Shown here in pieces: positions 1 to 41,242 of a stretch of DNA of 41,242 nt (positions within the stretch are counted from its first letter, which is position 1; the number at the start of each line of letters is the position of its first letter). Under the pieces are notes generated by a model that saw only the letters and a program-made list of their open reading frames with translations, made no database searches and was not told where the DNA came from. This stretch comes from Verrucomicrobiota bacterium (lineage in GTDB: Bacteria; Verrucomicrobiota; Verrucomicrobiia; Limisphaerales; PALSA-1396). A program made the translations under genes and the position numbers. The stretch spans positions 1-41,242 of the forward strand of contig JACQFP010000071.1 of NCBI GenBank assembly GCA_016200005.1. The letters are read 5' to 3'.

Positions 1-96
1 CCGGACCGTACCGCTCTCGTGGTCAAAACGGCTCTCAACCACTTCCCAGTTCAAACCCAATCCCAGCAACTCATGAAACAGTTTTTCAGGCGTCAT
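1..96 (-). CDS. ISL3-family transposase, N-terminal fragment (cut by window edge)
   Basis: An open reading frame of 32 codons starts with ATG at 96 and runs to the window edge without a stop. The peptide begins MTPEKLFHELLGLGLNWEVV and then has an acidic FDHESG stretch. The pattern LGL..xWEVV followed by a D-E-G turn is typical of the extreme N-terminus of ISL3 transposases, which precedes their zinc-binding region and DDE catalytic domain; those parts are not visible here. Its position just inside a terminal-repeat-like sequence supports the call. It could also be a decayed copy, since only the N-terminus can be seen. Confidence 0.5.
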   Translation of the reverse strand, partial: MTPEKLFHELLGLGLNWEVVESRFDHESGTVR

Positions 97-140
97 GCCC
101 AAAGACTACCCAGCGGCTCCACCGAAAACAGCGAAGAACC
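1..140 (-). mobile_element. Terminal part of an ISL3-like insertion sequence
   Basis: The first 140 bases look like one end of an insertion sequence that runs off the left edge of the window. Reading the minus strand, the element begins at position 140 with GGTTCTTCGCTG and continues to GGTGGAGCC near 115, which resembles the GGxTCTTCG ends known for ISL3-family elements. The transposase gene starts 44 bases inside that end. The eight bases just outside (141-148, AGCATATT) would be one copy of the 8-bp target duplication usual for this family, but the partner copy is outside the window, so the duplication cannot be tested. The family assignment is an inference from the end sequence plus the transposase N-terminus. 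Confidence 0.5.
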
Positions 141-245
141 AGCATATTTGACCCGCCCGGCTGTCCGCCAACGATTTCCACCAAGAATCAACGGCAGTGA
201 AGTCACGGTTGAGAAATTGTGGTGGCTGAGGAATGTTAAAGCATT

Positions 246-776
246 ATGAAAACAAATTTAATTTTGGTGGCGGGCCTGACAGTTGCAGCGCTGCTGACCG
301 GATGCCAGTCGATTCCGCCCGGCGCGGAACCCGGCCCGCACGGCACGATGGCCTACGTCGTGACTATTGAAGCTTCGGAGCCGGGTGCGCGGATCGAAGC
401 CAACGGTGAGGTAATCGGCAACACGCCAGTTCACCTGAAAATTTTCGGCGACCCGGACGGAACGTTCCACGATTTCGGGTCTTATTTCTATGTCATTCGC
501 GCGTTGCCGCTGACGACCAACCAGTTTGTCCAGACGCGCGTGTTCCGGACGGGGCGGGGATTCACTCCCGAGGACCAGATTCCAAAGAACATTTACTTCG
601 ACATGAATCAAAAGTCGCCGGCGTACCCGCCGCCGGGTGCACCCGGTTACCCATATTACGGACCTCCGTATTACTATTACGGACCTCCATATTATTATTA
701 TGGGCCGCCTTATTACTATGACTATGGCCCGACTTTTCGATTTTATTTCGGTCCGGGGCATCGCCGGCGGTGGTGA
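246..776 (+). CDS. PEGA-like lipoprotein with Tyr/Pro-rich C-terminal repeat
   Basis: A 176-residue protein starting at an ATG with a GAGGAA element 14 bases upstream. The N-terminus is a lipoprotein signal (MKTNLILVAGLTVAALLTGC), so Cys20 is the expected lipidation site and the protein should sit in the cell envelope. Residues about 35-70 (VVTIEASEPGARIEANGEVI followed by GNTPVHLKI) match the pattern of a PEGA-like beta domain, a small surface domain of unknown role. Residues about 128-165 are a low-complexity tail in which YYYYGPP units repeat, reading at DNA level as an imperfect 24-bp period, ending in a basic GHRRRW. No enzyme motif is seen. The next gene follows in the same direction after about 85 bases, and co-transcription is possible. 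Function unknown. Confidence 0.75.
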   Translation: MKTNLILVAGLTVAALLTGCQSIPPGAEPGPHGTMAYVVTIEASEPGARIEANGEVIGNTPVHLKIFGDPDGTFHDFGSYFYVIRALPLTTNQFVQTRVFRTGRGFTPEDQIPKNIYFDMNQKSPAYPPPGAPGYPYYGPPYYYYGPPYYYYGPPYYYDYGPTFRFYFGPGHRRRW

Positions 777-861
777 ATTGTAACGGTGGATGGTTGCAGC
801 AGAAGGTAAAATCCTGTCCGGCGTCTTGCAGTGCGCCGTCAGTTTATCTAAAGTCCAACTC

Positions 862-1845
862 ATGCGCGCATTCTTCAGTCAGCAATCTGTTCGCGGCAGG
901 CCGTGTTGGACGCCGACGCGACTTTTGCTTTCTGTGATGTTGGGCTGCAGTGTGGCGTATCCATCAATCGACGCTTGGTGCGAAGAGGCTGCGCCGTACC
1001 CGCGGATCGGTGAAGAAGCGTTCAAGGCGCGGCTGCCATTCTTTGATTACGACAAGAGCATCCCGCTGGAGGGGCGCGTGGTGCGAGAGTGGAATGAGGA
1101 CGGCTCGTTGCGGCACAAGATCGTCTTTCGTGGCGCGCAAGGTTTTCTCGTGCCCGGTTACGTTGAGGTTCCCAAAGCCGCTAAAAAGCCCTATCCGCTC
1201 GTGTTGTTGTTGCACGGCTGGTCGGGTGGCAAGGAAGATTGGTATAAGGACGACAATTTCATCAACGGCGGCGTGATGCGAAAGGCCTTGCTGGAGGCGG
1301 GGTATGGGATTCTCGCGTTGGACGCGGCGACGCACGGTGAACGCAGCGGCGAGATCGACTATCAACACGTCAATCCCTTTGATGACCCCAAAGCCCCGAA
1401 GCAACGCAACTACTTCACCTTTGCCGAGATCTCGATTCAGACGGTCAAAGACTATCGTCGCGCCCTCGACTTCATGGCCGAGCGGCGTGAAGTGGATATG
1501 AATCGCATCGGCCTGCTCGGTTACAGCATGGGCGGCATGGACTCGTTTTATCTGCTCTCGGTCGAGCCGCGCATCAAAACCGCCGTGGCTTGTGTACCAC
1601 CGCTGCTCAGCATCGGCTACGGACCGGCGTCGCCCATCGATTACAGTTGGGGCATCGGCAAGACGCCGTTCCTGATGTTGATGGGCCGCAAGGATGGGAA
1701 GGACGATTACGTTGGAAAGGTAGAAGCGTCGTACCACAAGTACATCGAAACGGCGAACACGAAGCTGATTTGGTACGATCAAGGGCACAAGCTGACGGCG
1801 ATCTACGTCCCGGACGCGCTGGAGTGGATTAAGAAAAAGCTGTAG
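862..1845 (+). CDS. Secreted alpha/beta hydrolase (dienelactone hydrolase / acetyl-xylan-esterase-like)
   Basis: A serine hydrolase of about 327 residues, expected to be exported. The start at 862 is preferred over the in-frame start at 790 because it places a signal peptide (MRAFFSQQ... RLLLSVMLGCSVAYPSIDAWC) at the N-terminus. The oxyanion segment is LLLHGWSGGKEDW. The nucleophile elbow is GYSMGG with Ser encoded near 1525. The acid is probably the Asp in GRKDGKDDYVG, and the base is His in YDQGHKL near the C-terminus. The strand order fits the dienelactone hydrolase/prolyl oligopeptidase-like superfamily. Substrate is unknown; such enzymes in PVC bacteria often deacylate plant or algal polysaccharide, but nothing here proves that. 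It lies between two other exported proteins on the same strand. Confidence 0.85.
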   Translation: MRAFFSQQSVRGRPCWTPTRLLLSVMLGCSVAYPSIDAWCEEAAPYPRIGEEAFKARLPFFDYDKSIPLEGRVVREWNEDGSLRHKIVFRGAQGFLVPGYVEVPKAAKKPYPLVLLLHGWSGGKEDWYKDDNFINGGVMRKALLEAGYGILALDAATHGERSGEIDYQHVNPFDDPKAPKQRNYFTFAEISIQTVKDYRRALDFMAERREVDMNRIGLLGYSMGGMDSFYLLSVEPRIKTAVACVPPLLSIGYGPASPIDYSWGIGKTPFLMLMGRKDGKDDYVGKVEASYHKYIETANTKLIWYDQGHKLTAIYVPDALEWIKKKL

Positions 1846-1917
1846 CCGGTACGACGATGACGTGGGTGACTCTCGATAAGCCCACCGAGGAAACTCCGCT
1901 ATTCAAGTCTTCCGATG

Positions 1918-1978
1918 CCCCTCACCCTTCCCTCTCCCCCTCGGAGGGGGAGAGGGTGGCCGAAGGCCGGGTGAGGGG
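1918..1978. repeat. REP-like imperfect palindrome
   Basis: A G/C-rich imperfect inverted repeat: CCCCTCACCC at the left end pairs with GGGTGAGGGG at the right end, and an inner CTCTCCCCCTC / GAGGGGGAGAG pair surrounds the centre. It sits between the hydrolase and the beta-propeller gene. The form is that of a dispersed REP-type element that could also act as a transcription barrier or RNA hairpin; no T tract follows it. Only one copy is in the window. Confidence 0.6.
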
Positions 1979-2062
1979 ATTTCAGTCCACAATGGTGGTG
2001 CCATGGGTTTTCAATTGCGATTCGCCTTTCCGGTGATGGAGCCGCTCGTTAGAGTCAGGAGC

Positions 2063-3379
2063 ATGAGAAGCCTCGTTCTGGTATTGGTAGCTTCGTCGCT
2101 CACGGCAACGGCTGGCCAATGGCCGGGCTGGCGCGGACCGGATGGCAACGGGACTTATCAAGGAAAGAAACTGCCGCTCCATTGGAGCACGAATGAAAAC
2201 GTCCGTTGGCGCAGGCCTCTGCCCGAGCGCGGCAACTCCACGCCGATTGTCTGGAACGACCGCGTTTTCATCACGCAGGCAGTTGAGAAGGAGAACCGCC
2301 GCACGGTGATGTGTTTCGACCGTCGCGACGGGAAATTACTCTGGCAGGTCGGTCCGACCCTGCTGGAGAAGGAACCCACGGTTTCGGACAACCCGCCGTG
2401 CACGCCCTCACCCGTCAGCGATGACAAACGTGTCATCGCGTGGTTTGGCTCGGCGGGAGTGTATTGCTACGACTTCGACGGGCGCGAATTGTGGCACCGC
2501 GATCTCGGCCCGCAATCGCATATATGGGGTTACGCATCCTCACCGGCTCTCTACCGCGAACTTTGTTTCCTGAACTTCGGCCCCGGCGAGCGGAGTTTCG
2601 TCATTGCCTTGAACAAGCGGACGGGCAAGACCGTCTGGCAGCGTGACCCGCCGGCGATCAGCGCCGACGCGAAATCGGAGGACTATGGGGGTGAGGCTTC
2701 GTATAAAGACAAACCCGGTGCGATGAAGATTTCGGAAGTGGCCGGCTCTTGGGCCACGCCTTTGGTCGTGCGAGCCGGCAACCACGATGAATTGGTGGTG
2801 GCGTTTGCGCTGCGGTTGATGGCGCTCGCACCGAAGACCGGCGAGCTACTCTGGACATGCGACGGACCGAACATCGGCATCTACAGTTCGCCGTTTTCCG
2901 GTGAAGGAATCGTGGGATTGAACGGTTGCGGATTGCGGAACACGGTCATCGCCGTGCGACCCGGTGGTCGTGGCAACGTGACCGCAACGCGCCGGCTTTG
3001 GATTCAGTATCCCGGTAACAGCAAGGGCTCCATTGGCGCGGGTTTGATTTCCCAGGGCCACATTTATCAAGTGAACTGGATGGGCTTTGCCGAATGCCGT
3101 GAGCTCAAGACCGGTGAGATCGTTTGGGAAGAACGGCTCACGGGCACGGGCGCACGGAACGCATCGTGGTCGTCGCCCGTGCTGGCAGACGGTTGGTTTT
3201 ATGCGGCGAACCTGAACGCCGACGTGTTTGTGCTGCGCGCCAGTCCGAAGTTTGAGTGTGTGGCCACGAACTCGATCGGCAGTGAGCCAATGAATGCGTC
3301 ACTGGCGGTTTCGGATGGGGAAATCTTCATTCGCACGGACAAACACCTTTGGTGCATTGGCGCGACGAAGAAGCGATAA
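2063..3379 (+). CDS. Secreted PQQ-like beta-propeller repeat protein
   Basis: A protein of about 438 residues. The start at 2063 is chosen because it yields a signal peptide (MRSLVLVLVASSLTATAGQW); in-frame starts at 2003 and 2036 would put extra residues before it. Just after the signal comes WPGWRGPDGNGTY, the common opening of planctomycete and verrucomicrobial PQQ-binding-like (BamB-like) propellers. Blade signatures recur: GKLLWQVG, GRELWHRDLG, GKTVWQRDP, GELLWTCDG and GEIVWEERL. These folds are usually structural or ligand-binding rather than PQQ enzymes in this group, and no alcohol dehydrogenase catalytic Asp or cytochrome motif is apparent. It is probably periplasmic. The G/C-rich hairpin at 3437-3463 follows the stop. 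Confidence 0.85.
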   Translation: MRSLVLVLVASSLTATAGQWPGWRGPDGNGTYQGKKLPLHWSTNENVRWRRPLPERGNSTPIVWNDRVFITQAVEKENRRTVMCFDRRDGKLLWQVGPTLLEKEPTVSDNPPCTPSPVSDDKRVIAWFGSAGVYCYDFDGRELWHRDLGPQSHIWGYASSPALYRELCFLNFGPGERSFVIALNKRTGKTVWQRDPPAISADAKSEDYGGEASYKDKPGAMKISEVAGSWATPLVVRAGNHDELVVAFALRLMALAPKTGELLWTCDGPNIGIYSSPFSGEGIVGLNGCGLRNTVIAVRPGGRGNVTATRRLWIQYPGNSKGSIGAGLISQGHIYQVNWMGFAECRELKTGEIVWEERLTGTGARNASWSSPVLADGWFYAANLNADVFVLRASPKFECVATNSIGSEPMNASLAVSDGEIFIRTDKHLWCIGATKKR

Positions 3380-3424
3380 AGCAATTCGCGACGATCAAGG
3401 GGGTTTGGAGGCGATCAACTCAGC

Positions 3425-3552
3425 GAGAAAAAAGAGAAAGGCCGGACAACAGATCCGGCCTTTTCACACACGCACACTTGAGAACAAAGTGCGCTAACAC
3501 GTGATTACAGTAGCCGAAGCCATGTCCCCTGCTAGTCACCAGTACTGGTTAC
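3425..3552 (-). ncRNA. Candidate small RNA, copy 1
   Basis: This gene-free stretch shares blocks, in the same order, with 28141-28370. Reading the minus strand: ACTGGTGACTAGC (3531-3543) then GGGG, GGCTTCG, then CTTTGTTCTC (3480-3489), then a G/C hairpin AAAGGCCGGA/TCCGGCCTTT ending in a pyrimidine run CTCTTTTTTCTC. The first block also forms a hairpin with sequence just upstream on the minus strand (GTAACCAG/CTGGTGAC, one mismatch). No open reading frame is conserved between the two copies. The shared blocks and a minus-strand intrinsic terminator suggest a short transcribed RNA. The family is not one I recognise, and the 5-prime end is a guess. Confidence 0.35.
3437..3463 (-). terminator. 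Intrinsic terminator hairpin, possibly bidirectional
   Basis: A perfect 10-bp stem, AAAGGCCGGA (3437-3446) with TCCGGCCTTT (3454-3463), has a 7-base loop. On the minus strand it is followed by CTCTTTTTTCTC, a reasonable U-rich tail. On the plus strand it is followed by only TCACAC after TTTT, so it may also stop transcription coming from the beta-propeller gene at 3379. Confidence 0.6.
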
Positions 3553-3665
3553 ACGCCGGTGAGGTAATGCTCTATCGCTTTGGAGCTAAAGTTTAGCCGC
3601 GTGGCGAATCGTCAATAAAGACGGGGCATTTCCGATGGATATTGAACAAAACAAGGCAGACGACT

Positions 3666-4655
3666 TTAATGAGGCGGAGTAAGTCGTTCATCGCTTGTGG
3701 CTTGCCTCACGCTGCTTATATCAACAATATCACCAGCGCGCATTTCTCCACCGATCAGGCTGGAATCCCATTTAGTTGCCTGCACATAGATTCTTATTGG
3801 TTCTATGGAGGTAACCCCGGTTGTGTCCATAACTCTCAATCTAAAATTCGTGCCACGCCCGTGCTCTCCTACATCGAGAAATATCCAGCCCTGAACCGTT
3901 GCGCCGGCAGCAATATTCTGTTCTCTGAGAACAGAATTAAAAGTGGTGCATGTTATTTTTCGAGCCGCCTTCAGATCTCCCTTGGTGACAACAAAGATTG
4001 TTCCATAACCTATATCAAAATCAGGGATAACTGTCCAACTTTTATCTGGATTTTGAACCTCAACTGCATAGTTGGCTATCTTGGTCGCGATAGGTTTCAG
4101 ATTTGTAAATTGAACATGCAACGTAAGAAAGACTGGATACCTTATCAAACCATCTCGGAAAATGCGAACAAACCAGATCAATGGATCGGTGTTGCTATCA
4201 AGCTGAATAAACTGCACGTCGGCGAATACCGAAAATGCCTTCGTTTCGGCAGGCGTGTTGGTCACCGCACTCGCCTTGGTCTCATTTAATCTACCCTGAA
4301 CAAATCTATGAGTTCCAGACATTACCAACCAGCAAATCAAAGTGCAGAAAACGACAGCCGGAAAATAGAGAATCCGGGGATTTGCTCCAAAGTAGTTAAG
4401 GAGGCCACCGAGAGAGAATACGAAAAGTCCGATCAGCGAACTGGTCGTTTTATGATCTTTAACCCATTTAACTACGCCCTCTTTTGCTTTGGGTTGGCTT
4501 GGAGTTTGGTTCTGCACTTTATTAACAATGGTGGTGGGCGGTGATTCTATGGATTTTGGGATACTTTCAGCAACCGGCAAAGGCTTGGTGGGTTTACAGG
4601 CTTGTGCCGCTTCCCGCTGCCGCTTGCGGCGCTCTTTTCTAGTTTCGGAAGCCAT
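3666..4655 (-). CDS. Membrane-anchored protein of unknown function
   Basis: A 329-residue protein that I do not recognise. The N-terminus is very basic (MASETRKERRKRQREAAQAC) and followed by a Pro/Lys-rich linker. Two hydrophobic segments follow at about residues 72-88 (SSLIGLFVFSLGGLLNY) and 93-112 (ILYFPAVVFCTLICWLVMSG), predicting a hairpin in the membrane with both ends on the cytoplasmic side. Residues about 130-310 look like a beta-rich soluble domain (for example GATVQGWIFLDVGEHGRG and TTGVTSIEPIRIYV). The base composition is visibly more AT-rich than the neighbouring genes, consistent with later acquisition. The start is ATG at 4655 with a promoter-like sequence immediately upstream and no Shine-Dalgarno element. 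Confidence 0.7.
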   Translation of the reverse strand: MASETRKERRKRQREAAQACKPTKPLPVAESIPKSIESPPTTIVNKVQNQTPSQPKAKEGVVKWVKDHKTTSSLIGLFVFSLGGLLNYFGANPRILYFPAVVFCTLICWLVMSGTHRFVQGRLNETKASAVTNTPAETKAFSVFADVQFIQLDSNTDPLIWFVRIFRDGLIRYPVFLTLHVQFTNLKPIATKIANYAVEVQNPDKSWTVIPDFDIGYGTIFVVTKGDLKAARKITCTTFNSVLREQNIAAGATVQGWIFLDVGEHGRGTNFRLRVMDTTGVTSIEPIRIYVQATKWDSSLIGGEMRAGDIVDISSVRQATSDERLTPPH

Positions 4656-4669
4656 TGGATGCTCACAGG

Positions 4670-4698
4670 ATTAGTCTGTAAACAGACCAATCGGTCAA
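4670..4698 (-). promoter_or_regulatory. Sigma70-like promoter of the membrane protein gene
   Basis: On the minus strand TTGACC (4698-4693) is separated by exactly 17 bases from ACTAAT (4675-4670). This matches five of six and four of six consensus positions. Transcription would begin about 7 bases further on, leaving only about 8 bases before the ATG at 4655, so the message would be nearly leaderless. Prediction from pattern only. Confidence 0.4.
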
Positions 4699-4760
4699 TG
4701 GCATTCTAAGCGGATAAAAACCACAAGAAGATTTGCTGTTGACTCCACACTAATGTTTCA

Positions 4761-5456
4761 TCACGAGCCGTCAGGCTCTGTGGTTATGAGTAAGTTTTGC
4801 AGTTCGTAACCGAGTAAATCGCCAATCCGTTCGATGCTGACATCGGCCGGCGGGTAGCTGGACAGAATCTTCGGATCGTGGGCGTAATGTCCTTGCCGGG
4901 GGAAAACAGTTGTCACTCGTGAATCCCAACTCTTTTTGACCGCGGCCAGAATGCGCAGTTTGTCATCCACCAACACGTAATGTTTGGCGGGATAACGTCG
5001 CTCAACTTCAGCCAGTTCGTGTTCTTTGTGAACGTAAATGAGAACGTTGCCGCCGACCGCTTCGAATAGACCGGAGCGATCCACTTTGCGCGGCTGAAAA
5101 ACCACGTCGCCATCCGACAGGATGACGGCCGGTCCCCATTGCTTGACGTGCTCCACAACATCAAGCGAGTTCGGAAAGAGCCGGTTCGCGAAGGGATAGT
5201 CCACCAGGAAGCGGGACACCTCGAAGAGACGCGGGTCGTGCGGCTGCTCGCTCCGGTAGCGTTGCAGCGCGCCAAGGTAATCGGCGTAACCAAGCTCAGT
5301 CCGCAACTGCTCGAAGATGGCCCAGTAGCGTTGCGCCCGCTCCGGTCCGACCCTGCTGTCAAGGTGGCGTTTGAGGTCGGCGGTCACGCGGTCGTTGTCG
5401 AGCAGGGTATTGTCCACGTCGAACAGAAAGACGATTGGATGAATTGTTTCGCTCAT
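4761..5456 (-). CDS. HAD-superfamily hydrolase, translationally coupled to the polymerase fusion gene
   Basis: A 231-residue haloacid dehalogenase-type phosphatase or phosphohydrolase. Motif I is FLFDVDNTLLD, with nucleophile Asp13 and general acid Asp15. Motif II is VILSDGD, and the acidic motif IV is YVLVDDK. An all-helical cap lies between motifs I and II (about residues 22-105). The substrate cannot be told from sequence. Its ATG overlaps the TGA of the giant polymerase gene (ATGA arrangement, 5453-5456), so it should be translated with that gene and induced with the SOS operon. A role in nucleotide pool control or damaged-nucleotide removal would suit the context but is inference. Confidence 0.8.
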   Translation of the reverse strand: MSETIHPIVFLFDVDNTLLDNDRVTADLKRHLDSRVGPERAQRYWAIFEQLRTELGYADYLGALQRYRSEQPHDPRLFEVSRFLVDYPFANRLFPNSLDVVEHVKQWGPAVILSDGDVVFQPRKVDRSGLFEAVGGNVLIYVHKEHELAEVERRYPAKHYVLVDDKLRILAAVKKSWDSRVTTVFPRQGHYAHDPKILSSYPPADVSIERIGDLLGYELQNLLITTEPDGS

Positions 5457-8400
5457 GATGATTGCATTGTCGTGCGAGGTTTCCCGGCGCGCAACACCCG
5501 CAAGGAGAACCCTCGACCGTTCTCGAACGGTTCGACGGTGGCGGTAATTTCGAGCACTGGATAACGCACGGTCGCCAACCCATAACTCTTGTACGTCGCC
5601 GCGAACAGTTCAGTTTCCACCATGCCCGTCCAATCCGCCAGCGTCAGAAATTTCATCGGCTCGCCGGTGATTTGATGATGGACGCGCTGTTCAATCACCA
5701 ATCCGCAAGTGACGACTTCTTCGCCGACGTGTTCACCCAGTCGCGCCACCGGGCAATACGTTTCCCACGCGACGTTGTTGTAAAGTTCAAGCGGATGTCC
5801 GCTCGCGGTGAAGCCGAGCAATTCCGTTTCCCATTCCAGACGCTCGCGCCGCGTCGGCTCGCGGAGCAGGGAGGGATTTTGGACGAGGAAATCAGAAACC
5901 GCGTCTGCGCCGGCATCAAAATCAAATTCCAGGTTCCGACCTTTGATTTCGGATTTCGGATTTCGGATTTCGGATTTCACGAGACGCTGCGCGTCCCAAA
6001 ATTGCGCCGTGCGCGCCTGCCCGAACTCGTCGAAAGCACCCACCCGGATCATGGACTCGATTTCCTCCGGCGACGGCAACACACGGCAATAAAAATCGCG
6101 GAGCGAATCGAACGGGCCGCGTTCGCGTTCGCGAAGAATCGCGTCCTTGGTTTTTTCAGCAAGACCTTTGACGCGAAGCAGCGGCACGCGGATGGTGTTG
6201 CCGTGCGGCGCAAAGGCCGGTCCAGGTTCGTTCGCCGATGGCGGCAACAGCTTCAATCCGAGCCGATGACATTCGAGGACATAGACGAGCGGATTGTAGA
6301 AGCCCTTGCCGTTGGTCAGCACGGCGGCCATGAATTCAGCAGGGAAGTAGCGCTTGAGCCACGCCGATTGGTACGCCTCGACGCCATACGCGGTGCTGTG
6401 CGCTTTGCAGAAGGCGTAACCCGCGAAGCCGGTCACGAGTCCCCACACTTCGACGGTCTTCTCCGGCGAGTGACCGCGCGCCAAAGCAGATGCAAAAAAC
6501 TCGCCGCGAATTTCCTCGATGACGGCGCGCTTTTGTTTGTTGAGCGCACGGCGGAGCACGTCGGCGCGGCCCGGTGGCAAGCCGGCGAATGCTTCGCAGA
6601 GTTGCAGGATATGTTCCTCGTAAACCACCAGTCCGTAGGTGCTCCGCAAGCACGCTTCCAACGACGGATGCGGATAGGTCACCGGTTCAAGACCCTGATA
6701 GCGCCGCGTGAACGACAACTTCTTGCCTTCGTTGGCTGCGCCGGGCCGGATGACGCTGACGATGGCAATGAGGCCGTCAATCTCGCGCACGTTGCACATC
6801 CGGCAGAGGCTCGTCATCGCGGGCGATTCGATGTGATGCACCGCGCGCGCGCTGCCTTCGGCAATCATTTCCCAAACATTCGGGTCGCACCACGGTTCTT
6901 CCGTGGCCGCCGACGTGAGGAGGCGGTCGGGTGGAGGCGAGGCGGGTGGGCCGGTGGGAAAGTGAGCAGAGGAGAAAAGGAGAAAAGGAGAAAAGGAGCT
7001 TTTCTCACTTTCCCACCTTCCCACTCTCCCACCTGCCAGATCCGTTCTGGTTGCGACGCACCGATCCAAATCCACTTCGATGCCGCGCTTGCCGAGCGTC
7101 GCCTTCACGTCGCGCATGGCTGCGAGACCGCCTTGCGCGAGGATGTCCATCTTCACGAGTCCGATGGTCTCCACCGCGTCCATGTCGAACTGCGTCGTGG
7201 CGTAGCCTTTGTTGGCGATGAAGGTCGGTGTCAACTCGTGCATCGGCTGGCGCGAAAGCACGAGGCCGCAGGGGTGCATCTTTGGATAGCGCGGCACGCC
7301 GTCGAGGAACTCCGCCATTTCCAACGCCGTCCGGTACGGTTCTTCGTCAAAGGGCAGGTCGCGGTTTTCAGGACTCGCGCGCAGCATCTCAACCAAACCA
7401 GCGCCGCCACTGGGCGTCGGTTCGTCCGGCACCCAACCGCCGCCAAAGCTCCACGGGAAGTGATCGGTGAACTTCCTCACTTCGCGCTCTGCCACGCCGA
7501 GAACTTTGGCAACTTCCGCGAACGCGCTCCGCGCTTGGAAAGTTGAGAACCCACCCACGACGGCGCAATGCTCGCGGCCGTATTTCTCGAAGATGAGCTT
7601 CACCACGTCATCTTTGAAGTCGTGCGCGAAGTCGATGTCGATGTCCGGCAGTTTGTTCAGCGCCATGCGTTCCTTGTTGAGGAAGCGGCGGAAATAAAGG
7701 TCGAAGCGAATCGGGCAGACGCTGCTGATGCCAAGACAATGGCAGACAAGACTGTCCGCCGCGCTGCCGCGCGTGATCCACTCAATGCCGCGCCGCCGGC
7801 ATTCCTGAAGAAAATCCCAGGTGATGAGGAAATATTCCTCGTAGCCGACCTCGTTGATCATGCCGAGTTCCGTTTCGATTTGTGATTGGCGATTTGCGAT
7901 CTGCGATTTGGGGTAACGACGACGGAGTCCTTCAAGGACAAGCCGCCGCAGAAACTCGCTCGGCGGTGAACCATCCGGTGGCGTGAACGCCGGGAACTGC
8001 GGCTTGCCGAAGGGCAGATCGAAATTGCAGCGCTCGGCAATCTCGCATGTGTGGCGAAGCCAGTCGGGATGTTGCTGGCAGGCAGCCGCCATTTCGGCAG
8101 GCGTGCGGAAATGAAATCGCCCGCTGCGCAACTTGTCCGGGTGCTCCTGCTGCAAAAGCGTCAGCGTGCGGATGCTTTGCACGATGTCGTATTTCTGCCG
8201 GTCCTCCGGTGTCGCGTAGCGGATTGGCGGACAGGCGGCGATGGGAAAGCCCTTCATCCCGTCCCTCTCCATGAAGCTCAATGAACATCGAACATTCAAC
8301 ATCCAACGCCCAACATCCAAGGATGGCCGAAATGCGGAGCATTGGATGTTCGGCATTGAATGTTGGGTGTTGAATGTTTGATCAGATCGTCTCGCAGCCA

Positions 8401-10084
8401 TCTGGTAGAAACGGTCGGGAAACATCTCCGCCAGTTGCGTGTCCTCGCTGACGGCGATCAGTCCGTCGGTGAAGCCGTTGAGTTCCTCGCGGCGAAATGG
8501 GGAATGTTGCTGCGCGGCAACGGAAGCTTCGTCGCCGTTGCTCGCCGTCAATTCCGCATGACGTGACAACAGGCGGCAGAGGTTATGATAACCTCGCGGT
8601 GACTCGACGTAGAGAAGCAACGGCTTGTCGCCGACGCGCAATTCCGTACCCAGAATCGGTTTCACGCCGGCTTTCTTTGCTGCTTCAACGAACTCAACCG
8701 CGCCGTGCAGGTTGCCCGTGTCCGTGAGCGCGACGGCAGGCAAGCCATGCTGCTTGGCCAGTTGCACAATGGCCGCCGGCGACAGTGTGGAATCGAGAAA
8801 CGAATAGTGACTATGCGCGCGCAGAGGGACGTAGCAACTGGTCCATTGGCGATTTACGATTTGCGATTTGTGATTTTGAAGCGTGAGCTTCGTTACCTCA
8901 GCTACGACAGCTTCACGAGGAGCATCGCGCAGTTGAAAATCGTGGCCGCGCAAGATGATTTGCTGACCACGCGCGCGGCGCAAATCATCCACGACGCCGG
9001 CCAATCGTCGCCGGGCTTCGTGTTGTCGGGCGGCGCGTTCGAGCGGCAACTCGCCGCGGAAGAGGCCGTCATAGACATTCGAGAGTTTCAGGGAAACCAT
9101 CCGCAGGCTCACGCGCCGCTTCCACGCCTGCTTCAGCATCGTGTGAATGCGCCCGTAAACGTCCGTTTCGAGATCGGTTGGTTCGGGCAGGCTCTCGCCG
9201 CGCTGATCTTCAGCCATGTCGTTGTAACACACCTTGACCGTCAGCGTGCGGATGCTTTTGCCATCGGCGCGCACCTTGGCCATGAGTTCGTCCGCCATCC
9301 GACGCAACACGGCTTCGGCGTATTTCTCATCCGTGAGGTCGGCTGCGAAGGTTTCCTGTTTGCTGTAGGACTTGGCCGGTTCGCACAACGGCACGACGGG
9401 CCGGTCATCAATGCCGTTGGCGAATTGTTTGAGTGACACCGCCAGCTTGCCGAGCAGCAGGTTCAACAGTTCGAGCGGTGTCGCCGCGATGTGCTTGATG
9501 TGGGCCAGCCCCGCCGCGTTCAAGCGCGACGCGGTCTTTGGTCCAATGCCCGGCAGCCAGTGGTTCGGGAGCGGATGCAAAAATGGAATTTCGTGTCCGG
9601 GCAACACCTGCGCAAAGGCCGCAGGTTTGTGCAACTTGGAAGCGATTTGACTGATGAGCTTGTTCGTGCCGATGCCTTCGCTGACGGAAATTTTGAGTGA
9701 TTGCCGGATGGCGGCGCGGATGGTTTGCGCGACGTCAATGGACGGTTTACGAACGCCGCTCAAGTCGAAGTAGCCCTCGTCAATGGAAGCAATCTCCACA
9801 TCCGGCGTGAAATCCTGCGCGTAGCTGAACATCCACCGGGAAAAATGTTCGTACTTGTCGAAGTCGCCGGGCAACACGATGAGCTTGGGGCAGAGCTTCC
9901 GCGCCCGCACGGTCGGCATGGGCGTGAACACGCCGAACTTCCGCGCTTCGTAGGATGCCGACGCGATGATGCCGCGCTTCTCACCGCCGACCGCGACGGG
10001 CTTGCCGCGCAACCGGGAGTCGGCGGCTTGTTCCACGGACGCGAAGAACGCGTCCGCATCGAGATGGACGATGACGCGGGGCAC
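5453..10084 (-). CDS. DinB (Y-family) - DnaE2-like (C-family) DNA polymerase fusion
   Basis: A single 1543-residue reading frame with GTG start. Residues 1-400 are a full Y-family polymerase: HLDADAFFASVE with metal ligand Asp9, steric-gate region Phe13/Phe14, the YEARKFGV signature, SIDEGYFDLS with catalytic Asp102-Glu103, an HhH motif (LPGIGPKTASRL), and a little-finger domain to about 350. Residues 403-414 are a repeat-derived linker. Residues 418-1543 are a C-family alpha subunit of the error-prone type: PHP domain opening PLRAHSHYSFLD, catalytic PDIDIDF (Asp814, Asp816), third Asp980 in GLVKMDILAQGG, and a C-terminal OB domain (LTLADWTGMVETELF). Both halves keep their metal-binding residues, unlike the ImuB partner of ordinary DnaE2 mutasomes. 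No imuA-like gene is nearby. lexA lies 6 bases upstream, so SOS control is expected. DnaE's own start codon is missing. Confidence 0.85.
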   Translation of the reverse strand: MPRVIVHLDADAFFASVEQAADSRLRGKPVAVGGEKRGIIASASYEARKFGVFTPMPTVRARKLCPKLIVLPGDFDKYEHFSRWMFSYAQDFTPDVEIASIDEGYFDLSGVRKPSIDVAQTIRAAIRQSLKISVSEGIGTNKLISQIASKLHKPAAFAQVLPGHEIPFLHPLPNHWLPGIGPKTASRLNAAGLAHIKHIAATPLELLNLLLGKLAVSLKQFANGIDDRPVVPLCEPAKSYSKQETFAADLTDEKYAEAVLRRMADELMAKVRADGKSIRTLTVKVCYNDMAEDQRGESLPEPTDLETDVYGRIHTMLKQAWKRRVSLRMVSLKLSNVYDGLFRGELPLERAARQHEARRRLAGVVDDLRRARGQQIILRGHDFQLRDAPREAVVAEVTKLTLQNHKSQIVNRQWTSCYVPLRAHSHYSFLDSTLSPAAIVQLAKQHGLPAVALTDTGNLHGAVEFVEAAKKAGVKPILGTELRVGDKPLLLYVESPRGYHNLCRLLSRHAELTASNGDEASVAAQQHSPFRREELNGFTDGLIAVSEDTQLAEMFPDRFYQMAARRSDQTFNTQHSMPNIQCSAFRPSLDVGRWMLNVRCSLSFMERDGMKGFPIAACPPIRYATPEDRQKYDIVQSIRTLTLLQQEHPDKLRSGRFHFRTPAEMAAACQQHPDWLRHTCEIAERCNFDLPFGKPQFPAFTPPDGSPPSEFLRRLVLEGLRRRYPKSQIANRQSQIETELGMINEVGYEEYFLITWDFLQECRRRGIEWITRGSAADSLVCHCLGISSVCPIRFDLYFRRFLNKERMALNKLPDIDIDFAHDFKDDVVKLIFEKYGREHCAVVGGFSTFQARSAFAEVAKVLGVAEREVRKFTDHFPWSFGGGWVPDEPTPSGGAGLVEMLRASPENRDLPFDEEPYRTALEMAEFLDGVPRYPKMHPCGLVLSRQPMHELTPTFIANKGYATTQFDMDAVETIGLVKMDILAQGGLAAMRDVKATLGKRGIEVDLDRCVATRTDLAGGRVGRWESEKSSFSPFLLFSSAHFPTGPPASPPPDRLLTSAATEEPWCDPNVWEMIAEGSARAVHHIESPAMTSLCRMCNVREIDGLIAIVSVIRPGAANEGKKLSFTRRYQGLEPVTYPHPSLEACLRSTYGLVVYEEHILQLCEAFAGLPPGRADVLRRALNKQKRAVIEEIRGEFFASALARGHSPEKTVEVWGLVTGFAGYAFCKAHSTAYGVEAYQSAWLKRYFPAEFMAAVLTNGKGFYNPLVYVLECHRLGLKLLPPSANEPGPAFAPHGNTIRVPLLRVKGLAEKTKDAILRERERGPFDSLRDFYCRVLPSPEEIESMIRVGAFDEFGQARTAQFWDAQRLVKSEIRNPKSEIKGRNLEFDFDAGADAVSDFLVQNPSLLREPTRRERLEWETELLGFTASGHPLELYNNVAWETYCPVARLGEHVGEEVVTCGLVIEQRVHHQITGEPMKFLTLADWTGMVETELFAATYKSYGLATVRYPVLEITATVEPFENGRGFSLRVLRAGKPRTTMQSS
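5941..5984. repeat. In-frame short tandem repeat inside the polymerase gene (GGATTTC unit)
   Basis: On the plus strand the 7-base unit TTTCGGA recurs about five times (GATTTCGGATTTCGGATTTC and on). It is translated in the polymerase as KSEIRNPKSEIKG, at about residues 1367-1381, an insertion near the beginning of the C-terminal part of the DnaE half. The reading frame is preserved. Confidence 0.65.
6953..7017. repeat. In-frame inverted repeat with inner tandem units inside the polymerase gene
   Basis: A perfect 14-bp inverted repeat, GGTGGGAAAGTGAG (6953-6966) with CTCACTTTCCCACC (7004-7017), encloses about three 9-base units of AGGAGAAAA. The flanking sequence (about 6926-7043) is similar in character. 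It is translated as a Ser/Phe/Pro-rich insertion at about residues 1014-1053 of the polymerase fusion, between conserved DnaE blocks, and keeps the frame. Confidence 0.7.
7873..7915. repeat. In-frame GCGATTTG-type repeat inside the polymerase gene
   Basis: The plus strand reads CGATTTGTGATTGGCGATTT then GCGATCTGCGATTTGGG, a degenerate tandem of about 7-8 bases. The polymerase reads it as PKSQIANRQSQIE (about residues 723-736), which interrupts the sequence between LRRRY and ELGMINEVGYEEYF. It is the same family as the repeat at the fusion junction (8846-8878). Confidence 0.65.
8291..8378. repeat. In-frame large inverted repeat inside the polymerase gene
   Basis: Arms of about 30-37 bases: the left arm starts AACATTCAACATCCAACG (8291) and the right arm ends TGTTGGGTGTTGAATGTT (8378), near-complementary with a small internal loop. 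It is translated as an insertion of about 40 residues (containing FNTQHSMPNIQCSAF) at residues 565-605, in the PHP-to-palm region of the DnaE half, without breaking the frame. Confidence 0.7.
8846..8878. repeat. Repeat copy forming the DinB-DnaE fusion linker
   Basis: The plus strand reads TTGGCGATTTACGATTTGCG followed by ATTTGTGATTTTG, the same degenerate GCGATTTG family as at 7873-7915. It is translated as QNHKSQIVNRQ (residues 403-413) and lies exactly where the Y-family part ends and the PHP domain of the C-family part begins. Confidence 0.7.
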
Positions 10085-10090
10085 GGTCGA

Positions 10091-10714
10091 TCATTTGCGT
10101 TTGCGGATGAGCGCGACCATCACGCCCTGGATGACCAGTTCACTGGCCGGAATCATTTTCGGATAATGCGGGTTTTCGGCGCGGAGGAACGGCTTACCGC
10201 GTTCCATCGCGAAGGTCTTGAGTGTGGACTCGTTGTCGATCAGCGCGGCCACCACGTCGCCGTTGCGCGGCGTCATGCCGTGTTCGAGCACGACGAGGTC
10301 GCCGTCCAAGATGCACTTGCCGATCATCGAGTCGCCCCGCACCTCCAACGCGAACGTGCGCGGCGTGGGCTTGAGGCCGAGCGTCTCGATGTCGATGGAA
10401 ACACAGCCTTTGGCTTCCTGCTGGCGGTCGGCAGGGAAGCCGGCGGGGATGGCGCCGTAAATCGGGATGTCCGCGACGCGCTTTCGCAGGGCGTGCAATG
10501 GCGAAACGACGCGCAACGATCGCGCCTGGCCTGGTTCACCGGTCAACAAGGCGCCCTTCTGACGGATCAGGCGGAGGTGATCGGCCACGGTGGTCAGGCT
10601 GCGAAAGCCGAAGCGGTCGGCAATCTCCTGAAAGCTGGGCGTCACGCCGGTTTCATGGCGCGTGGTCTGGATGAAATCGACGATTTGCCGCTGGCGTTTG
10701 GTCAGTTCCTGCAT
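10091..10714 (-). CDS. lexA: LexA repressor
   Basis: A 207-residue LexA-type SOS repressor with autoprotease activity. The N-terminal winged helix begins MQELTKRQRQIVDFIQ and contains the recognition region PSFQEIADRFGFRSLTTVADH. The self-cleavage bond is Ala91-Gly92 in GAIPAGFP. The catalytic dyad is Ser129 (VRGDSMIG) and Lys167 (ESTLKTFAM). Length is usual for the family. It is the first gene of a three-gene operon with the DinB-DnaE fusion (6 bases downstream) and the HAD hydrolase. A perfect palindrome directly abutting its start codon is the likely autoregulatory operator. RecA-stimulated cleavage should release the operon during DNA damage. Confidence 0.93.
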   Translation of the reverse strand: MQELTKRQRQIVDFIQTTRHETGVTPSFQEIADRFGFRSLTTVADHLRLIRQKGALLTGEPGQARSLRVVSPLHALRKRVADIPIYGAIPAGFPADRQQEAKGCVSIDIETLGLKPTPRTFALEVRGDSMIGKCILDGDLVVLEHGMTPRNGDVVAALIDNESTLKTFAMERGKPFLRAENPHYPKMIPASELVIQGVMVALIRKRK

Positions 10715-10736
10715 ATACCGTATGGATATACGGTAT
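10715..10736. promoter_or_regulatory. Putative LexA operator
   Basis: A perfect 22-bp palindrome, ATACCGTAT-N4-ATACGGTAT, whose edge touches the lexA start codon. It differs from the known gamma-proteobacterial and Firmicute SOS boxes. A TTGACA sequence on the minus strand (10757-10752) may be the -35 element; the -10 element would then lie inside the palindrome, though no good match is found at 17-base spacing. No Shine-Dalgarno is possible between operator and ATG. Confidence 0.7.
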
Positions 10737-10770
10737 CATGGCGGGTGGCGGTGTCAATCCTTCTGTGCGA

Positions 10771-11721
10771 TCAGACCTTCGACCCCGCCTGTTCCAGCAT
10801 GGCATCAATGGTCGCGAGCGCGTTGCCTTCCAGTCGGTTGTTGACGTAGATGAAAGTCTTTCGCTGGCCCCCCGTGGCCACGCCTTCCTTGATCAATTTC
10901 GCGCCGGCAGCGCGGGCCTCCGCGTCCGGTTCTTTGACGCGGTCGTACGGACTGAACAGATCGACGGCCTCCTGATACTTGCGGCCCGGCTTGAGCAAGA
11001 ACCGCGCGCCGCACAGCTTCGGATTGGTGAGACTGTCCGGCAACGCCATCTGCTCGCCCACCGGCGGCATGTCCGCCCAACTGTTGAAAACGTGCGCGAC
11101 ACCGTGCCGCCGCAGGACGGCGAAATAGTCCGGGTGCAGGAAATGTTTGTTCCGGATTTCCACGCCATAAGGCCAGCCGCTGGGAATGTTTTCCAGGAAA
11201 CGGTCGAGGTCGGCGACAAAGTCGCGGCCATGCTGATAATCGCTTGGATAAAAGTGCGAGAATTCGAACATGAGCAGGCCGACATTCTCGCGGAACGGAT
11301 CGCACGGCTTGAGGAAGGCCGAGGCGAACAGGTCCGCATTCAGAAAATTCGCGTTGGGTTTTCCGGCGCGGATGCCGAACCTCGGCTGGTTGGTGAACTT
11401 TTTGACGGTGATTTCATCGGTGACTTTGAACGCGAACTGAAAATCCCTTGGCACTTGCGACACCATGCCTTCGAGGTAGCGCCGGTCGGGAAACTTGTAG
11501 TAGGCCGCATCCACGCAGACCGTCTTGAAGACTTCGGCGTACTCGGCCAGGCACTGTTTCTCAAAACGGCTTTCGGCGACCTTGCCGCGCCAGAGGTAAC
11601 GAGATTCGTCGTAGAGCAGGCCGCGCCAGCCGGCGTATTTCCACGAGGACGTGCCGATGAACACGCCTTTGGCCGCCAGGGACGCGGCTGTTCTTTTCAT
11701 TCGTTCACGCTCGAAAGCCAT
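10771..11721 (-). CDS. DUF72 domain protein
   Basis: A 316-residue protein of the DUF72 (YecE-like) family, a TIM-barrel-like fold of unknown function. Supporting features are the opening GVFIGTSSWKYAGWRG, the FKTVCVDAAYYKFP segment with its conserved aromatic residues, FQFAFKVTDEIT, the mid-protein block GLLMFEFSHFYPSD, YGVEIRNKHFL, and the late KTFIYVNNRLEGNA where family members usually have a YxxxNNxxxG pattern. An alternative ATG exists at 11700. It ends 34 bases before the LexA operator and reads in the same direction, so read-through into lexA is possible, but lexA has its own control site. Biochemical role unknown. Confidence 0.85.
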   Translation of the reverse strand: MAFERERMKRTAASLAAKGVFIGTSSWKYAGWRGLLYDESRYLWRGKVAESRFEKQCLAEYAEVFKTVCVDAAYYKFPDRRYLEGMVSQVPRDFQFAFKVTDEITVKKFTNQPRFGIRAGKPNANFLNADLFASAFLKPCDPFRENVGLLMFEFSHFYPSDYQHGRDFVADLDRFLENIPSGWPYGVEIRNKHFLHPDYFAVLRRHGVAHVFNSWADMPPVGEQMALPDSLTNPKLCGARFLLKPGRKYQEAVDLFSPYDRVKEPDAEARAAGAKLIKEGVATGGQRKTFIYVNNRLEGNALATIDAMLEQAGSKV

Positions 11722-11815
11722 AAAGTTGGGACGAGAGTTTGAACCGGCACAGTCTATCCGGCAACAACCTTGCGGGCAAAATCATCCTGAGTCCACTTGG
11801 AGGCTTGCCTAAACT

Positions 11816-12988
11816 TCAGCAATCTCGCCGTGTCCTCCGGTGCTTAGGTGGAGCATCACGAACATAATTTATTCCTTTCGGGGCAAGTCTCAGTTTCCCG
11901 TCGAAGTAATGGTTCTTCGCGAATGCCACATGCTTCGCTAATTCTTGTTGGATGCATTCGATGTAATCACGTGAACCTTTCACGTAATGAACCAGATACT
12001 TCGATGAATGCAGGCACGACCAGTAGGTCTCGACGTGCTGATATTTCGACTCAGATAAAACGTCGAAGACGCTTTGCACCACCCGCAGCGGGCAATCGGC
12101 ACCGAAAATCACTGCGCGAACCGCCGCCGGTGGGATGTGAATGGTGTCACGATAGGAAGTATGGTTGCATTGCGTGAGTGGGCGTTCCTTCCGATTGCAC
12201 ACCTCACACCGAACTTTGATCTGCGGCAACGAGACGAGCCTTGCAAGGTCATAGATCATGCGCACTTCGCGCTCATATTGCCAGACTGGCGACTTGTGCA
12301 CCAAAAGGTTCAGAAAGTGGCGTTCTTCAGATGCAGATCGTTCGTCTGAGTTCAAAAATAGTCCAGACGCCGGGTCCAACTTGTGTGCGCTGTCGCGTGG
12401 CTGGGACAAAGACTGCCAGCAATCATAGTAGCTGGGAGGGAGAGTCTGCCTTTCCGGGAAATACTTTACAGGAAAACCCCCGCAGCGCATCCCATTGTCA
12501 AATTGGGCAGCATCCAAGGCGAAGCAAACTCCTTGGAACTGATCAGCGTAATGAGACCACATCAAAGTGGAATGCTCATCTGACTCGCCTTCTCCATCGG
12601 CCAAATTAAAGAGGTTGGAAACCAAACTTAAGACACGAAATCGTTGGTGTAGAAGCCGAAAAATCTGTGAATTATGCCGGTCAGCTATGCCCCGCTGTGA
12701 ATCCACTTGAATGGGCTGCTGCGGATGCAGATAGGGCATCGTCCCGGCCTTCTTCAAGTTGTCGTTGGCAAGGGCCACATATACAGGGACACCCGTAATG
12801 AGTTCGCTTTGCAATTGCTGATCAGCAGAGAAACGCTTCTCATGGTCGTCAGTCCAACCAGGGCGCATCTCGAACGGGTCGTTTAGGTCAAGCGGACTGG
12901 TCACAAACACTGAGTTTCCTTTCAGGATCTTCACCGCGCTGTCGCCACTGCAAAACTTGAAAAGAACATTGGAGCGAACGTTTTTCAC
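11816..12988 (-). CDS. DUF2971 domain protein
   Basis: A 390-residue protein beginning at a GTG codon with KNVRSNVLFKFCSGDSAVKI. Family-typical blocks are FVTSPLDLNDPFEM near residue 30, LMWSHYADQFQGVCFALD in the middle and VWQYEREVRMIYDL further on, followed by IPPAAVRAVIFGADCP. DUF2971 proteins have no settled function and are frequent in accessory or mobile regions. The gene is moderately AT-richer than the polymerase genes next to it. It stands alone, with about 90 bases on either side and no sign of an operon partner. Confidence 0.75.
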   Translation of the reverse strand: MKNVRSNVLFKFCSGDSAVKILKGNSVFVTSPLDLNDPFEMRPGWTDDHEKRFSADQQLQSELITGVPVYVALANDNLKKAGTMPYLHPQQPIQVDSQRGIADRHNSQIFRLLHQRFRVLSLVSNLFNLADGEGESDEHSTLMWSHYADQFQGVCFALDAAQFDNGMRCGGFPVKYFPERQTLPPSYYDCWQSLSQPRDSAHKLDPASGLFLNSDERSASEERHFLNLLVHKSPVWQYEREVRMIYDLARLVSLPQIKVRCEVCNRKERPLTQCNHTSYRDTIHIPPAAVRAVIFGADCPLRVVQSVFDVLSESKYQHVETYWSCLHSSKYLVHYVKGSRDYIECIQQELAKHVAFAKNHYFDGKLRLAPKGINYVRDAPPKHRRTRRDC

Positions 12989-13086
12989 AATTCGAGGCTA
13001 ATTGTCGGGGACAGCGAAGTGAAGCGAATCTGACAGCCGATTTTCGTCCATCCTGCCGCACTTTAGAACCGCACTTGGTTGTTTGC

Positions 13087-13644
13087 TTAATTCAAAGTTT
13101 GAAGCGCTTCCTTAGCTTCGCTGACTATGCGTCCAAGCAGTTCATCATCGTTTTTTCCCCATAGAGTTTTAGCGTAAGAAGGAAACAATAGCACAACCTG
13201 CAAAACCTCTTTGGCTTCATTTTTGCACCCAACTTTTGCGAGCATATCACCAAGTTCCAAAAGAGTCGATGGGTCAAGACGTGAAGCCCATGCTTTTAGA
13301 AACGTACTTGCGAGGGGCTTCCAGTCCGTGGGGATGTCCTCTGATTGGAACATGAATTTATCCCGTGCGAGTCCTGCGAGTGCTTCACCAGCCAACATTC
13401 TTTGAAGCTTTGGAGCAGCGTCGGGATGGAATTTGGCCTCACTCCCTAACTCACTGTTTGCCATTTGTTGAAACTGTGACAGCCTGCGGTCAATCGCAGC
13501 TATTTCCTCCTGTGTGTAGTTTGGTAGGCCATCATTCCAATCAGGCAAATTCAGAGAACGGGGCAATTTGAAAGTCAGCGCAGTACCTGCATCAACGTAA
13601 GGCTGACATTCTTGTCTCCCGAACAGTTTAGCAAGCAGACCCAT
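13087..13644 (-). CDS. Hypothetical protein, helical/TPR-like
   Basis: A protein of about 185 residues that I cannot place in a family. ATG at 13644 (MGLLAKLFGRQ) is preferred over the TTG two codons earlier. The second half is rich in helices with TPR-like spacing (ASRLDPSTLLELGDMLAKVG, then KNEAKEVLQVVLLFPSYAK). There is no signal peptide and no enzyme motif. Together with the DUF2971 gene upstream it forms a small block of genes of unknown function next to the tRNA-Ser gene. Confidence 0.6.
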   Translation of the reverse strand: MGLLAKLFGRQECQPYVDAGTALTFKLPRSLNLPDWNDGLPNYTQEEIAAIDRRLSQFQQMANSELGSEAKFHPDAAPKLQRMLAGEALAGLARDKFMFQSEDIPTDWKPLASTFLKAWASRLDPSTLLELGDMLAKVGCKNEAKEVLQVVLLFPSYAKTLWGKNDDELLGRIVSEAKEALQTLN

Positions 13645-13966
13645 AAGCAATGTGCGGTTTGTATCATGTTACGGCACGAGGCGCAATCGCAGCGCGTCCT
13701 GGCTCAACGTAGCGCGTCACACGCGGCCTTGTGGCGAGGCGTGAGACGCGAGCACGCTTTCGTCTTGTCAGCCCAAAGGCCAGCGGCTAACTTGGCGACA
13801 TGCTGATTGTCGGAACACAAAACAACAGACGGTTTTCGCAACCGTTGGCCGTCGAAACTTCCGACAAATTCCGACATATTTCATGTTGCACGGTGTCGCA
13901 CTGTTCAGCAAGCGCAACGATGCAAACAGTATAAAACCACTGTAAACAAAACGTTTTAGTCGGTTT
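13645..13966. other. Gene-free stretch upstream of tRNA-Ser
   Basis: About 320 bases with no convincing gene. The left part contains short G/C-rich inverted segments around 13700-13760 (GCGCGTCACACGCGG and GAGGCGTGAGACGCG). The right part is AT-richer and holds TATAAA at 13930-13935, a possible -10 element for the tRNA, without a clear -35. No integrase gene or attachment-site duplication was found even though a tRNA flanks the region. Confidence 0.4.
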
Positions 13967-14056
13967 GGAGAGGTGGCCGAGTGGCTTAAGGCGCAGGTTT
14001 GCTAAACCTGTGACGGAGTAATCCGTTCGAGGGTTCGAATCCCTCCCTCTCCGCCA
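13967..14056 (+). tRNA. tRNA-Ser (anticodon GCT)
   Basis: A 90-base tRNA with CCA encoded. The acceptor stem is GGAGAGG with CCTCTCC, the anticodon loop TTGCTAA gives GCT at 14001-14003 (reads AGC/AGU), the long variable arm (TGACGGAGTAATCCGTTC) is the class II feature of tRNA-Ser, and the T arm is GAGGG-TTCGAAT-CCCTC. The discriminator base is G as usual for serine tRNAs. Confidence 0.97.
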
Positions 14057-14066
14057 ACGCAGTTTG

Positions 14067-14813
14067 ATGCGACCAAATACATTGATGGAACCGCCGCTGA
14101 ACATCGTTCCTCTCCGCGCTTCGCCAGCCCGTGAACTGGCCTTCACACTGATCGAATTACTGGTGGTGATTGCGATTATTGCGATTCTTGCCGGGCTGTT
14201 GTTGCCGACGCTGGCCAACGCCAAGGAGAAGGCCCGTCGCGCATCCTGTCAGAGCGCCCTGCGTCAGCTTGGGTTGGCGTGCCACATGTATGGCGACGAT
14301 AACAATCAAAAGCTCCCTTCCGGAGTTCGCGATGATGGCGCAACTCACACGATTTGGGTGGGCACGAATACGTTCAACGCCATCCGGGATTACAGCAGCA
14401 GCAACATGAGCAGTTGTCCAAGTTTCATCAATCAATTCCAATATTATTACCCCGGAGTGGGGTACGTCATCGGCTACAGCTACAACGGCGCGTGTAAAAA
14501 ACCGTGGGCGGGCGAGCCGAATCCCAAATGGATCTCCCCGCAAAGACTGACGGATGACCCACAACTTGTCCTGGCGGCGGACTTGAATGCGTGGGACAAG
14601 AGTCCCGGCTGGACTTTGGCACCGCACGGACGCGGCGGTCCCATCAAACAGGCGGGCAATGTCTTCATGTATGTGGGCGGGAAAACGTCCAAGGAAGTCG
14701 GTGCCGCCGGTGGTAACGTCGGTTACCTGGATGGCTCGGTGTCGTGGAAGCCGATTGCCAAAATGACGAATTACTGGGCCTTCCAATCGGGTATTTATTG
14801 GAATGCCTGGTGA
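14067..14813 (+). CDS. Type II secretion/type IV pilin-like prepilin protein
   Basis: About 248 residues with a prepilin N-terminus: after a leader of about 25 residues comes [20 protein letters not shown], whose Glu5 and hydrophobic helix mark processing and methylation by a prepilin peptidase. The residue before Phe is Ala rather than the common Gly. The rest is the secreted globular part expanded in PVC bacteria; [13 protein letters not shown] near the C-terminus is the typical end motif. An in-frame TTG at 14064 and ATG at 14085 are other possible starts. The start lies only about 10 bases after the tRNA-Ser gene, so the message must come from the tRNA promoter or from a promoter inside the tRNA gene. 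The stop is 2 bases from the stop of the convergent helicase gene. Confidence 0.85.
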
Positions 14814-14815
14814 TC

Positions 14816-16873
14816 TCAACTAGCCGCCAGACGCATCGCCGCAAAAAGATTTTTTCCAGAATCAACCGTCACCGGTTGCTTCGCCTTTTCATCCGCCATT
14901 TCCACCAACTCCGGCGGCAATTCCTTGAGGAACGGCGACGGATGACACGGCATCAGTTGTCCGTATTTCTTGCGGCCGCCGCAATGACTGAGCGTCAACG
15001 TCTGCATCGCGCGCGTGATGGCGACATAAAACAGCCGGCGCTCTTCGTCCAGCGTCCCTTCCACCTTGGAACGAGAATGAGGCAGGAGACCATCCTCCAA
15101 ACCGACGATATAGACGTGCGGAAACTCCAATCCCTTGCAACTGTGAATGGTGATCAACGTCACGGCATCGCCTTCATTGTCCTTCTCCTCCTCGCGGTCG
15201 GCATCGAGCATCAAGTCTTCCAGAAACGTTTCGAGTCGTTTCGCCGCCGGCGCGGTGGCGGCTGTCTGGCTGTCGAGTGTGGCGACCAGCTCCTTGAGAT
15301 TGCGAACGCGATTCTCAGCCGTCTCGAGGTTCTTTTCCGAACGCCGCAGTTCGTTCCAATAACTCGTTTCTTCCAGAAAACTTTCCGCCCAGATTTGCAA
15401 GGAAACCGTTTGCTCACTCGCTAAACTCGCCCGCGTGATTTCGATCAATTCAATGAACGCCTGCAAACTCTCGCGCGTTTTGGAGGTAAACGTGGCCTGC
15501 ACGTCGGTATGCTTCATGGCGGCATAGACCGAGCAATGCTTTTCCTGACTGGCCGCGAGCAAACGTTCCATCGTCACATCGCCGAGTCCGCGCGCGGGCA
15601 CGTTGGCGATGCGCAACAGGTTCACGTCGTCGTGCGGATTGACGAACGTTTTGAGATACGCCAGAAAATCCCGGACCTCACGCCGGTCAAAAAAACTCTG
15701 CCCGCCGATCAGATGATAACGCACGCCGGCCTGGCGCAGCGCGGTTTCCAGCGGATGCGACTGAATGTTCGTGCGAAAGAGAATCGCCTGCTCCGACCAC
15801 GGAATGCGCTGGGCGAGGCGGGCGTAATCAATCAGTTCAACCACGGTGCGGGCTTCCTCTTCGTCATCGGTGAAGACGTGCAGCGTGATTTTTGTTCCCT
15901 GACCTTTTTGCGACCAGAGATGTTTGCCGCGGCGACGCGCGTTGTTCTTGATCACGGCATTGGCGGCGCTCAGAATCGTGGCGGTGGAACGATAGTTTTG
16001 TTCGAGCTTGATGACTTTGACTTCCGGATAATGTTTTTCCAGATCGAGCAGGTTGGCGACTTCCGCGCCGCGCCAGCCGTAAATGCTCTGGTCGTCATCG
16101 CCCACGACGCACAGGTTGCGATGTTCGCGCGTCAGTTGATGCACGAGCTTGAACTGAGCGGCGTTGGTGTCCTGATATTCATCCACCATCACGTAACGAA
16201 ATCGCTCGCGACAGGCCTCGAGGGCGTCGGGATGCTCGGTGAACAGTTTCAACGTCAGCAGAATCAAATCGTCGAAATCCACCGCGTTACAGGCGCGCAA
16301 CGCGGTTTCATAACGGGAACGAACATGCTCGGCCAGCGCGGTCACGTTCGGGTCGCCAAACGCCGCCGCCGGCGTCCCGCCGTTCTTGTAACGACTCAGC
16401 AAACTCAGGACCGCTGCCGGGTCGGTCTTTTCTCCTTTTGTGGAGATGTGGCTGAGAATCTTTTTGATGGCGCTGAGCTGTTCCGCCTCATCGTAAATGA
16501 CGAAATTCTTTTTGTAGCCGAGCCGATGAATATGCTGGCGCAGAATCCGGACGCAGAGCGAATGAAACGTGCAGACGGTGGGGCGGTCGGGACGTGTTGC
16601 GTGTTGCGTGTTGCGTGAATCCGCACTCGACGGCGGCCTTACGCTCCGAGGAATCAACTTTGTCACGCGCTCCTGCATTTCGCGCGCGGCCTTGTTGGTG
16701 AAGGTGACGCCCAGAATGCGGCCGGGCGCGATGCCCCGTTCGATCAGATGTGCGATGCGATGCGTGATCACCCGCGTCTTGCCGGTCCCCGCGCCGGCAA
16801 GAATTAAAAGCGGGCCATTGATCGTCTCAACGGCGAGCCGCTGCTGGGGATTGAGCGAACTTAAATTCAACAT
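14816..16873 (-). CDS. UvrD/PcrA-type superfamily 1A DNA helicase
   Basis: About 685 residues, starting at ATG 16873 (MLNLSSLNPQQRLAVE); the longer frame to 16927 is disfavoured because the family begins here. Motifs in order: Q motif LNPQQRLAV, Walker A LAGAGTGKT, motif Ia GVTFTNKAAREM, motif II MVDEYQDTN, motif III VGDDDQSIYGWRGA, motif IV LEQNYRS, motif V HSCKGLEFPHV and motif VI LFYVAITRAM. This is a 3-to-5 translocase acting in nucleotide excision repair, mismatch repair or removal of proteins from forks; sequence alone does not separate UvrD from PcrA or Rep. A short in-frame repeat insert lies between motif Ia and the CTFHSLCVR block. No SOS palindrome was seen upstream. Confidence 0.92.
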   Translation of the reverse strand: MLNLSSLNPQQRLAVETINGPLLILAGAGTGKTRVITHRIAHLIERGIAPGRILGVTFTNKAAREMQERVTKLIPRSVRPPSSADSRNTQHATRPDRPTVCTFHSLCVRILRQHIHRLGYKKNFVIYDEAEQLSAIKKILSHISTKGEKTDPAAVLSLLSRYKNGGTPAAAFGDPNVTALAEHVRSRYETALRACNAVDFDDLILLTLKLFTEHPDALEACRERFRYVMVDEYQDTNAAQFKLVHQLTREHRNLCVVGDDDQSIYGWRGAEVANLLDLEKHYPEVKVIKLEQNYRSTATILSAANAVIKNNARRRGKHLWSQKGQGTKITLHVFTDDEEEARTVVELIDYARLAQRIPWSEQAILFRTNIQSHPLETALRQAGVRYHLIGGQSFFDRREVRDFLAYLKTFVNPHDDVNLLRIANVPARGLGDVTMERLLAASQEKHCSVYAAMKHTDVQATFTSKTRESLQAFIELIEITRASLASEQTVSLQIWAESFLEETSYWNELRRSEKNLETAENRVRNLKELVATLDSQTAATAPAAKRLETFLEDLMLDADREEEKDNEGDAVTLITIHSCKGLEFPHVYIVGLEDGLLPHSRSKVEGTLDEERRLFYVAITRAMQTLTLSHCGGRKKYGQLMPCHPSPFLKELPPELVEMADEKAKQPVTVDSGKNLFAAMRLAAS
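16594..16617. repeat. In-frame GTGTTGC tandem repeat inside the helicase gene
   Basis: Three or more copies of a 7-base unit (plus strand GTGTTGCGTGTTGCGTGTTG). The helicase reads it as RNTQHAT within the segment SRNTQHATRPDRP, about residues 85-93, just before the conserved VCTFHSLCVR block. Most UvrD-like proteins have a much shorter connection here. Confidence 0.6.
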
Positions 16874-17065
16874 GCGCGCCGGAGTGTAGTGCGCTGGAAA
16901 GTGAAGGCAAGGAGAAGCGCGCGTCACCTCATCTTCTCAGAACCCTCCTGCAGCAATCGGATCTTCCACAAAACACGGTTAACTTAATAACGGGAATACC
17001 GGTAAAACTTTTTCTCCGCTCAGTGCGCGCGAGTTTTCCAACCGACTCGCGCCGTGTTAGGCCGC

Positions 17066-17560
17066 TTAACCATAGGGTCTCCGACTCTTGATCATCCAGC
17101 GACCATCGCGCTGGACGACAGTGTAAATGAAGCGATTCCTGCTCGCTGGAAGATTCGACAGTGCCGCCTCCGCCTCAAACTCGCCATCGCTCTTCCGCTC
17201 AATCTTGGCGACCTGAATTATGACGCCAACCTTCCCGCTGGAAGAATCAAGAATATCCCCTGAGGGAGAAACTCTCGATGCCGCATAGCTCCTGAGCGGC
17301 GGCAGATGGCCAGCGAACCTACTGAGAAAAGCGTCACTCGGAGGTGTCAGCCGATGACCAAAAGCCAGAAAACAGACAGACGCCTGGTTTGTCCCGACGT
17401 GCTGAAGAAGCTCTCTCACTAATGTTTCAGTCACATCGGACTCGAACGCTGCAACGTCAACTTGGCTGAACTCTGTCGGCGTGTAGAGGAACAGTCGATA
17501 CCCTAGCCCTGCAAGCGACGCAGCAAGAATCAGAATGACGATTGTTTTGGCGTGTCGCAT
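17066..17560 (-). CDS. Small membrane-anchored or secreted protein of unknown function
   Basis: A 164-residue protein with an N-terminal hydrophobic segment (MRHAKTIVILILAASLAGLG) that is either a signal peptide or a membrane anchor. The mature part has no motif I recognise; its end, FIYTVVQRDGRWMIKSRR, resembles the last strands of small NTF2-like or DUF-type envelope domains, a weak similarity only. A hairpin (GCGCGAGT 17027-17034 with ACTCGCGC 17045-17052) lies just after its stop and may help end the transcript, although no T tract follows. Confidence 0.6.
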   Translation of the reverse strand: MRHAKTIVILILAASLAGLGYRLFLYTPTEFSQVDVAAFESDVTETLVRELLQHVGTNQASVCFLAFGHRLTPPSDAFLSRFAGHLPPLRSYAASRVSPSGDILDSSSGKVGVIIQVAKIERKSDGEFEAEAALSNLPASRNRFIYTVVQRDGRWMIKSRRPYG

Positions 17561-17717
17561 AGCGGGCTAACGATTAGGTATGCGGAAGAATTGTTGTCGA
17601 TCTGGGTTCATGCCAGTGTCATCTAGCGTTTTCTACGCGCCACGTCCAGCCGGATTTGGCTGTAGCCATGTACGTGGGAAATTTCGCGGAAGTCACAGTG
17701 AGGCTGCTGGCGAAATG

Positions 17718-17813
17718 GAGCGCGGAATTTATTCCGCTTCAATTTGATTACAATCGATAGGCATCGAACGCCAAACCGTCAACCACATCGAAGCGGACTG
17801 AAGCCCGCGCCCC
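17718..17813. repeat. Inverted repeat in a gene-free stretch
   Basis: Within the gene-free region 17561-17931, GAGCGCGGAATTTATTCCGC continuing to TTC (17718-17740) is nearly the reverse complement of GAAGCGGACTGAAGCCCGCG and following bases (17790-17813), separated by about 50 bases. The left arm contains its own small palindrome (GCGGAATTTATTCCGC). The form suggests a dispersed repeat pair rather than a gene. Nothing else was recognised in the region. Confidence 0.5.
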
Positions 17814-17931
17814 CTTGCGCGAGCGGCCTTGCCCTGTGGAATAGCGTTCGTAGCTACCGCAGTAGATGTCGCGTTTTTTCCACGGGGCGAGCCGTGACTC
17901 CGGGGAAATTTCCCGACCGCATGCCTACGGC

Positions 17932-18828
17932 TTACAGACTCAAGTGTCCCAAAGCCAGCAGGCCGTAAAACGTGTACTCAGTGTCCAGGTGGTCATCGGC
18001 CCATTGACCGTGAAACGAGCCTTCGTTGGTCCAGAGCGTGTCGATGTAATCGAGACATTTTTCTTTGACGTGCGCGAAGGAAACTTCCATTCCCGCCAGC
18101 GCGTGCAAGGCCGTGGCGGTGGACAGTAAATCAGGAATCGGCGCATTGGGCACGGCCAGAAAGCCGCCGTCGGGATGGCAACGCGCCAGCAGCCAGTCGC
18201 CCACCGATTGATTCACCGGCACCGTTAGATTTCGGAGAATGGTTAGGGCGGCGGCGGTGGCATTCGTTGCTCCGACCTTCACATTGCGGTCGTTGGCCCA
18301 CGCACCGTCGGGCATCTCCAGAAATTTCAACGACTGCACGAGGCGCAGCGGTTCAGGCAATTCAACCTTCAAATCCTGATAGGCCCCCAGTGCAAGAAAG
18401 CCACCGTAAGCCGTGCCGGAATTGCTTCCGGCAACCGGATGATATCCTCCATCCCTGGCGCGAAATGATTCGACGCGGTGGATCATCGTTTCAGCCAGCG
18501 CGCCGGAGCGGGACACGGGCGCGCCAGAGTTTCCCAAGGCCGCCCAGGCGCGGGCCAGGCAGCAAAGGTGAACGAAATCCAATCCGTCGCCGGCGCCAAA
18601 TTTCTGCAGATAATTTTCGACACGGGCGACAGCCAATTCTACTTGCAGCGCGAGAAGCGCATCCAGACCGAATACAGTGTAATAGAGATCGCTGCGCCCG
18701 GAACGGTCCTTGAAACCGCCATCGGCGTTTTGCTGGCCGTGCAGAAACTTCGCGACCAATTCCGTGGAATCACCGAGCAACTTCGGCGCAAGTCGGGCGA
18801 CTTGCAGCATTTCGAGGCGCAGGCTCAT
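17932..18828 (-). CDS. Prenyltransferase/squalene-cyclase-type alpha/alpha toroid protein
   Basis: A 298-residue protein built from repeats of the prenyltransferase and squalene oxidase class: ADGGFKDRSGRSDLYYTVFG, RDGGYHPVAGSNSGTAYGGF, PDGAWANDRNVKVGATNATA, HPDGGFLAVPNAPIPDLLST and DDHLDTEYTFYGLLALGHL. Each is a G/D-rich turn followed by a helix. It is half the length of a squalene-hopene cyclase and has no DxDD acid motif, so it more resembles the beta subunit of protein prenyltransferases, but ligands for zinc cannot be assigned with confidence. It closes the eight-gene cluster, 42 bases after the polyprenyl synthetase fusion, so an isoprenoid substrate is plausible. Enzymatic activity is unproven. 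Confidence 0.75.
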   Translation of the reverse strand: MSLRLEMLQVARLAPKLLGDSTELVAKFLHGQQNADGGFKDRSGRSDLYYTVFGLDALLALQVELAVARVENYLQKFGAGDGLDFVHLCCLARAWAALGNSGAPVSRSGALAETMIHRVESFRARDGGYHPVAGSNSGTAYGGFLALGAYQDLKVELPEPLRLVQSLKFLEMPDGAWANDRNVKVGATNATAAALTILRNLTVPVNQSVGDWLLARCHPDGGFLAVPNAPIPDLLSTATALHALAGMEVSFAHVKEKCLDYIDTLWTNEGSFHGQWADDHLDTEYTFYGLLALGHLSL

Positions 18829-18870
18829 GAGAAGCGATGACCGCCGGAGCCGATCCGGTTTCGCGCGTGT

Positions 18871-20598
18871 TCACTCCACCGCCACCGGCGCGAGACGGTT
18901 CGCCGCATTCTTCTGCTCAAACTCCTTGCACCAGCCCTTGATTTCCGTGTCGTTGAAAATCCTTCCGATCACGCGCCGCAGCAGGCCTTTTAAATTCGGA
19001 TTCTCCAGGTCGCGCAACGAACGGATAGCTTCCTCTTTGTAAGTCTCCAGCAAGGTGCGGGCGCGCTCATCGGCTTTCAACTCAGTGTAAAGCGCTTCGA
19101 TGTGTTCGGTGTTCAGTCCAGCTTCAGGGGAACGGCGCCAGAGCAATTCGAGACTTTGTTTCCTCTCGCCAGTCGCGCGTTCATAAGCCACTGCCAACAA
19201 CAAGCCGGGGCGCATCCCCGCGATGTCATTGGTTTCGCCCTTGTCACCCAGATCGCTCAGGTCATCGCGGATTTGATACGCGATACCGAGTGCTTCGCTG
19301 TAAGCCGCGAGCGCGTCCGAAACTTCCTCGTGCTGTTCCGTGCCCGCATAGAGCGCACCCAACCGCAACGCCACTTCAAACGCGGGCGCGGTCTTTTGCC
19401 GGAAAATGTCGAGCACCTGCAACGGCGTCAACGGCTCCGGCTTGCGCGCCCAACACAACTCCGCGCCCTGACCGCGACAAAGCTGGCGCTGGCCTTGCGC
19501 CGCCGCGAGCAGCATTTCAGCTTTTTGTTCACCCGAAATCCGCGACGCGCCGATCAGGCGGTAACCTTCGCCGATGAGCAAATCCCCGACGTTAAGCGCC
19601 ACAGCCACGCCGTGCTCCTCGTGCAACGTTTTTTCGCCATAACGAATTCTGTCGTTGTCTTCGATGTCATCGTGGATGAGCGACGCTTTGTGAAAACATT
19701 CGATGGCCACGGCGATTTTGCGGATGTCCTCCGGCAATTTCTCGCCGGGCGTTTCGCGCAACGCTTGAAAAGCGGCGACGGTGAGGAACGGCCGCCAACG
19801 TTTGCCGGCGCGCATGAGCCACTCGCGGGCAATTCTCTCGGTCTCACCCTCCGCGTTGCCCATGATGAGAGCGAGGGACGGCGGCGTGAACCAGAAATCG
19901 ACTTCATCCCGCAGCGCGCCGAGATCAAGCCGCCGCGTTTTGTCATCGCTCGTGAGGTGGAGGTAATCCCAGACCCAGTCCAGATCGACCGTCGTATCGA
20001 TGCAATCGTCCTGCAAAAGCGGCACCGCCACACCCGGGATCGCTGCCGCTTCCATGTAAGGAAACGCCCGCTCCAGCACACTGAGACAACTGACCCCGAC
20101 GATGGCCTCGATCTTGCCGGTTTGAATCAACGTCATGACGATCGCCGATCCTTCCGCGACGAGCACGGCGTAGCCGAGCCTTTCCGCTTCCGCCTGCAGA
20201 TCCTGGATGGAGCAAAGCCCGCATTGTTTGCAGAGCAGACCGAATTCGTCGAAAGGCGCGGGGCACTTGCTTTCCACGCGCAAACATTTCGGGAGCAGCA
20301 GCAGTCGCCGTTCAAATGGGACGGACGCCAGTGCTTCGCGCCACATTTCGTTGTTGATGAGCACGCCGATGTAGTCGCGATAAATGGCGTCGCACTTGAG
20401 CATCGCGACGATTTTGTCCGCGTGAACTTTTAGTTCGTCCGCTGGCAGCGGCGGCACGGGATTGTATTCAGCCACGTAATGGCGGACGAGTTGCAGGATG
20501 TGCGCCCGCTCAATTGTGGTCTGAGGAATATTTTTCTTGGGCGCGCGAACGCGCTGCTGAGGAACGGGGCGCGGAATGACAAGGGTCGCAGTTTCCAT
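18871..20598 (-). CDS. DUF116 - polyprenyl diphosphate synthase fusion
   Basis: A 575-residue two-domain protein. Residues about 40-235 match DUF116: LLLPKCLRVESKCPAPFDEF followed by CKQCGLC and later IEAIVGVSC. Cys105, 112, 123, 126, 129 and 171 could bind an Fe-S cluster. Residues about 250-555 are a trans-isoprenyl diphosphate synthase: GKRWRP for diphosphate binding, the first Asp-rich motif HDDIED (Asp310, 311, 314), and the second Asp-rich motif RDDLSDLGD. This domain condenses isopentenyl diphosphate with an allylic diphosphate; chain length is not predicted. The start is ATG, 3 bases after the radical SAM gene's stop. The join of a Cys-rich DUF116 to a prenyl synthase is unusual and may tie prenyl production to the redox proteins upstream. 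Confidence 0.85.
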   Translation of the reverse strand: METATLVIPRPVPQQRVRAPKKNIPQTTIERAHILQLVRHYVAEYNPVPPLPADELKVHADKIVAMLKCDAIYRDYIGVLINNEMWREALASVPFERRLLLLPKCLRVESKCPAPFDEFGLLCKQCGLCSIQDLQAEAERLGYAVLVAEGSAIVMTLIQTGKIEAIVGVSCLSVLERAFPYMEAAAIPGVAVPLLQDDCIDTTVDLDWVWDYLHLTSDDKTRRLDLGALRDEVDFWFTPPSLALIMGNAEGETERIAREWLMRAGKRWRPFLTVAAFQALRETPGEKLPEDIRKIAVAIECFHKASLIHDDIEDNDRIRYGEKTLHEEHGVAVALNVGDLLIGEGYRLIGASRISGEQKAEMLLAAAQGQRQLCRGQGAELCWARKPEPLTPLQVLDIFRQKTAPAFEVALRLGALYAGTEQHEEVSDALAAYSEALGIAYQIRDDLSDLGDKGETNDIAGMRPGLLLAVAYERATGERKQSLELLWRRSPEAGLNTEHIEALYTELKADERARTLLETYKEEAIRSLRDLENPNLKGLLRRVIGRIFNDTEIKGWCKEFEQKNAANRLAPVAVE

Positions 20599-20601
20599 AA
20601 A

Positions 20602-21927
20602 TCACTTTGTAAGACGTTCCATCGGCCTTTTTGTTTCATTCCCTCTGGTTATGCGTGTGGCATTATCCACAATCGATGCCGCGGGGTCGAGACTTGTTTT
20701 CAATGCGCGTGCCTTGGCCGTGGCTTGGTGGTCAACGTTTCGGTAAGCCGAAAAATCATTGAACCAATACTTTTTGGCAAGCCGATACATCCAATGTTTC
20801 TCCGGCACTTCCTCACCGGGCAACCACTGGCTGAAACGCGGCTGCATGGCCTCCAACTCGGCCATCGCCGTGCCACGGGCCGTCGTGTCGCGTGCGCCGT
20901 GTTTTGCGACGAGTTCTTTCACAAGGTCGGGCCGCTCCAAAACCACGCAACCGCGAGTGTGTTTGGCGCTGAGTTCACGGAAGTCTTTCAGGAATGCCGA
21001 ATCGCGCATGGTTTCAAAGATGCCGCGCGGGTCACGAATGGATTCGGTGGCGAACTGGATGATCGGGCACGGCTCGATGTCACCTCGCGGACTGATGTGA
21101 TGACTGATGCCCGTGGACATCGGGCAAAGCGCCTGGCCGTCGTGATCGTAATAGGCGTCAATGATCGCAATCGGCATCTTCGCGCGCATCTCGACGACGA
21201 ACTTGCGTGTCCGCACGAGTTGGTCGGGGCGCAAAGCGAGCTGCTGATTCATCTTCGGTCCGACCGGCCGGTAAGTATGATACCAGACGTAATGCACGCC
21301 GCGATTGATGAGTTCCTGAAGCCACGATTCGGTCAGCAGTTCGTCGATGTTTGATTGGCAGACGCTCGTGGCCACACCGGTGAGAAGCCGGGCGCGCAGA
21401 CAATGTTCCAGCCCGCGCATGGTTTTGTTGAACACGTCCTTCTTGCCGCGCCGCTCGTCGCTGGTTATTTCGCGGCCCTCGATGCTGACCAGCGGCGTGG
21501 CGTTGCCCAGCTCGCGCAGGCGATTCGCGACTTTCTCGGTGATGAATTGGCCGTTGGTGAAAAGCTGGAAATAGCAGTCCGGATGTGCCGCGAGCAGGTC
21601 AAGCAGTTGCGGGTGCATGAACGGCTCGCCGCCGAGGATGCCGAAGAACGCGTTGCCGTGTCGCTTGGCGTCGGTGATGGTGCGATTGAGCGTGTCGAGA
21701 TCGATGGCGTCCTTTTCCTCCACGTCCACCCAGCAACCTTGACAGCGAAGGTTGCAGGAGTTGACGATCGAGACGTAGAGGAACGGCGGGAAATACTCGC
21801 CACGCTTGATGCGCCGCTTGAACTTCTCGACCGACAACACCCCTTTCACGCCGAAGTTCCAGGCAAACTTCCGAATGCAGCGGAAGTCGGCGGAGCGCAG
21901 GGTGCGAATGGCGAGGGTAGGAAGCAT
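20602..21927 (-). CDS. Radical SAM enzyme
   Basis: About 441 residues. The [4Fe-4S]/SAM motif is NSCNLRCQGCW (Cys-x3-Cys-x2-Cys) near residue 60, followed by the GGEP motif in GILGGEPFMHP and the TNGQFI strand, all standard for the radical SAM barrel. A later region with CPMSTGISHHISPRGDIEPC and a lone Cys (RGCVVLE) looks like an auxiliary cluster or SPASM-like segment. ATG at 21927 is preferred, 2 bases after the preceding stop; a TTG at 21933 would overlap it. Its substrate is unknown. The neighbouring DUF116-polyprenyl synthase and toroid genes suggest modification of an isoprenoid, as in hopanoid tailoring, but it does not closely resemble HpnH. Confidence 0.85.
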   Translation of the reverse strand: MLPTLAIRTLRSADFRCIRKFAWNFGVKGVLSVEKFKRRIKRGEYFPPFLYVSIVNSCNLRCQGCWVDVEEKDAIDLDTLNRTITDAKRHGNAFFGILGGEPFMHPQLLDLLAAHPDCYFQLFTNGQFITEKVANRLRELGNATPLVSIEGREITSDERRGKKDVFNKTMRGLEHCLRARLLTGVATSVCQSNIDELLTESWLQELINRGVHYVWYHTYRPVGPKMNQQLALRPDQLVRTRKFVVEMRAKMPIAIIDAYYDHDGQALCPMSTGISHHISPRGDIEPCPIIQFATESIRDPRGIFETMRDSAFLKDFRELSAKHTRGCVVLERPDLVKELVAKHGARDTTARGTAMAELEAMQPRFSQWLPGEEVPEKHWMYRLAKKYWFNDFSAYRNVDHQATAKARALKTSLDPAASIVDNATRITRGNETKRPMERLTK

Positions 21928-21929
21928 TT

Positions 21930-23237
21930 TCAATGTGTGATGCCCGGTGTTCTATGATTATCCGGCTGGCTTTCGTCCATGATTTGTTCAACAGAAGGGC
22001 TTGAGGCGATCCAATCGTACGTCGGGCGTGATTCGCCATTGATAAACGTGACACCCTGCGGATTCCACGAAATGCCAAAGTGATTTCCAACACTCTCGCA
22101 AGCGATGGCCCTAATCCCATAGAACTCGACAGGGCGAACCTCGCCCGGCTCACTCACGCCGTTACAGTTGAGGTCTCGCCAAAGCGCTAAACCTCGAAGC
22201 TCCTTGCCTCGCAAGACGCCATCGCCATCACTATCGAGCGCAGAGAGAGCATCATAGCCGTCACACCAAAAAATCCAGAACGTCACGCTACCAAACATTT
22301 GCAAGGCGGAAGTAATCCGGCAGGTACCGTCCGCGTCAAATACAAGCCACGCTGCCTTTGGCGTAATCCACCCCCACTTTCGCGGCCGTCCGCTGCCGTC
22401 GAGATCGAATGACACTTGAGCATCAGGGTCCGTGAGTTCGGTCAATGAGGTATTGGTCTCAAGCGGAACGAGGATTGGCGTTACCGCACGACTCATCGTT
22501 TGAAGTTTCTGTCGGTCTTTTTTCAATTGAGCGATCTCCCTTGCGTCCTTTACGGGATTGAGGAGTTTCAACATGTAGCTGATGACTTCGTCGCTGTAGC
22601 ACACACCCGGCCCGAGGGATCCTTGCCTGGAGCTATGAATTGGGTTTCTTCCAGACCGCACGTCGTCCCACACGTCTTCAATCCACTGTTTCAAGTCGAA
22701 GTTGCCGGTGACCTCGCGCTTCCATGCAATGCTGAGCGTTTTGCGATATGCGGCCAACGCCTCATCTCGCTTTCCTGACTGATCCAGACACCAAGCCAGC
22801 CCCAGTTCAAGAGGCAGAACCAGCCACTGCTGCTCAAAAACGTTCGTGGACTTCTTCAGTAATCCGATCGCTCGTTCATAGAGCACGATCGCATTAGTCA
22901 GGTGCTCAAGTGCAATTCGTTTTTCTTGCGATGTCGGTTTAGTCTGCACGCTTCGCGGCACGCCGGCGTCTGATCCAGGAAAATAGAAGACAGGACTCTC
23001 ATCTTTCTTAGTCACATTGACCTCGGTGAGGTTCGTCGCGTAGGCCATCGAATGCAGACGGGCAAGGTGATAAATAGTTTCAAAAGCATTCGTGTTCTTC
23101 ACAAAGCGTTGCTGAAGATTTGTGAATAGCCGGTCGATGGGAACCTTTTGGGTTTCGGGAAAGCCGAACAGGGCATGACTGGGTGAGCAGGCATAGGCTG
23201 CCATGAACGTTATCAAAGCAAGTTGATGCAATCGCAT
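21930..23237 (-). CDS. Secreted TPR/EF-hand-like protein of unknown function
   Basis: A 435-residue exported protein (signal MRLHQLALITFMAAYACSPS, with cleavage likely after SHA). Residues about 105-180 contain TPR-like helices (LEHLTNAIVLYERAIGLLKK, then LAWCLDQSGKRDEALAAYRK). The C-terminal half has calcium-loop-like segments: DLDGSGRPRKWGW, DSDGDGVLRGKEL and DLNCNGVSEPGE, the dockerin/EF-hand style common in PVC exoproteins. It begins 8 bases after the ferredoxin gene and touches the radical SAM gene, so it belongs to the cluster by position although its kind of domain does not match the enzymes around it. It may be an inserted passenger. Confidence 0.7.
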   Translation of the reverse strand: MRLHQLALITFMAAYACSPSHALFGFPETQKVPIDRLFTNLQQRFVKNTNAFETIYHLARLHSMAYATNLTEVNVTKKDESPVFYFPGSDAGVPRSVQTKPTSQEKRIALEHLTNAIVLYERAIGLLKKSTNVFEQQWLVLPLELGLAWCLDQSGKRDEALAAYRKTLSIAWKREVTGNFDLKQWIEDVWDDVRSGRNPIHSSRQGSLGPGVCYSDEVISYMLKLLNPVKDAREIAQLKKDRQKLQTMSRAVTPILVPLETNTSLTELTDPDAQVSFDLDGSGRPRKWGWITPKAAWLVFDADGTCRITSALQMFGSVTFWIFWCDGYDALSALDSDGDGVLRGKELRGLALWRDLNCNGVSEPGEVRPVEFYGIRAIACESVGNHFGISWNPQGVTFINGESRPTYDWIASSPSVEQIMDESQPDNHRTPGITH

Positions 23238-23245
23238 AACGAGGA

Positions 23246-24109
23246 TTACGCTGACCTTTTCAGGCTACTCGACAACGCCGCCTGCGCTTTGGCTTTCGCC
23301 TCGTCCGCTCGACGCGCGATTCCGTTCGGAGATGGCAAGCTCATCAAAACTTCCGGCGGGATGTCGCCGGATTGCGCGAGTTTCACCAGACATTTCTGGC
23401 GTTCTTTGAGCGCTTTGTCCGCATCGCGTTCCTTCGAGAATCGCGACTTCGCCTTTTCACTGCGTTCGCGGAGCATCGCATAAACGTCGCCGCCGAGCAG
23501 CGCGGAGATGTCGATCTTCATCTTCTCGCGGTTCAGGTCGGCATCACTCACGACGTCACCGTTGATCGGACCGGCCTTGTATTTGGGGAACATGATGGCG
23601 GCCTCGGGGCAGACGCGCGAGCAGGCCGGGCAGTTGGTTTTGCAATTGTCGTTGCTCTGCACTTGAATCTTTTGCTCCTCGTCCACGCCATAGACTCCGA
23701 AAAGACAAAAGCTCAGGCACTGCATGCAATTCGTGCAGCGGTCATAGTCGATGACGGGGAACCACGGCTTCCAGTCGCCGTGTTTTGCGGCGTTGGTCTC
23801 GAGGCGAACGGATTCAACCGTCTCGGTGATGCGGTTCGAGTCGAAGCCGGTGACATCTTGAAAACGAAGATTGACCCGGCCATCGGCGTCTTCACCCAGC
23901 GGCGCGCGGCCGCCGTTGAATCGGCCCATCACGAGCAATGAGGTGCGGTCGGCGGGAGCGACGCGGCCCTCGCCAGCCACGCGCGTGACGGCGAAACCCT
24001 TTTCAAGCAGTGCGGTCATCGCGGCGAAGCGGTCGGTGGCTTCGAGCGGTTGTGCGCCGTCGCCTTCGTAGAGGACGACGCGGAGAGTGGTTTGGTCTTT
24101 GAGGCTCAT
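23246..24109 (-). CDS. Ferredoxin-like protein with two [4Fe-4S] sites
   Basis: A 287-residue protein. An N-terminal domain of about 115 residues without cysteines precedes a 2x[4Fe-4S] ferredoxin module: Cys125, 128, 131, 135 (CTNCMQCLSFC) and Cys156, 160, 163, 167 (CKTNCPACSRVCP). The extra residue in the first spacing of the second site is unusual. A basic helical tail (AMLRERSEKAKSRFSKERDA) follows. It should carry electrons in the cytoplasm. Its start codon overlaps the stop of the HdrA-N-like gene (ATGA), which suggests the two proteins are made together and may form a complex that passes electrons to the lipoyl carrier or the radical SAM enzyme; this is inference. Confidence 0.85.
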   Translation of the reverse strand: MSLKDQTTLRVVLYEGDGAQPLEATDRFAAMTALLEKGFAVTRVAGEGRVAPADRTSLLVMGRFNGGRAPLGEDADGRVNLRFQDVTGFDSNRITETVESVRLETNAAKHGDWKPWFPVIDYDRCTNCMQCLSFCLFGVYGVDEEQKIQVQSNDNCKTNCPACSRVCPEAAIMFPKYKAGPINGDVVSDADLNREKMKIDISALLGGDVYAMLRERSEKAKSRFSKERDADKALKERQKCLVKLAQSGDIPPEVLMSLPSPNGIARRADEAKAKAQAALSSSLKRSA

Positions 24110-24510
24110 GCGGCGATTTCGGTCTTGGGCAATTCTTCAGCGCCCGGCTTGGTGACTTTGCCGGCGGGCAGGTTCGGTTTCAACCCGCCGTTGGACAGCG
24201 CCGCACAAACTTCCTCCGCGCTTTGCACACGCATGTTCAACACCTCAGTAGAATTGAACGGCAAATCGGCTTTGGCCGCGTGAAACAGCCACTTCACCGC
24301 GCGCGGATAACAGGCGGCGATCTTCACCGCGCCGCCTTCGGCCAGTCGTTTCAATGACGGGTCTTGCCGGGCGGACATTTCGCAGAGGTCGGCCACAGCA
24401 TCGAACGCGACACCGGAATCGCAGAGTTTTTTCAACACCGCTGCCTTCACCTCTTTGGGGACGACCTGGGCGTAGGTGCAGTTACAAAACAAAATGCGCG
24501 GCGGTGTCAT
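24106..24510 (-). CDS. HdrA N-terminal-domain-like protein
   Basis: A 134-residue protein beginning RILFCNCTYAQVVPKE and continuing with ADLCEMSARQDPSLKRLAE and VKIAACYPRAVKWLF. The order CxC, a central Cys and the A-A-C-x-P-R-A block resembles the N-terminal segment of heterodisulfide reductase subunit A and related redox proteins, without the FAD domain. A good Shine-Dalgarno (GAGGAG) lies 6 bases before the ATG. Its partner is the ferredoxin gene that overlaps its stop. It probably handles electrons or binds an Fe-S cluster, but the similarity is by motif only. Confidence 0.6.
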   Translation of the reverse strand: MTPPRILFCNCTYAQVVPKEVKAAVLKKLCDSGVAFDAVADLCEMSARQDPSLKRLAEGGAVKIAACYPRAVKWLFHAAKADLPFNSTEVLNMRVQSAEEVCAALSNGGLKPNLPAGKVTKPGAEELPKTEIAA

Positions 24511-24558
24511 GATTTGCTCCTCAAGTCTAACATTGTTACGTCGGGCTGCAACATTTCA

Positions 24559-25734
24559 TCAAACCGGTGCGACGATGCGGTGCGTCGGCGTCGGCTTGCC
24601 GGGGCGGAAATGTTCCAGGTGCTCCAGCTTTGCAAGGAGTTGCTGGCTTTGCTCTGCGATTTGCCCGAGGGCGGATTCGACGGCGCTGCGCAGTGCCTCC
24701 GGTGACGCTTCTGCCCGGAGGTTGATGATGAGCAGGCCGCTCTCCACCGGCTCCGCGAGTTCTTGTCCCAGTTCCGGCACGAAATCATTCCGCACGAGAT
24801 TGATGACGGCGAGATCGCCCAGACTTTCGTCGGGGCTGAACGTCATTTTCAAGTGCGCGACCTCGGCGCGTTCGGCGTTCAGCCGCGATTGCAGATTGCC
24901 GGCAAGCTGCTTCAAAACAACGTTGCCATCGAACGCCTTCTTCGACGTCAGGCGTATTGTGCAATTAAGCCAACCCAATAGCGCTTCTCCCTCAGCGTAA
25001 TCTTCGTAATTCACTTCCATCGTCGAGCGCGCCTGCTGGTCGGTGGCCGCGATGCGGTCGAACCACGCTTCCAGCCCCGCTCCGGTACGAGCAGAGGCTT
25101 CGAGCAATTGGGCCTTCGGAAATTCCTGAGTCAATGCTTCCCGCAGCGTCGCACTGTGTGGTTCATCAAGCAGCTCGCACTTGTTGATGACGATGAGGTC
25201 GGCTTCTTCGAGTTGCTTGCGGTAGATGTAAAGCACCTTGTCGGAGAACCTGCCGCCCTCTTCCAAACCAAATACCCGCAGCGCGCGAACCGGGTCAACG
25301 AGCACGCTCAACGGCGCGATGGAAAAACGGTTGCCGTAAATCCGACGCAGCGGATAAGTCACCGTCGCCACGAGGTCGGTGCAACTGCCGACCGGCTCAG
25401 CGATGAAGACATCGGGGCGAGAGTCGGCGGTTAATTTGTTCGCCGCGTCCACGAGTGAGTTGAACCGACAACAAAAGCAACCGCCGGGAATTTCTTCAGT
25501 CGCGAAACCCTTTGAGCGCAGCATGGCGGTATCCACCAGTTCGCTGCCCTGGTCGTTTGTGATGAGGCCGACGCGTTGACCTTGCTTCGTGAGACGGTCA
25601 GCAAGTCTCGCGACCGAGGTCGTCTTTCCCGCACCAAGAAAGCCGCCAATCATGATGTAACGGGCCTTGAGGAGTGCGGAGTTCGTTGATCCGATCACGC
25701 GTCCCTTGCCGATTGGTTGTTGGCCTGCACTCAT
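24559..25734 (-). CDS. CobW/P47K-type GTPase metallochaperone-like protein
   Basis: A 391-residue member of the G3E GTPase family. Walker A is GGFLGAGKTT, the metal-binding CxCC motif is GGCFCC (Cys86, 88, 89), and the base-specificity site reads INKCE, an uncommon variant of NKxD. The C-terminal 150 residues are a divergent CobW C-domain. Family members insert or deliver metals (Co, Zn, Ni); the metal here is unknown. It overlaps the H-protein-like gene by 4 bases (ATGA) and precedes the Fe-S genes, so it may serve their maturation. Confidence 0.88.
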   Translation of the reverse strand: MSAGQQPIGKGRVIGSTNSALLKARYIMIGGFLGAGKTTSVARLADRLTKQGQRVGLITNDQGSELVDTAMLRSKGFATEEIPGGCFCCRFNSLVDAANKLTADSRPDVFIAEPVGSCTDLVATVTYPLRRIYGNRFSIAPLSVLVDPVRALRVFGLEEGGRFSDKVLYIYRKQLEEADLIVINKCELLDEPHSATLREALTQEFPKAQLLEASARTGAGLEAWFDRIAATDQQARSTMEVNYEDYAEGEALLGWLNCTIRLTSKKAFDGNVVLKQLAGNLQSRLNAERAEVAHLKMTFSPDESLGDLAVINLVRNDFVPELGQELAEPVESGLLIINLRAEASPEALRSAVESALGQIAEQSQQLLAKLEHLEHFRPGKPTPTHRIVAPV

Positions 25735-26255
25735 TTGATTTCTTCAGCCTTCTGCTTTTCCAGAATTTTGTCGATGGTTTTGTCGAGCAAGGCTGTGTAG
25801 GCGTGGACATCCAGGCACTTTGAATCCGGTTGGCCGCGCGCTTCATACAGCCAACCCGCGCCGTAAGGATCCTTATTCACGAGCGTGATTTTCTGTTTTA
25901 GGGTGGGATTGACACCGCAGAATTCTCCATCGACGACGCAAAAAATATCGGAGATGGCCTTGAAGCCTTCGACCCAGCCAATGATTTGACCGCATTGGAC
26001 CGGCGCGCCCGGCGGAATTTCGAATCCGTGATCCACCATTTCGCCGAGCATACGGGTGGCGAATTTGGTGATGCCGATCCGCCATTTGCCATCGGCTGCG
26101 CGCGCCAGCCAGGCGTGCGACGAGCTGTAAGAAAAGTCCAACGGCAGTTGCGTGACGAAGCGCGAGCGTTTGTAGTGAAGGGTTTTTGGCTTGTCGGCTT
26201 CCATTTGTTCCGTCGCCACGGTAGCGAATGGCGAATCAGGCGCAAGCGCGTTCAC
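25731..26255 (-). CDS. Glycine cleavage H-protein-like lipoyl carrier
   Basis: A 174-residue protein with a GTG start; an ATG at residue 18 is another option. The core matches H-protein: SSHAWLARAADGKWRIGITK, then MVDHGFEIPPG, then IGWVEGFKAISDIF, in which Lys99 stands at the lipoylation site (usually ESVKA). Long extra segments at both ends distinguish it from standard GcvH, and no gcvT or gcvP gene is near. GcvH-like carriers with other jobs are known, for example in the sHdr sulfur pathway. Here it heads a cluster with HdrA-like and ferredoxin proteins, which fits a role as a dithiol carrier. The gene diverges from the cysteine desulfurase gene with only 43 bases between start codons. Confidence 0.8.
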   Translation of the reverse strand: MNALAPDSPFATVATEQMEADKPKTLHYKRSRFVTQLPLDFSYSSSHAWLARAADGKWRIGITKFATRMLGEMVDHGFEIPPGAPVQCGQIIGWVEGFKAISDIFCVVDGEFCGVNPTLKQKITLVNKDPYGAGWLYEARGQPDSKCLDVHAYTALLDKTIDKILEKQKAEEIK

Positions 26256-26298
26256 AAAAGGCTCGTCAACCGCCGCGCTGCATTTATCATGTGAACCG

Positions 26299-27435
26299 GT
26301 GATTATTTATTTCGACCACAACGCCACGACACCGATGCTGCCGGAAGCGCGACAGGTCTGGCTGGAGGCAACCGAGAAATTTATCGGGAATCCGTCCAGC
26401 CCGCACCGTATCGGCGCACGGGCGGACACGGCCATGAACGAGGCGCGGCAAAAGCTCGCGGAATTCCTCGGCTGCGACGCGCTCGACATCGTCTGGACTT
26501 CCGGCGCGACCGAGTCCAACAACATGGTGCTGCATCATTTTGCGCGGACGCTGGGCGCGAAAGACGAAGTGTGGATTTCCGCCATCGAACATCCGTGTGT
26601 GATGGAGTCCACGCAGCATTACTTCCCGAAGCGGCATCGGCTGATTCCCGTCACACGGGAGGGCGTGGTGGACATGAACTGGTTGACAGAAGAGATGGCG
26701 CACGCACGTCCGGGCTTGGTGGCGATCATGGCGGCAAACAACGAAACCGGGGTGCTGCAACCGTGGCGCGAGGCGCTGGCGATCTGCCGGCAATACGAAG
26801 TGCCGTTCTTCTGCGACGCCGCGCAATGGATTGGGAAGTTGCCGGCTGGCGGACTCGGCGAGTGCGACTACGTCAGCGGCGCGGCGCATAAGTTTGGGGG
26901 ACCGAGAGGAGCCGGCTTTTTGAAGTGCCCGGCGAAGGGTCGTGTCGAACCATTGCTGCGCGGGGGGCCGCAGGAGGATGGCCGTCGAGCCGGGACGGAG
27001 AACGTGGCGGGCGTTCTCTCGATGCTCGCAGCGCTGGAGACGCGGGCAGCCGCTCTCACGAAAGGCGAACACAAAAGCAGAGCGAAGCTCCGCGATGCTT
27101 TCGGGGAACGATTGTTGAAATCGTTGCCGGGCGCGGAAGTGGTTGGGCTTGGATCGCCGCGGCTCTGGAATACCGTTTCAGCGTTGATGCCTGAGGCTGA
27201 TCGCCAGCAACGATGGGTCGTGAAGCTCGACAAGCTGGGATTCGCAGTGTCCACCGGCTCAGCGTGTTCGAGTGGCAAGGAAGCGCCGTCGCATGTGCTG
27301 GCGGCTATGGGCTGTTCGCCGGCGGAAGCGGGGCGGGTTCTGCGTTTCAGCAGCGGTTGGGAAACGACAGAAGAGGAATGGCGGGCATTGGCCACAGGTC
27401 TGACAAAAGCTTGCGAGGGAATTCGTCAGCGGTGA
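26299..27435 (+). CDS. Cysteine desulfurase (NifS/IscS-like)
   Basis: About 378 residues of a class V aminotransferase-fold enzyme that takes sulfur from cysteine. The GTG at 26299 is chosen because the family begins IYFDHNATTPML; the frame continues upstream to 26191 but would then overlap the divergent H-protein gene. Key residues: HNATT phosphate contacts, GATESNN, the catalytic His region AIEHPCV, the PLP lysine in GAAHKFGGPRG, and the sulfur-accepting Cys in TGSACSSGKEAPSHV. The short active-site loop fits the NifS/IscS class. It sits back to back with the eight-gene Fe-S/lipoyl cluster and may supply its sulfur. No iscU or scaffold gene follows. Confidence 0.9.
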   Translation: MIIYFDHNATTPMLPEARQVWLEATEKFIGNPSSPHRIGARADTAMNEARQKLAEFLGCDALDIVWTSGATESNNMVLHHFARTLGAKDEVWISAIEHPCVMESTQHYFPKRHRLIPVTREGVVDMNWLTEEMAHARPGLVAIMAANNETGVLQPWREALAICRQYEVPFFCDAAQWIGKLPAGGLGECDYVSGAAHKFGGPRGAGFLKCPAKGRVEPLLRGGPQEDGRRAGTENVAGVLSMLAALETRAAALTKGEHKSRAKLRDAFGERLLKSLPGAEVVGLGSPRLWNTVSALMPEADRQQRWVVKLDKLGFAVSTGSACSSGKEAPSHVLAAMGCSPAEAGRVLRFSSGWETTEEEWRALATGLTKACEGIRQR

Positions 27436-27663
27436 ATTTCCGCACAATCACATGTTGCGGTTGGTTCATGCTGAAACTGGTTTGGAAAAGAGGGTGTTAG
27501 TCGCGGGTGTCAATCGTTTTACCACCAAGGTGACGTCTCTGAACTCGCACAAATTGAATGGGTTAGACGGGAATTGTCGTCCGCTGCACTAATTCTGATT
27601 GAATGAAAACCGGGCGATGATAGTCTCAATGTCGTTCCGTAACCAAAACCAAATAATTAAACC

Positions 27664-28008
27664 ATGAAAAAAACATCATTATTCATCACTGGCGTCGCCG
27701 GATTGTTGCTGCTCGCGCTCGCCACGCCCACCTTTGCGGCGGAAAAAGGCAAGGACAAGACAGTCACCATCACCGGGGAAGGCAAGTGCGGCAAGTGCGC
27801 GCTGCATGAAACCGAAAAATGCCACAATGTCATAGTGACCGAAAAGAACGGTAAAAAGGTCACTTACTTCCTGACCCAAAATGACGTGAGCAAGGCTTTC
27901 CATGACAACATCTGCAAGGAAGCCAAGAAGGTCACCGCCACCGGCACGGTCAAGAACGAAGACGGCAAGAAAGTGCTGACGGTCACCAAGATCGAACTGG
28001 CCAAGTAA
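27664..28008 (+). CDS. Small secreted cysteine-containing protein (DUF6370-like)
   Basis: A 114-residue protein with a clear signal peptide (MKKTSLFITGVAGLLLLALA, cut near TFA-AEK). The mature part has a CGKC pair followed by another Cys (ALHETEKCHN) and a later Cys (NICKEA), with a small beta-rich body ending VTKIELAK. It resembles the DUF6370 proteins of PVC bacteria, and the motif could bind metal or haem, but the family is not characterised. There is no Shine-Dalgarno upstream. The preceding 228 bases (27436-27663) contain nothing I can identify. A hairpin follows at 28048-28082. Confidence 0.7.
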   Translation: MKKTSLFITGVAGLLLLALATPTFAAEKGKDKTVTITGEGKCGKCALHETEKCHNVIVTEKNGKKVTYFLTQNDVSKAFHDNICKEAKKVTATGTVKNEDGKKVLTVTKIELAK

Positions 28009-28047
28009 TTATTTGCAGGGGTTTTACCACAAGCCTTTTAGATCTCG

Positions 28048-28082
28048 CCCGCAACTCCAGGGCAATGAGCCAGAGTTGCGGG
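28048..28082 (+). terminator. Hairpin downstream of the small secreted protein gene
   Basis: A perfect 10-bp stem, CCCGCAACTC (28048-28057) with GAGTTGCGGG (28073-28082), has a 15-base loop and is followed by TGATTTGTTGTC. The T tract is weak, so termination is likely but not certain. Confidence 0.5.
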
Positions 28083-28140
28083 TGATTTGTTGTCAATTAT
28101 CCACTGGTGAACGTTGAATCGATACGGGTTGAAGCCAAGT

Positions 28141-28370
28141 TGGTAAAAAAAGAAGGCCGGGCTTTCACCCGGCCTTCCCCAAACAACGAGAACAAAGCGC
28201 TCAAAAACATCGCTTCGCAACTGCGCTGGCTACGAAGATCCATTGTCAGATGCAGCGCCGCAGACATACGCTCTTACTTCACACACGGAACTGCGCTTTC
28301 GCATCGTCAACACACCATGAGAATACTCGAAGCCGTTCGCCCCGCTAGTCACCAGTTGTGGGGACAAGCT
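28141..28370 (-). ncRNA. Candidate small RNA, copy 2
   Basis: The larger copy of the element at 3425-3552, in the gene-free region 28009-28418. Reading the minus strand: ACTGGTGACTAGC (28344-28356), GGGG, GGCTTCG, a longer middle part, CTTTGTTCTC (28188-28197), then the terminator GAAGGCCGGG/CCCGGCCTTC with seven T. The first block again pairs with sequence just upstream on the minus strand (GTCCCC/GGTGAC, one mismatch). It lies behind the response regulator gene on the same strand, so it could be a processed tail of that message or a separate RNA. Confidence 0.4.
28152..28177 (-). terminator. Intrinsic terminator of the two-component operon or candidate small RNA
   Basis: On the minus strand a perfect 10-bp stem, GAAGGCCGGG with CCCGGCCTTC, has a 6-base loop and is followed directly by TTTTTTT. 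This is a textbook Rho-independent terminator in minus orientation. Confidence 0.8.
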
Positions 28371-28418
28371 TGTTCCAAAAGGCGAACTCCGAGTGCCGAA
28401 ATCCCGAGGAAATCCCGG

Positions 28419-29045
28419 TTAACGCCGCAGGAACTTGGCGACCGCTTCAGTCCGGGTGCGAACCTGGAGCTTTTCGTAGATGCGTCGAATGTAGGTGTGC
28501 ACCGTTTCGTAGCTGATGCCCAGCTTCTCGGCGATTTCCTTGTAAAGAAACCCTTTGGCGAGGCAGTCGAGCACTTCCTGTTCGCGCGGTGACAGGTTCT
28601 CGGTGGATTGAGCGGAAGCGCTGGACTGCTGAAAAGACTGGACGACTTTGCGGGCAATATGGGTCGTCATAGGCGAACCGCCCCGAATCACTTCCTGGAT
28701 GGCTTCCAACAACTCGGCGCTTTTGGTGCGCTTGAGCAGGTAACCGGACGCGCCTGCCGCCAGCGCGTTAAAAATGTTCTCCGTATCTTCGTAAACCGTG
28801 AGCATCACCACCAGGATCTCCGGGCTGATTTGTTTCAACCGTCGGACACATTCCACCCCGTTCATGCCCGGAAGGTTGATGTCCATCAACACAACGTTCG
28901 GACGCTCCGTCGGCAAGGCTTCCAGAGCCGCCTCGGCATTGGCGTATTGACTCAAGCATTCGAACCCCTCGGCGCGCTTGATCACACGGGCGAGCGTGCC
29001 TCGCAACTGGTCATTGTCTTCAACGATGGAAACGGTGATCGCCAT
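28419..29045 (-). CDS. NarL/FixJ-type response regulator
   Basis: A 208-residue regulator with an N-terminal receiver (acidic pair in SIVEDND, phosphoacceptor Asp55 in VVLMDINLPG, Thr in VVMLTVYED, Lys in YLLKRTKS) and a C-terminal LuxR helix-turn-helix (LSPREQEVLDCLAKG followed by YKEIAEKLGISYETVHTYIR). It is the partner of the sensor kinase that starts 7 bases upstream. Phosphorylated, it should dimerise and bind DNA. Its targets are unknown; the divergent neighbour, a sugar-type oxidoreductase gene, is a candidate. Confidence 0.93.
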   Translation of the reverse strand: MAITVSIVEDNDQLRGTLARVIKRAEGFECLSQYANAEAALEALPTERPNVVLMDINLPGMNGVECVRRLKQISPEILVVMLTVYEDTENIFNALAAGASGYLLKRTKSAELLEAIQEVIRGGSPMTTHIARKVVQSFQQSSASAQSTENLSPREQEVLDCLAKGFLYKEIAEKLGISYETVHTYIRRIYEKLQVRTRTEAVAKFLRR

Positions 29046-29052
29046 TTTTTAT

Positions 29053-32000
29053 TCAGTGGTCCTTGATTGGCGCCGTCAGTCGCACCACAGTACCGCCCGC
29101 CGGTGCGGGGCTGATCGCAAACTTGCCGCCGATATCCTCCATCCGTTTGCGCATGTTGCGCAATCCGTTTCTTAGTTGAGCCGCCTTTTCATTCATGCCC
29201 GCGATGCCTCGACCGTTATCTTCGATCTCCAGCGTGAAACGGTCGGCCTCCAACCGCAACCCTAACAGGACGGATGAGGCGTGCGCATGACGGACGACGT
29301 TGGTGATGGCTTCCTTGAAGGCGAGGAAGACATTGTGCCGCACTTCAGGGGAAATCAGCGCCGCGGGCAGTTGCGTCGGCACGTCCAGCCGATAACTCAA
29401 TCCAGCCACGGCAAGATATTCCTGGGCGTATTTGCAGGCATAAGTGATCAACCCATCCAAACTGTCGTTCGAGGGGTTGACCGTCCAGACGATCTCATCA
29501 AGCGCGCGCGTCGTGTCCCGCGCCGTCTGCGAAATTTGCCGGGCATGGGCTTCAACTTCTTCCGGAGAATCTTTATCACTCTCCACCAACTCGCCCAGCA
29601 GCGACACCTGGGTGAGGCTGGCGCCGACTTGATCGTGGATGTCCCGCGCAATCCGGGCGCGTTCTTTTTCCAGTGCCTCCTGTTGCCGCAAGTGCTCCAG
29701 TTGACGGTGCAGTTTCTGGGTTGAGAGATAGTGGACCATGGTAATGACTGCTCCGAGCAGGAACGCCGCTGTGGCACCAAGAAACCACCATGTGCGCCAG
29801 AACGGTGGCAAGACGATCACCGCCAGGCTGCTTCCTTCTTGATTCCAGAGGCCGTCTTCGTTGCAGGCAATCACCTGGAAAAGGTAACGACCGGGCGGCA
29901 GTTTGGGATAGCGTGCGACGCGATCTTTGCCGGCGTCAGTCCATGTCGTCTCATGTCCTTCCAGCCGAAGTCGGAATTTTAATCGGGCCGCATCAGCCGC
30001 GGCGAGGTTGAGACTGGTATAATAAATGTCCAAGCTCTCGTTTCTCGCCGGCACCGTCAGCTCTTGCAACCAACCGGAGACGAGGTGGTTTGTGTTCTTC
30101 TCCTCACCGTCCACCAGTACCGACTCGATCACCACCGGCGGCGGGTTGGTGTTGGGCTGCAGGCGACGCGGATCGATGGACACCAAGCCCTTGATGGTCG
30201 GAAACCAAAGTCTTCCGTCGCGCCCGCGGCACGCCGCCGGTTGCGAGCCGAAAGTGCACTCGGTGGTGGGCAGTCCATCCGCAACATCGTACAAACGGGA
30301 ATTGATGGTGTTCGTCAAACCTTCAGCAAACTGATTCAACTGTGTCCGGGGAACTCGCATGAGACCGGTGTAAGATCCGATCCACAAGTTTCCTTCGGCA
30401 TCATCCAGCAGATAGGCGAGGCTGTTGCTGGCCAGCCCTTCACGTTTGGAATAGCGCGTCCACTTGTTGTCGTGGAACCGGGCCAGACCTTCGCGTGTGG
30501 TCCCGACCCACAAAACGCCGTCGCGATCCACACACAACGAGGAAATACTGTCGCTGGGCGGACCATTGGTTGACTGGCGGTAAGCCGTAAACTGGCCGTC
30601 GCGCAACCGGTTCACGCCTCCCCCCACGGTGCCGATCCAAAGGTTTCCTTCGGAATCATCGGCGATTGCCCGCACGACGTTCGCCGACAACCCGTTGGTG
30701 ATGTTGAACACGTTCCACTCGCGCCCATTCCAGCGCACCAGACCGCCCGGCGTGCCCAGCCACAAATCCCCTCGGTGGTCCTGATGAATAGCCAGTACCC
30801 CTTGTTGAACTTCGGGAGGTCCAGCCACTTGCTGGAATACACCCTCTTGTAGCCGAAAGAGTCCGCTGAAGAGACTGGAAATACCCGTCCAAACCTGTCG
30901 TGCCCGGTCCACAAAGACCGCGCGCACGGGGATATTCAACGCGACAATTTGATTCGCGGTCATCGCGAATTGTTGCACCGCTCCATCCCTCCGCCGGCTC
31001 ACGCCAGTGTTCGATGCGATCCAGAGACCGCCGTCGTCTTCCCAAACTGATTGCACCACCGAGGAGCGGGTTTCCTCCACCGTGTCGAAGATCTTCCGTT
31101 TGACTCGGTTCAACCCGCCACCATCCGTGCCCACCCAAAGACTTCCTTCCCGATCCACGCAAAGGGAAAGAATGTAACTGTTCGACAAACCCTCATTCGT
31201 CGATAGCGCCGTGGCCTTGCCTTCCGTGTCAAACCAAAACACCCCGGCGCCGACCGTGCCGACGACGAGATTTCCCTGCCGATCCTCACAGGCACTGGAG
31301 ACCGTTACGTTGTTCCACGGATACCCCGACCAGTCGCGGTCAACATGATTGGTGTGACATTTCTGGATGTGTCCATCCGCCAGTCGCCAATAACCGCCCT
31401 GGCGGCTGGCCATCAGGTAATCCAGTTTGTTGAAGGGCAGAAATTGAGGTTGCATCGCGGTCGTGGCCGGGTCCAAGCCGAACATTCCCCAGTCCACTCC
31501 CACCCACACAAGCCCTGAATGTTCTTGAATGACCTGACGACAGCGGCTGAATCGTTGCGCGAAGGTTTTTTCGTTTTCAATGGCGCCGTTCCGGTAGCGA
31601 TATAATTGGCCCGCCGCTGTAAACAGCCAGATGGCGCCAGTGGAATCTTCACACACTCCCGTGAGGTGTCCGGCCTCATTTCCTGGTCCGAGATTTGGAA
31701 AGTTGACGTGTCCATCCTTGATCAACGCGATGCCGGAAGTATCGGTCCCGACCCAAAGGTTGCCGTGACTGTCCTCAAAGAGACTGACGATGGCACCGTT
31801 GTTGAGCATGGACGCATCGCTCTGATCCAGACCGGTGAAGCGCACTCCATCGAAGCGCACCAACCCATCCACCGTTCCCAGCCACAAATACCCGTCCCGG
31901 GTCTGGGTCATCGCGATGACGGAATTCTGCGGCAAGCCCTTCCCGCTATCCCAGATATCGATGGTGTAGGGCGGCGCAGCGGCCGCCGGGCCGGGAGCGG

Positions 32001-32097
32001 CGAAAGCGCCGAACCAAAGCAGCGCGGCTGCGAGAATCCACTTCTGATTCGGCAGGTTCGATTTTTCCGGCAGTTCGTCGCTCATGTTAAGCCGCAT
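29053..32097 (-). CDS. Propeller-type sensor histidine kinase (HisKA_3 class)
   Basis: About 1014 residues from the ATG at 32097; ATG 32085 is possible, and the TTG at 32172 is unlikely. A signal sequence (ILAAALLWFGAFAAPGPAAA) sends residues about 40-640 outside, where many two-component-regulator propeller repeats follow the pattern LWVGTxxGGLxRxxxG (for example GSLWVGTDGGGLNRVK). A Y_Y_Y domain follows (KLPPGRYLFQVIACNEDGLW), then a membrane helix (WFLGATAAFLLGAVITMVHY), a coiled coil, the HisKA_3 dimer with phospho-His821 (ARDIHDQVGAS) and an ATPase domain (EDNGRGIAG, GGTVVRL). Such sensors in Bacteroidetes often detect polysaccharide fragments. Unlike hybrid forms, this one lacks a fused receiver and works with the regulator next door. 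Confidence 0.92.
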   Translation of the reverse strand: MRLNMSDELPEKSNLPNQKWILAAALLWFGAFAAPGPAAAAPPYTIDIWDSGKGLPQNSVIAMTQTRDGYLWLGTVDGLVRFDGVRFTGLDQSDASMLNNGAIVSLFEDSHGNLWVGTDTSGIALIKDGHVNFPNLGPGNEAGHLTGVCEDSTGAIWLFTAAGQLYRYRNGAIENEKTFAQRFSRCRQVIQEHSGLVWVGVDWGMFGLDPATTAMQPQFLPFNKLDYLMASRQGGYWRLADGHIQKCHTNHVDRDWSGYPWNNVTVSSACEDRQGNLVVGTVGAGVFWFDTEGKATALSTNEGLSNSYILSLCVDREGSLWVGTDGGGLNRVKRKIFDTVEETRSSVVQSVWEDDGGLWIASNTGVSRRRDGAVQQFAMTANQIVALNIPVRAVFVDRARQVWTGISSLFSGLFRLQEGVFQQVAGPPEVQQGVLAIHQDHRGDLWLGTPGGLVRWNGREWNVFNITNGLSANVVRAIADDSEGNLWIGTVGGGVNRLRDGQFTAYRQSTNGPPSDSISSLCVDRDGVLWVGTTREGLARFHDNKWTRYSKREGLASNSLAYLLDDAEGNLWIGSYTGLMRVPRTQLNQFAEGLTNTINSRLYDVADGLPTTECTFGSQPAACRGRDGRLWFPTIKGLVSIDPRRLQPNTNPPPVVIESVLVDGEEKNTNHLVSGWLQELTVPARNESLDIYYTSLNLAAADAARLKFRLRLEGHETTWTDAGKDRVARYPKLPPGRYLFQVIACNEDGLWNQEGSSLAVIVLPPFWRTWWFLGATAAFLLGAVITMVHYLSTQKLHRQLEHLRQQEALEKERARIARDIHDQVGASLTQVSLLGELVESDKDSPEEVEAHARQISQTARDTTRALDEIVWTVNPSNDSLDGLITYACKYAQEYLAVAGLSYRLDVPTQLPAALISPEVRHNVFLAFKEAITNVVRHAHASSVLLGLRLEADRFTLEIEDNGRGIAGMNEKAAQLRNGLRNMRKRMEDIGGKFAISPAPAGGTVVRLTAPIKDH

Positions 32098-32272
32098 AAT
32101 ATCGGGTGGAGCACAGCTTGCCTTGAGCGGTCCGGCGAAGCAAGCGCCTCCGCCGCTTCCCGCCGTCACCAACCGGGCCTTCTGCCGTCGCTGACATCTT
32201 CGCCCAGTCAGGATGCTCGGGTGAAAATTTCTTGAATTGACAATCCCTCGTCATCGTCAGGAAGATGTTGCT

Positions 32273-33655
32273 ATGAACGAATCTACGAATAATCTCACTA
32301 CGCGCCGCGAATTCATCAAGAACACTGGCAAGCTTGCCGCCGCTTCAGCCTTGGCAGGTATGGCCATTCCGCATGTCCATGCTGCGGAAAACAACACCAT
32401 CCAGATCGCCCTCATCGGCTGTGGCGGTCGCGGCAGCGGCGCCGCCCGGAATGCGCTCTCCGTAAAGAACGGCCCCATTAAACTGGTCGCCATGGCCGAC
32501 GTTTTCGAACACCGCCTCAAGGCCAGTTACGAAGGAATTTCCAAGGAGTACTCGGATCACATGGATGTGCCGGCAGACCGCAAATTTATCGGCTTCGATG
32601 CTTACAAGAAGGCGATGGATTGTTTGAAGGCGGGCGATGTGGCGATCTTTACGACCCCGCTGGCCTTCCGCTGGGTGCATTTTACCTATGCCATTGAGAA
32701 GAACCTCAACGTCTTCATGGAAAAGCCGCTGACGGCGGATGGTCCGACTTCCCGCCGCATGATCAAGCTCGCAGAAGAAGCGACAGCGAAGAACCTCAAA
32801 GTCGGAGTGGGCCTGATGTCACGTCACACCGTTGGTTTGCAGGAAGTGCATAAGCGCATTCAGGACGGCGAGATCGGCGACATCATTCTCATGCGCGGCT
32901 ATCGGATGCACGGCCCCGTCGGATTTTTCAATTCGCTGCCGAAGCCGCCGGGCATCAGCGAACTGCTCTACCAGATCCAGCGCTTCCACAGTTTCCTGTG
33001 GGCGAGCGGCGGAAACTACAGTGACTTTTACATCCACCACATTGACCATTGCTGTTGGATGAAGAACGGCTGGCCGGTCAAGGTGCAGTCGCTTGGCGGC
33101 CGCCATTATCGGCAAAGTCCCGAGGGAATCACTTACGTGGATCAGAATTTCGACACCTATTCAGCGGAATACACATTCGCCGATGGCAGCAAGTTCATCA
33201 TGGACGGACGCTGCATGAACGGTTGCAACGATATTTACTCAAGCTACGCGCACGGCACCAAAGGCATCGCGGTATTGGCCGATCACGCCGACATGGGCCA
33301 GCCTTCCCGGACTTACAAGGGCCAGGACATGGATCGCTCCAAACTCGTCTGGACCTCCAAAGACCGGTCGGATCCCTATCAGAATGAATGGAACGTCTTG
33401 ATTGACGCCATCCGCAACAACAAACCCCACAACGAAGTGACGCGCGGCGTCGAAGCCAGCGTTACGACTTCGATGGGCCGCATGGCTGCCCATACCGGAC
33501 AGGAGATCACCTTCGACAAAATGTTGAATCACGAGCACGAATACGCGCCCGATGTGGACAAGTTCACGATGGATTCGCCCGCGCCATTGCCAGCAGGCTC
33601 CGACGGCAAGTATCCGGTCCCGATGCCGGGAATCACCAAGAAGCGCGAGTATTGA
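32273..33655 (+). CDS. Tat-exported Gfo/Idh/MocA family oxidoreductase
   Basis: About 460 residues starting at ATG 32273, which has AGGAAG upstream; the longer frame begins at 32237. The leader has the twin-arginine motif TTRREFIKNTG followed by AAASALAGMAIPHVHA, so it should be exported folded with its cofactor. The NAD(P)-binding turn is IALIGCGGRGSGAA, and FMEKPLTADGPTSRRM is the conserved EKP substrate-site motif. Members oxidise or reduce sugars and polyols, and exported forms are numerous in Verrucomicrobia and Planctomycetes. It diverges from the sensor kinase gene with 175 bases between starts, so the two-component system may regulate it. Confidence 0.92.
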   Translation: MNESTNNLTTRREFIKNTGKLAAASALAGMAIPHVHAAENNTIQIALIGCGGRGSGAARNALSVKNGPIKLVAMADVFEHRLKASYEGISKEYSDHMDVPADRKFIGFDAYKKAMDCLKAGDVAIFTTPLAFRWVHFTYAIEKNLNVFMEKPLTADGPTSRRMIKLAEEATAKNLKVGVGLMSRHTVGLQEVHKRIQDGEIGDIILMRGYRMHGPVGFFNSLPKPPGISELLYQIQRFHSFLWASGGNYSDFYIHHIDHCCWMKNGWPVKVQSLGGRHYRQSPEGITYVDQNFDTYSAEYTFADGSKFIMDGRCMNGCNDIYSSYAHGTKGIAVLADHADMGQPSRTYKGQDMDRSKLVWTSKDRSDPYQNEWNVLIDAIRNNKPHNEVTRGVEASVTTSMGRMAAHTGQEITFDKMLNHEHEYAPDVDKFTMDSPAPLPAGSDGKYPVPMPGITKKREY

Positions 33656-33689
33656 GGCAGCACGACCGGGAGCGCCAATCGAAATCCAA

Positions 33690-36221
33690 TCAATTCCCGA
33701 TCACGCTCCGGCGGTTTGACTGCGCGGTTTGCTCCGTGGCTTCACGCGCCCGCTTTTGAAACAATTCAATCGCCTGGTCATAAGCCGCGCGGGCCGCGCT
33801 CCGTTCGCCTTGGGCGATGTGCCGGCTGCGATTCTCCCAGAGCAGCTCGACCGATTCCGCGCACCACCAGGCGCTTTCGCGCGAGGCGCGAATCGGTTTG
33901 TTGTCGATCAGGACATCGACCGGATTGGTATGAAGCTGGGGAAACTGCCGCAGCGCCACCCAACTGCTCCGCTCGACTTCGACTTCAAATGAAAGTTCGT
34001 GGACTGCGCCATCTGCCGGCACCACCGCACTGGCGACCGTCCGGCCATTCCTGACGACCTCCACGAGCCGTTCACCGCCACGGATTCTTTCGTCCGACCG
34101 CGGCGCATGGAGCACACGCGTGTCGCCCAGGAAACGCCGGCCTTCCGCGGATTCCAGAGTGCCATGCGCGACCGCCTTCGGAGTCTCGGGCGCGAACGCA
34201 ACTTTCGCCCGCACGCTGACTTTGGCGGGTTTCGCCAGCTCAACGTTCTTGAAGCCAGGCGACGCGCCATTGACCGTAAACTCCAACGCGTGCGCATATC
34301 CGTCCGAAACATAGGATCGTCCCTTGCCCAACGCGCTGCACCATTGGTGAAAATCCACCTTGCGGATCGGCCCGTCCGCAAGTTTGACATAGACACGCCC
34401 TTGTCCCACGCGGCGGCTGCTCATGCAGGGGAAGTCCGTCTCGCCGCTGACTTTCAACGGAAACCCGCAGTTCATCAGGTGATACCACGTGTTCCACTCA
34501 CCGACGCGGCCCGTGTTCATCGCGCTGATGAAATCACAAACGCCGGCCGCCGTGCTGACGAAAATTTCCATCGCCCCCGAACCGCCCATTGCGGGCAGCA
34601 CCAGGTTGGGCAGCTGGTTGGCCTCGCGCTCCGCCCATTGGTTCAATTCCGTTGCGCTCACCCTCCCGTCTTCGTCGCTGTCGATTTTATCGAACGCGCC
34701 GGGCAACAGGCCCCTCTCCGCCTCCTTGCGATCCAGAAGACCATCGGCATTCTTGTCGTGTCGGGCCATATACCTTTTGGCGTACGCCGGCGGATCGACG
34801 AACAAGTCCGAATGCGGGTAGCCCGTCACGCCGCCTTGTTCCTTCGTCCAACGCAACACAGGAACTGTCCAGGTTGGCCAGCCCTTGGTCTTTGTTCCGT
34901 CCGATCCGGGATACGTTTGGTTCTTGAGGTCCAGGAGGCACACGTGCCCAAGCGCCGCTGAACCAAACCCGCTGATCTCCAAATCATACTTCAGCACTGT
35001 CAAGGGTTCGCTGATCGTCGCAGCAACCGGTGAAAAGAAACGCCGCTGGTAATCGAAGCACGGTCCCCAGGTCAGTACGCAGCCCACGTTCAACGCTTCG
35101 CCTTTCACCTGCCGGAACATGTCCTCGGGCGTCACGCCCTCGGTGGGAATCTGGTAATGCGAACAACCGGCCCCATGAATGTGATGATCGCCAGAAACCA
35201 AGCCGTGCTGCATCGGATCGATCCATCGTTCAAGCTGGACTTCGATTCGGGCGGGTGGTTGTGACGGCACCACGATGTCTTTTTCCTTCTCAAGGTATTC
35301 CGGTCCGCGCGTGTAGCTGAGCGTAAATTTTCCCGGTGGCAGCAACACCGTTTCGCCATCACCGCGATAAATCTGCGGCTCAAAAAACAAATCCGGCGCC
35401 AGCCGCTTCGCCTGAGGCGGATAGACGCGCCCTCGCGCATCGCGAAATGTCAGCCGCGCGATGGTCGGCTTGCTATCAACATCGCGAATGACTAGTTTGG
35501 CCGGGATCGCCGGCGTCACCTCGAACAACACCGGCGTCTCCCCGCGAAATCCAAGGTCTTGCGTCCCCTGGCCGACGTTGAACCCGATGGTGGCCTCGCG
35601 CTGGCCGGCTTCGCTGGAGTAAATCAAGGCGATGGCATATTCCAATCGCAACCCACTCAAGCGTTCTGTCATTGGCGGTGAGGCAAACATTTCGACTTCA
35701 AGAAACCGGCCGGGGTCGTTGCGCGTGTTTTCGTTCCGTTTCAACTCCGTTTGTTGCTGGCGCTGGAGGATGCCTTCCGCCGCTCCCGCATAGACCGCGC
35801 CCGCCTGCGGACTTTCGATGTCCAAGCGTTGCGACACCTTCGCGTCATTCAAAACCTTGACCAGCACCGGTGTGAATCCGCTCTGATGCAGCGCTGCCGC
35901 CGCCGGTCCGCGCGCCACCTTCACGCGCAGCTCAGGATTGATACTCACGACGAACAGCACCTGCGGATCGAGCAACTCCTGCAGGGCGTTGGCATCCCGT
36001 TTGCGCGCCGCTGCGGTGATACCGTCCCGCGTTGCCTCCGGCAACGGGTATTCCAGAAATTCCAGCGCCTGTAGCAGTCGTTCCGCATTGGCGGCAACCG
36101 GCTGGTCATCCACCTCGGCCACTTTTGGAACTTCAGCCGCGAGGAACAGAATCGGCCAAACCAAGCAGAGCACCCATGCGACTCGACGAATCCAGAAGCC
36201 GTCGTGTTTGATCGGGGTCAT
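33690..36221 (-). CDS. CehA/McbA-like metallohydrolase with EF-hand pair
   Basis: About 843 residues from ATG 36221, chosen for the signal-like WVLCLVWPILFLAAEV; ATG 36269 and TTG 36314 are alternatives, and the last overlaps the stop of the upstream broken gene. The central catalytic domain is of PHP type: GDHHIHGAGCSHYQIP carries the metal-binding HxH, as in CehA and McbA carbaryl hydrolases and in exported planctomycete relatives. Before it are beta domains (VLFEVTPAIPAKLVIRDVDS). After it is an EF-hand pair, DKNADGLLDRKE and DSDEDGRVSATE. The C-terminus has helices (ARAAYDQAIELFQKRA). Substrate is unknown; the group cleaves phosphoester or carbamate-type bonds. Confidence 0.8.
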   Translation of the reverse strand: MTPIKHDGFWIRRVAWVLCLVWPILFLAAEVPKVAEVDDQPVAANAERLLQALEFLEYPLPEATRDGITAAARKRDANALQELLDPQVLFVVSINPELRVKVARGPAAAALHQSGFTPVLVKVLNDAKVSQRLDIESPQAGAVYAGAAEGILQRQQQTELKRNENTRNDPGRFLEVEMFASPPMTERLSGLRLEYAIALIYSSEAGQREATIGFNVGQGTQDLGFRGETPVLFEVTPAIPAKLVIRDVDSKPTIARLTFRDARGRVYPPQAKRLAPDLFFEPQIYRGDGETVLLPPGKFTLSYTRGPEYLEKEKDIVVPSQPPARIEVQLERWIDPMQHGLVSGDHHIHGAGCSHYQIPTEGVTPEDMFRQVKGEALNVGCVLTWGPCFDYQRRFFSPVAATISEPLTVLKYDLEISGFGSAALGHVCLLDLKNQTYPGSDGTKTKGWPTWTVPVLRWTKEQGGVTGYPHSDLFVDPPAYAKRYMARHDKNADGLLDRKEAERGLLPGAFDKIDSDEDGRVSATELNQWAEREANQLPNLVLPAMGGSGAMEIFVSTAAGVCDFISAMNTGRVGEWNTWYHLMNCGFPLKVSGETDFPCMSSRRVGQGRVYVKLADGPIRKVDFHQWCSALGKGRSYVSDGYAHALEFTVNGASPGFKNVELAKPAKVSVRAKVAFAPETPKAVAHGTLESAEGRRFLGDTRVLHAPRSDERIRGGERLVEVVRNGRTVASAVVPADGAVHELSFEVEVERSSWVALRQFPQLHTNPVDVLIDNKPIRASRESAWWCAESVELLWENRSRHIAQGERSAARAAYDQAIELFQKRAREATEQTAQSNRRSVIGN

Positions 36222-36310
36222 AGCACTTGCGAGCAGGCTATTGACTTTGGACAAACTGCGCAAGGTCATGGAGACCCACCCTTCGAAGCCATTGCCATTG
36301 GAGCTTTTGA

Positions 36311-39300
36311 TCAAGGGCGTTTGGGCGCGTCCGATCTTTTGGACAACAAATATGCCATGAGGTGGTTGAAATCATCCGCCGACAGAATCTCGCCGAAGTT
36401 CTCTGGCATCAATGAGGTTTCCGATTCGCGCCGTTCTCGAATGTCTTTCCTTGGAATCGGGATTTCCTCGCCGGTGGATTCTGCCAGCACCAGCAACTCG
36501 CCTTCTTCGCGTCGCGGCAGGCCGCTGATCACATCGCCATTCATCAACGTGAGAATGTGCGTGTGAAAAGCACGATCAACATTTCGATTCGGGTCCAGCA
36601 CGTCTTCCACCAGCCGTTCAAGACCGCGATTGCCGATGCCATCAAGCTGCGGTCCGACCAATCCGCCAGTACCGTCGAGGCTATGACAAACGGCACAGTT
36701 CTGGGTGAAGATGCGTGCGCCTTCAACCGGCGAAGCTTTGGCCGGCGTAAAACTGGTACGCCGTTTTGCGATCAGTTTGTCAATCTCCTCGCTGGCCGGC
36801 CTGAGGTTTTGGGTCAGTTTTTCGATGCGTTGCACGGCGTCGGCCAGCTTCGCGGCGAGCAGTTTGTCTTTGACCGAGGCGGCCAACAAGAGTCTGGGGC
36901 TGGCCTGGCCGCGCTCCACAAGAGCCAACAAATTCTCAGCGCCGCCGGTGCTGGTGACGAGAGATTGGGCCAGCTTGATCTGCAAGCGGTACGGCGCCGC
37001 GCGCATCGCTTCCACCAAAACCGATTGCGAATCTTGCACGTTTCGTCTGACGAGAGCTTGGCAGATTTTTCGCGCAAATCACCAGGCACGGCCGGATCGC
37101 CGATCATAGTGGCCAGGGCTGCGGCGTTTTCGTTGGGATTAAACGCGACGAGTGTTTGCGCCACGGCAGCTCGGGTTTCCAGGTCGGTCGTTTGTGAGGT
37201 TAGGAGTCCGGCGAATTGGGGTTCAAGTTTGGTCAGCGTCAAAGTGCGGGCCAGTTCGGCAGCCGCTTGCTGACGCTGCGCAACCTGGCTGGGATTCAAA
37301 GCGGGCAACGGAACAACTTGAGGATCGAAACGTCCGACGGCCAGCCAGGCAAAGGCGTTCCCATTGTCGGCATCGACGATTTCGAGATAACCTGATTGGT
37401 CGGCGTGCGGGCCGAGGTCCCAGGAATATGGTTGGGCCGTGTCGTTCCGGGGCGGGAAACTTTCGGCGAGAATTTCGCGGGTGACGGCGGCGCGTAATCG
37501 AACGCGATTTTTTTTCTGCGCCGGTTTATCCGGATAACCGTCATGGCCGGCCATGAAGAAACTGAGTTTGGGTGGAATGACGAACGGTTTCGAACAGAGG
37601 ATGCCGGTCAGTTGCTCGCCGCCCGGCGGCAAACTGCAGAGGAATTGCGAGGTCTTGTCGCCATCAGCGGAGGCGCGCTTCTGAACGAACCAGGGATTGG
37701 TGATTTTGGTCATGCCTTGGACCGGCACGTTGCTCCACTGAATTGCATTTTCACCGACGGATTCAAGCAAGCGCCCTGCGAGTTGATCTCCCCACTCCTG
37801 CGCTCCTGCACTCAATGTGGCGCCGCGCTACGCGGTGCCTTCCTGCACGGACTTGAACAAAGCGAGCTGCAAATCTACATCATCGGCAAATTTCCGACGG
37901 GTAAACGTCGCGAGTTCGTCCGTTTGCCCAATGGGAATGTAGCGGGCCGCGTGGCGGAGGTAGCGACCGAGCATTTCCTGGTCTTCAGTGTATCGCTGAA
38001 TGTGTCTCAACAAGAATGCACCGGCTTCTGGTGAACGAACTACAACGGTTACGTTGGCAACGGCGCGGGCATCGGATTCGCTCAGGTTCCCTTTTTGCAG
38101 GCGTGTCAGGTTGCCTTCGGGAATGAGTTGGTTGCGCAAGGCCATCCGTGTCACGTGGAGCAAATGAGTGTCGGTGGTCGGCGGGGGAAACCTGATGACG
38201 CAAGGTGAGCAGAGGTTTGATGTTTTCAAAGGTCGGATGTTGACCGAGCGCATCGGCGGCGGCTCGTTGCAAACCAGCGTCAACGTCGTTCAGAGCTTTC
38301 AAAGCCAATTCGCGGAGGCCCGAAGTCCAGTCGGCCGTTTGAGAAAGTACGCGCATGGCATGGATGCGTGCGCTGCGATCTTTCTCTTTGGCGGCTTCCG
38401 GCAGGGTTTTGGGATCGAGTTGGTTCAATCGATGAAGCACCCAAAGGCAGTGGATTTTTTGGAAGGCCGAAGATTGTTTGTCGCGGAATAATTTCTTGAC
38501 GGGCGTGACAGCGGCTTGCCCGATGCGATCGGTCAATTGATTCATGGCCAGCATTCGGCGAGTGAGATTCGGGGAGCCGATTTCGGAGATGAGGCCGTTG
38601 AGGTCGTCCGGCAGGCTTGGATTTTGAGTTTTGGGTTTGGCGTTGTCCCCTTTGTAAACGAGGCGCCAGATGCGGCCGCTCGTGCGATCGCGGCCCGGAT
38701 GATCGAGCGGCACTTCATAGTGGCCGATGATGCGATTGTAGAAATCCGCAATGTAGAGCGCGCCGTCCGGACCAAGCTGGAGATTTACGGGACGAAACCA
38801 GGGGTCATCGGTGCTGATGAAATCGAGCTTGTGATTGGCCTTCGGGGTGGAGCCGGAGAAGCTCACCGCGTCGCGATTGACGCGGCTTGTCATCACGTTG
38901 CCGGTAAAAACATTGTTGCGATATTCCTCCGGCCATTCATCGCCTTCATAAAAAACAATTCCAGAAATGGCCGTGGAACCGTGTTGGTGAAAAATCATCG
39001 ACGGTGCAAAACCCAAGCCGTCATCTGGTTTGCCGAAGCTCGGATAGTACCCGCCGCGCAGGAGTTGATAGACCGGCTCACTGTGGCAGTCGGCGGCATA
39101 AAGATTGCCGAGCGAATCAAGTACCAGGCCGAACGGATTGACCTGTCCCCAGGTGTTCTGCTCGATGCGTGAGCCGTCGGGCCGAAAGCGGTATGTGTTG
39201 CCGGAGTTCATGGAAATTTCGCGGCCGTCGCGACCCCTGACCGTGGTGTTGTTGTTGAAGCCGTGGGTGGCATAGAGCCAACCATCATATCCGCGAACAA

Positions 39301-39874
39301 ACGAACTGTTCCTGCCGTGCGTGTCGCGATCCCAGCCGAGCGGGCCGTAGAGAACTTCGCGCTTGTCGGCTTTGCCGTCGCCATCGGTGTCCTGAAAACA
39401 CCAGAGGTTCGGGATGCTCCACGCAATAACGCCATCTTGGTAGGGGAAGTGACCAATGGGAATATTCAGGCCATCGATGAAAGTGGTGACTTTGTCAGCG
39501 CGCCCGCGCCCGTCGCCATCGGTATCTTCGAGGATGCGGATTTCATCACGGCCGTATTTGCCCGGTGGAACGGGATGAGGATATTCACGGGTGACTGTCA
39601 CCCACAGCCGCCCCTTAGCGTCAAAGGCCATGTTCATGGGTTTGAGGATTTGCGGTTCGGCGGCGAACAGTTGGATATCAAAGCCCGATGGCACGCGAAA
39701 GCTGGCCCGTTCTTGTTCCGGCGTTTGCGCGGGAGTGGAACGAATATTTTCAGCGAATGGATCAGCGCCGCGGACATTGGCTGCGGAATTTAATACTGCC
39801 AGCACGAGGGGCAAAAGCAGGCGAGTTGAAACAGAGATTCTGCGAGAGTGCCACGTCGTTCGTGCCACATTCAT
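36311..39874 (-). pseudogene. PVC-type membrane-bound dehydrogenase with HEAT repeats and cytochrome c domain, disrupted
   Basis: One ancestral gene of about 1190 codons now split. The first part (39874 to about 38190) has a signal peptide, a propeller of the Pirellula/Verrucomicrobium dehydrogenase type (PEQERASFRVPSGFDIQLF, WVTVTREYPHPVPPGKYG, LEDTDGDGRGRADKV) and HEAT-like helices. Near 38180-38215 the homologous reading moves frame, consistent with one extra base, possibly in the G run 38183-38187. In the new frame a TAG (37830-37828) interrupts QEGTA-stop-RGATLSAGAQEW. Near 37040 the frame shifts back, after which the c-type haem domain appears (QNCAVCHSLDGTGG, then GPQLDGIGNRG). The end touches the CehA-like gene. 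Three lesions in one gene, with clean frames all around, favour real decay over sequencing error. Confidence 0.75.
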
Positions 39875-40018
39875 CAGGAAGGTTTAACTAACAATCTTTT
39901 AAGGGGAAAGCCGGAACAATCCGAAATGCTAATTTGCGGCCTGCCTGTATGTCGGAGGGGCAAACTCGTCACCCGCACTGGGCCGTCAGCGTGCCAAACT
40001 GGCGTGTGGAAACAAAAA

Positions 40019-40055
40019 CCGGGCTAGTCAGTCAGGGGATGACCGAAAAGCCCGG
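40019..40055 (-). terminator. Hairpin with U tract on the minus strand
   Basis: The stem is CCGGGCT (40019-40025) with AGCCCGG (40049-40055), plus an inner GTCA/TGAC pair. On the minus strand it is followed by TTTTTGTTT, a good intrinsic terminator; on the plus strand only GGAATTTT follows. No minus-strand gene is known to end here, which suggests an unannotated minus-strand RNA or a bidirectional element. Confidence 0.5.
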
Positions 40056-40069
40056 GGAATTTTCGAATT

Positions 40070-40114
40070 GGTACAACAGTAGGTCTACGGAGAACTCCGG
40101 CCGAAGTCTGTACC
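40070..40114 (+). promoter_or_regulatory. Two-level hairpin upstream of glnB
   Basis: The outer stem is GGTACA (40070-40075) with TGTACC (40109-40114); inside it is CGGAG-AA-CTCCG (40088-40099). The unpaired segments AACAGTAGGTCTA and GCCGAAG could form a binding pocket. No known riboswitch class was matched. Confidence 0.35.
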
Positions 40115-40117
40115 TAA

Positions 40118-40741
<624 letters not shown>

Positions 40742-40749
40742 CGCAATTT

Positions 40750-40781
40750 CCCTTCCGATGTTTTTCGGAAAGGGTTTTTTT
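40750..40781 (+). terminator. Terminator between glnB and glnA
   Basis: CCCTT-CCGA (40750-40758) pairs with TCGG-AAAGGG (40765-40774, one bulged A), followed by seven T. It is a strong intrinsic terminator pattern placed 36 bases before the glnA start, so glnA may depend on read-through or on its own promoter. Confidence 0.75.
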
Positions 40782-40816
40782 GTTTACAGAAACGTAAATT
40801 ATCAACAGAAACGACA

Positions 40817-41242
40817 ATGAGTACAGCAAAAACCGCGATAGAGCTAGGGAAGCAGGGTGAGGCGAGGATGGTGGACGTGAAGTTTGTGGACACGTTTGGG
40901 ACGTGGCAACATTTCAGCGTGCCGGTCAGCGAGCTGACCGAGGAGGTCTTCGAGGACGGGTTTGGGTTTGACGGGTCGTCGATCCGGGGCTGGAAGAGCA
41001 TCGAAGCCAGCGATATGCTGGCGATGCCCGATCCGGCGACGGCGTTCATCGATCCGTTCTGCGCCGTGCCCACCCTGAGCCTGACCTGCACCATTGCCGA
41101 GACGGGGACCAAGGAAGCCTACACCCGCGATCCGCGCGGGATTGCGCAACGGGGAGAGAAGTATCTGCAATCGACCGGGCTGGCGGACGCTGCGGTATTC
41201 GGGCCGGAAGCGGAGTTCTTCATCTTCGACGACGTGCGGTTC
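40817..41242 (+). CDS. glnA: Glutamine synthetase type I, N-terminal part (cut by window edge)
   Basis: 142 codons from ATG 40817 to the window edge with no stop. The peptide reads MVDVKFVDTFGTWQHFSVPV, then FEDGFGFDGSSIRGWKSI, then IDPFCAVPTLSLTCTIAETG, and ends GPEAEFFIFDD. These are the beta-grasp domain (with the DGSS loop contributing to the active site of the neighbouring subunit) and the first glutamate-ligand strand of the catalytic domain of GlnA. It makes glutamine from glutamate, ammonia and ATP. A short N-terminal extension (MSTAKTAIELGKQGEAR) precedes the usual family start. It sits downstream of glnB. Confidence 0.95.
   Translation, partial: MSTAKTAIELGKQGEARMVDVKFVDTFGTWQHFSVPVSELTEEVFEDGFGFDGSSIRGWKSIEASDMLAMPDPATAFIDPFCAVPTLSLTCTIAETGTKEAYTRDPRGIAQRGEKYLQSTGLADAAVFGPEAEFFIFDDVRF

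Follow-up and report, generated by a model that had tools for sequence, protein, structure and literature searches.

The predicted DnaE2B-PolY-RecA mutasome, rather than the ImuA-ImuB-DnaE2 system, is the closest known kind to the locus described here. In Bacteroidota, an active PolY carrying a RecA-NT motif has been predicted to act with DnaE2B in the absence of ImuA, according to PMC12926913 (dated 2026) and PMC6511836 (where Cellulophaga algicola is the 2019 example). The same combination of an apparently active Y-family polymerase bearing a RecA-NT-like motif with a DnaE2, no ImuA having been found, occurs in the window, i.e., the whole stretch of 41,242 nucleotides analyzed. In the Bacteroidota system the genes are separate and the PolYs retain the clamp motif QxxLF (QINLF, QIDLF, QMDLF), whereas the window encodes a single polypeptide, its PolY lacks this motif, and lexA is located directly upstream with a likely operator of its own. 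In the trees, no unfused relative stands nearer to the DnaE2 half than the lexA-polY-dnaE2 operon of Phycisphaerae (L175, L180), which is also one of the nearest to the PolY half and shows the same gene order. In this operon, however, the frames are separate, the DnaE2 start following the PolY stop codon at a distance of 50 and 19 bp, and PolY, which retains the clamp motif, terminates no more than about 20 residues from the RecA-NT motif.

The ImuA-ImuB-DnaE2 system, which served as the yardstick in the preliminary description, resembles the fusion in its LexA-linked pairing of a Y-family protein with DnaE2 and in the RecA-NT motif borne by the Y-family partner. The comparison fails in the case of the adaptor: ImuB is catalytically dead, carries an ImuB-C domain and occurs with ImuA, whereas the catalytic residues of the fusion PolY are intact, which rules out its being an ImuB, and no Pfam domain was found between IMS_C and PHP, where residues 392-415 form a low-confidence linker. 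The earlier statement that no imuA gene lies nearby holds for the next-door genes, namely lexA, a DUF72 gene and a HAD-type hydrolase gene. Throughout the genome, PF00154 identified recA only; the ImuA model gave a sub-threshold match on recA alone, and is a weak test, its cut-off having been passed in none of 14 control genomes. Text searches of the literature, including the main texts of two surveys, yielded no description of a PolY-DnaE2 fusion under the terms used; the literature covered on polymerases, fusions and LexA/SOS also included PMC3919608, PMC3765255, PMC8565304, and PMC1839093.

Along the chain, the PolY polymerase is followed by the RecA-NT-like motif, a linker predicted to be disordered and a DnaE2-type C-family polymerase (Table 1). 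The frame contains no internal stop codons, and every Pfam assignment exceeds the curated cut-off. The reading of one frame as a Y-family plus a C-family polymerase was borne out, as were the motifs attributed to it: D9, S100-I-D102-E103, P813-DIDIDF-819, and K978-M-D980 are all present.

Table 1. Positions in the window of the PolY::DnaE2 fusion, its parts and the neighboring features.
Feature	Position	Strand	Basis or remark
PolY::DnaE2 fusion	5453..10084	(-)	1543 aa/codons, GTG start, one frame
Y-family catalytic domain (IMS, residues 8-150)	9635..10063	(-)	Pfam; D9 at 10058-10060
D102-E103 of the Y-family SIDE motif	9776..9781	(-)	Alignment of fusions
Little-finger domain (IMS_C, residues 238-337)	9074..9373	(-)	Pfam
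Degenerate clamp-motif site (residues 345-349, E-L-P-L-E)	9038..9052	(-)	QxxLF position of unfused out-group PolYs
RecA-NT-like motif (residues 356-383)	8936..9019	(-)	hhalign
Predicted disordered linker (residues 392-415)	8840..8911	(-)	AlphaFold pLDDT <50
Heptamer repeat inside the linker	8845-8876		TRF
PHP domain, degenerate metal site (PHP, residues 421-546)	8447..8824	(-)	Pfam and alignment of fusions
In-frame insert of dispersed genomic repeat (residues about 570-606)	8267..8377	(-)	
C-family domain (DNA_pol3_alpha, residues 711-983)	7136..7954	(-)	Pfam
PDIDIDF with catalytic D814 and D816	7628..7648	(-)	Alignment of fusions
Third catalytic Asp, D980	7145..7147	(-)	Alignment of fusions
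Second large in-frame insert, repeat-like (residues about 1012-1056)	6917..7051	(-)	
C-family finger domain (DNA_pol3_finger, residues 1064-1203)	6476..6895	(-)	Pfam
Helix-hairpin-helix region (HHH_6, residues 1276-1359)	6008..6259	(-)	Pfam
lexA	10091..10714	(-)	6-bp gap to the fusion, which lies downstream; no other LexA found in the genome
Inverted repeat TACCGTAT-N4-ATACGGTA	10716..10735	(.)	Proposed as LexA operator; two 8-bp arms, 4 bp apart
HAD-type hydrolase gene	4761..5456	(-)	4-bp overlap with the end of the fusion
DUF72 gene	10771..11721	(-)	Upstream of lexA

The search for other proteins combining DinB and DnaE domains, which had been proposed as a check, showed that the fusion recurs. 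PolY was identified in 109 of the 245 genomes of the order, and in 78 of these (own genome counted) the frame that holds it is at least 1269 aa long. The presence of DnaE2 was established by sequence in the 18 of 57 other genomes first compared in which both halves share an open frame (1429-1681 aa), as well as in G039, G068, and G097; in the others it is presumed from frame length. Three of the 78 long frames are flawed: the match contains a TGA in G157, PolY starts in a different frame in G039, and the frame of G183 begins inside PolY, at the start of a contig. The remaining 31 PolY genomes comprise nine with frames of 550-997 aa extending beyond PolY, five with a whole PolY and DnaE2 at another locus, six in which no DnaE2 was detected at 1e-100 (one of them, G078, being truncated by the start of its contig), and eleven with broken copies or copies at contig edges. 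At least 53 full-length fusions occur among 78 named loci, from genomes that are partly the same as those of the order set. The same architecture was also found in other groups of Verrucomicrobiota, in the single-cell genome L123 and in G097, a single-contig genome with a fusion frame of 1477 aa. No phage match reached 80% coverage of the query, and none of the plasmid records examined (seven hits, out of 50 listed among at least 5000 matching records) carries the fusion. A chance frame is excluded by the domain content and its conservation, and an artefactual one by the independent genomes: the fusion ORF is genuine and not an accident of assembly.

Across the 65 full-length fusions that were aligned, D9, F13, E103, D814, D816, D818, and D980 are invariant (65/65), and D102 is conserved in 64, the exception being an E in a Prosthecobacter copy. 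Both active sites therefore look intact on sequence grounds; F13 is presumably the steric gate of PolY. The PolY half is similar to DinB (Pol IV), with whose structures it aligns over residues 1-381 and whose fold it shares, but differs from it in having a RecA-NT-like tail, a fused DnaE2 and no clamp motif of its own. This last feature is a new observation of the present analysis: QxxLF occurs in the PolY tail of none of the 65 fusions, as against 14 of the 15 unfused rows that fall outside the group of fusions (8/9 operon rows, 5/5 rows of family f66 with PolY only, and G248). It is also absent from all eight unfused rows inside the group (the five split genomes, G067, G032, and L164). Since the loss is common to the whole clade, including its split members, it was probably a single event, which may have preceded the fusion rather than resulted from it. 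The RecA-NT-like motif matches RecA N-termini with an hhalign E-value of 4.9e-5 (one comparison), versus 0.019 at best for 11 PolY windows not covering the motif, and its score of 24.9 compares with at most 15.2 in 40 column shuffles. As this motif lies between the two halves, RecA could replace ImuA, and plausibly plays its role here. RecA was identified in 27 of 30 genomes; G011, one of the three without it, carries the fusion.

As regards the DnaE2 half, the preliminary description of a full PHP-containing DnaE is correct for the fold but not for a working PHP exonuclease, because its PHP active site, like that of DnaE2 enzymes, is degenerate: the first metal-binding His is retained in 28/65 fusions and the second in 22/65, and the copy in the window carries substitutions of the late D and H in 'CPPIRY'. 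A Q-motif similar to a clamp motif was detected by pattern in 44/65 fusions, at a position resembling, by eye, that of QSSLF in the DnaE1 of the same genome; the DnaE2 copy of the window, which reads NLEFDFDAG, has no canonical Q-motif and is among the 21/65 lacking one by the pattern used. The genome also carries a separate replicative dnaE (a 1267-aa frame on contig C54) and, on contig C57, what is left of a second dnaE2. The insert at residues about 570-606 is absent from the aligned relatives, and similar DNA occurs at 18 other places in the same genome, many of them on both strands (these places derive from 28 rows, two of which are the insert itself). At the second insert, where few relatives have any sequence, short tandem repeats extend from 6919 to 7034.

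Adjacent separate genes, which had been predicted to occur in relatives, were found in Phycisphaerae (L175, L180), 'bacterium S144_13' (L172), and subdivision 6 (L164), and as dinB-dnaE neighbors on plasmids of Bacteroidota (Emticicia, Adhaeribacter, Chryseobacterium). Expression of two separate proteins in relatives and in this strain had been said to speak against a fusion; the halves do lie at unlinked loci in 5 of the 109 PolY genomes of the order, but the fusion stands because the trees place the split genomes inside the fused clade, as later splits (5/5 on the PolY tree; on the DnaE2 tree, the four whose DnaE2 is unbroken). The trees fit one fusion in Verrucomicrobiota followed by later splits. 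On the DnaE2 tree, which bears on a possible DnaE2B affiliation, the fusion clusters with the rows of Bacteroidota, Desulfosarcina, and S144_13, and the Novosphingobium row, taken from an imuA-imuB-dnaE2 cassette, stands apart from them (95*); the Streptomyces row joins Novosphingobium, in a tree where long branches meet. The PolY partners of Desulfosarcina and Streptomyces have lost the catalytic residues, and in that of S144_13 DD replaces DE.

The lexA gene is located beside 49 of the 53 full-length fusions listed. The inverted repeat, separated from the lexA start codon by 1 bp, has counterparts upstream of lexA at 48 of 61 distinct lexA loci (in 100 shuffles, 4.1 on average and never more than 8), and across these loci it follows the LexA recognition helix. 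It is therefore likely that a LexA operator, newly proposed here, precedes lexA. Genome-wide, the 20-bp pattern matches exactly at one site, and with up to three mismatches at 5 sites, as against 9 for the control; it was not found near recA or near the unlinked dnaE2 of G052, G071, G200, and G231. Two unrelated inverted repeats lie near the unlinked dnaE2 of G200. The LexA motif of Verrucomicrobia is TGTTC-N4-GAACA. Its core pattern was rejected as the operator, since the 12 matches in the window (up to one mismatch) show no enrichment over the 21.8 expected, and the inverted repeat at 10716-10735 is the better candidate.

The reading we favor, with a probability of about 0.6, is that the fusion is an SOS-induced, RecA-docked, single-chain covalent DnaE2-PolY-RecA mutasome held on the clamp via DnaE2. 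DNA damage would inactivate the neighboring LexA, and the single chain would be produced; its RecA-NT motif would dock on RecA at the lesion, while the DnaE2 half would carry the chain to the clamp. We infer that PolY, catalytically complete and devoid of a clamp motif, would be swung in via the flexible linker to insert opposite lesions, and that DnaE2, without a working PHP proofreading site, would extend, or else that the two sites would divide the work by lesion type. Another reading is that the PolY half is mainly a structural adaptor, like ImuB, whose active site merely reflects recent descent, DnaE2 carrying out all the synthesis. According to PMC12926913, DnaE2 has catalytically dead partners in ImuB and several iPolYs, and the dead partners of Desulfosarcina and Streptomyces, the DD of S144_13, the loss of the PolY clamp motif and the D102E copy all point the same way. 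However, the catalytic residues and F13 are nearly invariant in copies differing by as much as 50% in identity, where neutral retention of the active site would not be expected, and this makes a mainly structural role rather unlikely.

It might also be asked whether the cell in fact contains two ordinary enzymes, the chain being cut in the linker or DnaE2 having an internal start as well. The linker is variable in length (33 to 120 residues in the 51 fusions where it could be delimited, the other 14 of the 65 not being delimitable) and predicted to be disordered; the AlphaFold model covers 660 residues, from PolY to PHP only, so that it is uninformative about contacts between PolY and the helix-hairpin-helix region, and its low pTM (0.44) does not support any fixed PolY-PHP arrangement. 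At least one in-frame ATG, GTG, or TTG occurs in the linker of 47/51 fusions, and the halves are separate genes in the five split genomes. Yet 34/51 linkers have no in-frame ATG, a start codon with a Shine-Dalgarno-like stretch was found in only 8/51, and in the window no in-frame ATG, GTG, or TTG occurs at residues 380 to 439, so that no internal start would give an intact PHP domain. No usable internal start was thus found in the window, nor any consistent one over the 51 fusions, and no conserved cleavage motif was seen by eye in the linker alignment; two separate products seem very unlikely. That the window copy is decaying or chimeric, through recombination or misassembly at the heptamer repeat and impairment by the repeat inserts, is quite unlikely too, although several observations suggest it. 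The nearest kin of its PolY are HRSG_c8 and G068, whereas those of its DnaE2 are G052, NGEE, Loclat, UBA693, and LacPavin; AU tests, on groups named after the trees had been seen, reject a common placement both ways (p 2e-12 and 1.5e-4), and the best partner switches around the linker. The two large inserts, the heptamer repeats, the dnaE2 remnant on C57 and the broken copies in G001, from the same genus, also fit this reading. Against this, the frame is open through all the inserts with both catalytic sets intact, and such events would account for the window copy only, the fusion standing in many genomes. A sequencing or assembly artefact, which contigs of relatives ending at the linker (G104, G172, G208) might have suggested, has a negligible probability, since independent genomes across the order, other Verrucomicrobiota, L123, and G097 share the fusion.

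On balance, we lean slightly towards regarding the single-chain mutasome as the first natural two-polymerase translesion machine of its kind to be noticed, in which a Y-family inserter and a C-family extender would act in cis around a RecA-docking joint, one of the two clamp anchors having been given up and the LexA operator being seemingly dedicated to the cassette. It would have arisen once in Verrucomicrobiota from a lexA-polY-dnaE2 operon, with halves exchanged between lineages at the linker and re-split in a few genomes. How polymerases share one lesion, and the role of RecA and the clamp in the hand-over, are hard to study with transient parts. As the fusion fixes the stoichiometry at one to one and removes one clamp anchor, single-site mutants could tell insertion apart from extension, and likewise docking on RecA from docking on the clamp. 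It also provides Rosetta-stone evidence for the DnaE2-PolY complexes predicted in other phyla, and the discordant trees of the halves together with the drifting LexA operator make the cassette a natural series in which module exchange and repressor specificity can be studied.

The 782-aa PolY frame of G591 is not a fusion, its additional length preceding PolY. Among the neighbors of the cassette, the HAD-type hydrolase gene had no match at the relatives' loci examined; the DUF72 gene is present near the same cassette in some relatives.

The Pfam domains of the fusion protein follow each other in the order IMS, IMS_C, PHP, DNA_pol3_alpha, DnaE finger domain, and HHH_6, and the DnaE superfamily model TIGR00594 (NCBIfam) covers residues 418-1494, above its cut-off. 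The preliminary description had assigned catalytic residues of both polymerases to this frame (Asp9, Asp102, and Glu103 in the Y-family half, PolY; the PDIDIDF motif and Asp980 in the C-family half, DnaE2), and they were present at these positions in the alignment with relatives. The lexA gene lies 6 bp upstream of the fusion gene, the DUF72 gene lies beyond lexA, and a gene encoding a HAD-type hydrolase is located downstream, with a 4-bp overlap with the fusion end. The own genome (GCA_016200005.1) also carries a separate replicative dnaE, one recA, and one lexA gene. Repeat-like elements occur in frame within the fusion gene, at least one of them being a dispersed genomic repeat. On contig C57 of the same genome, a 79-amino acid frame at 36287-36466 (loci L005 and L073) shows ~80% identity to the C-terminal end of DnaE2 and is apparently the remnant of a second DnaE2 copy; broken copies are present in the same-genus genome G001.

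Coordinates of the PolY::DnaE2 gene and surrounding features in the window
Feature	Position	Strand	Remarks
PolY::DnaE2 fusion	5453-10084	-	1543 codons, GTG start, no stop within frame
Repeat-like elements within the fusion gene	8267-8377, 6917-7051, 7876-7910, 5945-5978, 8845-8876		frame stays open through each
Inverted repeat, 8-bp arms, 4-bp gap	10716-10735		ends 1 bp before lexA start codon
DUF72 gene	10771-11721		
UvrD/Rep-type helicase gene	14816-16927	-	~4 kb upstream of lexA, same strand
DUF116 and polyprenyl synthetase domains in one frame	18871-20598	-	radical SAM gene adjoining

The single polypeptide proposed in the preliminary description is real: full-length frames carrying both halves occur in independent genomes, and were found in 18 of the 57 other genomes examined. 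Among 245 genomes of the order Limisphaerales, the PolY half was detected in 109 (E 1e-60 or better); in 78 of these, the own genome included, the PolY frame is at least 1269 amino acids long, and a further nine PolY frames of 550-997 amino acids extend beyond PolY. The DnaE2 content of the long frames was established by sequence in the 18 genomes and in G039, G068, and G097, and by frame length in the others. Flaws were detected in the long frames of G157 (a TGA inside the match), G039 (PolY starting in another frame), and G183 (cut at the contig start); another long frame lies in G097, whose genome consists of a single contig. The PolY half was present in 36 of 387 genomes drawn from across the phylum. 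It is fused at full length in the own genome, G582 (1467 amino acids), and G431 (1420 amino acids), while in G538 the frame passes the junction before the contig ends; judging by frame length, the other PolY genomes of this draw carry PolY alone. The 782-amino acid PolY frame of G591 was rejected as a fusion, its additional length being located ahead of PolY. The best 80 matches of a scan of named genomes yielded 78 loci, 53 of which have both whole halves in one frame. Among the matches listed, lexA lies beside 49 of the 53 full-length fusions; judging by record titles, the bearers are Limisphaerales and Pedosphaera bins, Prosthecobacter and other Verrucomicrobiaceae, Spartobacteria, and an Opitutaceae bin. 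The order set and the named-genome set share some records and hence overlap, and neither is a census. Two Prosthecobacter bins carry two (L160, L161) and three (L167, L169, L176) whole fusions, respectively.

Adjacent but separate polY and dnaE2 genes, which had been foreseen in relatives, do exist at the Phycisphaerae loci L175 and L180 and at loci L172 and L164. In L175 and L180, lexA, polY, and dnaE2 are consecutive separate genes: PolY stops within ~20 residues of the motif resembling the RecA N-terminus (RecA-NT), and dnaE2 starts 50 and 19 bp, respectively, past the polY stop codon. In L172 and L164, PolY and DnaE2 likewise occupy separate neighboring frames. On three Bacteroidota plasmids, dinB and dnaE overlap or are 13 bp apart, a fourth, unannotated one carries them in two frames, and a Desulfosarcina plasmid carries lexA, a DUF72 gene, a Y-family relative, and dnaE2. 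Within the order, PolY and DnaE2 are located at unlinked loci in G052, G071, G200, G231, and G181, the unlinked DnaE2 of G181 containing stops. Six PolY-bearing genomes, namely G067 and five from family f32, yielded no DnaE2 at a threshold of 1e-100, and neither did any of the eight PolY-only genomes tested from family f66, which belongs to the same class. The stand-alone f66 PolYs (L098, L099, L100, L101, L103) keep the clamp-binding motif QxxLF and have, by eye, a RecA-NT-like tail; f66 PolY with RecA is a candidate PolY-RecA pair.

In the DnaE2 tree, the fused rows belong to a clade of 43 (100 SH-aLRT) consisting of 37 fused rows, four split rows, and two others, namely L164, with adjacent but separate genes, and G031, which is cut at a contig edge; two Phycisphaerae rows adjoin this clade. 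In the PolY tree, support for the grouping of the fused rows with the in-group split rows is weaker (84), and the distance from the fused group is similar for the f66 and the Phycisphaerae PolYs. Both trees, built in quick mode with no bootstrap, have long branches in places. The simplest account is a single fusion event in Verrucomicrobiota with later splits. The window PolY groups with HRSG_c8 and G068, and the window DnaE2 with G052, NGEE, Loclat, UBA693, and LacPavin. Joint placements of the two halves were rejected in AU tests on 28 shared rows (p 2e-12 and 1.5e-4), the groups having been chosen after the trees were inspected. Along the window fusion, the best partner by identity switches around residues 361-420 (8825-9004), some of the segments compared on either side being non-discriminating, and the nearest lexA genes to that of the window are those of L116 and HRSG. 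Such a discordance would result either from recombination at the linker or from an assembly misjoin at the linker heptamer repeat.

Both catalytic sets are kept in the 65 full-length fusions aligned (the window, 53 from the named-genome scan, and 11 further frames, some being several copies from one genome), with the sole exception of one D102E substitution. The PolY tail matches the RecA N-terminus with an hhalign probability of 68 (E 4.9e-5); among the control windows of PolY, the best of the 11 off the motif reached an E value of 0.019 and the 12th, overlapping the motif, one of 6.5e-5, and column shuffles (n = 40) scored at most 15.2 vs. 24.9 for the real comparison. In two NAR publications (PMC6511836, PMC12926913), the RecA-NT motif is predicted to dock RecA. 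A pattern search detected QxxLF in none of the 65 fused PolYs. Among unfused PolYs, the motif occurs in eight of nine operon rows (the Streptomyces row being without it), in five of five f66 rows, and in G248; by pattern, it was found in none of the eight separate PolYs inside the fused clade (G052, G071, G200, G231, G181, G067, G032, L164), that of G032 having ELPLF at the clamp-motif site. Since QxxLF is also gone from these in-group unfused rows, its loss marks the clade, and may have occurred before the fusion. A similar motif (Q-motif), mostly QGWLL or QGWLI, is present in the DnaE2 half of 44 of the 65 fusions, at a place corresponding, by eye, to that of QSSLF in the DnaE1 of the own genome; the window DnaE2 is among the 21 without it. 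The alignment shows a degenerate PHP metal site in the fusions, a feature described as typical of DnaE2 in a 2026 survey (PMC12926913). In the AlphaFold model of residues 1-660, the PolY and PHP domains are confident; since pTM is 0.44 and pLDDT is below 50 at 392-415, the model does not support a fixed PolY-PHP arrangement. The top 50 Foldseek matches include Y-family polymerases, the first being a DPO41-RPOZ model.

In the fused protein, one clamp anchor would serve two active sites and RecA would dock between the two polymerase halves, PolY possibly performing insertion and DnaE2 extension. The closest known kind is the predicted DnaE2B-PolY-RecA mutasome, and the parts and the PolY-DnaE2-RecA partnership are already known or predicted. 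No description of a PolY-DnaE2 fusion was found in the literature searched, which comprised titles, abstracts, and main-text passages. What appears to be undescribed so far is the covalent form, together with the loss of the PolY clamp motif and the spread of the fusion through Verrucomicrobiota.

Inverted repeats with 7-base arms, a 4-base gap, and at most one mismatch, located at most 60 nt upstream of lexA, were identified in 53 of 67 loci and, once de-duplicated, in 48 of 61, vs. a mean of 4.1 and a maximum of 8 of 61 in shuffled controls (n = 100). The half-site varies by family (ACTGTTC, ACTATAC, ACTATCC, ACCGTAT, ACTGCTT, ACTGGTC, and GGTGAAC, among others), the two-fold symmetry being kept. 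The fourth base is A in 12 of the 12 distinct pairs with K or R as the third residue of the LexA recognition helix and in two of the 26 with other residues (Fisher 3e-8, the rule having been noticed before being tested and kinship ignored). The enrichment upstream of lexA, together with this covariation, suggests that the repeat is very likely the LexA operator. The own genome contains one exact site of this putative operator, and none was found near recA; this LexA may therefore serve mainly its own cassette (lexA plus the fusion gene), although degenerate sites elsewhere in the genome could have escaped the search. The presumed operator of the cassette, with its half-site covarying with the recognition helix, represents a natural specificity series. 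The DUF72 gene recurs near the cassette in L087, L110, L112, L115, L122, L133, L149, L158, L175, L183, L184, and L188, as well as beside polY and dnaE2 on the Desulfosarcina plasmid, which suggests a link to the damage response. In genome G104, DUF72 and lexA flank a second, plain Y-family polymerase gene (L087, 685-1815) showing 33% identity and located directly upstream of the cassette.
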